64,000 nucleotides of DNA, from assembly GCA_903944085.1 (NCBI GenBank), contig CAJAQO010000033.1, forward strand, positions 1 to 64,000, written 5' to 3'. The translations under genes were made by a program, and so were the position numbers. The notes under the pieces are model-generated. The model was not told the DNA's origin. It saw nothing but the letters and a program-made list of their open reading frames with translations, and made no database searches. Source of the DNA: an uncultured Verrucomicrobia subdivision 3 bacterium (GTDB lineage: Bacteria > Verrucomicrobiota > Verrucomicrobiia > Limisphaerales > UBA11358). The stretch's first letter is position 1; each line of letters starts with the position of its first letter. Positions 1 through 64,000 of this stretch are shown piece by piece.

Positions 1-291
1 CTCGTGCCGATGTTCGTGGACGGTCACCTCGTTGGTCTTGAGCTTGATGGTGCAGTCGGCGTTGTGCAGATGAAAATTGCTGAAGTAGTCCTTCACCACC
101 TCCGCTTTGAAACCGAGGCATAGGACAAAGCGGCGAAAACCGTGGCGCGCATAAAGCTGCATGACGTGCCAGAGAATCGGATGCTCGCCGATAGGCACCA
201 TCGGCTTCGGGCGAAATTCAGTTTCTTCCTTGATGCGCGTGCCGAGGCCGCCGCAGAGGATAAAAACAGGGATGTTGGCCGGTTCGTTCAT
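1..291 (-). CDS. rfbF: Sugar nucleotidyltransferase, glucose-1-phosphate cytidylyltransferase-like (N-terminal part, runs off window)
   Basis: Minus-strand translation MNEPANIPVFILCGGLGTRIKEETEFRPKPMVPIGEHPILWHVMQLYARHGFRRFVLCLGFK: nucleotidyltransferase signature GGxGTR + RPKPMVPIG. Confidence 0.8.
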   Translation of the reverse strand, partial: MNEPANIPVFILCGGLGTRIKEETEFRPKPMVPIGEHPILWHVMQLYARHGFRRFVLCLGFKAEVVKDYFSNFHLHNADCTIKLKTNEVTVHEHRHE

Positions 292-683
292 GACGGTGCG
301 CCATGATAAAGCGCCACTGCGCCAAGTCCAGCTTTGACGGTGCGCGGCTCGACTGAATTCTCCCGAATAGCGTTTGCCTGATTTTTGTTGTAACCCACGA
401 ATTTCCTCTTGGCCGCAGACGATTTGTAGTTTCATGGTTAAAGTCATTGAACCGGTCCGACGTGCAAGGAGAGATTCCACGCAAGTGCGGCGTGCGCCGC
501 GCGGTTGCCGCAGTATTTTCCACCGGCGGCGACGGCCAGCGCGTCGTGGTTTCCGCTGGTTGGTTCGATGGCGAAATGGTGATGCCCATGCCAGCCGCCG
601 CAGCTCAACCACAGACCGAGCGTGTTCATTTCGCCAGGCAGCTTCACCCGCCAGCCACGCTTTTGTAGGCAACCGCTACAGCC

Positions 684-1604
684 TCACGCGCGCGGATGAA
701 ACTTGCGGTGGATCTCCCGCAGCCGGTTCCCCGTGACGTGCGTGTAAATCTCCGTCGTGCTGATGTTGGCGTGGCCGAGCAGTTCCTGGATCACGCGCAA
801 GTCCGCGCCGTGCTCGAGCAGATGGGTCGCAAAACTGTGCCGCAGCATGTGCGGCGTCATGTTCCGCTCCACGCCCGCGCGGCGGACGCGATTCTTGATG
901 TGCAGCCACAGCGTCACCGCCGCGAACGGCGTGCCGCGCTGCGTCAAAAAAACATTCGCCGGTGATTTGGGCGTGACCAGCTTTGGCCGCCCAATTTCAA
1001 TGTAACGATTTAACGATTCAACGGCCTTGCGCCCCGCCGGCACGACGCGTTCTTTATTTCCTTTGCCGATGACGTTGATGAACCCGGCGTCGAGATGAAG
1101 CTGCTCCAGCCGCAGATTTTTCAATTCGGACAGCCGCAGGCCGGAAGCATAAGCGAGTTCCAAAATTGCTTGGTCGCACAAGCTTTGCGGCGTTTCTGGA
1201 TTTTCCGGTTCGAGCAGTTTTTTAATTTCGTCATTGCTCAAGGCTTTCGGCAGGCGTTTCCAGCGGCGCGGCAAAGAAAGGTTTTCCGCGAGGTTCGCCG
1301 GCAGCAATTTTTCGTTCTCGGCAAATTTGTAAAACGCCCGCAGCGCCGCGATTTCCAGATAAACACTTTCACCGCTCAAGCGCCGGGTGGATTCCTTCGG
1401 CGCGTCGGCCAGCGGACGCGCCCGCTCGTGCTGGAGAAACGCCATCAGATGCTTCAGTTCCACTTCCAGCCAGCCGGCGAGGCCCTGCTTTTCCGCCCAC
1501 GCAGTAAATTTGCCGAGCAGCGCGGCATAAGTTTTCGCCGTGTTGTCGGACTGCCCGCGCTCGTGGCGCAGGTATTGCAAAAAATCTTCGACCAGGTGTT
1601 GCAT
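684..1604 (-). CDS. xerD: Tyrosine recombinase XerC/XerD family
   Basis: MQHLVEDFLQYLRHERGQSDNTAKTYAA N-term SAM-like domain; catalytic HMLRHSFATHLLEHGADLRVIQELLGHANISTTEIYTHV; C-term LREIHRKFHPRA is XerD-like. Start chosen at 1604 rather than 1721. Confidence 0.88.
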   Translation of the reverse strand: MQHLVEDFLQYLRHERGQSDNTAKTYAALLGKFTAWAEKQGLAGWLEVELKHLMAFLQHERARPLADAPKESTRRLSGESVYLEIAALRAFYKFAENEKLLPANLAENLSLPRRWKRLPKALSNDEIKKLLEPENPETPQSLCDQAILELAYASGLRLSELKNLRLEQLHLDAGFINVIGKGNKERVVPAGRKAVESLNRYIEIGRPKLVTPKSPANVFLTQRGTPFAAVTLWLHIKNRVRRAGVERNMTPHMLRHSFATHLLEHGADLRVIQELLGHANISTTEIYTHVTGNRLREIHRKFHPRA

Positions 1605-1683
1605 GGCTGCGCGCAGAGTTGTCGCGCAAATGCGCCGCGACGGCAAGCCGGATGTGCTCGACACCTTCCCGCCCTGGCCTACG

Positions 1684-2181
1684 ATGGTTCGCGTGTTTTC
1701 GCCAAGCGCCATTGATTTCACCGACCCGCGCGTCGGCTACGGCGAACTGGAACGTCGGCTCCGCGCGCTGCTCGCGGACGAGCGCGACGCCATCGCCAAT
1801 CTCGCCAACACCGCCGCGCTGGTTTTTCATGCGCTACCGGATTTGAACTGGGCCGGCTTTTACCGGCTCGTCGGCAACGAACTGGTGCTCGGCCCGTTCC
1901 ACGGCCAGCCCGCGTGCGTGCGGATTCAAATCGGCCAAGGCGTTTGCGGCACCGCCGCCCGGCAACGCAAAACGGTGCTGGTGCGCAACGTCCATGAATT
2001 TCCCGGCCACATCGCCTGCGATGCCGCCTCCAATTCGGAAATCGTCGTGCCGCTCTTGAAAAACGGCGTCGTGTTGGGCGTGCTCGATTTGGACAGCCCG
2101 GAGCTGAACCGTTTCGATGCCGCCGACCAAGCGGGCTTGGAACGGCTGGCCACCGTGCTGGTTGCAGCGACCGATTGGTGA
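1684..2181 (+). CDS. GAF domain protein, free methionine-(R)-sulfoxide reductase-like
   Basis: LNWAGFYRLVGNELVLGPFHGQPACVRIQIGQGVCGTAARQRKTVLVRNVHEFPGHIACDAASNSEIVVPLLKNGVVLGVLDLDSP, typical fRMsr GAF protein. Confidence 0.85.
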   Translation: MVRVFSPSAIDFTDPRVGYGELERRLRALLADERDAIANLANTAALVFHALPDLNWAGFYRLVGNELVLGPFHGQPACVRIQIGQGVCGTAARQRKTVLVRNVHEFPGHIACDAASNSEIVVPLLKNGVVLGVLDLDSPELNRFDAADQAGLERLATVLVAATDW

Positions 2182-2312
2182 ATCGCGCGCCAACCTCTGC
2201 GCGATCGGTTCCGCGAAAATCCCTTCGCCACTGAAACATCAAATAGACGAAGCGGCCGGGTTCAAAAATTTCTGCTTCGTGACATTGCCGCTTTGTGGTT
2301 AAAATTTTTGAA

Positions 2313-3242
2313 ATGAGCAAAACCGCATTATTATTCGCCGGCCAGGGCGCGCAAGTCGTCGGCATGGGCAAAGATTTGGCCGAAAAATTTCCCAGCGCGC
2401 AAGCGTGGTTCGACCGCGCCAACGCCGCGCTTGGCTACGATCTCGCTGGCATCTGTTTCAACGGGCCGGAAGCTGATTTGACCAAAACCGAAAACGCGCA
2501 GCCGGGAATTTTTCTCATGAGCTGGGTCGCGTTTCAACTGCTCAAGGAGCGCGCGCCAAATTTCAAATTTGAGGCTACCGCCGGTTTGTCGCTCGGCGAA
2601 TTCACCGCGCTGACGGCAGCGGGCGCGATGAGTTTTGAGGACGGTCTGCGCGTGGTGCGCCAGCGCGGCAAATTCATGCAGGAAGCCTGCGACGCGACGC
2701 GCGGCGGCATGGCTGCAATCATCGGCCTGGACGAAGCGCCGACGCGCGAAGTTTGCGCGGAAGCCGGCGTGGTGCTGGCGAATTTGAACTGTCCCGGCCA
2801 GCTTGTCATTTCCGGCGCGGCGGAAAAAATCGCGAAAGCCTGCGAACTGGCCAAGGCCAAAGGCGCAAAACGTGCATTGCCGCTGCCGGTGGCCGGCGCG
2901 TATCACTCGCCGCTCATGGCCAGCGCGCAGCCAAAGCTCGGCGCGGAACTGGCGAAGGTAAATCTGGTTGCGCCCATCGTGCCGGTGATTTCCAATGTCA
3001 CGGCGCAGGCGCACGGCACGCCGACGGAAATTTCCGCCAAGCTTGTCGAGCAGGTTTGCGCGTCGGTGTTGTGGGAAACTTCCATGCGCGCGCTGCTGGC
3101 GCAGGGTTTTACACGGTTCATCGAACTCGGCCCGGGCACGGCCTTGAGCGGCTTCATGAAGCGCATTGATAAATCCGCGCAGATGCTGAACATCGCAGAC
3201 GCGGCCAGCTTGGACGCAACGGTGAAAACACTTTCAACCTAG
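2313..3242 (+). CDS. fabD: Malonyl-CoA:ACP transacylase
   Basis: MSKTALLFAGQGAQVVGMGKDL, GLSLGEFTAL active-site motif, PVAGAYHSPLM. Confidence 0.95.
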   Translation: MSKTALLFAGQGAQVVGMGKDLAEKFPSAQAWFDRANAALGYDLAGICFNGPEADLTKTENAQPGIFLMSWVAFQLLKERAPNFKFEATAGLSLGEFTALTAAGAMSFEDGLRVVRQRGKFMQEACDATRGGMAAIIGLDEAPTREVCAEAGVVLANLNCPGQLVISGAAEKIAKACELAKAKGAKRALPLPVAGAYHSPLMASAQPKLGAELAKVNLVAPIVPVISNVTAQAHGTPTEISAKLVEQVCASVLWETSMRALLAQGFTRFIELGPGTALSGFMKRIDKSAQMLNIADAASLDATVKTLST

Positions 3243-3320
3243 CCGCAGATTTTCACAGATAAAAATACAGCTTTGAATCTGTGTTCAATCTGTGTTTCAT
3301 CTGTGGCTGAAAAATAATTT

Positions 3321-4064
3321 ATGAGTTCACTCACCAATCAAATTGCCGTTGTCACCGGTGCGGGGCGCGGAATCGGCCGCGCCATCGCATTGAAATTCGC
3401 CAATGAAGGCGCGGAGGTCGTCGTGGTCTCGCGCACGCAGGAAAATTCCGAGAAGGTCGCCAATGAAATCGGCGCGCTCGGCGGCAAGGCTTGGGCGTTT
3501 GCCGTGGACGTGGCGGATTCCGCCGCCGTGAGCGCCGCCGCCGAAAAAATTCTGGCCGATTGCGGCAAGGTGGACATTCTGGTGAACAACGCCGGTGTGA
3601 CACGCGACGGCTTGGTGATGCGCATGAGCGACGCGGACTGGGACACGGTGCTCAATACAAATTTGAAGGGCGCATTTTTCGTCACGAAGGCGTTCAGCCG
3701 GGCGATGCTCAAGGCGCGCGCGGGACGCATCATCAACATTTCGTCGGTCATCGGCCTCATCGGCAACGCGGGGCAGAGCAATTACGCGGCAAGCAAGGCG
3801 GGCTTGATCGGCTTCACGCAGTCGTGCGCGCGGGAATTCGCGGGGCGCGGCATCACGGTCAACGCGATCGCGCCGGGTTTCATTGAGACGGACATGACGG
3901 CGGAACTGAACGAGGCGCTGCGCGCGGAAATTTTGAAGAAGATTCCGCTGGGCTGTCTCGGCCAGTCGGAGGACATTGCGGCGGCGGCGCTTTATCTGGC
4001 GGGCGCGTCCGGGCGTTACGTTACGGGTCAAGTATTGACGGTGGACGGCGGCATGGTCATGTGA
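3321..4064 (+). CDS. fabG: 3-oxoacyl-ACP reductase
   Basis: SDR TGAGRGIGRAIA, NNAGVTRDGLVMRM, YAASKAGLIGFTQS; C-term VTGQVLTVDGGMVM. Confidence 0.95.
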   Translation: MSSLTNQIAVVTGAGRGIGRAIALKFANEGAEVVVVSRTQENSEKVANEIGALGGKAWAFAVDVADSAAVSAAAEKILADCGKVDILVNNAGVTRDGLVMRMSDADWDTVLNTNLKGAFFVTKAFSRAMLKARAGRIINISSVIGLIGNAGQSNYAASKAGLIGFTQSCAREFAGRGITVNAIAPGFIETDMTAELNEALRAEILKKIPLGCLGQSEDIAAAALYLAGASGRYVTGQVLTVDGGMVM

Positions 4065-4206
4065 TTGGTTAAACAGTTGAATTGTTGAATGGTAACGGCG
4101 GCATTGACCGGGCCGGACGATTTAACAATTTAGCAATTTAACGATTCCACGAATCAAGGCTTGACGCGGACAGCGGTTGTAAGCTAGAAAACAGGCATCA
4201 TTATTT

Positions 4207-4449
4207 ATGTCAGACAAACCAATTGACCAACGTGTAAAAGACATCGTCGTGGAACAGCTCGGCGTCAAGCCGGAACAAGTGACTCCGCAGGCGAAATTCA
4301 TTGAAGACCTCGGCGCCGATTCGCTCGACACCGTCGAGCTCGTGATGGCGCTCGAAGAAGAATTCGGCATCGAAGTGCCGGACGAGCAGGCCGAAAAACT
4401 CCAGAGCGTCGGCGACGTCATCAAATACGTCGAAGAAACCGCGAAGTAA
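4207..4449 (+). CDS. acpP: Acyl carrier protein
   Basis: 80 aa with phosphopantetheine site [27 protein letters not shown]. Confidence 0.96.
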
Positions 4450-4515
4450 GCGAAATTTGCACTGGCGGGGCAGTTTAGGCTGGACACAGCCGGAACTGCC
4501 CCGTTTGATTTTGTC

Positions 4516-5775
4516 ATGGCAAACAACTCTTCCGACCGCCGCGTGGTTGTCACGGGCATGGGCGTCGTCACGCCGCTAGGCAACGACCTCAATACTTTCT
4601 GGCAAAACCTCATTGCCGGGCAGTGCGGCATTGACAAAATCACCGCGTTTGATGCGACGGCGTTTGACACGAAAATCGCCGGCGAGGTGAAAAACTTTGA
4701 TCCGCTGCCCGCGTTTCCGTCGCCCAAGGAAATCCGCCGCACCGACCGCTACACCCAATTCGGCGTTTATGCCGCGTGGAGCGCGCTGAAAGATTCCGGC
4801 CTCGAACTTGAGAAAGAAAATTGCGACGAAATCGGCGTGTTCCTCGGTTCCGGCATTGGCGGCCTGCAGACCACCAGCGAGCAGTTGAAAATTTTGCTGG
4901 AGCGCGGTCCGGGCCGGCTCTCGCCGTTCATGATTCCCATGTTGATTTCGAACATGGCCTCTGGCGTCGTCTCGATGTATTTCAATCTGCGCGGCCCCAA
5001 TTTCGCCACGTGTTCCGCTTGCGCCACCGCCAACCACGCCATCGGCGAGGCTTGGCGCACCATCAAGATGGGCGACGCGCAGGTGATGCTCGCCGGCGGC
5101 GCGGAGGCGACGATCGTGCCCATCGGCATCGGCGGCTTCTGTGCGATGCGCGCCATGAGCACGCGCAACGACGATCCCAAACACGCGTCGCGTCCGTTCG
5201 ACAAAGACCGCGACGGCTTCGTCATGGGCGAAGGCTCAGGCGTCATTGTGCTGGAAGAATTGGAGCACGCCAAAAAACGCGGCGCGCAGATTTATTGCGA
5301 AATCGCAGGTTACGGAAACACTGCCGACGCGCATCATCTCACCTCGCCATCGCCTGGTGGTGAAGGCGCGGCGCGCTGCATGAAAATGGCGTTGCGCTCC
5401 GGCGGCCTGAATCTAACCGACGTGAATTACATCAACGCCCACGGCACTTCCACACCGCAAGGCGACATCTGCGAAACGCAGGCTGTCAAATCGGTTTTTG
5501 GCGACTACGCCAAGAAACTCGTCGTCAGCTCCACCAAAGGCGCGACCGGTCACATGCTCGGTGCCGCCGGCGCGGTGGAAATGGCTGCGTGCGCGCTGGC
5601 CATCAAAAATGGCGTCGTTCCGCCGACCATCAACCTGCAAAATCCCGATCCCGAATGTGATCTGGATTACGTTCCGAACACCGCGCGCGAAATGCCGGTG
5701 AACGTCATCGTGAACAACTCGTTCGGCTTCGGCGGCCACAACTCGACCATCGCGGCGAAAAAGTTTGTGGGTTAA
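4516..5775 (+). CDS. fabF: 3-oxoacyl-ACP synthase II
   Basis: RRVVVTGMGVVTPLGND, TCSACATANHAIGEAWR, INAHGTSTPQGD, NNSFGFGGHNST. Confidence 0.96.
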   Translation: MANNSSDRRVVVTGMGVVTPLGNDLNTFWQNLIAGQCGIDKITAFDATAFDTKIAGEVKNFDPLPAFPSPKEIRRTDRYTQFGVYAAWSALKDSGLELEKENCDEIGVFLGSGIGGLQTTSEQLKILLERGPGRLSPFMIPMLISNMASGVVSMYFNLRGPNFATCSACATANHAIGEAWRTIKMGDAQVMLAGGAEATIVPIGIGGFCAMRAMSTRNDDPKHASRPFDKDRDGFVMGEGSGVIVLEELEHAKKRGAQIYCEIAGYGNTADAHHLTSPSPGGEGAARCMKMALRSGGLNLTDVNYINAHGTSTPQGDICETQAVKSVFGDYAKKLVVSSTKGATGHMLGAAGAVEMAACALAIKNGVVPPTINLQNPDPECDLDYVPNTAREMPVNVIVNNSFGFGGHNSTIAAKKFVG

Positions 5776-5812
5776 GCCTTGATGAATTACCGGGGCGACG
5801 TATAGTTAAAAC

Positions 5813-6154
5813 ATGGCAACCGCAGAATTCAAACAGCCGAAAACCATACGAAAACGGATTGATGCCAAACAAGCGGCAAAATTGGCGCTGGAGTATTTCA
5901 ATGAACTATTCCCGAACGCAGCGGCTTCGAATGGTGCCTTGGAAGAGGTTGAGTTTTTAGAGGAGGAAAATTGTTGGCTGATCACTCTTGGTCTTGACGA
6001 GCCTCCTCGCCCACGAACTGCGTCCGTAAATCCACTTCAATCTCCTTTGTCAAATTTATTTTCAGCATCCTCACCGGGGCGCAAATTCAAGATCTTCAAA
6101 GTTAACGCCAAGACCGGCAATGTGATTTCGATGAAAATCCGCAAATTGGACTAG
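5813..6154 (+). CDS. Hypothetical protein (113 aa)
   Basis: Open frame between fabF and the downstream PIN-like gene; C-term IFKVNAKTGNVISMKIRKLD is PepSY-like in flavour; AT-richer than flanks. Confidence 0.6.
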   Translation: MATAEFKQPKTIRKRIDAKQAAKLALEYFNELFPNAAASNGALEEVEFLEEENCWLITLGLDEPPRPRTASVNPLQSPLSNLFSASSPGRKFKIFKVNAKTGNVISMKIRKLD

Positions 6155-6171
6155 GTCGAAGATTCCCTCCG

Positions 6172-6669
6172 GTGATGAACAAGTTCCACCGCAAATATTT
6201 GCTGCTTGATACAAACCTTCTTTTGTTACTCCTTGTCGGAAGTCTTGACCCGTCATTGATTCAGAAGGAAAAAGTCACTGCCAATCAAGGTTTCGATGAA
6301 ACTGACTTCAATCAACTTCGTGATTTTGTCAGCCAGTTTCAAAAATTAGTCGCTACGCCGCACATTTTAACTGAAGTCTCAAATCACGCGGACAAAATCA
6401 AAAACGCGAATCATGTAAAATTCTTTCAACGTTTCATATCTCTGATTGAAAAAACCGACGAGCATTCAGAACCATCAAAAATTCTTGCCAAAATTGATAC
6501 TTTTGAACGGTTTGGTCTGACAGACACCGCAATCAGTCATTTGGCAAAACAAAATTTTCTTGTTTTGACTGTGGATTTTCCGCTGGCAGGTTACTTGCAG
6601 AAAAAGGGATTGAATGTGATTAATTTCAACAATGTCCGTCGGATACCACAAACTAATTGGAGATTTTAA
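6172..6669 (+). CDS. PIN-like domain protein (hypothetical)
   Basis: KYLLLDTNLLLLLLVGSL N-terminal PIN-type Asp motif, later TPHILTEVSNHA and LVLTVDFPLAGYLQKKGL; 18 nt after the previous ORF. Confidence 0.6.
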   Translation: MMNKFHRKYLLLDTNLLLLLLVGSLDPSLIQKEKVTANQGFDETDFNQLRDFVSQFQKLVATPHILTEVSNHADKIKNANHVKFFQRFISLIEKTDEHSEPSKILAKIDTFERFGLTDTAISHLAKQNFLVLTVDFPLAGYLQKKGLNVINFNNVRRIPQTNWRF

Positions 6670-6674
6670 CATCA

Positions 6675-7988
6675 ATGAACTTTCTCCCTCTCATCGAATC
6701 GAAGCGCGAAGGAAAAATTCTCGCGCCGGAACAGATTCAGGAATTCATCCGCGAATTCACTGCCGGGAAAATTCCCGACTACCAGATGTCGGCCATGCTC
6801 ATGGCCGTTTATTTTCGCGGACTCGACACCGCCGAAACCACCGCGCTCACGCTGGCCATGCGCGATTCCGGCGACGTGCTGAAATTTCCGCACGACGCGC
6901 GCCCGCTCGTGGACAAACATTCCACCGGCGGCATCGGCGACAAGGTTTCGCTCCCCCTCGCGCCGCTGCTCGCGTGCCTTGGTTTCCGCGTGCCGATGAT
7001 TTCCGGTCGCGGCCTCGGCATCACCGGCGGCACGCTCGACAAGTTGGATTCCATTCCTGGCTTCCAAACGCTGTTGCCCGCCGCGCAAATTGTCGCGCAA
7101 GTCCAGCAAGTCGGTTGCGTCATTTGCGGGCAAACGGACAAAATGGTTCCCGCCGATAAAAAAATTTACGCGCTGCGCGACGCCAGCGGCACCGTGCCGA
7201 GCATCCCGCTCATCACCGCTTCAATCCTTTCAAAAAAATTGGCGGAAAGTTTGGACGCGCTGATCCTCGACGTGAAATCCGGCGGCGCCGCCTTCATGCA
7301 AACCAAAGCTGACGCGCGTAAATTGGCGAAGGCCATGGTCGCGCTCGGCAACGAATGCGGCACCAACACCCGCGCCATTTTGACGGACATGAACACACCG
7401 CTCGGCCGCGCCGCCGGCAACTGGCTGGAAGTGAAAGAAAGTGTTGAATGCCTTGAAAACAAAGGCCCGGCTGATTTGCGCGAACTGGTAATTGATTCCG
7501 CCGCGCATTTGTTGGTGCAAACCAAAAAATCCAAAACCCTCGCCGCCGCGCGCAAGCTGGCGGAAGCTTGTTTGAACTCCGGCGAGCCGCGCCGAAAATG
7601 GGACGAGATGATCGCCGCGCAAGGCGCGGACTTGAAAGCTTTCAGCCAAAAGCTCACGCTGAATTCCACGGCGAAAGTGTTGGCGGAAGTGAAATCACCA
7701 AAAGCTGGTTTCGTTTCCAAATGCAACGCCCGCGTCATTGGTGAAGTGATTCGGGACATTGGCGGCGGACGGCTTACGAAAGAATCCGCCATTAATTTCG
7801 ACGTGGGCGTGGATCAAATCGCGAAGCCCGGCGAGCGCGTGGAAAAATCAGGAACGCTTTGCCGCATTCACGCGGCAGACGCCGCCCAAGCCAACGCTGC
7901 GGCTATCCGGCTGAAGACGGCGTTTGAAATTTCCCCGAAACATCCGACGAAAATTCTTCCGCTGGTCGTCGAAATCATTTTGCGCTAG
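6675..7988 (+). CDS. deoA: Thymidine/pyrimidine-nucleoside phosphorylase
   Basis: MSAMLMAVYFRGLDTAETTALTLAMRDSG, DKHSTGGIGDKVSL, SGRGLGITGGTLDKLDSIPGF. Confidence 0.93.
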   Translation: MNFLPLIESKREGKILAPEQIQEFIREFTAGKIPDYQMSAMLMAVYFRGLDTAETTALTLAMRDSGDVLKFPHDARPLVDKHSTGGIGDKVSLPLAPLLACLGFRVPMISGRGLGITGGTLDKLDSIPGFQTLLPAAQIVAQVQQVGCVICGQTDKMVPADKKIYALRDASGTVPSIPLITASILSKKLAESLDALILDVKSGGAAFMQTKADARKLAKAMVALGNECGTNTRAILTDMNTPLGRAAGNWLEVKESVECLENKGPADLRELVIDSAAHLLVQTKKSKTLAAARKLAEACLNSGEPRRKWDEMIAAQGADLKAFSQKLTLNSTAKVLAEVKSPKAGFVSKCNARVIGEVIRDIGGGRLTKESAINFDVGVDQIAKPGERVEKSGTLCRIHAADAAQANAAAIRLKTAFEISPKHPTKILPLVVEIILR

Positions 7989-8284
7989 GCGATTTTCTCC
8001 CAGATTTTGATCTCCGGAAACGCCACGCACAATTCCTCCACGCGTGGCAACAGTGCTTTGAGGTGCGGCGATTGTAAATGCGCGTCGAGATGCGCCTGGC
8101 TCGTCCAGTTTTCGTGGAAGAGAAATTTCGCCGGCTCGTCCGGCGCGGCGTGCAGATCGTAATTCAGGCAGCCCGCTTCCTGGCGCGTGGGCGTGACCAG
8201 TCCGGTCAGGACTTTTTTCAACTCCGCTTCCTGGCCCGGCCGGGCTTGAAAGGTGGCGACGACGGTGATGGTTTTTGCGCTCAT
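7985..8284 (-). CDS. Antibiotic biosynthesis monooxygenase (ABM/YgiN-like) domain protein
   Basis: TVVATFQARPGQEAELKKVLTGLVTPTRQEAGCLNYDLHAAPDEPAKFLFHENWTSQAHLDAHLQSPHL. Confidence 0.88.
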   Translation of the reverse strand: MSAKTITVVATFQARPGQEAELKKVLTGLVTPTRQEAGCLNYDLHAAPDEPAKFLFHENWTSQAHLDAHLQSPHLKALLPRVEELCVAFPEIKIWEKIA

Positions 8285-8320
8285 AATTTCAATCGGTGTT
8301 TCATCTGTGAAAATCTGTGG

Positions 8321-9031
8321 CTAAGAAATGGATTCTAAAATTTTCTCCGCCGCCGCGCGCGGATTTTCCGCCGCGTAAATCGGCCGGCCAATCACCAGCC
8401 AACTCGCGCCGGCCTGCATCGCTTCGCGCGGAGACAGCGTGCGTTTTTGGTCGTCAGCTTTTTCCGCGCCGGTGCGGATGCCCGGCGTGACAAGCTGGAT
8501 ATGCGCCGGCAAGATTTTTCGCAGCGCCATGATTTCCAGCGGCGAGCAGACCAGTCCGCGCAAGCCGGATTTCACCGCGAGCTGTGCCAGCCGCAAAACT
8601 TGTTTTTCGGTGTCCGCTTCGCAGCCGATTTCCGCGAGCGTTTCATTATTTGAACTCGTTAAAACGGTGACGCCGAGGACGAGCGGCGCGGGCCGGCCGA
8701 GCGATTTTGCCGTGTCTTGCGCGGATGTTTCCGCCGCGCGCATCATTTCGCTGCCGCCGCTGGTGTGAATCGTAGTCATTTGCACGTCCAGCCGCACGGC
8801 AGCAGCGACGGCTTTGGCGACCGTATTCGGGATGTCGTGAAATTTCAGATCGAGAAACACGCTCGCGCCGGTCGCGCGGATTTTTTTCACGATGTGCGGC
8901 CCGGCGGAAACAAACAGTTCCTTGCCGATCTTGAACGCGCCGACGGCCGGCGCAATTTGCTCCGCGAGTTTCAATGCCTGTTCCGCCGACGGCACGTCGA
9001 GCGCGACGATGATGGGATTTTTATGAGCCAC
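8321..9031 (-). CDS. pyrF: Orotidine 5'-phosphate decarboxylase
   Basis: IIVALDVPSAEQALKLAEQ, VFLDLKFHDIPNTV, VTPGIRTGAEKADDQKR, WLVIGRPIYAAENP. Confidence 0.95.
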   Translation of the reverse strand: MAHKNPIIVALDVPSAEQALKLAEQIAPAVGAFKIGKELFVSAGPHIVKKIRATGASVFLDLKFHDIPNTVAKAVAAAVRLDVQMTTIHTSGGSEMMRAAETSAQDTAKSLGRPAPLVLGVTVLTSSNNETLAEIGCEADTEKQVLRLAQLAVKSGLRGLVCSPLEIMALRKILPAHIQLVTPGIRTGAEKADDQKRTLSPREAMQAGASWLVIGRPIYAAENPRAAAEKILESIS

Positions 9032-9101
9032 AGATGCACTCAGATAAACACAAAGGAAACGCGAAGAAAAGTTTATCCGGCAACCGCGCGCGGGCCGTGG
9101 T

Positions 9102-9950
9102 TCAAGCTGACACTTGGCCCGCCGGGATTGGCTCCAGCAATTCGTAATCCACCAGCGCGTAAAGCAGCTCGCCGTCCTGCCGACGTTTCAAGTTGCCGTC
9201 CGCGTCGAAGCGCAGGATGACGTGGGCGGGCTTCATGTCCAGCACGCGGAAGCCGACCTCGGCCAGTTCGGCGGTGACAAAGCCAGTGGTTTCCATCAGG
9301 AATTGTTCGCGGATTTCGCCGGCCAACTGGCGCTGGTCGGCCACCTGTTGCGCGTCCAAGCCGGTGATCCAGCCGTAGAGCAAAATGTATTGCCGCCGGA
9401 TGTCGAGCGTGGCCTGCGGATAACGCGCCAGTTTCTGGGAAATCTTGGATTCCAGCCGGCCGCTCTGCCAGAGCTGGAGCAAATCCGGCGGCGCAAAAAT
9501 GGCCAGGGGTTTTTTGGTGGGAATGCGCCGGCGGCCCGGACCGCGGCGCGCGGCGCGCAGTTGCATGAGCAGGGCGATTTCTTCGAACGGGCTGTTGAAA
9601 TCCGCGTTCATGAATTTTTCCAGCGTCAGCGTGTCCACCGGCAATTCCTCGCCGACGCGGTTGTAGCGCACAACGATTTCCAGACTTTTTCCGTCCGCCG
9701 GCTTGGTCACGGTTCGGTAAATCGTGCTGGTGCCGCGCAGTTTTTGCCGGTGCGCGAGGAACCAGTCCGGCTCACGCCAGTTCTCCGGCATGAGCTGCTG
9801 CGCGAATGGCAGGCCGAACTCCGTGAGATACAAATCGCCGCCATCCGACGTCTGCGTGTGGAAATACGGCACGCCCAGAATATCGCGCGGCTGGAGGTTT
9901 GGCGGCAGGTTGTTCATCAATTCTGCGAAAGTCTGGCGGGCGAACGGCAT
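9102..9950 (-). CDS. Conserved hypothetical protein, possible degenerate kinase-fold C-terminus
   Basis: 282-aa ORF; C-terminal DMKPAHVILR...YALVDYELLEP resembles kinase DLKPxNVLL / (V)DFGL spacing. Confidence 0.65.
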   Translation of the reverse strand: MPFARQTFAELMNNLPPNLQPRDILGVPYFHTQTSDGGDLYLTEFGLPFAQQLMPENWREPDWFLAHRQKLRGTSTIYRTVTKPADGKSLEIVVRYNRVGEELPVDTLTLEKFMNADFNSPFEEIALLMQLRAARRGPGRRRIPTKKPLAIFAPPDLLQLWQSGRLESKISQKLARYPQATLDIRRQYILLYGWITGLDAQQVADQRQLAGEIREQFLMETTGFVTAELAEVGFRVLDMKPAHVILRFDADGNLKRRQDGELLYALVDYELLEPIPAGQVSA

Positions 9951-10002
9951 TCCGCCAGCCTAAAATTCTTCCTTCCGGCGGTATTTTTGATAGGCTGCGC
10001 GC

Positions 10003-11295
10003 ATGAAAATCATCCGCCACACCGACAAAGATTTTGTCGCGAAGCTCCGCGAAGTTGCCGCCGACTCCAGTTTGTTCGACGCCGAAATTGAATCGCGCAC
10101 CAAGGCGATTTTGCACGAGGTCTTCGTGCGCGGCGACGATGCGGTTCTGGAATTCACGGAGAAATTCGACGGCGCAAAGCTGTCTGCCGAGCAACTCGCC
10201 GTGACGCAGGCGGAGTTGATGGCCGCGTCGCTCAAGGCGGATGACTCGCTGCGCGCGGCGGTGGCGGAAGCGGAAAGCAATATCGCGAGCTTCGCCAAAA
10301 AATCCAAACGAAAAGCGTGGGCCGGAAAAAATTCCCACGGCGCGAGCGTCGGCGAAAAATTTGATCCGTTCACGCGCGTCGGCGTTTACATTCCCGGCGG
10401 CACCGCGCCGCTGGTCTCCACGGCGCTAATGACCATCACGCTGGCGAAGGTCGCCGGCTGCCAGGAAATCGTTGTGACCACGCCGTGCGGCAAAGACGGT
10501 TCCATCAATCCGGCGATTTTGTTCGCGGCTCGCGCGGCGGGGGCCACGGAAATTTACCGCGTCGGCGGCGCGCAGGCGATTGCGGCGCTGGCTTACGGCA
10601 CCAAAACGATTCGCCGCGTGCAGAAAATTTTTGGTCCCGGCAACGCCTACGTCAGCATGGCCAAACGGCTGCTCGTCGGGCGCGTGGCGATTGATCTGCT
10701 CGCCGGACCAAGCGATTTGCTGGTGCTGGCCGATGACACGGCGAATCCGCAGTTTGCCGCATCGGACATGCTGGCGCAGGCTGAACACGGTTCCGGCCAC
10801 GAACGCGTCTGGCTCGTGACGACTTCCGCAAAAATTCTCAAGGCCGTGGAAAAGGAAATTTCCAAACAGTTGCCCAAGCTGCCGCGCCGCGAATTCATCC
10901 AGCGCGTGCTCGACCGCAACACTTGGCTTATTCAGGTGGCCGGCGCCGCCGACGCCGTGGCGCTGGCGAACCAGCTTGCGCCGGAGCATTGCGAAGTCAT
11001 CGCGCGCGATGCGCGGCGCGTGAGCGGCGGCATCGTGACGGCGGGCGCGATTTTTCTCGGCAACTGGTCGCCGACGGTGCTCGGCGATTACGTCGCCGGG
11101 CCGAGCCATGTGCTGCCGACTGACGGCGCGGGCGCGTCGTTTGCCGGCCTGACGGTGGATCAATTCCAGCGCCGCACCAGCGTGGTGGAATACAATCGCG
11201 CGGCGCTGAAGAAGGCGCTGAAGTCGGTGAAAAAATTCGCGGAACTCGAAGGCCTCGGCGCGCATGGAAAATCCGCAGAACTGCGAGTAATATGA
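10003..11295 (+). CDS. hisD: Histidinol dehydrogenase
   Basis: VGVYIPGGTAPLVSTALMT, VYRVGGAQAIAALAYGT-like, IDLLAGPSDLLVLAD, LPTDGAGASFAGLTVDQFQRRTS. Confidence 0.95.
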   Translation: MKIIRHTDKDFVAKLREVAADSSLFDAEIESRTKAILHEVFVRGDDAVLEFTEKFDGAKLSAEQLAVTQAELMAASLKADDSLRAAVAEAESNIASFAKKSKRKAWAGKNSHGASVGEKFDPFTRVGVYIPGGTAPLVSTALMTITLAKVAGCQEIVVTTPCGKDGSINPAILFAARAAGATEIYRVGGAQAIAALAYGTKTIRRVQKIFGPGNAYVSMAKRLLVGRVAIDLLAGPSDLLVLADDTANPQFAASDMLAQAEHGSGHERVWLVTTSAKILKAVEKEISKQLPKLPRREFIQRVLDRNTWLIQVAGAADAVALANQLAPEHCEVIARDARRVSGGIVTAGAIFLGNWSPTVLGDYVAGPSHVLPTDGAGASFAGLTVDQFQRRTSVVEYNRAALKKALKSVKKFAELEGLGAHGKSAELRVI

Positions 11296-12419
11296 AAACA
11301 CCAAGCAATTTAATCCGTCCGCTCGTCCACAACTTGCACGCTTATGTGCCGGGCGAGCAGCCGAAGATCAAAGGGTTGATCAAACTCAACACGAACGAGA
11401 ATCCGTATCCGCCGGCACCGCGCGTGCTGGCGGCGGTCAAGGCGGCGGTGGACGGGCGGCTGCGGCTGTATCCGAATCCGACGGCGCAGGGGCTGCGCGA
11501 AAAGCTGGCGAAGCTGCACGGCTGCCGGCCGGAAAATATTTTCGTCGGCAATGGCTCCGATGAAGTGCTGGCGCTCGCCGTGCGGGCCTTTGCCGAGCCG
11601 AGCAAAGGGCTGAGCGCCATTTTCGGCAAACAGGCCGACCGCTCCAAGTCCGTGGTGCAGTATTTTGTCCCGAGCTATTCGCTCTATCCGGTGCTGGCGG
11701 ACATCCACGGCGCGGTGAAAAATCCGGTGATGCTGAAATTTGATTTTGCCCTGCCCAGCCCGGCGGAGCTGAAGCGCGGCCGGCAATGGGATTTCAACGC
11801 GGCGCTCTCGCTGGTGACCACGCCGAACGCGCCCAGCGGCTGCGGCTACCGGACGGCGGCGCTGGCGGAACTTTGCCGCGCGCAAAAACGCGGCGTCGTG
11901 CTGCTGGACGAGGCGTATGCGGATTTTGCGGCGGAAAACGCGCTGGCGCTCGCCTTGAAATTTCCGAACGTGCTGGTGGCCCGGACTTTTTCCAAGGCAT
12001 ATTCGCTGTGTTTCCAGCGTGTCGGCTATTGTGTTGGCCAGGCCGAACTCGTCGCGGCGCTCGACAAAATCCGCGACAGCTACAATGTGAACGGCCTCGG
12101 CCAGATTGCCGCCGAGGCGACGCTCGACGAGCTGGATTATTACCGCGCCAATTTTCAGAAAATCATCACCACCCGCGAATGGCTAGGCCGCGAGCTGACG
12201 GCGCTGGACTTTCGCGTGCTGCCGAGCCAGACGAATTTCATCCTCGCCCGGCCGCCGTTGTTTCCGGCGGAGGACTGGCTGGCGAAATTGCGCGGGCAGA
12301 AAATTCTCGTGCGCTGGTTCCGCGCGCCGGAGCTGAAAGATTTTCTGCGCATCACCGTCGGCACGCCGGCGGAAGCGGCGGCGCTGGTCGCGGCGGCGCG
12401 AAAGATTTTGCACGCGTGA
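11292..12419 (+). CDS. hisC: Histidinol-phosphate aminotransferase
   Basis: LNTNENPYPPAPRV, NGSDEVLALAVRAF, LLDEAYADFA, ARTFSKAYSLCFQRVGY; overlaps the hisD stop. Confidence 0.94.
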   Translation: MKTPSNLIRPLVHNLHAYVPGEQPKIKGLIKLNTNENPYPPAPRVLAAVKAAVDGRLRLYPNPTAQGLREKLAKLHGCRPENIFVGNGSDEVLALAVRAFAEPSKGLSAIFGKQADRSKSVVQYFVPSYSLYPVLADIHGAVKNPVMLKFDFALPSPAELKRGRQWDFNAALSLVTTPNAPSGCGYRTAALAELCRAQKRGVVLLDEAYADFAAENALALALKFPNVLVARTFSKAYSLCFQRVGYCVGQAELVAALDKIRDSYNVNGLGQIAAEATLDELDYYRANFQKIITTREWLGRELTALDFRVLPSQTNFILARPPLFPAEDWLAKLRGQKILVRWFRAPELKDFLRITVGTPAEAAALVAAARKILHA

Positions 12420-12469
12420 CCGCCAGCCTCCGGCTGGATTTAGCCGGCGATTCTTGATGGCATCCGGCG

Positions 12470-13309
12470 GTGATTTCTGCTAGAAACCCCAGCGTGTATC
12501 TGGAGTTTTATGGATTAAAAGTATCGCCGTTCGACATCACGCCGAATCCGCGCTTTCTTTTTCACAGCACCAAACACCGCGAAGCGTTCAACCATCTGCT
12601 CTACGGCATCCGCGAGCGCAAAGGCTTTGTGCAGCTCACCGGCGAAGTTGGCGCGGGCAAAACCACCTTGTGCCGGGCCTTGCTGGAACATCTCGACGGC
12701 CATTATTCCACCGCACTGATCATGAATCCCGTGCTGAACGGGGATGAACTGATGCGGGCCATCGCCACGGAATTCGGTTTGCTCGTGAAAGGCCTCGACC
12801 GGCTGGAAACCATTGCGGCGATCAGCGATTTTCTGCTGAAGCAAACTTTGGCCGGCAAGGAAACGGTGTTGATCGTGGACGAGGCGCAAAATTTGACGGA
12901 GGATTTGCTGGAGCAGGTGCGGCTGATTTCCAATATCGAGACCGATGACCGCAAATTGTTGCAGATCGTTTTGATGGGCCAGCCGGAGTTGCGCGACCGC
13001 CTGAACAGCCACAAGCTCCGGCAACTGCGCCAGCGCATCACCGTGCGCTACCATTTGAATCCGTTGACGCGGAACGAAGTCGGGCAGTATATTCACCACC
13101 GGCTGGCGCTGGCCGGTTCGGCCGGCGTGCCGACGTTCACAATGCCGGCCATCTGGCGCGTGTTCGGCTACAGCCAGGGCATTCCGCGCCTGGTCAACGC
13201 CATTTGCGACAAGGCGCTGTTGGCGGGCTTTGTCGAACGCAGTTACCGGATCAATTATCGGATGGTGGGACGCGCCATCCGCGAACTGGAAGGAAACATT
13301 CACGCATGA
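12470..13309 (+). CDS. ExeA/GspA-like AAA ATPase
   Basis: YGLKVSPFDITPNPRFLFHSTKHREAFNHLLYGIRERKGFVQLTGEVGAGKTTLCRALLEHL; Walker B VLIVDEAQNL. Confidence 0.9.
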   Translation: MISARNPSVYLEFYGLKVSPFDITPNPRFLFHSTKHREAFNHLLYGIRERKGFVQLTGEVGAGKTTLCRALLEHLDGHYSTALIMNPVLNGDELMRAIATEFGLLVKGLDRLETIAAISDFLLKQTLAGKETVLIVDEAQNLTEDLLEQVRLISNIETDDRKLLQIVLMGQPELRDRLNSHKLRQLRQRITVRYHLNPLTRNEVGQYIHHRLALAGSAGVPTFTMPAIWRVFGYSQGIPRLVNAICDKALLAGFVERSYRINYRMVGRAIRELEGNIHA

Positions 13310-13791
13310 GTTTGATCAACGATGCCTTGAAGCAGGCGCGTAAAGCCCCGCCGCGCAGCGCGCCCAGCGCGCTGCCGCCGCTCCAGCCGACGGCCGACGA
13401 AGATTCGCCGGTGGCCGCTTGGCTGTTGTCAGCCATCGTGATTCTGTTGATTGTCGCGGCGATTTTTTTCATCGGCTGGGCGGTGGCGCATCATACCGTC
13501 CGCACCATTGTGGCCACACCCGATCCGGCGGCCACGCCGCCGGTCGTCGGCATCACCTTGCCCGCCGTCACGCCGCATCCAGTCGAACCGCCGCCGCCGC
13601 TCAACCCGCCGTCCGCGCCCAAGCTGCAAGGCATTTTTTATTCGCCCACCGGGTCATCCGCCATTGTGGACGGCAAAACCGTGCGGACCGGCGACCAATT
13701 TCACGAGTTTCGCGTAAAGTCCATTTCCAAATTCACCGTGACGCTCGTCGGGCCGGACAAAAAGGAAATCAAAATTGGCATGGGCAACTGA
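13306..13791 (+). CDS. GspB-like general secretion pathway protein
   Basis: N-term MSLINDALKQARK, one TM segment, Pro-rich linker, C-term GIFYSPTGSSAIVDGKTVRTGDQF. Confidence 0.75.
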   Translation: MSLINDALKQARKAPPRSAPSALPPLQPTADEDSPVAAWLLSAIVILLIVAAIFFIGWAVAHHTVRTIVATPDPAATPPVVGITLPAVTPHPVEPPPPLNPPSAPKLQGIFYSPTGSSAIVDGKTVRTGDQFHEFRVKSISKFTVTLVGPDKKEIKIGMGN

Positions 13792-13795
13792 CACA

Positions 13796-14500
13796 ATGCC
13801 GCTGCGAAAATTTTTATCCCGTTCGCCGCTGGCGGCCCGCGTCGCGCCGTTTGTCATTTTCGTTTTGCTCACCGCCGCGCAGGGAAAATTCGGGCCAGCC
13901 TCGGCCTACTGGTTTTATTTTGCCAAAACGCTCGTCGGAGCTTGGCTCATCTTTGAAATCCGCCCGCTCGTCGCGGAAATGCGCTGGGCGTTCAGTTGGG
14001 AGGCGGTCGCGGTCGGCGTCGGCATCTTTGCCATCTGGGTTGGCATCAGCGGCGAATGGACCACGCAGAATTCGTTGTGGGTGAAGCTCGGCGTTTCAAC
14101 GCCGCCAAAAAATCTGCTGCCGACGTGGAATCCAAACGCCCAGTTCGGCGTCGGCTCCGCGCTGGCGTGGCTGTTTGTGGTGGTGCGGATTCTTGGCTCA
14201 ACATTTGTCGTCCCGCCGCTGGAAGAAACTTTTTACCGCTCGTTTTTGTATCGCTACCTCGCCAGCCAGAATTTTTTGTCCGTGCCTTTGAATAAATTTT
14301 TACCGCTGCCGTTTCTGGCGACGGCGGCGTTGTTTGGTCTGGCGCACAATGAATGGCTCGCGGGCATCGTGTGCGGCGCGGCGTATCAGTGGCTGGTGCT
14401 GCGGAAAAACCGGCTGGGCGATACGATGACGGCGCACGCCATCACGAATTTTCTGCTGGGAATCTGGATCGTCTGGCGCGGCGCGTGGAATTTCTGGTAA
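13796..14500 (+). CDS. CPBP family intramembrane metalloprotease (exosortase-associated CAAX protease-related, TIGR03008-like)
   Basis: Multiple TM segments with PPLEETFYRSFLYRYL, FGLAHNEWLAG, GDTMTAHAITNFLLG. Confidence 0.8.
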   Translation: MPLRKFLSRSPLAARVAPFVIFVLLTAAQGKFGPASAYWFYFAKTLVGAWLIFEIRPLVAEMRWAFSWEAVAVGVGIFAIWVGISGEWTTQNSLWVKLGVSTPPKNLLPTWNPNAQFGVGSALAWLFVVVRILGSTFVVPPLEETFYRSFLYRYLASQNFLSVPLNKFLPLPFLATAALFGLAHNEWLAGIVCGAAYQWLVLRKNRLGDTMTAHAITNFLLGIWIVWRGAWNFW

Positions 14501-14592
14501 GTTTCCGCGGCTCTTTTCTTAATCCAAATCTGGCTCGTAATCATAATCTCAAAACGGATTAAGATTAAGCTGACGATTAAGCTTATGGTTTT

Positions 14593-16116
14593 TTACTTCA
14601 CCGTCACATCCAGATTCCGGCGCTCGAGCGTGCTGCCCTCCTGCTGGGCGAGATTTGAAAGCGCTTCGTTGTAGTTGGCCAGCGCGCGGATTTCCTGCGA
14701 GCGCGCCGCCGTCAAATTATTTTGCAACTGCAGCACGGTGAAAGTGGTGCTTTTGCCGACGGCATATTTTTTCTGTTCGGCGTCGAGCGCGGCTTCGGCA
14801 TAAATGCGCTGCTGCTTCGTGGCCCCGACGCTTTCCCAGGCCGACTGCGCCTGCTTCACTGCGTTGTCAATTTCCACCATGACGTTTTGTTCGAGCTGCT
14901 TGAGCTTTAGCAGATATTGCTGCTCGACAGCCTTGTCCGACTTCAAAGTATTGCGTGGTCCCACATTGCTCAACGGCACGGACAACTGCCCGCCGTAACT
15001 GTAAAACGGCCGGTTCGCGGTGCCATACTGATCGAAGGCGTCACCAAAACCTTGCCCGGCACCGTTGTAACCATAGCTGCCCGTGAGGTCGAGCTGCGGA
15101 AAAAGTTGGTTGCGGTCGTATTTCAACTGGATGCCCTGCTGCTCCAGCGTCAGCTTGGCCTGCAACAAATCCGGCCGTGCGGCCAGCCCCTTGCTCCAAC
15201 TGTCCTGCACATCAAACAATTGTCGCACTGCTTCCAGCGTCGCCGCCGGCGTGAGGTCCACGTCGTGCCACTGCAGATAATTGTCCGTGATCAGATTCTT
15301 CAGCGTGTTTTCATCGGATACGAGCGTGAACTGCGCGGCGATCAAATTCGCGCGGCTCTGCGCCACTTGCGCCTGGTCCTGTTCGATCGTCCCGCCGCGT
15401 TCGGCGATCACCTTGATTTGCACCCGCTGATTGTCTTCGTCGAGCTGTGTCTGCGCCAGATTCAAGGCTTCCTGCTGAACCTCGACATTTTCATGCGCAT
15501 AAATGAGTTCATAGAACGCGTTTTCCACCGCCGAGACCGTGGTGATGAGCTGCTGGCGCAAACCCTGTTCGGAATATTTCAACTGGTTTTTGGCGGCGCT
15601 GATGTTCAGCCGCGTTTCATCAATCCAAAAATTCTTCAGCAGCGGCTGGTCCAGATTTATGCCGACGCTGCCGCTCGAGCTGTCGCCGTTAACGTCGTAT
15701 TTGGTGACATTTCCATCCAAACCATAGGTCGCCCCGGAAGGCAGGGTGCCGCCCAGTTTGGTATCAAATGAATTGTAGTCGGTCACCGGAATACCGCCCG
15801 GAGAAGTAACAATATTCGTTATGCCATTGATGACATTGGTGATTTGCGTTCCGCCCACCGTGAGCAGACCACCTTGGTCATTGTGGTGATGTGTGCCGGA
15901 AATGCTCAACGTCGGATCATAGCCCGCGTAGGCCGCGTGCAAATTGAACAGCGATTTCTCCGGCTCGTAGCGCTCCACCCGCACGTCGAAGTTGTGCTTG
16001 AGCGCCTCGGCAAGACAATCTTGCAGCGACAAGGCCCGCACCGCCGGCGCATTGGTCTGCGCGACCGCCGCCGACACGAGGCCGGCAACAAATAAACTGA
16101 CACCGATTTTTTTCAT
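14593..16116 (-). CDS. TolC family outer membrane efflux protein
   Basis: Signal peptide, LSLQDCLAEALKHNFDVRVERYEPEKSLFNLHAAYAGYDPTLSISG; repeated long coiled-coil/OEP pattern. Confidence 0.9.
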   Translation of the reverse strand: MKKIGVSLFVAGLVSAAVAQTNAPAVRALSLQDCLAEALKHNFDVRVERYEPEKSLFNLHAAYAGYDPTLSISGTHHHNDQGGLLTVGGTQITNVINGITNIVTSPGGIPVTDYNSFDTKLGGTLPSGATYGLDGNVTKYDVNGDSSSGSVGINLDQPLLKNFWIDETRLNISAAKNQLKYSEQGLRQQLITTVSAVENAFYELIYAHENVEVQQEALNLAQTQLDEDNQRVQIKVIAERGGTIEQDQAQVAQSRANLIAAQFTLVSDENTLKNLITDNYLQWHDVDLTPAATLEAVRQLFDVQDSWSKGLAARPDLLQAKLTLEQQGIQLKYDRNQLFPQLDLTGSYGYNGAGQGFGDAFDQYGTANRPFYSYGGQLSVPLSNVGPRNTLKSDKAVEQQYLLKLKQLEQNVMVEIDNAVKQAQSAWESVGATKQQRIYAEAALDAEQKKYAVGKSTTFTVLQLQNNLTAARSQEIRALANYNEALSNLAQQEGSTLERRNLDVTVK

Positions 16117-16159
16117 TGGCAAACCAGACGCCGGCCGCCGCGGCAAAGTAACCGAAAGG

Positions 16160-17470
16160 TTATCTTATCGGCGCGCCTTCGGAGATGGTGGCATTCTTTT
16201 CGATCAGTTCCAGCACTTTTTCCTGCAAAACCTGTTCGTAAAGTTCGTTCACTCCGTTCCGCTTCTGCAAATCCTTGATGAACTGGTCAAACGGCATCTG
16301 ATACATGATCGCCAATTGCTGCGCGCGTTTCAGCACGTCATCCTGCGTCACCGTGATTTTTTCCTGCTCGGCAATCCGGCCGACGAGGAACGCCAGTTTC
16401 ACGCGCTCTTTGGCGCTGACCGCAGCGTGGGAATAAATTTCGTCCTTTTGTTTTTCAATCAGCTCGCGCCCGACGCCGCGCTGCGTGTTCTGGCGGACCA
16501 AATCATAAACCACGTTGCGCGTCTCGTTGGCGACCGCCGATTCCGGCAGCTCAAAATTCACGCGCCCCAGCAGCGCGCGGATTGTCTGCGCGCGGATCGC
16601 CTTGGACTGCGAGTATTTCAATTCGTTTTCCAGATCCTTGCGCACGCCTTCCTTGAGCTTCTCCAAATTTTCCGCGCCAAATTTCTTCGCCAGCTCCTCG
16701 TCAAGCGGCGGCAAAACTTTTTCCTTCACCTCGACCACTTCGACTTCATAAACGCCCTTTTTGCCCGACAATTGCGGCGTCACGAAATCCGCCGGAAAAT
16801 CCACGTTCACCGTGCGCTTCTCGCCCGCCTGCGCGCCGATGAGCTGCGCGGCAAAACCGGGGATGAACCCGTTGTCCGCCGTCTCCACCCAGAAATTTGT
16901 CTGCTCGGTCAGGCCTTTGGCCGTCGGTGCCAGCTCCGAGATCGGTTTGCCGTCGCAAGTGCCGGTGTAATTCACCACCGCAATATCGCCGCCGGCGAGC
17001 GGGCGCGCGACGGTTTCAAATTTCGCGTTCTGGCCGCGCAGCAGTTCCAGCGCGCGCTCCACGTCCGCGTCCGAAACGGTTTTCGTTTCGAGCTGCGCCG
17101 GCAGACCTTTGTATTCCGGCAGTTGAAATTCCGGCGCGGTTTCAATCGTGGCGGTGAACTGTAGCGCCTGGCCGCGGCCGAACTGCACTTCCTCGATGTC
17201 GGGATAGCCCACGACCTGGAGTTTTTGCTCCTCGATGGCCTGGCGGTAATTTTCGCCGATGAGCTTGCGTTTGGCCTCCTCCTTGATTTCCGCGTCGTAT
17301 TTTTTGACGACCATCGGCAGCGGGGCCTTGCCCGGCCGGAAGCCCGGCAGCGCGGCCTGCTTCTGGTAGTCTTTCGTGATGGCGGCAAACGCCGCGTCCA
17401 CGGCGGCTGCGTCCAGTTCCACCCGCACGAGTTTTTTGCACGGGGCCAAATTTTCAACGGTTACGTTCAC
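16160..17470 (-). CDS. tig: Trigger factor
   Basis: VNVTVENLAPCKKLVRVELDAAAVDAAF (GTG start 17470), LPGFRPGKAPLPMVVKKYDAEIKEEAKRKL, FKBP-like middle, helical C-term. Confidence 0.92.
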   Translation of the reverse strand: MNVTVENLAPCKKLVRVELDAAAVDAAFAAITKDYQKQAALPGFRPGKAPLPMVVKKYDAEIKEEAKRKLIGENYRQAIEEQKLQVVGYPDIEEVQFGRGQALQFTATIETAPEFQLPEYKGLPAQLETKTVSDADVERALELLRGQNAKFETVARPLAGGDIAVVNYTGTCDGKPISELAPTAKGLTEQTNFWVETADNGFIPGFAAQLIGAQAGEKRTVNVDFPADFVTPQLSGKKGVYEVEVVEVKEKVLPPLDEELAKKFGAENLEKLKEGVRKDLENELKYSQSKAIRAQTIRALLGRVNFELPESAVANETRNVVYDLVRQNTQRGVGRELIEKQKDEIYSHAAVSAKERVKLAFLVGRIAEQEKITVTQDDVLKRAQQLAIMYQMPFDQFIKDLQKRNGVNELYEQVLQEKVLELIEKNATISEGAPIR

Positions 17471-17671
17471 AATAAAAAATGAGTTAAACGAGCCGTGCAG
17501 CATAGCGGAACCGCGCCGATTGCGTCAATGTGTTTTGAAGGAATAAACCGGCCGGGCCGCGGGCGCCGCCAATTGCCGGCGGAAATCCCCGCCCGCGCCG
17601 GCCGCCAGCTTTGAAATTGGTGGTATCCGCTGGCCGGGTTTGCTGCGATACTGCTGGCGTTATTTTTCATT

Positions 17672-18376
17672 GTGCATATTTCATCCGCCATTTTTGATTG
17701 CAGCGCGCCGGACCTGGCCGCGTGTCCCGACGAGCTGCTGCCGGAATTCGCCTTCATCGGCCGCTCGAACGTCGGCAAATCTTCGCTGCTGAACCTGCTC
17801 GCCGGTCAGGACGGGCTGGCTCGCACCTCGCCCACGCCGGGTTTCACCAAGCTCATCAACATTTTCACCATCAACCAAACATGGCGGCTGGTGGATCTGC
17901 CGGGCTACGGTTTCGCGGAAGGGGCCAAGAAAGACAGCGCGCGGTTCAATCAGGCGGTGGCGCATTATCTCAAGCACCGGCCGAATCTCTGTCTGGTTTT
18001 TGCGCTGATTGATTCCGGGCTGGAGCCGCAGGCCATGGACGTGGATTTTATCGAATGGCTCGCGCGCAACGCCGTGCCGTTCGTGCTCGTCTTCACCAAG
18101 ACGGACAAAGAAAAGCCCGCGATCGTGGAAGCGAACATCGCGGCCTTCACCGCCCGCATCGCCGGCTGGTTTGAGCAGTTGCCGGCCAGCTTCAAATGTT
18201 CCGCGACGCTGGCGCAGGGCCGCCAGGAATTGCTCGGCGTCATTGAGGAGGCGCTGACGGCGATCCAAGCGGAAGCCGCGCAAACTCCGGTCGCCGAAGA
18301 TTCGCCCGGCTCGCCCCGGAAGCCGAGCGGGCGGGAAATCCGCAAAAGCCGTCCCGACCTGCTGCGCCCGTGGTAA
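17672..18376 (+). CDS. engB: Ribosome biogenesis GTP-binding protein YihA/EngB
   Basis: PEFAFIGRSNVGKSSLLNLLAGQ, SPTPGFTKLINIFTINQTWRLVDLPGYGFAEGAK, VFTKTDKE. Confidence 0.94.
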   Translation: MHISSAIFDCSAPDLAACPDELLPEFAFIGRSNVGKSSLLNLLAGQDGLARTSPTPGFTKLINIFTINQTWRLVDLPGYGFAEGAKKDSARFNQAVAHYLKHRPNLCLVFALIDSGLEPQAMDVDFIEWLARNAVPFVLVFTKTDKEKPAIVEANIAAFTARIAGWFEQLPASFKCSATLAQGRQELLGVIEEALTAIQAEAAQTPVAEDSPGSPRKPSGREIRKSRPDLLRPW

Positions 18377-18477
18377 AAGCGCCGGCGCGCGGCTGGCACA
18401 TTTGAGGATAAACTTGACGTCGGAGCCGGACCGCGTTCAAATTTTTCCGCACTCAAACCCCCAACCAAATAAAAAAT

Positions 18478-19173
18478 ATGGCTGTCCCCGTTCAATTAAC
18501 GACCAACGTGCAAAACGAAACCTTCGGCGGCGTCACTTACCACATCGAAGGCGAGCTGGTGCCGGCGCTGCATCTGGAATTGAGCAACACCGGCGTTTAT
18601 TTCGAGCATCACATTTTGCTCTGGAAAGATCCGGCGGTGCAGATCGCGCTGCACCCGATGAAAGGCGCGTTCAAGCGGATGCTCGCGGGCATGCCGTTTC
18701 TGCTCACCGGTGCCAGCGGACCGGGCCGCATCGCCTTCAGCCGCGACGGCGCGGGGCATGTCTTTGGTCTGCATTTGAAACCTGGCGAGAGCGTGGACGT
18801 GCGGGAACATCAGTGGCTCGCCGCGACGGACAATGTGGAATACACCTTCACCCGCGTGCGCGGCGCGGCGAACATGCTGCTCGGCGGCACGGGATTTTTC
18901 ATTGACACGTTTTCGTGTCCGGGGCGCGAAGGCATTCTCTGGCTGCACGGCTTCGGCAATGTGTTCGAGGTCACGCTCGCGGCGGGCGAGGCGATTGACA
19001 TTGAGCCGGGCGGCTGGATTTACAAGGATCGCTCGGTGCAGATGCAGACGATGTTTCAGAAACTTTCGACGGGATTTTTTGCCAGCGCGGGACAAATCGT
19101 CTGGAACCGCTTCACCGGCCCGGGCAAGATCGCGTTGCAGACCATGTATTACCACATGGAAGGCGGCGAATAG
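18478..19173 (+). CDS. AIM24/TIGR00266 family protein
   Basis: Glycine-rich beta-sandwich pattern GPGRIAFSRDGAGHVFGLHLKPGESVDVREHQWLAATDNVEY; ends WNRFTGPGKIALQTMYYHM. Confidence 0.82.
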   Translation: MAVPVQLTTNVQNETFGGVTYHIEGELVPALHLELSNTGVYFEHHILLWKDPAVQIALHPMKGAFKRMLAGMPFLLTGASGPGRIAFSRDGAGHVFGLHLKPGESVDVREHQWLAATDNVEYTFTRVRGAANMLLGGTGFFIDTFSCPGREGILWLHGFGNVFEVTLAAGEAIDIEPGGWIYKDRSVQMQTMFQKLSTGFFASAGQIVWNRFTGPGKIALQTMYYHMEGGE

Positions 19174-19238
19174 AAAATCGCTTCAAGCTGAAGTCGTCAA
19201 ACTGATTTGGCTAATGCGGGCGTGGCCGCCGACCGGCG

Positions 19239-20000
19239 CTATTCGACCGGCAAAAAACTGCAGCACGGATCAATTTTAATTTCGTTCGTCGCGAGCCGGG
19301 TGTCGGCGGCATATTTGCGCCAGAGCCATGCGGCGACCACGGAGTTGCGCGCCTCAATCAAGGCCGCCGCTTCCTTGTCCCGCAATTCCGGCAGCGCGGC
19401 GACCGTCGCGTCCAAATCCGGTTTTTCGGCTGCGGCATTTTCTTCGTCAACCTCGCTGCCGGCGGCCGCGCGGGCTTCCGTTTTGCCGTCAAAAAAGTTG
19501 GGCCCGAGCTGCGCGGCCAGCACGCTCACGAGAAAAAAGAATTTTTTGTCGGGCGACCAATTCAAACCGGAGCGGATGTCTTCCGGCAAATCGCGCTGCA
19601 ACGATTCCGTATCGGCACTGATTTTTCCGGGCGGCACGGCTTGGTTGATATCCACCCAGTAGCCTTGTTCAAAATCATCCACGGGCGTGGCCTGCAAAAC
19701 GTCGTTCACCTGTTGGGAAATTTGCGGCCAGTCCAGCGGCTGGCCGCCGGCTTCCGTGAGCAGTTGATCAATGAATTGGGCGGCGACGACCTTTTTGATT
19801 TCCACGCGGCCCGGAGGTTCAGCTTCCGCCGGCGGCTGGCAGGAAGCTTCAAACCGTTTCTGCGCTTGCTCCGGATCGCCGCCGTAAATGATCGCGCTCG
19901 TGCAGGCATCCCAAGTCTGAATCGTATCCGCTCCGCCCCGGCCGGCGGCCGGGAGCACTTGCGATTGGGTGAGGCCGGCGGTGAAAAGGTATCCATTCAT
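19239..20000 (-). CDS. Hypothetical protein (253 aa)
   Basis: Long ORF, amino-acid composition consistent with coding; no family recognised. Confidence 0.55.
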   Translation of the reverse strand: MNGYLFTAGLTQSQVLPAAGRGGADTIQTWDACTSAIIYGGDPEQAQKRFEASCQPPAEAEPPGRVEIKKVVAAQFIDQLLTEAGGQPLDWPQISQQVNDVLQATPVDDFEQGYWVDINQAVPPGKISADTESLQRDLPEDIRSGLNWSPDKKFFFLVSVLAAQLGPNFFDGKTEARAAAGSEVDEENAAAEKPDLDATVAALPELRDKEAAALIEARNSVVAAWLWRKYAADTRLATNEIKIDPCCSFLPVE

Positions 20001-20094
20001 GGCAGGGTTTGGTTTGGCTGGGCGAAATTAAACCACGACCTGCCGGCACCGGCCATAAAATTATTGCCGGCGACCTGTTTCCAGCCGCGAAAAA

Positions 20095-20535
20095 TTAAGC
20101 GGCGTTGCCGGAACGATTCATTAACTGCGTTTTGAACTCGGCCAGTTGGTCGTCGTAATAGTCAACGGATTTTTGCGTGGTGGTCACGGTCGAATCGTAG
20201 TTCACCAGCGTTACCAGCGTGCTGTAAGTCGCGGTGTCGTGCAACGGCACCACGGCGCGGATGCCGCCGGCCGGGCCGAGCCGTGAATAGCAATCCTGCT
20301 CGTGAATCTGCTTCACCACCGTCACGCGATAGCCCAGCTTGCCGAGAAACATCTGGTAAGTATTGGTGGTGATTAGCGCCGCCACTTTCGTCGCGGTGTC
20401 CGCGCCGAGGTGGTCGAACACGGCTTTCAAGGGTTTGAATTCGGCGCGGGCCAGGATGCGTTCGAACCGCTGCGGTTCGGTTTCCTTGTCCGGAGCCGCA
20501 TGGGCAACCGGCGCGGCGGCTGGTTTTTTGGTCAT
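20095..20535 (-). CDS. Hypothetical protein (146 aa)
   Basis: ORF MTKKPAAAPVAHAAPDKETEPQRFERILARAEFKPLKAVFDHLGADTATKVAALITT..., no recognised domain. Confidence 0.6.
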   Translation of the reverse strand: MTKKPAAAPVAHAAPDKETEPQRFERILARAEFKPLKAVFDHLGADTATKVAALITTNTYQMFLGKLGYRVTVVKQIHEQDCYSRLGPAGGIRAVVPLHDTATYSTLVTLVNYDSTVTTTQKSVDYYDDQLAEFKTQLMNRSGNAA

Positions 20536-20857
20536 AAAAAATTCGGGCGAAAACCGTTCCGTGATCCGGCTTGTCAGGCGGGAGCGCTGTCATTGTCGTT
20601 CATGCCGGTGGGAAAGTCCACGATTCGTTTGCGGTGTCGTTGGCGGATTATTAATGGAAGAATTAGTTTACTGCTTCGCTCTTGCCGTCGGATGTTGTCA
20701 GAACCATGTTCAAAAATTTGCTGAGGTTTGAGCAATTTGAAAGACCGGCCGACCGACACTCGCCGGGCCTTGGTGTTTCGACAAGAAGCGGAAGGAATTT
20801 CCTCGGTCACGAATGGCATTGACGATTCTTCTGGCGGGGTGTAATTAGCCGGTCATT

Positions 20858-21661
20858 ATGCATCGTGGCGTGACCAAGCGCGGACGGGCTTTTACTCTGG
20901 TCGAACTGCTCGTCGTCATTGCCATCATCGGCATTCTTGCCGCGCTCCTGTTGCCGGTGCTGTCCTCGGCCAAGAGAAAGGCCCTACAGGTTCAATGTTT
21001 GAACAACGTCCGGCAATTGACACTCGCCAGTTTTACCTATGCCACGGAGAGCGGTTCTCACGCGGCATATAATTATTCCGACCATCCTGGTGCGCTCTGG
21101 ATGGGGATGGGCGCATACTATGGCAATCAAAATCGGTTATTGATTTGTCCCTCCACCCACGAACCCGAACCCGTCACGCCACCCGCCGCGTCTGGCGGCG
21201 TTCCGGGAGCGGCGGATCTTACCTGGTCCTGGAACGGTGACACCAATCTCTATATTGGCAGCTATGCGCTCAACGGCTGGCTTTACGACAAGGCCACCTA
21301 CAGCGCCACGGCGCATCCCGAATACATGATGAACAAACAATCCATGTTGCAGAAGCCGACCCAAACACCGGTCTTTTGTGACGCCGCATGGGTGGACCTG
21401 TGGCCGCAGGAAACCGATCCGCCCGCCGACGATCTTTACGACGGCGAATGGTTGTCCGGCGGCATGTCCCGCTGCACCATTGACCGGCACGCGGCCGGCA
21501 ATCCGGCTGGAGCGCCCCGCGTCTTTGATACCAGCCAGCTTCTGCCTGGCGCATTAAACATCGGCATGGCCGACGGCCACGTAGATTTGGTGAAACTCGA
21601 AAACCTCTGGCAATGTTACTGGCATCTGAACTGGATGCCGCCAACTCCGCGTCCGCATTGA
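20858..21661 (+). CDS. Prepilin-type N-terminal cleavage/methylation domain protein (type II pseudopilin, PVC type)
   Basis: [45 protein letters not shown] and C-terminal [18 protein letters not shown]. Confidence 0.93.
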
Positions 21662-21669
21662 GCCCTGAA

Positions 21670-23094
21670 ATGAAAAAAACGAAAGTCATGGCCGGCGCGC
21701 TGGCGCTGGCGGCGCTGGCGGCCGTGGTCGTAAAATTGATTTTCTTCCCCGCCATCAAGAACGACTATTTCGCGCTCAACTTCCGCAGTTTGCAACAAGT
21801 GCCCGCCGGCCTCGTTGTCCTGCGCCCGACCCATTTCTCCTTTCTGCGCCACGAAGACCCCACCATTGCCCCCGGTCCGCACACGCATGACTTGTGGATC
21901 GTTGGCCGCAATGCGCCCTTGCGCGAAGTTATCGCCACAGCCTACGCCCAATATCCGGCACGCGTGGAACTGCCGCCGGACGCGCCGAAAGGCAATTTTG
22001 ATTTTCTCGTCACCGTCAACCACCATGCCCGGCAGCGGCTCCAAGCCGCCATCCGCCAACAGTTGGGCTACTCGGCCCAAAACGAAATTCACGAAACCCC
22101 GGTGCTCGCGCTAAAAATCGTGAATCCCGGCCTGCCCGGCATGAAAGTCTGCGATCCCGGTGAAACGCGCAGTTGGGGCTTCGACGACATTAAATTGCAT
22201 TTCACCAACATGCCTGTCGCCGTGGTGCCGGAAATATTAAAGCGGTATTTCAACTTGTCCGTGGTGGATAAAACCGGGCTGACCAATTTTTATGACTACG
22301 CGTTTCGGTTCGACGCCGCCACCCGGCGCCAAATACACGATGACGCCACGGCGCGCGCCAGTGCGGATAAGGTTGTCCATGAACTGGGCCTTGGACTGGA
22401 GCCAGATTTGGAGTTCAGTGAAGTTTTGGTGGTTAAAACCGCCGCTCCCGTGCCGCCGATGTTTGCGGATCGGGAACGAGCCCTGCTTGGGCCGCTCAAT
22501 CCCGGAGCCGAGGAAGGATCCGAACATTGGTTTTACGGCACCAGCGGCGCTGGCTCGGTGAGCACCGACCGCGCCGATCCGGCGGCTGGGGCTTGTGATT
22601 TCACCCTTGAAAACTCCGACTCCAACCGTCAAAGCAATGCCGGTTGGCGCTCGGAAATTTTCTCCCTGGGACCAGCCACCAATGGCAACGTGCCGCTGAG
22701 ATTTTCCTTTGCCTATAAATTGCCCGGCCAGATCAAAGACGGCGACAACCTGCGCATTCAGTTGCGATTCTTCGATCACGCGACCAACTTTCTGGCTCAA
22801 AAAGTTTTTTTTGTCGGCAGCAGCACTCACGACTCCGTGATGACTGGCTATAAAACGATCACCGCCGATGACCTGCTTGCGCCCGCCGGATCACGGCTGT
22901 CTGACATTACCCTCGAGGCAAATCAATATGACGACAATTGGAGTTCTGGCGCCGGCCGGTTTGATAATCTCCTCGTGACGATCAAAAAAACGCCGGCTTC
23001 GCCATCCAAGCTGGTTGGCCTAGCGGTGTTATCAGGGTTCGCGATACTGCTGTTGCTGATCTTCCTAAAGGCGAGATCGAAACTCAGATCCTGA
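21670..23094 (+). CDS. TIGR03435/DUF3738-like protein with terminal TM segments
   Basis: GRNAPLREVIATAYAQ, VVDKTGLTNFYDYAFRFD hallmark; N-term and C-term TM stretches. Confidence 0.75.
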   Translation: MKKTKVMAGALALAALAAVVVKLIFFPAIKNDYFALNFRSLQQVPAGLVVLRPTHFSFLRHEDPTIAPGPHTHDLWIVGRNAPLREVIATAYAQYPARVELPPDAPKGNFDFLVTVNHHARQRLQAAIRQQLGYSAQNEIHETPVLALKIVNPGLPGMKVCDPGETRSWGFDDIKLHFTNMPVAVVPEILKRYFNLSVVDKTGLTNFYDYAFRFDAATRRQIHDDATARASADKVVHELGLGLEPDLEFSEVLVVKTAAPVPPMFADRERALLGPLNPGAEEGSEHWFYGTSGAGSVSTDRADPAAGACDFTLENSDSNRQSNAGWRSEIFSLGPATNGNVPLRFSFAYKLPGQIKDGDNLRIQLRFFDHATNFLAQKVFFVGSSTHDSVMTGYKTITADDLLAPAGSRLSDITLEANQYDDNWSSGAGRFDNLLVTIKKTPASPSKLVGLAVLSGFAILLLLIFLKARSKLRS

Positions 23095-23219
23095 TTTGTG
23101 AAGCGTGCTGCCGCCGGCGCGTTCGCCCAGTGAGCGGGCAGTGCCGCTGCCGCGATCCGCAAAATCTTCCATCATGCAGTTGAATTTGTCCCGGTTCTGG
23201 CTATGTTTTGCCACGAGAA

Positions 23220-23969
23220 ATGCAACCTCTTACGCTTGGCGGCGAAGCGGTGGAAAATTCCGCGCAGTTTAACACCACGCATTGGAGCGTGGTGCGGCTT
23301 GCCGGGCAGTCGCTTTCTCCGGATCGCGCTGCCGCGTTGGAAAAACTCTGTCGCGCCTACTGGCTTCCGGTCTATTTTTTTGCACGCCGCAAAGGTTGCA
23401 GTGATGCGGATGCCAAGGATTGCACGCAACAGTTTTTTTCGCGCCTGCTGGCGGGCAACGATTTCGCCGGGCTGGAGGCCACGAAAGGAAAATTTCGCAC
23501 GTTTCTGCTCGCCGCGTTCACCCATTTTCTCGCCAACGAGCACGATCGCGCCACGGCGCTCAAACGCGGCGGCGGGCAAATTCCGTTGCCGCTGGATGAA
23601 CTGACGGACGAACAGCTGGGACGGTTCGAAGTGGGCGAGGATTTTCCGCCGGCAAAATTATTCGACAAAAACTGGGCGCAGGCCGTGCTGTCACAGGCGC
23701 TCGGGAAATTGAGGTTGGAATTGGATTCGGCCGGCAAAATGCCGCAGTTCAACGCGCTGAAAATTTTTCTGACGACGGAAGGCGCGGCGGCTGAATATAC
23801 GGCGGTCGCGCAACTAATCGGGGTTGCTCCGGCTTCGGTGCCGGTCTTGGTGCACCGGCTCCGGCAGCGCTATCGCGAAATCGTGCGCACCGAATTGGCG
23901 CAGACCGTCGCCACTCCTGCCGATCTCGAAGAAGAAATGCGGCATCTGTTCGCGGTGCTGAACCAGTGA
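23220..23969 (+). CDS. RNA polymerase ECF-type sigma factor (kinase-associated)
   Basis: FNTTHWSVVRLAGQ...LEKLCRAYWLPVYFFARRKGCSDADAKDCTQQFFSRLL...; sits directly upstream of a Ser/Thr kinase. Confidence 0.85.
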   Translation: MQPLTLGGEAVENSAQFNTTHWSVVRLAGQSLSPDRAAALEKLCRAYWLPVYFFARRKGCSDADAKDCTQQFFSRLLAGNDFAGLEATKGKFRTFLLAAFTHFLANEHDRATALKRGGGQIPLPLDELTDEQLGRFEVGEDFPPAKLFDKNWAQAVLSQALGKLRLELDSAGKMPQFNALKIFLTTEGAAAEYTAVAQLIGVAPASVPVLVHRLRQRYREIVRTELAQTVATPADLEEEMRHLFAVLNQ

Positions 23970-24023
23970 ATTTGTAATCTGCCGCCGCATTTGCTTCTAA
24001 AATATTTACCGGCAGGCTTTGAA

Positions 24024-27000
24024 ATGACCGCCCAAAAAAAATGTCCGACGTGTGGCATGGAAATTTCCGCCAATGCGGCGGACGGTCTTTGCCTGAATTG
24101 CCTCGGCCGGTTGGCATTTGCGAGTCCCGTTGCGGGCGATGCCGCGGCCGGACTACGCCGGCTGGGGGATTACGAACTGCTGGAAGAAATCGCGCGCGGC
24201 GGCATGGGGGTGGTGTATCGTGCGCGGCAATTGAGCCTCAACCGGATTGTCGCCGTAAAGGTCGTGCTGTCGGGCCCGTTTGCGGGACGCGATTTTGTCC
24301 GGCGCTTTCAAACTGAAACGGAGGTGGCGGCGGCGCTGCGGCATCCGAACATCGTGACCATTTTCGAAGCGGGCGAATGTGACGGCGCCCATTATCTTTC
24401 GATGGAATATGTGGACGGGGAGAATTTTTCCAATCTCGTCCGCGACCAGCCGCTGCCGGCGCGGCGCGCGGCGGGCTATCTTCGAGCCATCGCCTTGGCG
24501 GTGCAGCATGCCCACGAACGCGGCGTGCTGCACCGAGATTTGAAGCCGTCCAATATTTTGCTGGATGTCTTTGATCAGCCGCGCATCACCGATTTCGGGC
24601 TCGCAAAATTTTTCAACCGCGGCGGCGAACCAACCCTTCCCGGCGCGGTGCTCGGTTCGCCGAATTTCATGCCGCCCGAGCAGGCGGCCGGGAATTCCGC
24701 CGCCATCGCCGCCTCTTCCGACGTTTATTCGCTGGGCGCAGTTTTGTATCAACTGCTCACCGGTCGGCCGCCATTTCAGGGGGAAACACTGCACGAAATT
24801 TTACAGCAGGTTCAAACTGCCGAGCCGGTGCCGCCAAGAAAATTGAATCCCAGCGTGCCGCCGGACTTGCAAACCATTTGCCTGAAATGCCTGCGCAAAG
24901 AACCCGCGCGCCGTTACGCAACGGCACGCGAGCTGGCGGAGGATTTGGATCGGTTTCTGGCGGGCCGGGCGATCCGCGCGCGCCCGGTTTCGCCGGCCGA
25001 AGCCGTTTGGCTATGGTGCAAGCGGAAGCCGGCGCTGACAGCATTCATTGTGGTCTTCCATCTCGTGCTGGGCGGCGGACTTGCGGGAATTCTTTATGAA
25101 TGGCGAAACTCGAATTTACACGCGCAGGGAGAAGTGCGACAGCGGCAGGCGGCCGAAAAAAATGCCGAGGAGACGCGACTGAATCTTTACGCCGCCGACG
25201 TGGCGCTTGCCGGCCAACTGCTCCAGCAGGGCGATTTTGGCCGCGCCCGGCGCACGCTGGCAGGATTGCAGCCATCGCCGGGCGAAACAGATTTGCGCGG
25301 CTTCGAATGGCGCTATTTGTGGAACCATGCCAAAGGCGGACAGTTGCTGACGTTGGGCCAGCACGAATGGATCGTAACCAGTGTGGCGGTTTCGCCCGAT
25401 GGGAAAACCTTTGCCAGCGGCGGCATGGGCGGGCAGGTGAAAATTTGGGACGCGCCGACCCGGAAATGCCTCCGCACGCTCAATATTTGTCCTCACGCCG
25501 TCTGGTCGCTCGTGTTCACTCCGGACGGACAGGAATTGATCATCGCCAGCACCGATGCGGTGCATTTGCTGGACACGGCTTCGTGGCAGCCGCGCGCGAA
25601 ATTCCCCGGCAAGCTCGCCTCACTTTCGCGTGATGGCACGCTGCTGGCCACTTCTGAATCCAGTCCATTTTATTGGGAGGAAACCGGTCCGGTGAGTTTA
25701 TGGCAGTTGCCTGGCGGCGAGCGCCTGCGCACACTGGCAGAAAACGGCCGCACGCTGGCGTTGTCGCCGGATGGAAAATGGCTGGCGGTCGCGACGGAAA
25801 CCAATGGCATTTATTTTTATGAAGCGCCGTCGGGCCGTTTGCGGTTCACGTTGCCGACCAAGAATCCCGTGTGGTCGCTGCACTTTTCCCCGGACAGCGG
25901 CGAGTTGCTTTCGGCTGGTTGGTCCGGCCAGGTTTCCCTTTGGAAAACCGGAGTTCAAGGCCCGCCGCGAATTTTTTCCGCGAACGAACTTAATGTTTGG
26001 GACGCGGACTTTTCTCCCGATGGCCAAGCGATTTTTACCACCAGTTCGGACCAGACCATTCGTTTCTGGGATCGGAGCACTTTGGTGCCAAAAAATATTC
26101 TGCGTGGGCATGAGAGCGAAGTGTGGTGCGCGGCCGTTTCGCCCGACGGAAAGCAAATTGTGACGGGCGGAAAAGATCGTAACGTGATGCTCTGGGAGTT
26201 GGCCGCGCCGCAGCCACAAAATGAGATCAGCCACGAAAATTCCTGTCGCCCCATTTTTTCGCCGACGGGCACACAACTAATCACGGTGAATCCATCGCCT
26301 CAAGGTGCTTACGCCCTGTGGATGGTGACAAACCGGTTGCGGTTAAAAACAGATCTCGCGGCGCGGCATATCGTGGTCGGCTTTTCGCGGGATGGCAGCA
26401 ACGTGGTGGCGCTGGCCGAAGACCGGCGCGCTTTGGAAATCTGGTCGCCGATGGCTGCGGCTGCGGTCCGCCGCATCCCGCTGGCCGAGAGCCCGTCCGC
26501 TGTCGGCGAATTTGCCGCTTGTGGGATGTCGCCAGAGCAGCAGTTCTTTTTTGCGATTGACCCGAACGGCTTGGTGCGCGTTTGGGACGCTGAAAACGGC
26601 ATTTTACAAAATTCTTTTGCCGGACCTACGCCGCCCATTCGCGCCGCCGCGCTTTCATCACTCGGCAGAAAACTGGTTGTTAGCGTGGAGCGAAACAGTT
26701 CGCCGCAGCTCTTTGACGTCGCGACCGGGGGAAAAATTATCCTGACCGGGCATTATGATTTTGTGGGTGGCCTGGCGTTTTCGCCGGATGGAGCGCTGCT
26801 CGCCACCGGCAGCGTGGATGGAACGATCCGTCTCTGGCACACGGACGATGGAGCTTCGGCCGGCCTGCTGCCGGGTCATTTGCAGGAGACGACCGATGTG
26901 GCGTTTTCGCCGGACGGGCGCACGCTCGCCTCCATCAGCCAGCGTGAGTCGCTAAAACTCTGGCACCTGCCGACCTTGCGGGAAGTGTTATCTGAGCCGT

Positions 27001-27098
27001 TGCCGCACGCCGGCGCGCATCTTCAATTCTCACCGGACGGGCGCCGGCTGGCGGTCAATTCGGACGAGGACCAGTTGCTGTTCTTCGAGGCACCTTGA
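24024..27098 (+). CDS. Ser/Thr protein kinase with C-terminal WD40 repeats
   Basis: Zinc-ribbon CPTCGMEISANAADGLCLNCL; kinase GMGVVYRARQ, HRDLKPSNILLD, DFGLAKFF; TM LTAFIVVFHLVLGGGLAGIL; many SPDGKxxASGxxDxxIxLW repeats. Confidence 0.93.
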   Translation: MTAQKKCPTCGMEISANAADGLCLNCLGRLAFASPVAGDAAAGLRRLGDYELLEEIARGGMGVVYRARQLSLNRIVAVKVVLSGPFAGRDFVRRFQTETEVAAALRHPNIVTIFEAGECDGAHYLSMEYVDGENFSNLVRDQPLPARRAAGYLRAIALAVQHAHERGVLHRDLKPSNILLDVFDQPRITDFGLAKFFNRGGEPTLPGAVLGSPNFMPPEQAAGNSAAIAASSDVYSLGAVLYQLLTGRPPFQGETLHEILQQVQTAEPVPPRKLNPSVPPDLQTICLKCLRKEPARRYATARELAEDLDRFLAGRAIRARPVSPAEAVWLWCKRKPALTAFIVVFHLVLGGGLAGILYEWRNSNLHAQGEVRQRQAAEKNAEETRLNLYAADVALAGQLLQQGDFGRARRTLAGLQPSPGETDLRGFEWRYLWNHAKGGQLLTLGQHEWIVTSVAVSPDGKTFASGGMGGQVKIWDAPTRKCLRTLNICPHAVWSLVFTPDGQELIIASTDAVHLLDTASWQPRAKFPGKLASLSRDGTLLATSESSPFYWEETGPVSLWQLPGGERLRTLAENGRTLALSPDGKWLAVATETNGIYFYEAPSGRLRFTLPTKNPVWSLHFSPDSGELLSAGWSGQVSLWKTGVQGPPRIFSANELNVWDADFSPDGQAIFTTSSDQTIRFWDRSTLVPKNILRGHESEVWCAAVSPDGKQIVTGGKDRNVMLWELAAPQPQNEISHENSCRPIFSPTGTQLITVNPSPQGAYALWMVTNRLRLKTDLAARHIVVGFSRDGSNVVALAEDRRALEIWSPMAAAAVRRIPLAESPSAVGEFAACGMSPEQQFFFAIDPNGLVRVWDAENGILQNSFAGPTPPIRAAALSSLGRKLVVSVERNSSPQLFDVATGGKIILTGHYDFVGGLAFSPDGALLATGSVDGTIRLWHTDDGASAGLLPGHLQETTDVAFSPDGRTLASISQRESLKLWHLPTLREVLSEPLPHAGAHLQFSPDGRRLAVNSDEDQLLFFEAP

Positions 27099-27188
27099 TT
27101 CGTTTCGCGCGAAAAAAGTTCGGAAAACTTGTAATCCATCGCCATGAATTCTTCTTACTCATGGTAGAAAGGTTGCTTTTTTTGAACC

Positions 27189-30100
27189 ATGGAAAAAATG
27201 TTCATCCGGTGGGTGCTCTTGATTTGTTTTGCGTTGGCAGCCGGCTCCGCCTCGGCGCTGCCCGGCACCGCACTGCGGTTCAACGGCACGAACAATTCCG
27301 CCAGCGTGGGCCACAACGCGGCTTTGGACGCCTTTCCAATGACCGTCACGGCGTGGTTTCGCTGCACGACCAACACCGCGCTGCCGCAGACTATCGTCTC
27401 CAAATATGCGAATTCGAGTTATGATGGCTGGGCGTTGGTGGTGCAGAGCGGCCAGTTGCGCGGCTTTTATTATCGGGTGGCCAATGCCAGCACGAACAAG
27501 GCGATTGACGCCACCGCCGGCGCGTTCGTAGCCGATAGCCTCTGGCATCACGCGGCACTGACGGTGGACACCAACGGAGGGCGACTTTTTTTGGATGGGA
27601 TGGTCATCGCGTCAAATATCTGGCAGGGCACCGCCGGAGCCATCAGCAACAACAAACCGCTCGTATTTTCTGGACTGAACGACGGCTCGTATCCGTTCAA
27701 CGGCGATTTGGACGAAATCACATTATGGAGCCGCGCGCTGACTGGCAACGAAGTAAATTATCTCAAGCATCGCCAATTGCGCGGCGGCGAAGACGGTTTG
27801 CTCGGGGATTGGAAATTCGATGATGGCATCGGCGCGGTGACGGCGATTGATTCCACGGGCCATGGCTACACAGCGACGCTTAATAATTCGCCCGCGTGGG
27901 TGCCGTCTGGCGCACCGCTGGATTTGAACATGGTTGCGACGAACTGTGTGAAATTTGCCGGCACCAGCGGCATTGTCACCATCCCCAACGCGCCCGATCT
28001 CAATCCGTATCCGTTCACCGCCACCGCCTGGTTTCGCACGACCACGAACGCCAGCGCCATTCAAGTCATCGCCGCGAAATATACGGACATCAGCTACAAC
28101 GGCTGGGCCATGGTGGTGCAAAACGGCCAATTGCGCGCGTTTTTGTATCGCAACGGCAGTTCCATCAACAAAGCGATTGATGCCACGGCCACGCCCATTG
28201 TCGCGGATGGCGGCTGGCATCACGCCGCGCTCGTGGTGGACGCGACCGGCGGAAAAATTTTTCTCGACGGCAATCTCGTGATTTCGAGCAATTGGGTCGG
28301 CACGGCGGGCGCGACGACTTCCACCGCGCCGATCACATTCGGAGCACTCGCGAATGGCTATCCATTGTATGGCGACGTGGATGAAGTGACGTTGTGGAGT
28401 CGCGCGGTGAGCGCCACGGAAATCGCGGCGCAAAAAAATCTGCCGCTCGTCGGCGATGAAGCGAATCTCGTCGGCTACTGGAAATTGGATGAAGACACCG
28501 GCAACACCACCACGACGGATTCGACTGGCAACGGACACACCGGCACGCTCAGTGGCGCAGTTTCGTGGACCGGTTCCACCGCGTATCTTGGCGACGGCAC
28601 GACACATTTGCTCGCGTCGCTCGACTACGCAAATCTTGCCCGCACTTTTGCCATCACCGGCAGCGCCACGCAATCGGCTTTCCCGCAAAATGCGAGCGTC
28701 ACATTTTCGCGCATTTATGATTACGGCACCGCGCCCGCCGGCGACAACGTTTCGGGCGTGCTGGATTATGCCTTGCAAACGTCCGCCAGCACGCCCATTC
28801 CGCTCACGCAAAGTGAAACCACTTTCAACGTCAGCCTCGGCGCACAACTTGCCTCGGCACCACGCATCAGCAACGCCGCGAATGGCTGGCTGACGACATC
28901 GCAAATTTTATCCGCCACCCCAAACGGCGTGCAGTTGGATTCCGTGGATAATTTACATCAGCTCATTACCACGCTGTCTCACACCGAAAACGGCGGCGCA
29001 CTTTTCATTGATTCCACCAACACCGGCGCGGCCACGCGGCTGCTGCACTTCGATGGCAATTTATTCTGCGGTCCGCTGCTGACGCTCTTCAACAATCTTG
29101 CCGCGACGCCAGTCGTCACCAACCTTGTGGCCGGCGATCATCTCGATTGCTCGCTCGCGGTCAGCGCGAACGCCGGCAGCATTCCCGGCACGAGTTACAG
29201 GTTCGGCAACGGCACGCCGCTCTCGGTTTCGCTCTCGTTCACCGGCGACTGCACGTTGAAAAACGGCAGCATTAGCGTGGCTGGCACCGGTAACAACACG
29301 ATCCAAAATATTTCCTACCAACTCGCGAACGTGACGCTACAAACCAACGGCGCGTCCGGGAATTTGCTGTTGAATTTGCCCGTCGGTTTGACCGTGGGCA
29401 TCACGAATTCGTCGAGCCGATTGACCACGAACACGCTGCCGTTTTTTGCGTTGCTGGATGCTTCGCTCCAGCCGCAGACGAATGTTTTGACGGCGCCGAA
29501 CACGCCACTTTATTTCAGCGTGGAAACCTTGCCGTGCTGGATTGTCACCTCGCAATTTTCCTGGCGCGTGTTTGACGGCCAACTCGTGATTCCCGCGAGC
29601 AGTATCCAATTCGTCCGCCAGTTTGAAGACGATGTGTTGACCGCGAATCAAGCTTTGTTGACGGACACCAATGCCGCGAACCGCATTTCCAACGATGGTT
29701 ATTTTCGCAACGCGCAGCCCGCCGCCAATACCAATTTCATCATCACCGCCGATGCGAATGGTTTCGCGCAGGTCAACGGCAGCATCGGTTTGCAGCCTCC
29801 GGAATTGCGCCCGCATTTTCCTTATGCCAGCACGCTGCCCGGCAGCCAAATTCCCACGAGCAGCGGCGTTTTCACGTTGCAAAATAATCTCGTCACGAGC
29901 GACAGCGTTCTCGGCTTGAGCGGCGCGGTGCCGTTGCAGTATTCACGCGATTGCGCGGACACCAATTGCAGCGGCGCATCGGCCGGACTCGCGACGGTCA
30001 GTCTCGCACCGCCGGCATATCAACTGACGTTCACGCCCGACGGCGGCTTGCTCGGCTACGGCCCGGTGTCATCGCCGGAAAATTCCTCCGGCGTGGCGCT

Positions 30101-33100
30101 CATGTGGGGCTACAACAGCGCCGGCATTTACGCGCAGCAAACGTCAATCGTCGGCAACGGCGTTTACGAAATGGCGGGAAATATTTTACGCGGCGATCAA
30201 ACCGCGCCCGCCAATTCGCAACGGGCCGTCGCGTTGTTGTTCACCGGCTGGGGCGATGATTCAAATCCAAGTTATCTCGAACGTCCCGGCACGCTGAGTT
30301 ACGCGAATGGTTTGGCCAACTACGCCGGCCTGAATTTGCGTGCACCGGCGCAAGCCAGCAGCTACATCGCGAATGTGCCGACCGGCTGGTATCCGCTGAC
30401 GGCGCAGGCGAAATACTACGTCCGGAACGGCGGCGTGAGCGGTCTGCACGAAGCCGCCAGTTTTCCGCCAAATTTCAAGTTGTATGGCTATAACTTCACG
30501 TTTGCGACTTATTTGCTTTCGTATCTCGACAGCGAAAATTACCAATCGCGCACGGATGGCGGCATCACGTTTCCGCCGCAACCGGCGGGCTTCACGATTG
30601 GTTTTGAAAACATGAAATTTGTTTGCAGCGGCGGTCTTGAATCGGCGCAATTGCCGGCGGGCACCGGCAGCAAACACTTGAATTATTGGAACGCCGATTT
30701 CACGCCGTTGAGCATCCAGTTTGAGCCGATGGCCTCGGAGCAATGCAGCACGGCGAACCGCACGCTCGTGCTCGGCACGGAATTGCATCTGCCGTTCATC
30801 CCGCAGGCGATGCACGGGACGATGGGTTTCGGCCCCGATGGAAATATTTCAACCGTGGCGAACCAGGTGGTCGGCACGGATTCGCGGTTTGCGCTGCCGG
30901 CGAGTCTGACACTGCAAGGTTCGGGCACAAATATGTATCCCATTTCCGTCGCGAGCGAAGGCTATTTCAATAATTGGGCGACGAGCAATCATCCGGCGGT
31001 GGGTTTCTTCAACCTCGCCGGAAAAATTCGCGTGCCGTTTTTTCAGGACTTCAAAGCGCATCTGCAAGTCACGCCGACGGGGACCAATCAAACCGACGCC
31101 AGCATCGCGCTCGCCGGCGGCTGGCCGCTGGCAAACAACAGCACGGCGGCTGATTTGGGTTGGTCGGTCAACGGCTCGAATTTTTTCAACACCGACAAAT
31201 TCGATGTGAATTGCGATGGCTGGCCGACAACTACGAGCTTGCAAAATTATGCATACGGCGCAACCGAGCAATATCACGCGCGCGCCCAGCGCAACTGGAA
31301 AAATCTCGCGTTTTTTGATTATCCGATTTCGTGGGACCCGGTGCTGCGGCAATTTCAAGGACTCAACACCGGCACGTTGTCGCTGCCCATTCTCGATGTC
31401 GGCAGCAACTTGAAATTGTTGACGGCGGGCAAAGTGGATTTCGATTTCAATCAGGATTTGAATCTCGGCCTGCCGCACATCAAGCAACTGGATTTCATCA
31501 ACGATTCGATTGACGGGCCGTTCAATTCCATTTCCAACGCGATCTTGCAGGAGCTGCACAACGCGTCGGACGCCAGCGGGCTTACGAAAGGTTTCCGCAG
31601 TTTGGAAGGCGCGCTCAATCAGGATTTGCAGGGGTTTTTCTCGCCGATTCTCGATGTCGCTTTCAACAATCTCGCCAACAATCTCGTCACTAATTTTGCC
31701 AAGTTCCAGACCACCGATCCGACGACGGTGCTGTCGCAAGTGAACAGCACGATGGCGGCGGCGAATGCGCAATTTCAATCCGCCGTTTCCGCCATCAACG
31801 GCACGGTGAAGCAGGCCAACAGCGTTCTGGGCACGATCAATTCCACGTTTGGCGATGTGACGAACACCATCGGCGTGCTGTTGCAAATGTTACAACCGGA
31901 TGCCGATGGCAACCGCCATATTTTGCGCGCGCTCGTGGAAAATCTCGTCAAAGATCAGTCGCCCGATTTGGCGGGTATTTTTGAAGGTCAGGCCGATGCG
32001 CTCGACGGCATCGTGAATGATGCGTTGGGCGATTACGAATCGGATTTGCAGGGCATTCAAGATGATTTGTCCGACCTGAATTCGCAGATCAGCGACGCGC
32101 ACACTTCCATCAGCGCCGCCACCGGGCCGATTGTGGATGCGTTGAATGCGATCACGAATGAAACGGCGAACATCCAGCAGTTCGAGCAACTCGCCACGAC
32201 GGATGTTTCCAATCTGCTCGCGACGGTCGTGACGAAGTCGGGCGATTATTTCACCGCCAATCCGGTCGCCGCGCAATCGGCCATAAAATCGCAACTTGAA
32301 AACGCGTTCTTGAACTCGGCATTGACCGGCGATTACAAGACGCGGTTCCAGCAGTTTCTCGGCGACGATGATTTTATTCTGGACCAGCTTTTGTGTGTGC
32401 TCACGGACAAGATCAATCGCGCCGTGCGTTCCGCCGTGGAGGATTATATTTCCGGCGGCAACAGCGACAGCATTTACAATGTGATGAAAGGCATTGGCCA
32501 GATGCAAAAAACGCTTGCCACCGCCAAGCTGCGCGGCCAGCCGACGTTCAAGGGCGACACGCTGGAAATGATCCATCTCGATGCGGACCTGCAAATCAAC
32601 CTGCCTGATACGATGCGTTACAACGCCTACATCGAAATCAAAAATCTTGATTCGCAATCGGGCGCGCTTGCGTGCGCGCAGGGCGGCGACTCGGCGGCGG
32701 AAATTATTCTCGGCGCCAACAAAGTGCCGCTCGATTGGCCGGGCGCGCAAAACACGGGCATCACGCTGACTGCGAATGCGCGCTGGACGATGGACAACGG
32801 CACAGTCACCGGCGTCGGCGGTTTGATGGAACTGGACGGCAAGGCGGACTTTGAGGGTTTTTCGCTGAAACAATTGGGCGCGACGTTTGCCGTCGGCCAA
32901 TCGGATAATTATTTCGCCGGCAAAGCTTCGGTCGTCGTCTTCATCGGGCCGGTGCCGGTGGAATTGCAGGCCGGAATTTTCGGTGGCCATTCGTGCTCGC
33001 TCGATCCGATTCTTTATGTGGACACGAACGCGCCGGCGATCATCGGCAACCTTTCCGATTTCAGCGGTCTTTACACGCACTTTGTCGGCGGTATTTCGCT

Positions 33101-33440
33101 CTCGGATTTATTGTTTGGCTCTTCGACTTGTTTGCTCAACTTGGATGCGCGCGTCGGCACCACGGCCTATTATCTCGACGGTCCATCCTCCGCCAACTTC
33201 GGTTATTGGGAGCGCGAAGACATTGATATTTCGCTGCTCTGCGTCTTGAGCGGCAGTGTGGGCTACGGTATTGGCGGGCAGGCAACCAAGGACGCCAGTG
33301 GTTATCATTTGGAAGTGGTCGGCTCCGGTGACGCCTGCGGCTCGCTTGGGCCGTGTCCGTTCTGCGTGCAAGGCTGCAAAACCGTCACCATCAAAGGCGT
33401 CTTGAAGACCAGCGGCATTGACTACTACCTCGATTACTGA
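27189..33440 (+). CDS. Giant secreted protein (2083 aa) with tandem LamG/concanavalin A-like domains
   Basis: Signal peptide; two tandem LamG copies (about 27258-27890 and 27936-28580) with WHHAALxVDxxGGxxFLDG; central helical/coiled region; Cys-rich C-term. Confidence 0.85.
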   Translation: MEKMFIRWVLLICFALAAGSASALPGTALRFNGTNNSASVGHNAALDAFPMTVTAWFRCTTNTALPQTIVSKYANSSYDGWALVVQSGQLRGFYYRVANASTNKAIDATAGAFVADSLWHHAALTVDTNGGRLFLDGMVIASNIWQGTAGAISNNKPLVFSGLNDGSYPFNGDLDEITLWSRALTGNEVNYLKHRQLRGGEDGLLGDWKFDDGIGAVTAIDSTGHGYTATLNNSPAWVPSGAPLDLNMVATNCVKFAGTSGIVTIPNAPDLNPYPFTATAWFRTTTNASAIQVIAAKYTDISYNGWAMVVQNGQLRAFLYRNGSSINKAIDATATPIVADGGWHHAALVVDATGGKIFLDGNLVISSNWVGTAGATTSTAPITFGALANGYPLYGDVDEVTLWSRAVSATEIAAQKNLPLVGDEANLVGYWKLDEDTGNTTTTDSTGNGHTGTLSGAVSWTGSTAYLGDGTTHLLASLDYANLARTFAITGSATQSAFPQNASVTFSRIYDYGTAPAGDNVSGVLDYALQTSASTPIPLTQSETTFNVSLGAQLASAPRISNAANGWLTTSQILSATPNGVQLDSVDNLHQLITTLSHTENGGALFIDSTNTGAATRLLHFDGNLFCGPLLTLFNNLAATPVVTNLVAGDHLDCSLAVSANAGSIPGTSYRFGNGTPLSVSLSFTGDCTLKNGSISVAGTGNNTIQNISYQLANVTLQTNGASGNLLLNLPVGLTVGITNSSSRLTTNTLPFFALLDASLQPQTNVLTAPNTPLYFSVETLPCWIVTSQFSWRVFDGQLVIPASSIQFVRQFEDDVLTANQALLTDTNAANRISNDGYFRNAQPAANTNFIITADANGFAQVNGSIGLQPPELRPHFPYASTLPGSQIPTSSGVFTLQNNLVTSDSVLGLSGAVPLQYSRDCADTNCSGASAGLATVSLAPPAYQLTFTPDGGLLGYGPVSSPENSSGVALMWGYNSAGIYAQQTSIVGNGVYEMAGNILRGDQTAPANSQRAVALLFTGWGDDSNPSYLERPGTLSYANGLANYAGLNLRAPAQASSYIANVPTGWYPLTAQAKYYVRNGGVSGLHEAASFPPNFKLYGYNFTFATYLLSYLDSENYQSRTDGGITFPPQPAGFTIGFENMKFVCSGGLESAQLPAGTGSKHLNYWNADFTPLSIQFEPMASEQCSTANRTLVLGTELHLPFIPQAMHGTMGFGPDGNISTVANQVVGTDSRFALPASLTLQGSGTNMYPISVASEGYFNNWATSNHPAVGFFNLAGKIRVPFFQDFKAHLQVTPTGTNQTDASIALAGGWPLANNSTAADLGWSVNGSNFFNTDKFDVNCDGWPTTTSLQNYAYGATEQYHARAQRNWKNLAFFDYPISWDPVLRQFQGLNTGTLSLPILDVGSNLKLLTAGKVDFDFNQDLNLGLPHIKQLDFINDSIDGPFNSISNAILQELHNASDASGLTKGFRSLEGALNQDLQGFFSPILDVAFNNLANNLVTNFAKFQTTDPTTVLSQVNSTMAAANAQFQSAVSAINGTVKQANSVLGTINSTFGDVTNTIGVLLQMLQPDADGNRHILRALVENLVKDQSPDLAGIFEGQADALDGIVNDALGDYESDLQGIQDDLSDLNSQISDAHTSISAATGPIVDALNAITNETANIQQFEQLATTDVSNLLATVVTKSGDYFTANPVAAQSAIKSQLENAFLNSALTGDYKTRFQQFLGDDDFILDQLLCVLTDKINRAVRSAVEDYISGGNSDSIYNVMKGIGQMQKTLATAKLRGQPTFKGDTLEMIHLDADLQINLPDTMRYNAYIEIKNLDSQSGALACAQGGDSAAEIILGANKVPLDWPGAQNTGITLTANARWTMDNGTVTGVGGLMELDGKADFEGFSLKQLGATFAVGQSDNYFAGKASVVVFIGPVPVELQAGIFGGHSCSLDPILYVDTNAPAIIGNLSDFSGLYTHFVGGISLSDLLFGSSTCLLNLDARVGTTAYYLDGPSSANFGYWEREDIDISLLCVLSGSVGYGIGGQATKDASGYHLEVVGSGDACGSLGPCPFCVQGCKTVTIKGVLKTSGIDYYLDY

Positions 33441-36400
33441 TGAAACGTAAAATTAATTTTTTGCGCTGCGGCGGGAGTAAATTTATTTTTCTCGCGACTT
33501 TTTTGTGGCTGACGATTGCGGCCGAAGCTTTCGCGCAAACACCGTTGAGCAATCTGGTCTTCGCGGTTGGCACCACAATCACGGCGACGAACGGACAGAA
33601 CTGGTCTTACTTCGTGATTGGATCCGAAATGCCCGCGTTACTTGCGGGAAAACAATTCGCGGTTTATGGCAAGAACGGTTACAGCACGAATGCGGGCACG
33701 TTTTCGTTGCGTGGAAAAATTTTCCAGCAAACTTCGACGACCGCGATCAACCTGCTGTTAAACCAGTCCGTGGTCTTGCGCGATGATCTCACGTCGTTGA
33801 GCAACGCGCTGAATGTGGTGCTGCACAACATTCCGAGCGCGGCCAGCCAGACGTTGCCGCAAAAGTTGGCGACGGCTTTTCAGTTGGCAAATTCTGATCC
33901 AAACATGAACAGCACGCTGACGTTGCTTGGCCGCAATCATCCCGGCGTCTTGCTCGGCAGCGGCCAGGCGTTTAGCGAACCCATCAACGCCGTCACCACT
34001 TATGAAATTCGCGAAGTGAATCCCGCCAACGGCGACGCGGGCGACGTGATTGGCCGCGTGACCGTCGTGCCTGGCAGCCCGGTGGTTTTGCCCGCGCCCG
34101 GTTTTCCGTTTCAACTGCCATCGCCGGGCATGGCGTTTCGCGACAGCGCAAATAATCCCGCCGAACGCATCAAAATTTATTTGCGCTGGGGCACGCCGCC
34201 GGAATTGCGCCGGCTGTCGCTGCTCAATTACGGTTTCAACGTCTGGCGCATGGACAAAACCACCGCCGAGCAAAATAATTTCAACGTCACGCCGCCGACG
34301 CTCGCGCAGCTTTACGCGAATGCCACGCAGGCGAACGATGGCCCGGTGATGGCGACCAAAGATTTTTCCGCAACCCTGCCAAACGATCCATCCGATCTCA
34401 CAACTTTTTTCTTCGTGGATGACAACGGTCGCAAATACGGTATGCCGCTGTTTGTGGATGGCGCGCAGTATTATTATTTCATCACCGCGCGCGATTTGCT
34501 GGGTCGCGATGGTTTTGTTTCCGCCGGCACGCGCGCGACCGCGTGCCGTCAACTCGCGCCCGCCGCGCCAACCGGTTTGAAGGTGAAAAATATTTTGCAG
34601 TCCGTCGTGGTCAGCGGCGTTGCCACCAACCAGCCGCGCTTTCAATTGAACTGGAAGCAGAACACCGACACGAATGACAACGTCACCGAGTATTGGATTT
34701 ACCTCTGGGACAATCCTTCGATGGTTTTCACCAATGACGTTGCACCGCTAAATCACCGCATCGGCGTCGTCGCGCAACAACCCGGCACGAACGTAAATTC
34801 GTTTGTGGACAGCGGCAATAATCTGCCGACGGCTCCGAGCGTGAGCAATTATTGGTTCACCGTGCGCGCCGTGAGCCAGGCGACGTGCGGTCCGCTGCTC
34901 TCGCCGCAAAGCGCGCCGGCGTGGGGCGTATTGCGCGAGCGCCAAGGTCCCGATGCGACGACCGGCCAGGTCTATGGCAGTTGCGGCACGCCGGTGGTGA
35001 CGTTCCAAAATTTCAACACCGTAAATGCACCGGCCACGACCAACAACTTGACATATCTTTTTCGTCTGACCTGCCAGCGGCGCGATCCGACCATCCAGTG
35101 GGTTATTTTTACGTTGGATGGTTTGTCGAATTCGATCGGGCCGGTTTATTTTCCACCGGACGGCAACAATGTTTCATTCGATGTTTCCGCGCCGGTTACT
35201 TTCAACGCATCTGGTATCGGCACAAACATGGCCACGTGCATGGTGGGCGACTTTGACGACAATGTTGCTCAAGCGGCGACGAATTATTTCATCACGCCGC
35301 AAAGTGCCACCACCAATCTGGAGCCGGAAGCCGATTTTTATGCCGGCGAATTGCTGCTGACCGCGTTGAGTTCCAGCGACCCGTTGCTTGCGGCATTGAA
35401 CAGCGGGCCGGTGGTTTTTGATCCTGCGTCCGCCGTCACGCCGTATCCCGAAGGCACGGTGAGCCTGAAATTTTCTTCCGGCGCGATTCCCGGCCAGCCG
35501 CGCTTGATTCAGGTTTTATCCAATTCAGTTTGGACCGATGTCAGTGTCGCGTGGCCGGATACGAACAATGTTTATTGGGTATCTTATCCCGCGTGCTTGA
35601 TTGGCCCGCTGCCGAGCTTTCGCGGCGGCGTGATCAACGTGCCGAACAACGGCGGTTGCCCGCAGCATCTCAGCGGCACGGGCGGCGGCGGCTCAATTGC
35701 ACCGATTTTAATTTCGTTTCAACTCACGGTGCGCACCCGGGAATATCGCCTTTACTGCCGCGCGGATGACGGCCCGTCTTCACTCATCGCGCAAGGTCCG
35801 GCGACATTTGATCCTGCAAATGCTGCGCGCGCGATTGTCATTCCCGACGATGTCATGCCGCCAACCGCCGCGCATCTTTGCTACTATGTGCAACTGCTCG
35901 ATGAGCACGGCAACGGCAGTCCGCTCGCCTTGCTCGGCTGCCGTTATCAACAGGCGCGCACGGCACCGCGCCCGGTGCTCGCGGAATTAAAATCCGTCGG
36001 CGACACCAATCACCCGCAAGTGTTGCTGAGTTGGTTTTGTCCCACCTCCGGCGTTCACCGGTTTCAAATCAACATTACCCGCGAAGACAAAACCGCCAGT
36101 GGCCAGCCCAGTGGACTTTATGCCACCAATCTTTTGCTGCCGATCTTGTTGGGCGCGCCACCGATTTACCTCGGATTAAAGCCCATCAAATCGCAGGCGG
36201 TGTCGGTGGATGAAACGCAGTTCACGCCGCCGGTCGGCCCGAACTTTGGTCCCGGGCCGCAATTTTCACTCACCGCGAACGTCGTCAGCAACGGCACCTA
36301 CACCATTTCCGTCACCTCGATGGATGACACGGACGCCAAGCTTGCCACTTCCGACGCGCAAACCTTCACCTGGCAGCAGACCAACGCCAACGTGCTCACC

Positions 36401-37075
36401 GTGCCGTGGCCCGCGCGCCCGCTGCCGGCCGTCACGCATTTTGATGATGACACCGGCAGCACCAATCATCGCGTCAGCGCCGTTTTGATGGGTTATCAGT
36501 ATTATGGGCTGTTTTTTTCGGATACAATTTATCCCGTCGGCATCCGCATCGGAGACTATGTGGGTGCAAATACTATCGCCCTTGGCTCCCCGGGGACAGA
36601 TACGAATGGTGTCTATTACAACAATTTCGTGAACCTTGGTTTCTCATCATCAAATAGCGCGGCGGCGTATGCTATTCAGCAGAAAACTTTTCATCGGCAT
36701 TCGTCCAACCCCGCGCGCAACGGTGAAGCTCTTTTGCCGATCGTCGTTTATCGGCAGCAAGTCGCCAATGCGCAATTTCCCAAAGTCACCGGCGCTTTGG
36801 TGCAAGTCTCGCCGTTGATTGAAAAAATTCCCTGGGCAGTGAAGCTGACTCCTTATGGTTGGTTTGGAATAGTCCCGGATCTTTTATTTGCCAGCGGTGG
36901 CTCCCCCTTCAATGCAATTACGGCAGGCCCCTATCTTTTTCTTCGCGACCAGCAACCCGTCGTTATAGGCGCGAGCTATCAATACTACGTCGTCCGCTTT
37001 AATGCCGAACACGAAGTCGCTGAGACCATTGACGCCGGCATCGTCACCATTCCATCCAATTCTTCAAATAACTGA
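33440..37075 (+). CDS. Large secreted protein (1211 aa), fibronectin-III-like regions
   Basis: Signal peptide FIFLATFLWLTIAAEAFAQ; segments like PAAPTGLKVKNI...FQLNWKQNTDTNDNVTEYWIYLW...YWFTVRAVSQ; start overlaps previous stop (TGATG). Confidence 0.8.
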   Translation: MKRKINFLRCGGSKFIFLATFLWLTIAAEAFAQTPLSNLVFAVGTTITATNGQNWSYFVIGSEMPALLAGKQFAVYGKNGYSTNAGTFSLRGKIFQQTSTTAINLLLNQSVVLRDDLTSLSNALNVVLHNIPSAASQTLPQKLATAFQLANSDPNMNSTLTLLGRNHPGVLLGSGQAFSEPINAVTTYEIREVNPANGDAGDVIGRVTVVPGSPVVLPAPGFPFQLPSPGMAFRDSANNPAERIKIYLRWGTPPELRRLSLLNYGFNVWRMDKTTAEQNNFNVTPPTLAQLYANATQANDGPVMATKDFSATLPNDPSDLTTFFFVDDNGRKYGMPLFVDGAQYYYFITARDLLGRDGFVSAGTRATACRQLAPAAPTGLKVKNILQSVVVSGVATNQPRFQLNWKQNTDTNDNVTEYWIYLWDNPSMVFTNDVAPLNHRIGVVAQQPGTNVNSFVDSGNNLPTAPSVSNYWFTVRAVSQATCGPLLSPQSAPAWGVLRERQGPDATTGQVYGSCGTPVVTFQNFNTVNAPATTNNLTYLFRLTCQRRDPTIQWVIFTLDGLSNSIGPVYFPPDGNNVSFDVSAPVTFNASGIGTNMATCMVGDFDDNVAQAATNYFITPQSATTNLEPEADFYAGELLLTALSSSDPLLAALNSGPVVFDPASAVTPYPEGTVSLKFSSGAIPGQPRLIQVLSNSVWTDVSVAWPDTNNVYWVSYPACLIGPLPSFRGGVINVPNNGGCPQHLSGTGGGGSIAPILISFQLTVRTREYRLYCRADDGPSSLIAQGPATFDPANAARAIVIPDDVMPPTAAHLCYYVQLLDEHGNGSPLALLGCRYQQARTAPRPVLAELKSVGDTNHPQVLLSWFCPTSGVHRFQINITREDKTASGQPSGLYATNLLLPILLGAPPIYLGLKPIKSQAVSVDETQFTPPVGPNFGPGPQFSLTANVVSNGTYTISVTSMDDTDAKLATSDAQTFTWQQTNANVLTVPWPARPLPAVTHFDDDTGSTNHRVSAVLMGYQYYGLFFSDTIYPVGIRIGDYVGANTIALGSPGTDTNGVYYNNFVNLGFSSSNSAAAYAIQQKTFHRHSSNPARNGEALLPIVVYRQQVANAQFPKVTGALVQVSPLIEKIPWAVKLTPYGWFGIVPDLLFASGGSPFNAITAGPYLFLRDQQPVVIGASYQYYVVRFNAEHEVAETIDAGIVTIPSNSSNN

Positions 37076-37082
37076 CGCATCC

Positions 37083-40000
37083 ATGAAAATTATTTTCAAA
37101 TTATTGCGCCAGTCCGCCGCAGCCTTTATTTGCGCCGCGACATTTTTGGCAAACACCTGCCACGCCGCCACCGCCTTCGTCTATGACACCGGCACCGAAT
37201 TGCTGACCGCCGCTGATTTCAACGGCGATGGCGTTGCGGATGTATTGGTGCTCGACAAACTGACGGGCAACCTCCGCGTCGGCCTGCTCGATGGCGGCGG
37301 AAATTTATCGTGGTCCGCACCGCTCGTCAGCGGCGTGGAAAACGCCACAAGCATCGCGGTTGGAAATTATTTGTCCCCCGGCGAGAATGTCGTCGCGGTT
37401 ACCGCGCCGGATTTCAACCGCATCAATCTCGTCAGCCTCGCCAACACCAACAGTGCGACGAATGCCGTCATCTGGCCCGTTTTTGGCGTCGGCCCAAACG
37501 CGCTCATCACGCTGGACAATCCGTTCGGCCTCGCGGCGGCCACCCCCACCAACCTGCTCGTCGCCACCTCGCACAATGCCGGCAATGTCGAACTACTCGA
37601 ACGGATGCAAGTTTACAGCGGCTACAACATCACGCCGTTCACCCCGGCGCAATTTAATGAACCCAGTTTGTTTGAACGCGGCAACGCGCTCGCGTTGAAT
37701 TCCTCGAACTCGCCGAGCTTTGCCGCCGGCCTCGTGCGCGGCACAAACGCCGACCGGTTTGACATTTTGCAATTCACCAACGCGCCCGGCGGCGTTTTAC
37801 TTTCGCTCACCAATCTGCCGCCGGGCGGTGAGTATGCGTCTGGAAATTTCAACGGCGCAACCTTGCCGCGCTTGGCGTTTTATCAGGCCGGAACGTCGAA
37901 CGTAATTTTTGCCGCCCTGCTTGCGGGAAGCAACGGCTTGATTTTTGGCACCAACATTTCTTTCGCGGAAATTGAGGCGGTGAAAAATATTTTTTATCTA
38001 CCCTCGGCCAGCGGAAGTTTTCTCGTGGAATTTTCCGACGGCGTCCAAGCCGTGACCTTTGCCGGCGACTCGCCCGTGGCCGGGAATGTTTATCGCAGCG
38101 GTCTCGCGAGCACGAACAATGTTTTTACCGGCATCGTGCCGCTGGCGAACGGGCAATTCGCCTTGCTCGATGCCGCAGCGCGCGCGCCGGCGTCAGCGCA
38201 CGCGCAGGTCGTGAATTTTGATGGCACCAACTTTTCGCCGATTAGTTCATCGGCGTTGCCGGCCATTTCCTCGCGCACCACGCGTGCGAATGTCTGGCTG
38301 TTTCAAGCCGAGCCATTCGTCAACCGCGATCCCGGTTTCGTCGCCTCGTTCGCGCTGCCGGACTGGAGCGATTTTGTCAGCGGCCTGCCCGGAACTTTTT
38401 CCGTCGTGGATGAAGCCGATGCCGGCAGCGGCAGCGGACTCGGAAATGTTTCAACGAACTCGCCCGGCGCGCCGCCGACCGGCGCGAACTTCGGTCTGCC
38501 CAATCAAATTGCCGACGGCATTTCCATTTTCAGCTACGCGCCGCCGCGCGCTGCCGAACCCGTCACGCTCACCATTTCACCGCCGCCGGGATTTTACAGC
38601 AGCGCCATTCAAGTTTCGTTGAGCGCGCTGGCACCGGGCGGTTTGATTTTTTTCCGCACCGATCCGGCACAAACCTGGCAACTGTATGCTTCGCCGTTCA
38701 GCCTCACGAACGATGCCTCGGTGGAATACTACGGCGAAAATTATTCCGGGTTGCGCGCGCGCTTGTTCACGGCCAATTACGCCATCGGAAATTCGACGAA
38801 CGCCACCTTCACGTTGAACCTGACCAATGGCGTGGCGGTCACGAACAGTTCTTCGTCCGCAGACGGCAACAACAACGTGGTGCTCGCGACCGGTGGCACC
38901 ATTTTTTACGGACGCAAAAATTCCAGCGGCGGCTCGGTTTGGGCGATCAATCTGGATGGTAGCGGCGACACTTACATCACCACCGGCGCGCATCCACGCG
39001 TGTCGCATGATGGACGCTATCTTGCATTCATGCGCGGAACAAATGTCTTCAACGGTCCCGGCGGCGACCTCTGGCTGCGTGATTTGTCCACGGGAATTGA
39101 AACTGAATTTTTCACAAACAACGCGCAGATCATCGGCTACGATTGGGATTCCGCAACGCCGCCGAATTTGATTTTGGACTACGGCTGCAATTTCTGGATC
39201 GCGCCACTGACCAATCCGGCGTCCATTTTTCCGCTGACCAACAGTTGTGAGTTTGCCGCGCCGGTGGTGAATCCCCTCAATGGCAACCTCGCGTTTTTTG
39301 ATTCCGACAGCGACGGTGGCATTCGCACCGTGCCAGCCACGGGCGGCATTTCCTCGCCGCTGGGCGCAACGGTTTTTGGTTCACGCTGGCCCGCGTGGTC
39401 GCCCGACGGCACACGACTTTCATTTTGCTACGCCGGTTATTCGTCGGCCTTTGACCTTTACACCATCAATGCCGACGGCTCCGCGCTGGCGCAAATTTCC
39501 GCCTTCACCAACGCCAGCGACGGTTTTTCCCACGGCGCAATCTGGTCGCCGGCGGGCAATGCCCTGGTTGGTGCCGGCTCCATTTATGGCACCAACGGCC
39601 TTTGGAAAATTCCGCTGACAAGCGACGGCCAACATTGCGACTGCCCGGCAAAGTTGTTGCCGACGACGCCGGGCGATCCCATTGATTTTGCCGGTTCGGT
39701 GATCGCTTCGCCGGCACCAGTCATTGCCAAACCGGGTTTGCTGATTCGCTCAGATGAAAACGCCATTGTGGTTTATTGGAGCACGAATTATCAGGGCTTC
39801 AGCTTGCAAGCCGCCGCGAGCATCGGCACGAATATTTCCTGGACCGGCATCACCGGGCCGTATTTTCTAAATGGTGTTTACTACGAATATCACGAGGCCA
39901 AAACCGCGCTCGCTGCGACGAAATTTTTCCGGCTGCAATATCCCGGCACCATCGTCTTGCAACCTTTGCAGCCGCAGCTTTCCTTGGCAATGGAAAGCAG

Positions 40001-40181
40001 CCAGACCGTTTTGTCCTGGTCCACCAACTATGTCGGCTACACGCTGGAATCGACGACCAATTTAAATCCGCCGGCCGTTTGGTCGCCGTTGAATGTGACT
40101 TGTGTGAACACCAACGGCTGGTTTGAATTTCGCCGCCCCGCCGCACAGCCGAGCGAATTTTTCCGGCTGCACTGGCAGTGA
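37083..40181 (+). CDS. Large secreted protein with FG-GAP/VCBS-like N-terminus, chitobiase-like and PD40/TolB-like repeats
   Basis: LLTAADFNGDGVADVLVLD; PPGFYSSAIQVSLSALAPGGLIFFRTD; ISHDGRYLAFMRG / WPAWSPDGTRLSF repeats. Confidence 0.8.
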   Translation: MKIIFKLLRQSAAAFICAATFLANTCHAATAFVYDTGTELLTAADFNGDGVADVLVLDKLTGNLRVGLLDGGGNLSWSAPLVSGVENATSIAVGNYLSPGENVVAVTAPDFNRINLVSLANTNSATNAVIWPVFGVGPNALITLDNPFGLAAATPTNLLVATSHNAGNVELLERMQVYSGYNITPFTPAQFNEPSLFERGNALALNSSNSPSFAAGLVRGTNADRFDILQFTNAPGGVLLSLTNLPPGGEYASGNFNGATLPRLAFYQAGTSNVIFAALLAGSNGLIFGTNISFAEIEAVKNIFYLPSASGSFLVEFSDGVQAVTFAGDSPVAGNVYRSGLASTNNVFTGIVPLANGQFALLDAAARAPASAHAQVVNFDGTNFSPISSSALPAISSRTTRANVWLFQAEPFVNRDPGFVASFALPDWSDFVSGLPGTFSVVDEADAGSGSGLGNVSTNSPGAPPTGANFGLPNQIADGISIFSYAPPRAAEPVTLTISPPPGFYSSAIQVSLSALAPGGLIFFRTDPAQTWQLYASPFSLTNDASVEYYGENYSGLRARLFTANYAIGNSTNATFTLNLTNGVAVTNSSSSADGNNNVVLATGGTIFYGRKNSSGGSVWAINLDGSGDTYITTGAHPRVSHDGRYLAFMRGTNVFNGPGGDLWLRDLSTGIETEFFTNNAQIIGYDWDSATPPNLILDYGCNFWIAPLTNPASIFPLTNSCEFAAPVVNPLNGNLAFFDSDSDGGIRTVPATGGISSPLGATVFGSRWPAWSPDGTRLSFCYAGYSSAFDLYTINADGSALAQISAFTNASDGFSHGAIWSPAGNALVGAGSIYGTNGLWKIPLTSDGQHCDCPAKLLPTTPGDPIDFAGSVIASPAPVIAKPGLLIRSDENAIVVYWSTNYQGFSLQAAASIGTNISWTGITGPYFLNGVYYEYHEAKTALAATKFFRLQYPGTIVLQPLQPQLSLAMESSQTVLSWSTNYVGYTLESTTNLNPPAVWSPLNVTCVNTNGWFEFRRPAAQPSEFFRLHWQ

Positions 40182-40265
40182 CATAATCAAACTCCCGACA
40201 GCCACATTGCGCTCACAGGCATTTCATTTACAACGCTTGAATCGCAAACAAAACTTTTATGTCGC

Positions 40266-42161
40266 CTAACTCCTATTCGCCGTCCGCGCCTTGAAACTTT
40301 TCCACGCGCCGGCCGGCAGCAGGCCCAGCGCGATGAAAGCGAGCTGGCTCGCCACAAACAGCACCAGCCATTTGAACGCTGCCTCCGTGAAACCGTAGCT
40401 GTGCAGTCCGATGCCCAGCATGTTCACGCCGAACCATGACCACGCGGTGACGACGTTGCCGAAGATGGCGCAGTTCACCAGCCCGCGCTCGCGGATGATG
40501 CCGCCCCAGCGCAGATGCAGGATGAGCGCGTTCCACAACACGATGATGAGCGCGCCGTTTTCCTTCGGGTCCCAGCCCCAGAACCGGCCCCACGATTGGT
40601 CTGCCCAGATGCCGCCGAGCACCGTTCCCACAAAGCTGAACAGCGTGGCAAAACAGACAATGCCGTAAATCATCCGCGCGAGCGATTTGCCGGTGGCTTC
40701 GTCGAGAGTTTTAGTGAACATGCCGCGCAGGATGTAAATCAGCGCGAGGAAGCCCGCCACAAACGTGCTCGCGTAGCCCACGGTCACGGCCACGACGTGC
40801 GTGGCCAGCCAGAAATTCGTGTCCAGCACCGCGCGCATCATTTCCATGGTGTCGCCTTCCAGCGCGAGGTGATGCGCGATGATGAGCGTGATGAAGCCGA
40901 TGCCCGAGGCCACGACCGCGCCGATGCCGTTCTTGTGGAATTTTTCCAAGATCAAGCCCAGCAGCACCGCGCCCCAGCCGATGAAGATCGCGGAGGAATA
41001 AAGATTCGTCACCGGCGGCCGCCCTTCCAGCACCATGCGATAAACCAAACCGATGGTGTGAATGACAAATGCCAGCGCGATGAGCCACACGGAAGCGCGC
41101 CGGAGCGTTTCGGACAAATTGAACCAAGAGAAGCACGCGAGCAACCCGGCGAGGACGTAGATGACCATCGCGTTGTAAAACGGTTCCATCTGGTTGAAGA
41201 ACACTTCGGCGCGGGCTTTGTCGAGCGCCTTGGGCTGCGCCGCCACGAGCAGCGAACGCAAATCGCGCAGGGCGGAATTAAATTGCTCCGGCTGATTCGC
41301 GGCGAGCGCACCGGCCAGTTTGGCGTAGGCGCGAACGCCGTCATCAATCGGCACGCCGTTCGGCCGCGGCGCGTCGAGCAGCGCGTCGCCCATGCGCCGC
41401 CATTCACGCGCGCCGTTGGGCGGCAGAATGAGCGGCGGTTCGAGGTTGGCCATGAACTGAAACGCCTGCACGTAGGCGATGAAATTATTGAAATTGGTCT
41501 GGTCGAATTTCTGTGCGGCCTGTTGCGCCTGAATGGCGATGACGCCGGCGGGAATGAGCTTCTCATACGCGGCAAGTTCCGCCGGCCAGTCCTGCGCGTC
41601 GGCGGGTTGCACGGCATTTTTCAGCGTGGCGTAAAGCGTCAGCCGCTCGTGCATCTTGGCGATGGCGTTTTCGTAGGCGGTGCGGCTGGTGGATTCGACT
41701 TTTTGGACGCGCTCGTTTTCCTTGTCAAAAGTTTCGAGCAACGGCTGAATTTGATTCCACGAATAATGTTTGCCATCGGATTTTTTCGCCAAATCCTTGT
41801 CCGGCAATTTCAGCAGCGAGACGAGATCGGGATTGTCCACGCGGAAGACCGGCCAGTCGTCGGCCGCAGCGGGATTCATCATCACGTTCGCCAGCCATTC
41901 ATCGGCGGAAACCATTTTGGGACTTTCATTCCAGGCTTTCCACGGCTCGGTGTTGAGCGTCTGCTTCTCGCGGATTTCCAACAGTGAATTGCGCGCGAGC
42001 GAATCCAGCGGCACGATGCGCCCATTCGCGGTGATGGGCAATTGGCCGAATTCCGTGAAGGCGAAATCCTTGTCCTTGGGTGCCTGCAAATTGCCGAAGA
42101 ACCACAGCGCCATCACGAACATCAGGCCCGGCGGAAACCATTTTTGAAAATGCTTTTTCAT
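40266..42161 (-). CDS. ccsA: Cytochrome c biogenesis protein CcsA/ResC family with large N-terminal extension
   Basis: C-terminal GGIWADQSWGRFWGWDPKENGALIIVLWNALILHLRW WWD-type motif; multiple TM. Confidence 0.9.
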   Translation of the reverse strand: MKKHFQKWFPPGLMFVMALWFFGNLQAPKDKDFAFTEFGQLPITANGRIVPLDSLARNSLLEIREKQTLNTEPWKAWNESPKMVSADEWLANVMMNPAAADDWPVFRVDNPDLVSLLKLPDKDLAKKSDGKHYSWNQIQPLLETFDKENERVQKVESTSRTAYENAIAKMHERLTLYATLKNAVQPADAQDWPAELAAYEKLIPAGVIAIQAQQAAQKFDQTNFNNFIAYVQAFQFMANLEPPLILPPNGAREWRRMGDALLDAPRPNGVPIDDGVRAYAKLAGALAANQPEQFNSALRDLRSLLVAAQPKALDKARAEVFFNQMEPFYNAMVIYVLAGLLACFSWFNLSETLRRASVWLIALAFVIHTIGLVYRMVLEGRPPVTNLYSSAIFIGWGAVLLGLILEKFHKNGIGAVVASGIGFITLIIAHHLALEGDTMEMMRAVLDTNFWLATHVVAVTVGYASTFVAGFLALIYILRGMFTKTLDEATGKSLARMIYGIVCFATLFSFVGTVLGGIWADQSWGRFWGWDPKENGALIIVLWNALILHLRWGGIIRERGLVNCAIFGNVVTAWSWFGVNMLGIGLHSYGFTEAAFKWLVLFVASQLAFIALGLLPAGAWKSFKARTANRS

Positions 42162-43396
42162 TTTTTCTTTTGCTTGGAAACAAAACCGACCAGGTGAAAC
42201 AAAAACTGGACGATCAAGCCTGCGCCCACCATCGCGCAGCCGATGTAAGGTGTCAACCAGCCGGGGTTGCGCACGACGGACAGCACGGACGACGGCGTGC
42301 GCCCGGCTTGCTCGGCGACCTGGCCGGCATCCATCTGGTATTGATAATAAGTGTAGCCGCCGTAGCGCAGCGGATGGTTCATGGAAATTTCCACTTCGCG
42401 TTTCTCGCCGGTCTGCGCGTTGTCAATGCGGACGCGGCTGCGAAAATCTTTCGGAATGTCTGTGCCCGGATAAACCGTGTGCGTGGCTTTGAGCAGCGTC
42501 AGCGAAAACGGATGCCGCACGCGCGCCGGCCGCATCGTGAACGTGTATTTCTTGCCGCCAGCTTCAATCGTCTGCGGCGCGAGCAATTGCGCGGCCACTT
42601 TTTGCGCCATGTCCGCGCCCATCTGCGCGTAGCCATTGCGGACACCGGCGACGAGGGCCGGATCGCCCGCCCAGTCGCTGGCCACCCAAGTTCCGAGCGA
42701 GCCGGCGGACGTGAGAAATTCCAGCACCACCGCCGGGACATTGCGCTCGTCCATCGTTTTCACATCGTCCGCCTTTTTGAAATCAAAGCTGGTAGCGATG
42801 CCGTTGGTCGTGAGCGGCGGGGCGTTTTGCATCATCGGCGCCCGGAAATTCATGTCCGAATTATGCCAGTGCTCTTTCACGCGGATGCTGAACGGCAGGT
42901 TTTCAATCTTCAATTCATCGCCCGCCTTCAGCAATTTTTCCGGGATGGCGGTGACTTCGTCGCCGGCGAGGAAAATCAATTCGTATTCCGTCGCGCTGTC
43001 GGAATAATTGCGCGTCTCGCCCTCGGTGAAGTGCATCTGCAATTCGCGCGACAGCAAATCCGTCGAGAGCTGGCCGACCAGCAGCACGATCACGCCCGCG
43101 TGCGCAAGCTGGATGCCGAGCTTCTTCGTCGAAAATTCAAAACGATAAATGTGCGACGCGACGAGATTCACCAGCAGCAGCGTGCCGATGAGATAACCGC
43201 CGGGCAGCAGCAGCGGAATTTTGTGCCCGAACATGTGCGCACCGATCACCAGCCATTGCTTGAAATAATGCGCCTGCGCGCCGTAAAGCCCTTCGTCCGC
43301 CTGCGCCAGCGTGCCGACGAACACGAGAATGATCGCGAACGCCAGCAGCGCGGCCGTGAGTTTCAGCGAGGTGAAAAAATCGACAATTATTTTCAT
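42158..43396 (-). CDS. resB: Cytochrome c biogenesis protein ResB
   Basis: DFFTSLKLTAALLAFAIILVFVGTLAQ N-term ResB motif; overlaps ccsA start. Confidence 0.85.
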   Translation of the reverse strand: MKIIVDFFTSLKLTAALLAFAIILVFVGTLAQADEGLYGAQAHYFKQWLVIGAHMFGHKIPLLLPGGYLIGTLLLVNLVASHIYRFEFSTKKLGIQLAHAGVIVLLVGQLSTDLLSRELQMHFTEGETRNYSDSATEYELIFLAGDEVTAIPEKLLKAGDELKIENLPFSIRVKEHWHNSDMNFRAPMMQNAPPLTTNGIATSFDFKKADDVKTMDERNVPAVVLEFLTSAGSLGTWVASDWAGDPALVAGVRNGYAQMGADMAQKVAAQLLAPQTIEAGGKKYTFTMRPARVRHPFSLTLLKATHTVYPGTDIPKDFRSRVRIDNAQTGEKREVEISMNHPLRYGGYTYYQYQMDAGQVAEQAGRTPSSVLSVVRNPGWLTPYIGCAMVGAGLIVQFLFHLVGFVSKQKKK

Positions 43397-43430
43397 GGAC
43401 GGCAGGATGAATAGCGCTCGGTTGGAAAAA

Positions 43431-44594
43431 TTATTTTGCCGCCGGATATTTTGCGGATTGAACGAACTGAATCAGCGCGTCTTTTTGCTGCGCGACAACG
43501 TCCGGGTCGCCCATAAGTTTGTAAAACCAGGTCTGGCCGTTGAGCGGCAGCACCAAGCCGATCAGCCGCGCGGGTTTGCCGGCGCGCGGGTCGGTGCCGG
43601 CAAAATCGGCGAGCGTCGCCTTGACGCCGGAAGCGTCAACGGTCGGCAGGTTCGCCAGGTCAGCCGCGGTGATCGGCGACTGGCCGAGCTGCGCCCGCCA
43701 GCGATTGATGTTGGGCAACAAACCGCCGCCGTCGCCCGCAAGCTGGCTCACGTTGACGGCGGCTGAAGCGTCGCCAGCGCCAGAGATAACAAATTTGGCC
43801 ACGAGAAATTGCGCGAGCTGGCCTTCTTTCCAATCGGCGGGAACGGTCCACGCCGGTTTGTCGCCGGCGTCGGCGGTCAGAGCGGCTTGAGCGCCGGCAT
43901 CTATTCCCGGAATCGCCGGATGCGCCGGCGGCAATTGGCCCATATCCAGCGTGGATGGCGCAGCCAGTTTGCTGAACTCCACGGATTTTAAGAACGCAAT
44001 GAACGCCGGTTTGTTTTTTTCAACCAGCGCCGCGTCGCCCATCATTTTGAAATACCAGACGGAATCGTCACCGTGCAAAATCGCGCCGAGAATCCGCTCC
44101 GCATCGCCGCTGCCGGGACTGGTGCCGGCGACGTCATACAAATCGCCAGCCTTGCCGGCGATCTCCACCGGCTCCACCAGTTTTTTTAATTCATCCTCGG
44201 ACTGGGGCGTTTGGCCGACCTGGCCGCGCCAGCGGTTCACGTTGGCTGCGTCGCCGCCGGACATGCTGCCCAGCGGAATCACGCTCACGTCTGCGGTTTT
44301 GCCATTGTCGGAAATTTCAAAACTGGCCACGCGCAACTGCGTCAACGGTTTTTCCTTCCAGCCGTCGGGCAAAGTGTATTTCAACTTCGGCTGGCCGGAA
44401 TTATCCGGCACCGGCAAGCCGTCGGGCATGGTCGCGGGCATCGCGGCCGGAGCGGCAACGGGTGGCGGCACCGCCACGGTGTCGCTGGAATCCACTTTGT
44501 AAACCTTGACGGTGTCGCGGCCGCAGCCGGCGGCGAACAGCAGCAACGCCGTCGCGACGAGCGGCAGTGCGCTGGAATGGGTGAGGTGCTTCAT
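43431..44594 (-). CDS. Putative lipoprotein with two internal repeats
   Basis: LVATALLLFAAGC lipobox; two homologous halves (…DGWKEKPLTQLRVASFEIS…NRWRGQVGQTPQSEDEL… and …ADWKEGQLAQFLVAKFVIS…NRWRAQLGQSPITAADL…). Confidence 0.75.
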   Translation of the reverse strand: MKHLTHSSALPLVATALLLFAAGCGRDTVKVYKVDSSDTVAVPPPVAAPAAMPATMPDGLPVPDNSGQPKLKYTLPDGWKEKPLTQLRVASFEISDNGKTADVSVIPLGSMSGGDAANVNRWRGQVGQTPQSEDELKKLVEPVEIAGKAGDLYDVAGTSPGSGDAERILGAILHGDDSVWYFKMMGDAALVEKNKPAFIAFLKSVEFSKLAAPSTLDMGQLPPAHPAIPGIDAGAQAALTADAGDKPAWTVPADWKEGQLAQFLVAKFVISGAGDASAAVNVSQLAGDGGGLLPNINRWRAQLGQSPITAADLANLPTVDASGVKATLADFAGTDPRAGKPARLIGLVLPLNGQTWFYKLMGDPDVVAQQKDALIQFVQSAKYPAAK

Positions 44595-44703
44595 TTTACT
44601 GGCTCTTAAATATAGCAAAAAAGGAACGATGGCGAAACCTTCTTTGGTATTCGCACACCAAAAATTGCCACACCGACGCCAAAAAAGGAAGAGCCGAGCG
44701 GCG

Positions 44704-46404
44704 TCAGCTCACGCCCATGTTGAGCAGAAATTCGATGTTGCTCCGCGTTTTCTTGAGTTTGCCGAGCATCAAATCCATCGCCTCGACCGGCGGCACGCCG
44801 GTCAGCGCGCGGCGCAAAATGACCACGCGGCTGGCTTCGTCGGGATGGTAAAGCAGTTCTTCCTTGCGCGTGCCGGAACGTTCGATGTTGATGGACGGAA
44901 AAATGCGGCGGTCCACCAGCGCGCGATCCAGATGCACTTCCATGTTGCCGGTGCCTTTGAACTCTTCAAAGATCACTTCGTCCATGCGCGAACCGGTGTC
45001 CACGAGCGCTGTCGCCATGATCGTGAGCGAGCCGCCTTCTTCGATATTACGCGCCGCGCCGAAAAAGCGTTTCGGCTTGTGCAGCGCATTGGCGTCCACG
45101 CCGCCGGAAAGAATTTTTCCCGAGTGCGGCTGCACGGTGTTGTAAGCGCGCGCGAGGCGCGTAATCGAATCGAGCAAAATGACCACGTCGCGTTTGTGCT
45201 CGACCATGCGGCGGGCTTTTTCGATGACCATTTCCGCGACTTGCACATGCCGCTCCGGCGGTTCGTCGAACGTCGAGGAAATCACTTCCGCGCCTTTGCA
45301 GGAGCGTTCCATGTCCGTGACTTCTTCGGGCCGCTCATCAATCAGCAGGATGAACAGATACGACTCCGGATTGTTTTTCAAAATCGCGTTGGCGACTTTT
45401 TGCATCAAAACGGTTTTGCCCGTGCGCGGCGGCGCGACGATCAATCCGCGCGTGCCCTTGCCAATTGGGCAAACCAAATCCAGCACGCGCGTGCTCAATT
45501 CATCCGCCGCCGTTTCGAGGATGAAGCGGCGGTTCGGAAACAGCGGCGTCAGATTGTCGAAATGCGTTTTGTCTTTCGCCTTGTCCGGCTCCTCGCCGTC
45601 CACGGCTTCGACTTTCAGCAGCGCGAAAAATTTTTCCTTTTCCTTCGGCGGCCGGATTTGTCCCGCAACCAGATTTCCCGTCTGCAAATCAAACCGGCGA
45701 ATCTGCGACGGCGACACATAAATATCTTCCGGGCACGGCAGATAATTAAAACTCTGGGAGCGCAAAAATCCGAAGCCTTCCGGCAAAACTTCGATGACGC
45801 CCTCGGAAAATAGCACGCCGGCGCGCGCCGCATTTTTTTCGAGAATGTGGAAGATGACCTCGTGCTTGCGCATCGTGCCGTAATTTTCCACGGCATATTC
45901 CTTCGCCATCGCGTTCAGTTCGGTCATGCTCATTGCCTGCAATTTGGCGATGTTCAGCGACGTCGCGATCTTGTCGCGCTGATAACCGCCGCGACGTTCG
46001 GCGAAGCGCATGTCCTCGCCGGTGGGCTCGACTGGCGCGGACGGTGGACGCAATTCTGCCGAGGTGGTCGGCGCGGAGAAATTGGACGCATCTTTTTGTG
46101 CGTCCGCCTGCGCGGCAGCCTTAATGCTGTCCACGGTGCGTTCCGCCGGCATCTCCGGCTCGACCGGAACTGGCGCGCGTGAAATCGAAGCGTGTTTGTG
46201 CCGCTCAATCGGCGCTTTGGTTGCCGGCGGTGCTTTGGTCACCGGCGCTGTTTTGACGATCACTGGCGTCGCCTCAACTGGCGTTTCAACGGGCGGCGCT
46301 TCGGCCAGCGGGGTTTCAAGCGTCGGAATTTCGGCGACGGGCGCAACGGCAGCAACCGCCTTGGCGGTTTTTTTTGTCGGTTTCTTCGTGGGAACTCTGG
46401 CCAT
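44704..46404 (-). CDS. rho: Transcription termination factor Rho with long low-complexity N-terminal extension
   Basis: [87 protein letters not shown]. Confidence 0.95.
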
Positions 46405-46537
46405 AAAATTTAATTGGTTGTGAGCAACGGGGAATTCCGGCTGCCGCCACCTGGCGTGGCGAAAAGGTCACGCATTGGACGCGCAGCTTCGGAAAAAGTT
46501 CAAAATGATTTGTTTAACCGAGCGCTTGAGATTGTCC

Positions 46538-46573
46538 TCAATACGGCAGGGGGAATTTCGCAGTCAACTCGCG
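46538..46573. repeat. Partial direct repeat of the SHMT gene 3' end
   Basis: tcaatacggcagggggaatttcgcagtcaactcgcg vs 47049-47084 tcaatacggcagcgggaattttgccgtcaactcgcg (33/36 identical); both decode on minus strand to [11 protein letters not shown]-stop. Confidence 0.9.
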
Positions 46574-46724
46574 GCCAGTCTCGCGCAATCCGCCCGCCAA
46601 GTCAAACCCGAATTTCTGGCGGGCTTTCGTTTTGGCGGGCGCGGAAGCCCAGAAAAACCTGCCGCCCGATTGCAATCGGCGGGCCGTTGGCTGGAGGATT
46701 TCGAAGCCGCCGGCGGAGAGTGAA

Positions 46725-47027
46725 TCACACCACCGCTTCTTTTTCCTCCACGGCTTCCTGTTTTAATTCGTCGAGCGCGCGGAAGCGGCTGGCGGCGAAG
46801 CCGGCTTCCACGCCGAGATTGTTGGTGGGATTATAAAGCCCGACAAGCAGCAGCGACGGCTCCAGCACGCGCCGCATGTCCATGATGAGTTCGTCCGCCT
46901 TCACGCCCACGCGCACCGCGCGAACGACGTAAACCGTGCCGAGCACCGGCAGCGCGAGATAAAGCTGCTTGACCGTCTCCGGCCATTTGTCATCCACCAG
47001 CACAACTTTTTGTCCGACGCTGAACAT
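46725..47027 (-). CDS. Small conserved hypothetical protein (100 aa)
   Basis: MFSVGQKVVLVDDKWPETVKQLYLALPVLGTVYVVRAVRVG...LYNPTNNLGVEAGFAASRFRALDELKQ, resembles small phage/plasmid-associated hypotheticals. Confidence 0.65.
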   Translation of the reverse strand: MFSVGQKVVLVDDKWPETVKQLYLALPVLGTVYVVRAVRVGVKADELIMDMRRVLEPSLLLVGLYNPTNNLGVEAGFAASRFRALDELKQEAVEEKEAVV

Positions 47028-47048
47028 AAAACGGCTAACAATTTTCGG

Positions 47049-49226
47049 TCAATACGGCAGCGGGAATTTTGCCGTCAACTCGCGCACGCGGGCGCGGACC
47101 CTATGCGCGGCGTCCACGTTTTTGACGTCCATCAGCACTTCGGAAATCATGTCGGCAATTGCCGCCATCTCGGCTTCCTTCATGCCGCGCGTGGTGCTGG
47201 CCGGCGTGCCGAGCCGGATGCCGCTGGCCTGAAACGGCGAGCGCGTCTCGAACGGAATCGTGTTTTTGTTGACCGTGATGCCGGCCTCGTCGAGCGCGAT
47301 TTGCGATTCTTTGCCGGTGATGCCTTTCGCGCCCACGTCCACGAGCATCAAATGATTATCCGTGCCGCCGCTGACGAGCCGGTAGCCATTGCGTTTCATG
47401 CCGTCGGCGAGCGCGGCCGCGTTTTTCACGATCTGCTGTTGATACGCTTTGAAGCTCGGCTGCAACGCTTCCTGAAAACAAACCGCTTTGCCGGCGATGA
47501 CGTGCATGAGCGGTCCGCCTTGAATGCCGGGGAACGCCTGCGAATCAATTTCCTTCGCGTATTTTTCGCGGGTCAAAATCAAGCCGCCGCGCGGACCGCG
47601 CAAAGTCTTGTGCGTGGTGGTCGTCACGAAATCCGCGTGCTCCATCGGGCTCGGATGGATGCCCGCCGCGACGAGGCCGGCGATGTGCGCGATGTCCGCG
47701 AGCAGATACGCGCCGACTTCGCGGGCGATCTCGCCCATGCGCTTGAAATCAATGATGCGCGGATACGCGCTCGCGCCGATGGTGATCATCTTCGGCTTGT
47801 GTTCGCGCGCCATTGCGGCGATCTGGTCGTAATCAATCAGCTCGGTTTCCTTGCTCACACCGTAGTGGACGATCTCAAAAAACTTGCCGGAGAAATTCGC
47901 CTTGTTGCCGTGCGTCAAATGTCCGCCGTGGCTCAAATCCATCGTCAGCATTTTGTCGCCGGGTTTCAGGAACGCGAAATAAACGGCCATGTTCGCGCCG
48001 GAGCCGGAGTGCGGCTGGACGTTGGCGTGTTCTGCGCCGAACAGTTTTTTGGCGCGGTCAATCGCGAGTTGCTCGATGACGTCCACATTTTCGCAGCCGC
48101 CATACCAGCGTTTTTTCGGATAGCCTTCGGCGTATTTATTCGTCAGCACTGAGCCTTGCGCTTCCATCACGGCCGGGCTGGTGAAATTTTCCGACGCGAT
48201 CAGCTCGATATTTTCCTGCTGGCGCACGCGTTCGCGCTCGATCGTCGCGGCGATTTCGGGATCAACATTGCACAACCGCAATTTGGCGGCGGCGAACTTC
48301 GCATCCATTTTCAACACGCGGCGTTCGTGCCGTCCGCCTTCAAACTTCGCGCTGAGGAAGGCTTCGAGAATTTTCTTCGCGAGGTCGGGCGCGGTGTTTT
48401 TGCCGCTCAAACAAAGGACATTCACGTCGTTGTGCTGGCGGCAGAGCGCGGCGGCGACGGCGTCGCCGATGAGTGCGGCGCGCACGCCCGAAATTTTGTT
48501 GGCGGTGATGGTCATGCCGACGCCGCTGGTGCAGACGAGCAGGCCGAGTTCCGCTTTGCCATCCGCGACCGCCTGGGCGGCCGGCTTGGCGAAATCCGGA
48601 TAATCATCCGCCGGGTCTTTCGTGGTCGCGCCAAAATCCGCGACGGTCAAGCCGCGTTCGCGCAGCCAGGCCTTGAGCGTTTCCTTGAGCTCCAGCCCGC
48701 CGTGATCCGCGCCGAGCGCGAAATTGGCGATGCTGGCGGCGCCGTGGTGTTCCGTTTTCGGCAAAATATTTTGTTGTTCCATAAATTTCAAAAGCGTCAC
48801 GATGCCTTGTTCGATCTGGTCGCGGCACTCGGCATAAACTTGATACGGGCTGCCGATGGGATCGCTGATGTCCTTTTCGTAAGGCTCCAGCGTCTCGTCA
48901 AATTCCCGCAGCAGAAACGTTTTCTCCGCCATCTGCGGATACAGCAGCGCCACGGTGTCCACATGACTGTGCGTCATGCCGAAAATGTAGTCCGCCGAAC
49001 GCACCAGCTCCGCTGTCAGCGCGCGGCTGCGCTGGCTGGCGATGTCAATGCCGATCTCCTTCATCGCCTGCACGGAATGATGCGTCGGCGGCTGGCCGTC
49101 CAGCGCGCCCAAACCGGCCGACAGCACGCGGAAATCGCCGCGCCCTTTGACGGCGTGGCGAAAAAGCCCTTCGGCCATCGGACTGCGGCAAACATTGCCT
49201 GTGCAGAGAAAAAGAATTGTCTTCAT
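47049..49226 (-). CDS. Fusion: low-molecular-weight protein tyrosine phosphatase + ribose-5-phosphate isomerase B + serine hydroxymethyltransferase
   Basis: Single [23 protein letters not shown] (LMW-PTP, about 48777-49226), [19 protein letters not shown]...[21 protein letters not shown] (RpiB, about 48324-48725), [33 protein letters not shown]...[14 protein letters not shown] (SHMT/GlyA, about 47049-48308). Confidence 0.92.
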
Positions 49227-49320
49227 CAAAAACCGAGTTGTAAAAGGTGGTTGGCCCGAAGCCAATCGTCAATCCGAAAGGTGAAATCCGGCAGAATTAA
49301 GTCTTAATCCTAATCGCCAT

Positions 49321-49386
49321 CGTAATCTTAATCCGCTTCATCCAGGGTAACCAGCGCCGGCGATTACGAACAAGATTAAGATTACG
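49321..49386. repeat. Inverted repeat CGTAATCTTAATC / GATTAAGATTACG
   Basis: 13-bp perfect arms at 49321-49333 and 49374-49386. Confidence 0.8.
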
Positions 49387-49403
49387 AGGCTGCCAGCCAA
49401 AAA

Positions 49404-50066
49404 TCAACCGCGCGGCTGGTGCAAAACCGCCAGCGCCTTCAGCAAATCCACCGCCCGCGCCAGCGCCGGGTCGGCGATGACCGGCAGCGGGGGCGCGGCG
49501 CGCGGCGTGGCGGGTTCGCCGTCCTCGTCGCCGTCCTTGATGCGTTTACGGACCAGTTCCGCCTCGCTTGTATGGTCCACGAACGTCAGCAGGCTGTTGG
49601 TGCCGGAAAAAAGGGCCGCACGGCGGGTGTCGGCGGTGGCGTAGGGATTGTCTTGAAACCGTTTTTCGTCGTCCACGCTGGCGGCCACGGCGATGTCCGG
49701 CGCAATTTCCCCCGGCGAATTGGTGCTGCCGATGACGATGGCCGAGGCGCTGGCGCGCAATTGGGTCGCCAGCGCCGCCGCCGTCCCGCGTGTCTGGCTG
49801 TTCACGAGAATCACGAGCGGCGATTTCGTCCGGTTGAAACAATCGGCGGCGTCGCTGGCGGCACCGTCCGCAAACCGCAGGTCCAGCACCGTGCCGGCGA
49901 GGCGGTTGGTCGGGCTGGCGGCGCGAAGCTGTTCCGCAAAATGTTCCGGCAGGCGGCTGGCGCGGACACAGAGAATGTCGTTGCCCAGCAGGGAGATTTT
50001 CAACGGCGTTTCCGCCGTCCACGCGGTCACGACCGTGGCCAGCAACACCAGTGCGCAGGTTTTCAT
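49404..50066 (-). CDS. Secreted protein resembling a degenerate S41 (tail-specific) peptidase core
   Basis: Signal peptide; AGTVLDLRFADGAASDAADCFNRTKSPLVILVNSQTRGTAAALATQLRASASAIVIGSTNSPG. Confidence 0.6.
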   Translation of the reverse strand: MKTCALVLLATVVTAWTAETPLKISLLGNDILCVRASRLPEHFAEQLRAASPTNRLAGTVLDLRFADGAASDAADCFNRTKSPLVILVNSQTRGTAAALATQLRASASAIVIGSTNSPGEIAPDIAVAASVDDEKRFQDNPYATADTRRAALFSGTNSLLTFVDHTSEAELVRKRIKDGDEDGEPATPRAAPPLPVIADPALARAVDLLKALAVLHQPRG

Positions 50067-50255
50067 TGGCCGGAGAAAATGCGCGACGGCCGGACGAAAG
50101 TAAAGTTCCGCTCAATAATCCGCCGGCGTTTTCGCCCGGGCGGACCGGACGTGAAAGTCAAAATAGAGGAAGTTGCGGCTGCGGTTCCGATCAGTTTTCT
50201 CGGTCACGGGCGGGATTTGAAAATTCTTTGGCGGATTTCCCCGGCCGGCGGCGAT

Positions 50256-51953
50256 ATGCTTCTGAACATGACCGCGAACGACCTTGATTTGCTCCGGCAA
50301 TTTGCGTGCGACCAGTCGCAGGCCGCCTTCACCGCGCTGGTGCACCGCCATGTGAACCTGGTTTTTTCCGCCGCGCGGCGCCAGGTGCGCTCGCCGCAGC
50401 TCGCTGAGGAAATTGCACAGTCGGTGTTCGCCGACCTCGCGCGCGATGCCGGCAAACTGAAGCCGGACACCATTTTGACCGCGTGGCTGTATCAAGTGAC
50501 GCGGCGGACGGCGGTGGACGTGATCCGCAAGGAATCGCGCCGCCAGTTGCGCGAACAAACCGCCGTGGAGATGACCGAAATGAATGCGACCGCCGATGAT
50601 TGGACGCACATCGAACCGCTGCTCGACGACGCGCTGGCCGCGCTGGATGAAACCGACCGCAGCGCGATCCTGCTCCGCTATTTTGAAAACCAGAGTCTGC
50701 GCGAAGTCGGGACCGCGCTCGGCGTGGGCGATGACGCTGCGCAAAAGCGTGTCAGCCGCGCCGTGGAACAACTGCGCGGATTTTTTTCAAAACGAAACGC
50801 GACCATAGGAGCGAGCGGACTCGTCGTTTTGATTTCAGCGAACGCCGTTCAGTCTGCGCCCGCCGGTCTGGCCGTCACCATTTCCGCCACCGCAGTTTTA
50901 ACCGGAACCGCCGTGCATACTTCAACAGTAATTGCCGCCACCAAAACCCTGGCCATGACTATCATTCAGAAAACCCTTGTCACCGTCACCGTTGCCGTGC
51001 TGGCTGGAGCGGGAATTTACGAAGCGCACCAAGCAACGCAACTGCGCGGCCAAATCCAGATGCTCCGGCAAGCGCAGGCACCGCTGGCCGAACCGTTGGC
51101 CCGGCTTCAGGCCGAAAACGAACGGCTTTCCAACTCAGTCGTTCAAGCCAGAGATGCGCAGGCTTTGTCCAAGGCGCAGTTTAATGAATTGCTGAAATTG
51201 CGCGGTCAGGTCGCGCCGGCTCAGGCGAATGCGCGCGAGCTAACCAAATTAAAATCCACGCTCGCCCAGCAACCCGCCCAGATGCCGGATTTTTTCACCA
51301 ACGCGCTGGCGACGGGTTTGGGAACGGCGGAAAAGTGGAAGCTCAAGGATGCGCAAGCCCGGCTTGGCCGCATGAAGAAAATGTTAAACCTCACGGACGC
51401 TCAGGCGCAAGCCATCGGCGACACCTTGCAGCAACACATCCAAAACCAGTCGCAACTGACATTGGCCTTGATCACTGGCAAATTTGCGCCGGAACAACAA
51501 AAGGCGCTGGGCGCGGACCATGCCAATGAGCAGGCGGAAATCGAAGCGGTGTTCACGCCCGAGCAACTGGCCGCCTATCCGGACTATTTGCAGGCGGAGA
51601 AAACCACTGCCGCCGATACTTCCGCCAAATTCGAGGCTGGCCGGATTGCCGATGATTTCAGTCTGACCGCCGCGCAACAGGAACAAATCCACGCGGCGTT
51701 TTACCAGATCACCTTGAACGCCCCGGAAGCGGCTGTCGCCGCCGCCAAGCAGAGCGGCGATCTGGCGGCGGTGGCCAACCTGACCGAACAAATGCAACGG
51801 TCTGAACTTGACGAGAAGTTAAAAATCCTGGGGACCTTTCTCACCCCGGAACAAATCAACACCTACCGCGAGAAGGAAATGAACCAGATCAACCTGCAGG
51901 CGTCGGCGATGAAAATGTTTTTTTCACAAAAAACCGCCGGCACAGCGAACTGA
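50256..51953 (+). CDS. ECF sigma factor with C-terminal TM and extracytoplasmic LTxxQ-type helical domain
   Basis: LLRQFACDQSQAAFTALVHRHVNLVFSAARRQVRSPQLAEEIAQSVFADLARDAGKL; DETDRSAILLRYFENQSLREVGTALG; TM LVTVTVAVLAGAGIYEA; LNLTDAQAQAI, FTPEQLAAY, FSLTAAQQEQI, FLTPEQINTY. Confidence 0.88.
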   Translation: MLLNMTANDLDLLRQFACDQSQAAFTALVHRHVNLVFSAARRQVRSPQLAEEIAQSVFADLARDAGKLKPDTILTAWLYQVTRRTAVDVIRKESRRQLREQTAVEMTEMNATADDWTHIEPLLDDALAALDETDRSAILLRYFENQSLREVGTALGVGDDAAQKRVSRAVEQLRGFFSKRNATIGASGLVVLISANAVQSAPAGLAVTISATAVLTGTAVHTSTVIAATKTLAMTIIQKTLVTVTVAVLAGAGIYEAHQATQLRGQIQMLRQAQAPLAEPLARLQAENERLSNSVVQARDAQALSKAQFNELLKLRGQVAPAQANARELTKLKSTLAQQPAQMPDFFTNALATGLGTAEKWKLKDAQARLGRMKKMLNLTDAQAQAIGDTLQQHIQNQSQLTLALITGKFAPEQQKALGADHANEQAEIEAVFTPEQLAAYPDYLQAEKTTAADTSAKFEAGRIADDFSLTAAQQEQIHAAFYQITLNAPEAAVAAAKQSGDLAAVANLTEQMQRSELDEKLKILGTFLTPEQINTYREKEMNQINLQASAMKMFFSQKTAGTAN

Positions 51954-51992
51954 CACCTAACCGGGAGGGTGGCGGTCGGCCGCCGTTTTTCA

Positions 51993-53588
51993 TCAAGCGG
52001 TCTCGGCCACCTTGAGCGCGGACTGCTCCCGCAGTTCCACCCGCCGCGTTTTGCCGCTGATGGTCTTGGGCAGCTCGGTCACAAATTCAATCTCGCGCGG
52101 ATATTTGTAGGGCGCGGCGGTGTGTTTGCAATGCTGCTGGAGTTCATGTTTCAGCTCGTCGCTGGCGGCGGCTTCCGGGCGCAGGATGACGAAGGCTTTG
52201 ACAACTTGCCCGCGCACGGCATCGGGCTTGCCGACCACGGCGGCTTCGAGCACGGCGGGATGTTCGAGCAGCACGCTTTCCACTTCAAACGGGCCGATGC
52301 GATAGCCGGAGCTTTTGATGACGTCGTCCGTCCGCCCGATGAACCAGAAATAGCCGTCGGCGTCGCGCACGGCGCGGTCGCGCGTGAGATACCAGCCGGC
52401 CTGGAATTGCGCGGCGGTCTCCTCCGGATTGTGCCAGTATTCGCGGAACAGGCCGAGCGGTCGCACCGGCGCCACGCGCACGGCGATTTCGCCTTCGCGG
52501 CCGGCCGGCACTTCGCGCAACTCTTCGTCCAGCAGCGCGAGTTGATAACCCGGCGTGGGCTGGCCCATCGAGCCGGGCCGGACGGTGGGCTGCAACGAGC
52601 GGTAGTTGCCGATGAGTATGACGCTTTCCGTCTGGCCGTAGCCTTCGTAAAGATCGAGGCCGGTGGCGTTTTTCCAGAGCTTGAAAACTTCGGGGTTGAG
52701 CGGCTCGCCCGCCGTCACGCAATGGCGCAGTTGCGGAAACTGCCACTTGTCCAAATGCTGCCGCACCATGAGGCGCAGCGCCGTGGGCGGCACGCACCAG
52801 GTGTTGATGGGAAATTGCGCGAGCACGTCGAGCGTGTGGGCGGGATCAAACTTGCCGTGGATGTCCACCGCGAACACGCACGCGCCCATGTGCCACGGCC
52901 CGAAGAAACTTGACCACGCGGCCTTGCCCCAGCCGAGATCGGACACGTTCCAATGCACGTCGCCGGGCTGGCAGTCCAGCCACAGCTCGCCCGTCACGCG
53001 ATGCGCGAGGCCGTAGCTGGCGTGCGTGTGCAGCACCATCTTGGGTTCGCCGGTCGTGGCGCTGGTGAAATAAATAATTCCCGGCTCGTCGGCGCGCGTC
53101 GGTTCGCCGGAAAAATTCGCGGACGCGGCGGACAAAGCCGTTTTGAAATCCACCCAGCCCACGGGCGGCGGACACGTCGCCAGCCGCAGGCCGTCAAAGC
53201 CGTCCACTTTGGCGATGCCGTCGGCGTTGGTGATCACGGCGCGGATGCGCGCGGTTTCCAGCCGGTAAGCCACGTCGCGCGGCATGAGCTGCAGCGTGGC
53301 GGGAATCGGCACCGCGCCGAGGCGCGTCAGGCCGAGCATCGTCACCCACCATTGCCAGACGCGCGGCAGCATGACGAGCACGCGGTCGCCCCGGCGCACG
53401 CCGTGCGCGCGAAAGACATTCGCCGCCTGCGCGCTCAACCGGGAAAGCTCCTGGAAGGTGAATTTCTGCTCCGCGCCGGTCACGCCATCCACGCACCAAA
53501 GCGCAATGCGGTCGGGCCGGGAACGGGTCCAGCCATCAAAGATGTCCGTGGTGAAATTGAAAAACTCAGGCGCAGCGACGGCGTTCAT
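51993..53588 (-). CDS. AMP-binding acyl-CoA synthetase (acetyl-/medium-chain type)
   Basis: IIYFTSATTGEPKMVLHTHASYG, DLYEGYGQTESVILIGNY, FIGRTDDVIKSSGYRIGPFEVESVLLEHPAVLEAAVVG, LPKTISGKTRRVELR. Confidence 0.93.
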   Translation of the reverse strand: MNAVAAPEFFNFTTDIFDGWTRSRPDRIALWCVDGVTGAEQKFTFQELSRLSAQAANVFRAHGVRRGDRVLVMLPRVWQWWVTMLGLTRLGAVPIPATLQLMPRDVAYRLETARIRAVITNADGIAKVDGFDGLRLATCPPPVGWVDFKTALSAASANFSGEPTRADEPGIIYFTSATTGEPKMVLHTHASYGLAHRVTGELWLDCQPGDVHWNVSDLGWGKAAWSSFFGPWHMGACVFAVDIHGKFDPAHTLDVLAQFPINTWCVPPTALRLMVRQHLDKWQFPQLRHCVTAGEPLNPEVFKLWKNATGLDLYEGYGQTESVILIGNYRSLQPTVRPGSMGQPTPGYQLALLDEELREVPAGREGEIAVRVAPVRPLGLFREYWHNPEETAAQFQAGWYLTRDRAVRDADGYFWFIGRTDDVIKSSGYRIGPFEVESVLLEHPAVLEAAVVGKPDAVRGQVVKAFVILRPEAAASDELKHELQQHCKHTAAPYKYPREIEFVTELPKTISGKTRRVELREQSALKVAETA

Positions 53589-53687
53589 TGCGCCACAGGA
53601 TAGCAACCCCCATAAGCTTGCTCAATCTTTTGCCGCGCCGTTTTTGGGAGAAATACTTTGTCGGAATTGCGCCCGCGTGGTTGTTTC

Positions 53688-53766
53688 ATGGTTGAGCCGC
53701 GCAAAAACTCCGACCGCCAACTGCTCCGCGCCGACGCCGAACGCGGCGACGAGGCGGCGGTCATCC
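53688..53766 (+). pseudogene. Possible truncated ECF sigma factor start interrupted by a palindromic repeat
   Basis: MVEPRKNSDRQLLRADAERGDEAAVIR resembles the N-terminus of ECF sigma factors (cf. LLRQFACDQSQAAFTALV at 50256), then reads into repeat DNA. Confidence 0.35.
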
Positions 53767-53910
53767 GGCCTGCGGCCACCTTCTCCCGTTCCCGCGGGCG
53801 AAGGATTTTATTTTGTGGGGCGTTTTCCCAGGGCGGCGCTTGGCTTGCCCTGGGCTATTATCCCTCGCCCTTTCAGGGCTTCGGTTTGGCTTCGCGTCAA
53901 TTCGCACAAT
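53766..53910. repeat. Palindromic dispersed-repeat-like segment (GCCC[A/T]GGG... type)
   Basis: accttctcccgttcccgcgggcgaagg ... cccagggcggcgcttggcttgccctgggctattatccctcgccctttcagggc: nested short inverted repeats, non-coding look. Confidence 0.5.
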
Positions 53911-53976
53911 GCAGGTCAAAAAAATCCACTGGACGAAAACCGGCGGAGGTGACATGCTCGCACTCATCTTCGGGCT

Positions 53977-54342
53977 ATGTCGGCGAGAAAGTTCCATCCG
54001 CTCCCGCGCAGCATCCGCGAACCGGCCAGTCTCGCGCTGGGCGGCATCATTCGCGAATGGCGCGAGCGGCGCGGCTGGTCGCTCTCCCAACTGGCGGCGC
54101 GGTCGCGGCTTTCCCGACAGATGTTGAGCTTCATCGAAACGCACCGGCGCATCCCCTCGACGGACCTGCTGGGGCGCATCGGCCGGGCGCTGGGAATTCC
54201 GGGCAGCGACCTGCTCCGGCGGGCGGAACGGCGGGCGGCGCGGTGGCCGGCGCGCTGCCGGCAGTGCAACTATTGTTGCGTGGCGCGGGGCCGGTTGGTT
54301 TGGTGGAATGCGCTCCGTGGCTGCCTGCGTCCGGCGCAATGA
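53977..54342 (+). CDS. XRE-family HTH regulator with Cys-rich C-terminus
   Basis: LGGIIREWRERRGWSLSQLAARSRLSRQMLSFIETHRRIPSTDLLGRIGRALGIPGSDLLRRAERR; C-term CRQCNYCC. Confidence 0.75.
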   Translation: MSARKFHPLPRSIREPASLALGGIIREWRERRGWSLSQLAARSRLSRQMLSFIETHRRIPSTDLLGRIGRALGIPGSDLLRRAERRAARWPARCRQCNYCCVARGRLVWWNALRGCLRPAQ

Positions 54343-54387
54343 TGCGGCGGGCTTCGGGCGGCCCGCACTCCAACCAAATAAAAATTA

Positions 54388-54887
54388 TGGCAAACGATAA
54401 TCAAGTCTCCGGCGTCATCACCGACCAAAACATCACGGACATCCTCGGCCATCTCACGGCCATCCAGACGCTGCTGCCGTTTCTCATCAGCCGCGAGCCG
54501 GGTGACAACAATGTGATGCTCGGCGACAAGTCGGTGGGGTTCGATGAAAAATGCGCCGGCTACATGGCCAGCAATCCGGAGTTCATTCCCGGTTATGTCA
54601 AACCCGCCGACGTGCTCAATCACCGGGCATTGCGCGACCAGTTCAAGCAGTTTTTGCCGCAGCTCCAACTGCTCGCCGCCAAGGCCCAGGACACCTACGA
54701 CGTGGTGGGCAATGAGTTGATGATGGCCGACCTGGCGTATTACGGCAGCACCGGCGACGCCGCCAAACGAGGCCGGCCCAACGCCAATGACATCCATAAT
54801 GACCTCGCCGCCCGCTATCCCGGCCGCAACAGCAGCAGCCAGCCGGCATCGAATGCGCAATCCACTGCCAAAAAGGTGGTTGCGTAG
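54388..54887 (+). CDS. Hypothetical protein (about 166 aa)
   Basis: MANDNQVSGVITDQNITDILGHLTAIQTLLPFLISREPGDNNVMLGDKSVGFDEKCAGYMASNPEF...; upstream CCAACCAAATAAAAATT as for the gene at 18478. Confidence 0.7.
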
Positions 54888-55173
54888 GGAAACGAAGAGC
54901 TATAGGAGGGAAACGCAGCCCTCGCGGAGGGGAAATTATCCCTCGGCGAGGGCTGTTTTGGCGTCTGAAAGGGCGAGGGAGTCGTTCAAGAGGGATTGCG
55001 AGGCGGTCGGGAGGGATACTTACCCCTCGACGAGGCCTGCCGAGGCCTCGGGCCGGGCAATGGCGGTGGTTCAAAGGCCAAGGTTTCCCTTGCCAATGCC
55101 TCGCGACCCCGCGCGACCCTCGACGTTTCCCTCGCGAAGCAAGTCGTTGGCCGATTAAGGCAGGTCGTTGCCC
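54880..55173. repeat. Degenerate 21-bp-period tandem array (about 14 units), two arms of opposite orientation
   Basis: Successive 21-mers from 54880: ttgcgtagggaaacgaagagc, tataggagggaaacgcagccc, tcgcggaggggaaattatccc, tcggcgagggctgttttggcg ...; right end has plus-oriented cores cgacGTTTccctcgcg, aagtcGTTGgccgatta, aggtcGTTGccccggta at 55125, 55146, 55167. Confidence 0.85.
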
Positions 55174-55191
55174 CGGTAATGCTCTTGATTT

Positions 55192-55271
55192 GGAGTGCGC
55201 GGGCGTGACCGCGCTTTGGAACTGGGAAATATGTCTCCCAATCGGAAAGCGGCGACGTGTCGCCGCAGTCC
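55192..55271 (+). repeat. 80-bp multi-hairpin (cloverleaf-like) dispersed repeat, copy 1
   Basis: ggagtgcgcgggcgtgaccgcgctttggaactgggaaatatgtctcccaatcggaaagcggcgacgtgtcgccgcagtcc; diverged inverted copy of 61947-62026. Confidence 0.85.
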
Positions 55272-55292
55272 ATAGCTTCTCCAACCCGGCGG

Positions 55293-56582
55293 CTACAGCG
55301 CCTTGGCTGCGATGTCGTGGCGGAAGTGCGCGCCGTCGAAATGGATTTTCTCCACGGCGGCATAGGCGGCGGCTCGCGCGGCTGGCAAATCCTTGCCCAG
55401 CGCGGTCACGCCGAGCACGCGGCCGCCATTCGTCACGATTTGACCATCCTTCAAGGCGGTGCCGGCGTGGAAAACTTTGGTGTGCGGCAGCGCGTTGGCG
55501 GCGTCGAGGCCGGTGATGACTTTGCCTTTCGGATAATTTCCCGGATAACCGCCGCTGGCCATCACCACGCACACGCTGGCGAACGGACTCCATTTCAGTG
55601 CCAGCGAACCGAGCGAGCCGCACACGCTGGCGGCGAGCAGTTCGAGCAAATCGTTTTCCAAACGCGTGAGATAAACCTGCGTCTCCGGGTCGCCGAAGCG
55701 GGCGTTGAATTCCAGAATCTTCGGACCGTTCTTCGTGAGCATCACGCCGGGATACAGCAGGCCGCGATAATCAATCCCCTCCGCCACGCAGCCGCGCATG
55801 AAAGGATCGAGCACTTTTTTGGCGACGTCGGCGAGTTGCGCGTCGTTCAAAAACGGCGTCGGCGAAAACGTGCCCATGCCGCCGGTGTTCAGGCCGAGGT
55901 CGCCGTCGAGCGCACGCTTGTGATCCTGTGACGTGGGGAAAATCTTCGCGGCCTTGCCGTCGCAGAGCGCGTGCAGGGAAACCTCGATGCCTTCGAGAAA
56001 TTCCTGAATCACCACGTTCGCGCCCGCCGCGCCGAAGGCTTTGCTCACCATGATTTCGTCCACGGCCTTTTCCGCCTCGGCCTGGTTCGCGCAAATCAAC
56101 ACGCCTTTGCCGAGCGCGAGGCCGTCGGCTTTCACCACGCATTTGCCGCCGAGCGTGGCACAAAAGGCCTTGGCCGGCCCGGCCTCTGAAAAAGTGCCAG
56201 CCCTCGCGGTTGGGATGCCGTATTTCTCCATGAACTTTTGGGAGAAAACTTTCGAGGACTCGAACTGCGCGGCCTTCCGGTTCACGCCCCAGATGCGCAG
56301 GCCGTGCTGCTGAAACAAATCCACAATGCCGAGCGCGAGCGGATTGTCCGGTCCGACGACGGTGAGATCAATTTTCTTTTCCTGCGCGAAGGCGAGCAGC
56401 TTGGGCAAATCCTCCGCGCCGAGGTTGACGCATTCGACGAGTTTCTCCGTGTGCTTCGTTCGCTCCTGCGCGATGCCCGCGTTGCCGGGCGCGCACCACA
56501 TTTGCGTGGCGTGCGGCGATTGCGCGAGTTTCCAGACGAGGGCGTGCTCGCGTCCGCCGGAGCCGATGACAAAAATTTTCAT
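55293..56582 (-). CDS. purD: Phosphoribosylamine-glycine ligase
   Basis: MKIFVIGSGGREHALVWKLAQSP, VVKADGLALGKGVLIC, TGGMGTFSPTPFL, LEFNARFGDPETQ. Confidence 0.96.
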   Translation of the reverse strand: MKIFVIGSGGREHALVWKLAQSPHATQMWCAPGNAGIAQERTKHTEKLVECVNLGAEDLPKLLAFAQEKKIDLTVVGPDNPLALGIVDLFQQHGLRIWGVNRKAAQFESSKVFSQKFMEKYGIPTARAGTFSEAGPAKAFCATLGGKCVVKADGLALGKGVLICANQAEAEKAVDEIMVSKAFGAAGANVVIQEFLEGIEVSLHALCDGKAAKIFPTSQDHKRALDGDLGLNTGGMGTFSPTPFLNDAQLADVAKKVLDPFMRGCVAEGIDYRGLLYPGVMLTKNGPKILEFNARFGDPETQVYLTRLENDLLELLAASVCGSLGSLALKWSPFASVCVVMASGGYPGNYPKGKVITGLDAANALPHTKVFHAGTALKDGQIVTNGGRVLGVTALGKDLPAARAAAYAAVEKIHFDGAHFRHDIAAKAL

Positions 56583-56630
56583 GAAATGCGCCCGCAGATT
56601 ACGCGGATTGCGCGGATTGAAAATTAAAAT

Positions 56631-58859
56631 TTACTCAAGTTGCGGGCCGAAGGATTTCTTTGCTCCACGTTTCAAATCGATTTCCACCACCTTGCCGCCG
56701 TAGCGCACCGGGCATTTTCCTTCGCCGCTGACATTTTTGACCATGGCGGAAACGAGCTTTCCACCGCGCCATTCGAGGCCGACTTCGTAGCCGCCCCGCG
56801 CGCGCAGGCCGGAAACTTTTCCCGCCGGCCATTCGCTGGGCAGGGCGGGCAGCAGCTCGATTTCGCCGGCCTGCGATTGCACGAGCATTTCGGCAATGCC
56901 GGCAGTCACGCCGAAGTTGCCGTCAATCTGCATCGGCGGATGCAGGCCGAAAAGATTCGGGCAGGTGTTCCGCGCGGAAAAAAGCTGCTGCAACATTTTG
57001 TGCGCATTCTCGGCGTCGCGCAGCCGGGCGTAAAGCGAGGTGCGCCAGGCGAACGACCATTCGCGCACGTCGCTGTCGTTGGCAATGCCGCGGGCGTCGA
57101 GCGAAATTTTCGCGGCGCGCGCCAGTTCCGGCGTCTGGCTCGCGCTGATCTGCGTGCCGGGATAAACGGCGAACAAATGCGACGTGTGGCGATGATGATC
57201 GTTCGGATCGTCGCGGTCGGTCATCCATTCCTGAAGCTGTCCCCACTTGCCGATTTTTGGCGTCACCAGCTTGTCACGCAGCATGGCGATTTTGTCGCGA
57301 TAATTTTTGTCCGCGCCGAGCAGGTCGGCGGCCGACACAAAATTGTTGAACAAGTCCCAGACGATTTCCTGGTTGTAACTCACGCCGTCCTCGTCCGGGC
57401 CGTGCTCGGGCGACCAGCCGTTAGGCACAACCAAACGACCGTCCGGCAGCGCTTTCAAGTGATCTTCCCAAAACTCGCAAGTCTCGCGCATGATCGGATA
57501 GGCGACGGTGCGTAGATAGTTGTTGTCACGACCGAACGCATAATGTTCCCACAGGTGCTGGCAATACCACGCGTTCGCCGTCTTGTCCCATTTCCAACCC
57601 ATGCCGCCGGTGATGTTGTGCGACGTGCGGATGGCGAAGCCGCGCTGGGTGAAATTGCCGTCGGCCGTTTTGAACTCCACTGCTTTGGCCGTCGCCGCGC
57701 GCCACGCGGGAATCTGGCAGGCCAGCAAATCAAACAGCGGCGTGTGGCACTCGCCCAGGTTCGCGACCTCGACCGGCCAGTAATTCATCTGGATATTTAT
57801 GTTCGCGTGATAGTCGCTGTGCCACGGCGGCGAATTGTTGTCGTTCCACAAGCCCTGCAAATTTGCCGGCAGGCCGCCGGGGCGCGAACATGAAATCAGC
57901 AAATAGCGCCCGTATTGAAACAGCAGCGCTTCGAGGCCGGGGTCAACGGTCTTAAACGCTTCGAGTTTGCGCTTGTCTGTGGGCTGCGACGTTTGCGCAT
58001 TGCTTGAGTCACCCAGCCGGAGGTTCACGCGATGGAATAACGCCTGATAATCCGCGAGGTGTTCCGACTTCAATTCAGCAAAAGTTTTCTTCGCCGCCAG
58101 ATTGATTTGTTTCGTCACGCGCGCGTGCGGGTCTTCGCCGTGATAATGCTTGGCGTAATCAAAAACGTAATCCGTGCCCGCCGCGATCAGCAGCGTGAGG
58201 CGGTCGCAGTCTTTGAACTCAATTTGCGCGCCGTTAGGCTGGCCGGCGACTCCGGGAATCAATTTTACTTCGCCGCCCTGATGCTGCACCCGCAGTTGCC
58301 ACTCGAATTTCATGCCGTTGTCCAGCGTGCCGGACGCGGTGATGCGGTTGTCATCCACGACGATTTTGGCGGCGTGCGCGTCCGCCAGTTCAAGGCTACC
58401 GGTGTAGGCGGCTTTTTTGTTGGCCGTGAAATTGGCCACCAGCACTTCCGCCGGATGGCTGCAAAAAAATTCGCGGCGAAAGCCCGTGCCGTCCGCCGTG
58501 TAGCTCACTGCCGAAATCGCCTCGGCCAGATTGAGGTCGCGGCGATAATTGGCGACATTCGTCTGGCCGGGCAGATTCACAAACACGTTGCCGAGCACCT
58601 GATACGCGCCCATCGAATCGTAATTCCCGGACGGATTTTCGCCGCCGGTCCACAGGCTGCTTTCATTCACGCTGATGCGCTCGCGCTCCGGTTGGCCGAA
58701 AATCAGCGCGCCCAGCCGGCCGTTGCCGAGGGGCAGCGCCTCGTTCATCGGCTGGCTGTTGGCGGCTGGTTGCTGATACCAAAGCGTCAAATCAGCGGCG
58801 GACAAATTGGCGGCCCACGCCAGCACGCCAAAGGCCAATACGGCAATTTTATTTTTCAT
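56631..58859 (-). CDS. Glycoside hydrolase family 95-like (alpha-L-fucosidase type)
   Basis: [94 protein letters not shown]. Confidence 0.92.
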
Positions 58860-58975
58860 GCGGATGGGAAATGGGAACAGATTAAGATTCCAAATTCAAC
58901 TGTGAACGAATAACGATTTCAACCGGCTCAAGTTTCATCAAGCCATCCTTGCCGCCAAAATCTGGGCGGACTTTT

Positions 58976-59698
58976 CTAGTCGGCCAACCGCCCGGTGGCA
59001 CCGAACAGGTTGAGCACCGATTTTGAATCCAACTTTGAAACCTCAATTTGCTGCAACACCTTGTAGGCATCCGGCCGGAGATCGAACCCGTGAATGTAGT
59101 GATGGACTGATTCGGTCATCAAACCTTTCCGATTGACCTTGCCAAAATCTGCCGCCAGCACAAACCAGTCTTTGTCGGCGGCCTTGGGCAGAAAATAAAA
59201 ATCCGGCACGAGCGTGGCTCGTTGCTCGGTTGATCCGTCGGCATATTGCAGTTTGACTGAAACCGGCGTCGGCCCCGCCGCGCTGATGAAGAAGAGCTGC
59301 AATTGGCGGTAATGACCGAGCGGGACGGAAAATGAATAAGTTTCCGAGCGGTCCGGCGAGCGATGCACTTGCGGCCCGCTGCCAGCGAGCGCATAAGGCA
59401 GTTGCACGTCGGGATGTTGCTCGTTGGCGGCAAAAAAGCCGGAGTCGGGCAAAGTATTTAGCTGTCCAGCGTGGGAAATTTTCGCCGCCGATTGGGTGAT
59501 CAACACCGAGGAATCGCCGCGGTCCAGGCTGTAGTCGGCCATTTGCAGTTGGCCCGCCGTTTCGGTGATGACGACGCGCGCATCCAGCAGTTTGCCCAGA
59601 TCAACCTGAACGGTTGACGACTCGCCGTGATGAGAAGTTGCGCAACCGACCGCCGATAAAATAAAAACGCACGCCGCCGCGAGTAGGATGGTTTTCAT
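58976..59698 (-). CDS. Putative lipoprotein (hypothetical)
   Basis: MKTILLAAACVFILSAVGC lipobox; no recognised domain. Confidence 0.65.
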   Translation of the reverse strand: MKTILLAAACVFILSAVGCATSHHGESSTVQVDLGKLLDARVVITETAGQLQMADYSLDRGDSSVLITQSAAKISHAGQLNTLPDSGFFAANEQHPDVQLPYALAGSGPQVHRSPDRSETYSFSVPLGHYRQLQLFFISAAGPTPVSVKLQYADGSTEQRATLVPDFYFLPKAADKDWFVLAADFGKVNRKGLMTESVHHYIHGFDLRPDAYKVLQQIEVSKLDSKSVLNLFGATGRLAD

Positions 59699-59716
59699 AA
59701 AATTTCCACGGCGATA

Positions 59717-60787
59717 TTATTCCACGCGCGCTTCGCCTTGGCCTTTGACGACTTCGCCGATGATCCAAGCTTTGTGCTTCTGCGCGTTGATGAATTTCAA
59801 AATGGCGTTGGCCTTGTCGGCGGAAACAATTGAAACCATGCCGATGCCCATGTTGAAAACCTGATACAATTCCTCGTCCGGCACGCCGCTCTGCTGTTCG
59901 ATGATCTGGAAAATCGGCAGCATGTCCCACGAACCTTTTTTGATGACCACGTCGAGCGACTTGGGCAGCACGCGCGGGATGTTGTCCACGAAACCGCCGC
60001 CGGTGATGTGGGCAAACGCACGCACAGGCAGTTTTGAATTTTTAATTTTTAATTTTGAATTGAAGCGTTTCAGAAGCGCTTGCACCAGCGGGCCGTAGCT
60101 GATGTGTTCTTTCAAAAGTTCTTCACCGATGGATTTCTTCAAGCCGGGAACTTTGCTGGAAGGTTTGTAGCCGAGCTGCTCGAAGAAAATCTTCCGGCCG
60201 AGCGAATAGCCGTTCGTATGCAGGCCGCTCGATTCGATGCCGATGACCACGTCGCCGCGCTTCACGGTTTTCTGACCGTTGAGCATCCGGGATTTTTCCA
60301 CCACGCCGACGATGGTGCCGCTCACGTCGTATTCGCCCGGCTGGTAAAAGCCCGGCATCTGTGCCGTCTCGCCGCCGATGAGTGCGCAATTATTTTCCGC
60401 GCACGCGCGGGCGAAACCTTTGATGATGTCCGTGAACACATGCGGCTCCAGCTTGCCGGTGCCGAGATAATCGAGGAAGAACAACGGTTCCGCGCCGAGC
60501 ACCGCGATGTCGTTCACGCAATGGTTCACGAGGTCCGCGCCGATGGTGTCGTGCTTGTCCTGCTGGAAGGCAATCTTGAGCTTGGTGCCGACGCCGTCCA
60601 CGCTGCTGACGAGGATGGGCTCGCGATATTTTTTCACGTCCAGCGCGAACAGGCCGCCGAAGCCGCCGACCTTGCCGAGCACCTCGCGGCGATGCGTGGC
60701 GGCGAGCAACTGGGGCAGGGTGGCTTTGACTTTGTTGCCGAGATCAATGTCCACGCCGGCGGCGGCGTAAGCTTTTTGCTTCTTCAT
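59717..60787 (-). CDS. purM: Phosphoribosylformylglycinamidine cyclo-ligase (AIR synthase)
   Basis: AAAGVDIDLGNKVKATLPQLLAATHRREVLGKVGGFGGLF, VGTKLKIAFQQDKHDTIGADLVNHCVNDI, HITGGGFVDNIPRVLP. Confidence 0.95.
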   Translation of the reverse strand: MKKQKAYAAAGVDIDLGNKVKATLPQLLAATHRREVLGKVGGFGGLFALDVKKYREPILVSSVDGVGTKLKIAFQQDKHDTIGADLVNHCVNDIAVLGAEPLFFLDYLGTGKLEPHVFTDIIKGFARACAENNCALIGGETAQMPGFYQPGEYDVSGTIVGVVEKSRMLNGQKTVKRGDVVIGIESSGLHTNGYSLGRKIFFEQLGYKPSSKVPGLKKSIGEELLKEHISYGPLVQALLKRFNSKLKIKNSKLPVRAFAHITGGGFVDNIPRVLPKSLDVVIKKGSWDMLPIFQIIEQQSGVPDEELYQVFNMGIGMVSIVSADKANAILKFINAQKHKAWIIGEVVKGQGEARVE

Positions 60788-60841
60788 GTGGCGGAGATTA
60801 AACCGAGAAAACGAATCGCGGGCGAGAAAATTTCTACCGCG

Positions 60842-61178
60842 TCAAAGGGGCTGATTCAAAACAAAAACCTTGCCGGGCTGGAATCCGGACAGACGCCGCA
60901 GAATTTCCGGCGCAAACGAACGCACATCCGCGATGCTGTTTGACCGGGCGCGCAACCCCACGACCGCGAACGGCAGCCCGCTGATGTTCTGCTCATGCGG
61001 CGGGTTCTTCTTATCCACCGTCAGAAACGTGTCAAACTTGCCGGCTTTGGCGATGAGGGATAACCGCCGGCCGTTCTTGATGCCGGCCCAGCCGGCCTTG
61101 CGGCACGGTTTGCACCTCGCCGCCGGTCAAATCGTGGCGGCGATGCGCCGGCACACATTCATCGAGCAGCAGGCGCAT
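60842..61178 (-). pseudogene. DUF5615/PIN-like toxin-family gene with an apparent frameshift
   Basis: Frame 1 MRLLLDECVPAHRRHDLTGGEVQTV, then shifted frame RKAGWAGIKNGRRLSLIAKAGKFDTFLTVDKKNPPHEQNISGLPFAVVGLRARSNSIADVRSFAPEILRRLSG. Confidence 0.75.
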
Positions 61179-61200
61179 CGGGCGGGAACCAGCAACCGGA

Positions 61201-61562
61201 TCAACAGGCTTTTTATGGATACTAACGGACTTTCGACCGATAACCATCGTCTCTAACTCAAAGCCAACAGTTTTCAAACAAGCACCAACCATCTTTGAAT
61301 CCACGCCAACGGGCTTGGATCACACAATTTCAGCAAATGTGCGCTATTGATAATCGTTTGTATGCTTCTATAAGTCGTTTGTAGGAGTGTAAAAATCATA
61401 TATATGCTTTTGCTATTCGTATATTTGCTTGGGCAAATACTCTTTATGCTTCTGCCTGTCGTTGGTAGGCTGCTGAAGTCCGTATGTATGATGTTACAGA
61501 CCGTCGGTATGCGTTGAATGCTCGTCGGTAAGGTTGTAAAAGTCGTTTGTAGGATTAAAAGG
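61201..61562. repeat. Degenerate 21-bp-period tandem array (about 17 units), two arms of opposite orientation
   Basis: Plus-oriented arm: (c)cg core at 61355, 61376, (61397), 61418, (61439), 61460, 61481, 61502, 61523, 61544, all spaced exactly 21. Left arm: ccaac/ctaac/tcaac at 61201, 61222, 61264, 61285, 61306, same 21 register, reverse orientation. Confidence 0.9.
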
Positions 61563-61599
61563 CTTGACGGGACGGGGTCGAAGGGTGTTGGCTGGAGGC

Positions 61600-61917
61600 A
61601 TGAAGACCTCTGCGCCCGCGCCAACCTCGTCGGCCGTCAAGCTAAAGCACTTGGCCAGCGTGCTGCACCAGCCGGTGCGCTGGCGAATCCTGAAGGAACT
61701 CGCCAAAGGCGAGGCGCTGCCGGTCTGGGTGCTGGCGGGACTGGCGCGGAGCACGCCGCCGAAGGTTTCCAAGCACATGGCGGTGCTGCGGAAGGCGGGG
61801 CTGGTGACGGTGGGTTACGGCCGGCTCTATAAACTGTCGCCGAATCTCAAGCCGGAGGCGGACGGCACGCGGCTGGACCTGGGGCATTGCGTGCTGAAGC
61901 TGGATGCGGCGTATTGA
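61600..61917 (+). CDS. ArsR-like winged-helix transcriptional regulator
   Basis: KLKHLASVLHQPVRWRILKELAKGEALPVWVLAGLARSTPPKVSKHMAVLRKAGLVTVGYGRLYKLSPNL. Confidence 0.8.
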   Translation: MKTSAPAPTSSAVKLKHLASVLHQPVRWRILKELAKGEALPVWVLAGLARSTPPKVSKHMAVLRKAGLVTVGYGRLYKLSPNLKPEADGTRLDLGHCVLKLDAAY

Positions 61918-61946
61918 AGGCCGTCCGCTCGCGCACGGCGGGCGGT

Positions 61947-62026
61947 GGAGTGCGGCGACCGGTCGCCGCTTTCCCACTGGGAGACAAGTCTCCCAGTTCC
62001 AAAGCGCGGACCTGTCCGCGCACTCC
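61947..62026 (-). repeat. 80-bp multi-hairpin (cloverleaf-like) dispersed repeat, copy 2
   Basis: Minus strand: GGAGTG CGCGGACAGGTCCGCG CTTTGGAA CTGGGAGACTTGTCTCCCAG TGGGAAA GCGGCGACCGGTCGCCG CACTCC: three hairpins plus closing stem. Confidence 0.9.
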
Positions 62027-62030
62027 AGAT

Positions 62031-64000
62031 TCAGCGCTTCTCCAGCTTGCCGCCGCTTTCGCCAGCCACGGTGACGTGATCGAACAGCGTGGAGTTCAGC
62101 ACGGAGTTGTTGTGCGCGGTCAAGGCGAGGCCGATGGACAGATTTCGGTTGAGCGCATTGGTCACGCTGCCGGCGGCGAGCCAGTTTGTGCCATCGGCGG
62201 AAACGTAGCCGTTGAAGACATTTCCGAGGCGCGCGAGCTTGAACCAGCGCGGAAGCTTCGCTTCGGGGCCGTCGGCGCTGGCGCTGGCGGCGTCGGCCGT
62301 GGCGCGCGATTGCAGCACGGAGCCGCCCTGGCCCGTCACCGCGAGGAAAACATATTTCGCGCCGGCGGAATCATTTTCGCGCAGCATCACGCCGGCTTTG
62401 GCCCACGGGTCGGTGTATTGCACGGAGACGACGCGCGCAACGATGCTGCCATCGCCCGCGAGCATCCGGCTGGCGAAATGAAACGCATCGGCGCTCTCCC
62501 AAATGTCGCCGCCGGAAGCGAGCAGGTTGAAACCGCCGTTGAGAAAATCCGCCTCGCCGCTCACGCCGACATTGCCGATGTCCGCGCTGCTCCAGCCTTT
62601 GGGCAGCGTCGGCGGCTTGGCGCGCTGCGTCATGATCCATTTGCCGATGACGGCAACGGCTTTGTCGTCCACCACATTTTTGCCGAGCGGCGGCATCTGG
62701 TTTTCCCCCACGCGGCTGACGCGATAAAACAAAATGGATTTGTTGGTGTCGCCGGGGACGATCACTTTCGCGCCCGCAATGCCAAGCTGGTTGGCGACGG
62801 GGCCGTTGATGAGATTTTGCTTTTTGAGCGGCGTGTCAAAGCGCGCGTCGAAGAACGCGCCGGCACCGCCGGGGCGATGGCACATCGAGCAATTGGCGTC
62901 GAGGTAGGAGCGGACGCGAAATTCCGGCGCGGCGGCGGAGTTGGTAATGTTGGCGAGGCGCGGATAGTGGAAAATTTTCCGGTCGTCAAACGCGGCGTCG
63001 AAAATTCCAAGCTGGCCGAGCGCGTGGAGCTGATTGTCGGCGACGCCGTTGGGATATTTGAAACTGCCATTGAGCTGGCGCGTCTTGAGCCCGAGCACGC
63101 CGCCGCTCGCGGGCGTGTGGCAGGTGAGACAATCCTGACGACCGGGATAAAACCAGTTCTGCGTGCGCGTGCCAGCGGCGGTCTTGATTTCAATCGGCTC
63201 GGTGAGGCCGGCGATGACGAGGTCGGCATCGGAATTGTCCGCGCGCCATTTGTAGCTCGCACCATAGACATAACCGTTCGTGTCGCGGACGAGGAGGCGC
63301 GTTTCGAGCCGGCGGAGAATTTGCGGATGCATTTCGTCCACCGGCAGCTCAAAATGTTTTACAAAGACCGCGCCGGCGGGAAAGGTCCATTCGCCATTCG
63401 CGGTGAAGCCGATGGCGGTGTTTGTCGGAATGGTGAACCAGCGGGTTTTCACCGCGCCATCGGACCACAGCGGCGAGTTGACGGTGTAAGGAATGAGAAA
63501 ATTTGCCGGCGACAGGTTCGTGAGGTCGGCGAACACGCCGGTCTGCGAAATCAGCTTGGGCATCACGCGCGTTGGCGGCGGTGGCCCGCCGCGTTGGAGC
63601 TTGAAGATGCGTCCGCCGATGCTGCTCATCTGGCAGAAATAAATTTCGCCGTCGGCGTCCGTTCCGAAGGAGGACAGGCCGGTGTAATCCGTGCCGGCAT
63701 TCGGCCCGGTGCCCTTGGGCATGACGCAGAGCAACGTCTTCTTAACCGGCGTCGCGGTTTCGTCGAGTGCCCAGACGGTGCGCATGACGTTGTCGCCGAA
63801 AATATATTTGCCGCCGAGATCCTTCGCGAATTCCCGGCCGCGATAAACGTAGCCGCCGATGACGGCGCGGCCGTCGGTATGGGGATAATCCAGCAGCGGG
63901 CCGCGGCTGATGCCGATGAAGGGCGGCACCATTTTGCCGAGATTGCCTTCGCAACGATTCCACTGGAAGTTCAGCCCGGACTCGCCAGGCTCGATCACGT
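62031..64000 (-). CDS. Large c-type cytochrome / sugar-dehydrogenase-like protein (truncated by window edge)
   Basis: N-part DYPHTDGRAVIGGYVYRGREFAKDLGGKYIFGDN (glucose/sorbosone dehydrogenase-like), heme motifs CLTCH and CSMCH, C-terminal concanavalin-like region. Confidence 0.8.
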   Translation of the reverse strand, partial: VIEPGESGLNFQWNRCEGNLGKMVPPFIGISRGPLLDYPHTDGRAVIGGYVYRGREFAKDLGGKYIFGDNVMRTVWALDETATPVKKTLLCVMPKGTGPNAGTDYTGLSSFGTDADGEIYFCQMSSIGGRIFKLQRGGPPPPTRVMPKLISQTGVFADLTNLSPANFLIPYTVNSPLWSDGAVKTRWFTIPTNTAIGFTANGEWTFPAGAVFVKHFELPVDEMHPQILRRLETRLLVRDTNGYVYGASYKWRADNSDADLVIAGLTEPIEIKTAAGTRTQNWFYPGRQDCLTCHTPASGGVLGLKTRQLNGSFKYPNGVADNQLHALGQLGIFDAAFDDRKIFHYPRLANITNSAAAPEFRVRSYLDANCSMCHRPGGAGAFFDARFDTPLKKQNLINGPVANQLGIAGAKVIVPGDTNKSILFYRVSRVGENQMPPLGKNVVDDKAVAVIGKWIMTQRAKPPTLPKGWSSADIGNVGVSGEADFLNGGFNLLASGGDIWESADAFHFASRMLAGDGSIVARVVSVQYTDPWAKAGVMLRENDSAGAKYVFLAVTGQGGSVLQSRATADAASASADGPEAKLPRWFKLARLGNVFNGYVSADGTNWLAAGSVTNALNRNLSIGLALTAHNNSVLNSTLFDHVTVAGESGGKLEKR

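Follow-up and report, generated by a model that had tools for sequence, protein, structure and literature searches.

The question raised by this locus is what maintains a period of exactly 21 bp, i.e. two turns of B-DNA, through an array of units that have otherwise diverged in sequence. The array lies near the end of the window, by which we mean the whole stretch of 64,000 nucleotides analysed from an uncultured Verrucomicrobia subdivision 3 bacterium, and has two arms: a right arm of ten 21-bp units (61337–61546, minus strand, the core reading approximately TCGTnnGTATGCTTn on the plus strand), supported by autocorrelation with shuffles and by a unit profile, and a left arm of six units (61200–61325, plus strand, core approximately CCAACnGnCTTT). 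Array boundaries were set by a profile-extension rule, and on our unit grid the arms are 11 bp apart. Identity at lag 21 is 0.578 in the right arm, compared with 0.276 (sd 0.032) after dinucleotide shuffling (z 9.4); lags 42 and 63 show harmonics and other lags no peak. In the left arm it is 0.495, compared with 0.259 in shuffles (z 5.3; P for any lag 0.0005). Either arm is internally free of indels. The original prediction had divided positions 61348–61557 into indel-free 21-mers and proposed autocorrelation at period 21 as the check; the peak stands far above the shuffles in both arms and bears out this period. The prediction also described the arms as head-to-head, and of this the periodicity of both arms stands, while their inversion relative to each other is weakly supported (profile correlation 0.47 in the opposite and 0.21 in the same orientation, P = 0.015 against column-shuffled profiles). 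For this reason, and because a second copy of the locus, described below, contains just one left-arm unit, we regard the right arm as the essential one. Tandem Repeats Finder, run on the locus, does not report the array, since the units are too diverged.

The key to the array is the adjacent gene, which went unlisted and was overlooked in the original prediction. It encodes an ArsR-like winged-helix DNA-binding protein of 105 aa (61600–61917, plus strand), a classification that draws on Pfam (HTH_5 at 28.1 bits with a cut-off of 22, HTH_20 at 33.3 with a cut-off of 27, and no match to a Rep family), on an alignment (A1), on an AlphaFold model with a winged helix-turn-helix (wHTH) and on a fold search, in which the best matches are SmtB, CzrA and CadC; the nearest solved structures include NmtR alongside SmtB and CzrA. 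The protein carries the C-terminal motif LDLGHCVLKLD. The signature of its subfamily is a C-terminal D-x-G-[HV]-C; D-x-G-x-C is invariant in alignment A1 and holds the single invariant cysteine. The metal-sensing motifs (the C-x-C of α3 and the ligands of α5) are absent from this alignment, and in the AlphaFold model no helix follows the wing, the usual last helix being replaced by C-terminal strands with D-x-G-x-C. A search for defence systems (PADLOC) returned nothing beyond a weak resemblance to the winged helix of Csa3.

Translation is likely to start at the ATG at 61600, and the mechanically called open reading frame from 61564 opens within a −35-like box, TTGACG (61564–61569, plus strand), at which the right arm ends. 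This box lies exactly 36 bp before the ATG, a position that is conserved in related loci: 12 of 36 loci have a TTGAC box between −36 and −34 relative to the ATG, nine of them exactly at −36, with 1.3 expected from shuffling. The −10 region (about 61588–61593) is a poor match, and a consensus promoter scan found no promoter here. With a TTGAC at this distance, transcription is predicted to begin at the ATG or close to it, and the array would directly precede the polymerase site, suggesting that the transcript is probably leaderless and that the array is directly beside the promoter.

The first sign of a link between array and gene came from a DNA search, which found the two together in another species of the genus, and homologues of the gene in relatives proved to be nearly all preceded by a period-21 array. 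In GTDB genomes we found 34 loci of the subfamily, all in records named Verrucomicrobiota or uncultured bacterium; one is cut by a contig end, and 31 of the 33 evaluable loci have a period-21 array approximately 0–150 bp upstream of the gene. Of 42 ArsR-type genes that belong to the same phylum and order but not to the subfamily, one was flagged as having an upstream array (Fisher P ~1e-17), and there it lies within a long open reading frame in a region of coding periodicity. The genomes compared are metagenome assemblies, and genes around the arrays were called with a simple hexamer scorer. Each of the six intact paralogues of this genome has an array, and the cores differ in nearly every case; the arrays on contigs C227 and C169 are alike, and their proteins are the most similar pair of paralogues apart from those of the window and C187. 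Two intergenic arrays were found in genome G070, both at winged-helix genes. Comparable arrays, for which the original prediction had called, are thus present both in the same genome and in relatives. Across the set they comprise 6–13 units on a conservative count, and in 35 of 38 arrays the AT content exceeds that of the surrounding sequence.

The period is far more constant than the sequence that it spaces. In approximately 580 kb of this genome, period 21 gave nine matches in each of two samples (in the second, two of the nine are coding repeats), while periods 19, 20, 22 and 23 gave none; other periods that are multiples of three gave some matches, partly coding. This census covered samples of the genomes, amounting to ~580 kb of this one, 169 kb of G001 (with no array), 149 kb of G017, and 194 and 200 kb of two others. 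In 38 arrays there was no case in which the repeat resumed out of step by 1–3 bp. The sequence of an array is private to its locus, the period alone being common to all. In a search with an IUPAC pattern (a unit profile model was dropped, as MAFFT aligned its overlapping windows by identity), the tandem core was confined in this genome to the present array and its copy on C220, the remainder being at control level. In a separate comparison, no match of winged-helix array cores to other arrays of the same genome was clearly above the expectation for multiple comparisons.

Between species, orthologous arrays are collinear unit by unit in three species, with linker identity of 0.53–0.54 in register compared with approximately 0.34 when the units are offset. 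Between collinear arrays, the share of changed positions is 21% in cores as against 36% in linkers (P 5e-10), a difference that is partly built in, as the core columns were picked from the same arrays; the near-identical copy on C220, which differs at one core and six linker positions, agrees with slower change of the core. High array similarity is limited to closely related proteins, and the similar arrays always have the same orientation to the gene. At equal identity of the rest of the protein (0.60–0.78), median array similarity is 0.62 for pairs with alike recognition helices compared with 0.35 for others (P 0.0005, an optimistic value given that pairs share members and are not independent). 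Array sequence follows the recognition helix, partly through shared ancestry.

Period-21 arrays also occur at unrelated genes. Small FN3-like genes (L095–L124 and L125–L148, with 13 matches in this genome) have a private period-21 array upstream in 28 of 37 loci, at distances of 120–690 bp; the units are often palindromic, and often there is a short upstream open reading frame. Arrays are found upstream of L076-type genes as well. No DNA-binding family was recognised in the proteins of the FN3-like and other non-winged-helix array loci. Many arrays of the FN3 type have palindromic units while those of the winged-helix genes mostly do not, the unit being more palindromic than expected by chance (P<0.05) in 4 of 38. 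The window itself contains another array, of 11 palindromic units (GAGGG...CCCTC, 54880–55110), directly 3' of a 166-aa gene of no assigned family (54387–54887, or to ~54884), and in three loci with homologues of that gene (L154, L157 and L158) an array likewise lies 3' of it. In G017, two contigs (L070, 18902–19106, and L071, 19763–19967) end, after degenerate units, in perfect tandem copies of ATCGATGTTCCCGCGAATTAC; this is a young 21-bp array breaking the assembly. At L052 (15451–15680), with no adjacent small gene recognised, an array of AGTTGCGACGGCC with variable 8-mers terminates in a hairpin (CGGCCAAAACCC/GGGTTTTGGCCG) followed by TTTT.

The stretch 61298–62030 (plus strand) is duplicated in the same assembly. 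The matching sequences are two contig ends that are not joined (C220:1–188 and C64:1–256); they are 95–98% identical to this stretch, with a gap, and their flanks differ, so that either array and gene are present twice or the contig ends come from a variant strain. Of the left arm, C220 retains one unit only. Also included in this copy is a long imperfect palindrome 3' of the gene (61937–62030; CGGCGACCGGTCGCCGC, ACTGGGAGAC..GTCTCCCAGT), which looks like a dispersed repeat of the REP type. The gene context in the window is chromosome-type. Among the FN3-like loci, two cassettes (L118, 1476–2697, and L122, 1476–2696) are 88.7% identical from the distal end of the array to the stop codon, with unrelated flanks and no target-site duplication seen.

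From these comparisons we consider it reasonably probable that the array is an iteron-like element, occupied on one face of the helix, that is bound by the adjacent winged-helix protein for autoregulation. It would present about ten asymmetric candidate sites, one per two helical turns (21 bp), which the small protein encoded by the adjacent downstream gene would fill side by side on one DNA face, cooperatively and, we infer, with its subunits head-to-tail. With the array ending at the −35 box of the gene's own promoter, its occupancy would set transcription of the gene. Each family member would read its own private array, with recognition helix and core changing together and the 21-bp spacing being kept. 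Such a constraint on spacing, with two helical turns per iteron- or operator-like site, was among the options of the original prediction, and is the one favoured by the evidence overall. Two points stand against this model: asymmetric units would be unusual targets for ArsR-type dimers, whose sites are normally palindromic, and a regulator with itself as the only visible target is odd. Moreover, as similar arrays lie beside unrelated small genes without a recognised DNA-binding protein, binding by the neighbour protein is not the whole story.

The arrays at other genes are the main reason to consider that one general factor, either nucleoid- or partition-like or sensing the period, reads all arrays, the winged-helix gene being one of several neighbouring families. 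In favour of such a factor, private arrays with only the period in common occur at most FN3-like loci, before genes of the L076 type and 3' of the 54387–54884 family. We nevertheless regard it as rather unlikely, given that orthologous winged-helix loci retain similar cores, whose sequence tracks the recognition helix, that the FN3-type arrays differ in kind, and that both intergenic arrays found in G070 are at winged-helix genes. A broader possibility, which we advance tentatively, is that period-locked 21-bp arrays are widespread in Verrucomicrobiota, each with a sequence private to its locus and read sequence-specifically by its own product or partner, and that whole units of array and gene spread through genomes. 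If true, the winged-helix and FN3-like families alike would represent a self-addressing element of a new kind, regulatory or chromosomal. More narrowly, the array could be part of a mobile unit, as a terminus or recombination site, with array and gene moving as a cassette. The recurrence of array and gene in the assembly between different flanks, the FN3 cassettes with unrelated flanks, and the variation of contexts between species speak for mobility, but its probability is small: inspection of two pairs showed no transposase, target-site duplication or terminal repeat, some loci hold the same context across species, no partner gene recurs at 34 loci beyond one syntenic group of 3–4 loci, and no relatives were found in viral contigs or in phage and plasmid collections. 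A partition or replication module is likewise disfavoured by the lack of a recurring partner gene and of plasmid or phage relatives.

Explanations in which the array acts as RNA or has no function fare worse. The original prediction had allowed for a small-RNA or guide-like array, and a structured leader may be added to this; some non-winged-helix arrays do have a promoter-like distal end, or a terminal hairpin plus a T run. For the present array this is very improbable, as neither strand has excess structure (folding z −0.8 and −0.9), no Rfam family is matched, and the array lies upstream of the predicted start of a leaderless transcript. Its units are diverged along the whole array, without identical repeats alternating with unique spacers, and, there being no partner gene either, a CRISPR or guide-RNA array was rejected. 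Near-perfect arrays in relatives (L163, 0.82; L189, 0.87; the perfect 21-mers of L070/L071) show that arrays can arise by tandem amplification, and would be compatible with a decayed, functionless minisatellite whose period is inherited from tandem duplication. Given the strict linkage to one gene subfamily, the lack of slippage and of any period other than 21, a core that changes more slowly than the linker, and the collinearity of arrays between species, we find this scarcely credible. The third option of the original prediction, a heptapeptide-coding repeat, is rejected, as many arrays of the family have stops in all six frames and open frames number 54 of 228 compared with 46 expected.

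We found no paper on such arrays in the open-access literature, and three known systems offer comparisons. The ArsR/SmtB autoregulators (SmtB, CzrA, CadC and NmtR) share the winged-helix domain and an operator at their own promoter, which is putative here. In known members the operators are palindromic, one or two in number, and metal sites are present, whereas the present locus has a directional array, no C-x-C in the alignment, and D-x-G-x-C strands in place of the usual last helix. In type III partition systems, the tubC array adjoins the tubR gene. TubR, a small winged-helix protein, builds a nucleoprotein superhelix on the repeats that it binds (PMC9178275). The pairing of a small winged-helix gene with a repeat array is the same; unlike in TubRC, no TubZ/FtsZ-like GTPase or other partner recurs, the period is 21 bp, and there are many copies per genome.

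The closest working analogy is with plasmid iterons, which sit beside the gene of their own Rep protein. Monomers of winged-helix Rep proteins bind these 17–22-bp repeats cooperatively, and a separation of half a turn abolishes cooperativity (PMC4980987). In both cases (R6K π, RK2 TrfA and F RepE being the plasmid examples), asymmetric units of 17–22 bp are arranged head-to-tail at regular helical spacing and the protein is a winged helix. Here, by contrast, the winged helix is of the ArsR type, the contigs are chromosomal MAG contigs with several paralogues, there are up to 13 units, each gene has its own site sequence, and no origin features or replication genes are seen; as the protein is not a Rep and no origin was identified, we would not count the array as a member of the iteron family. 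If our reading is right, chromosomes would have evolved their own equivalent of plasmid iterons around a protein of the ArsR type, with dozens of natural pairs of protein and array in which helix and site have changed and the spacing has not. These pairs would be a rare data set for the DNA specificity of winged helices and for what an array of ten sites at a single promoter computes, and the same period at unrelated small genes would point to a shared, undescribed principle in the phylum.
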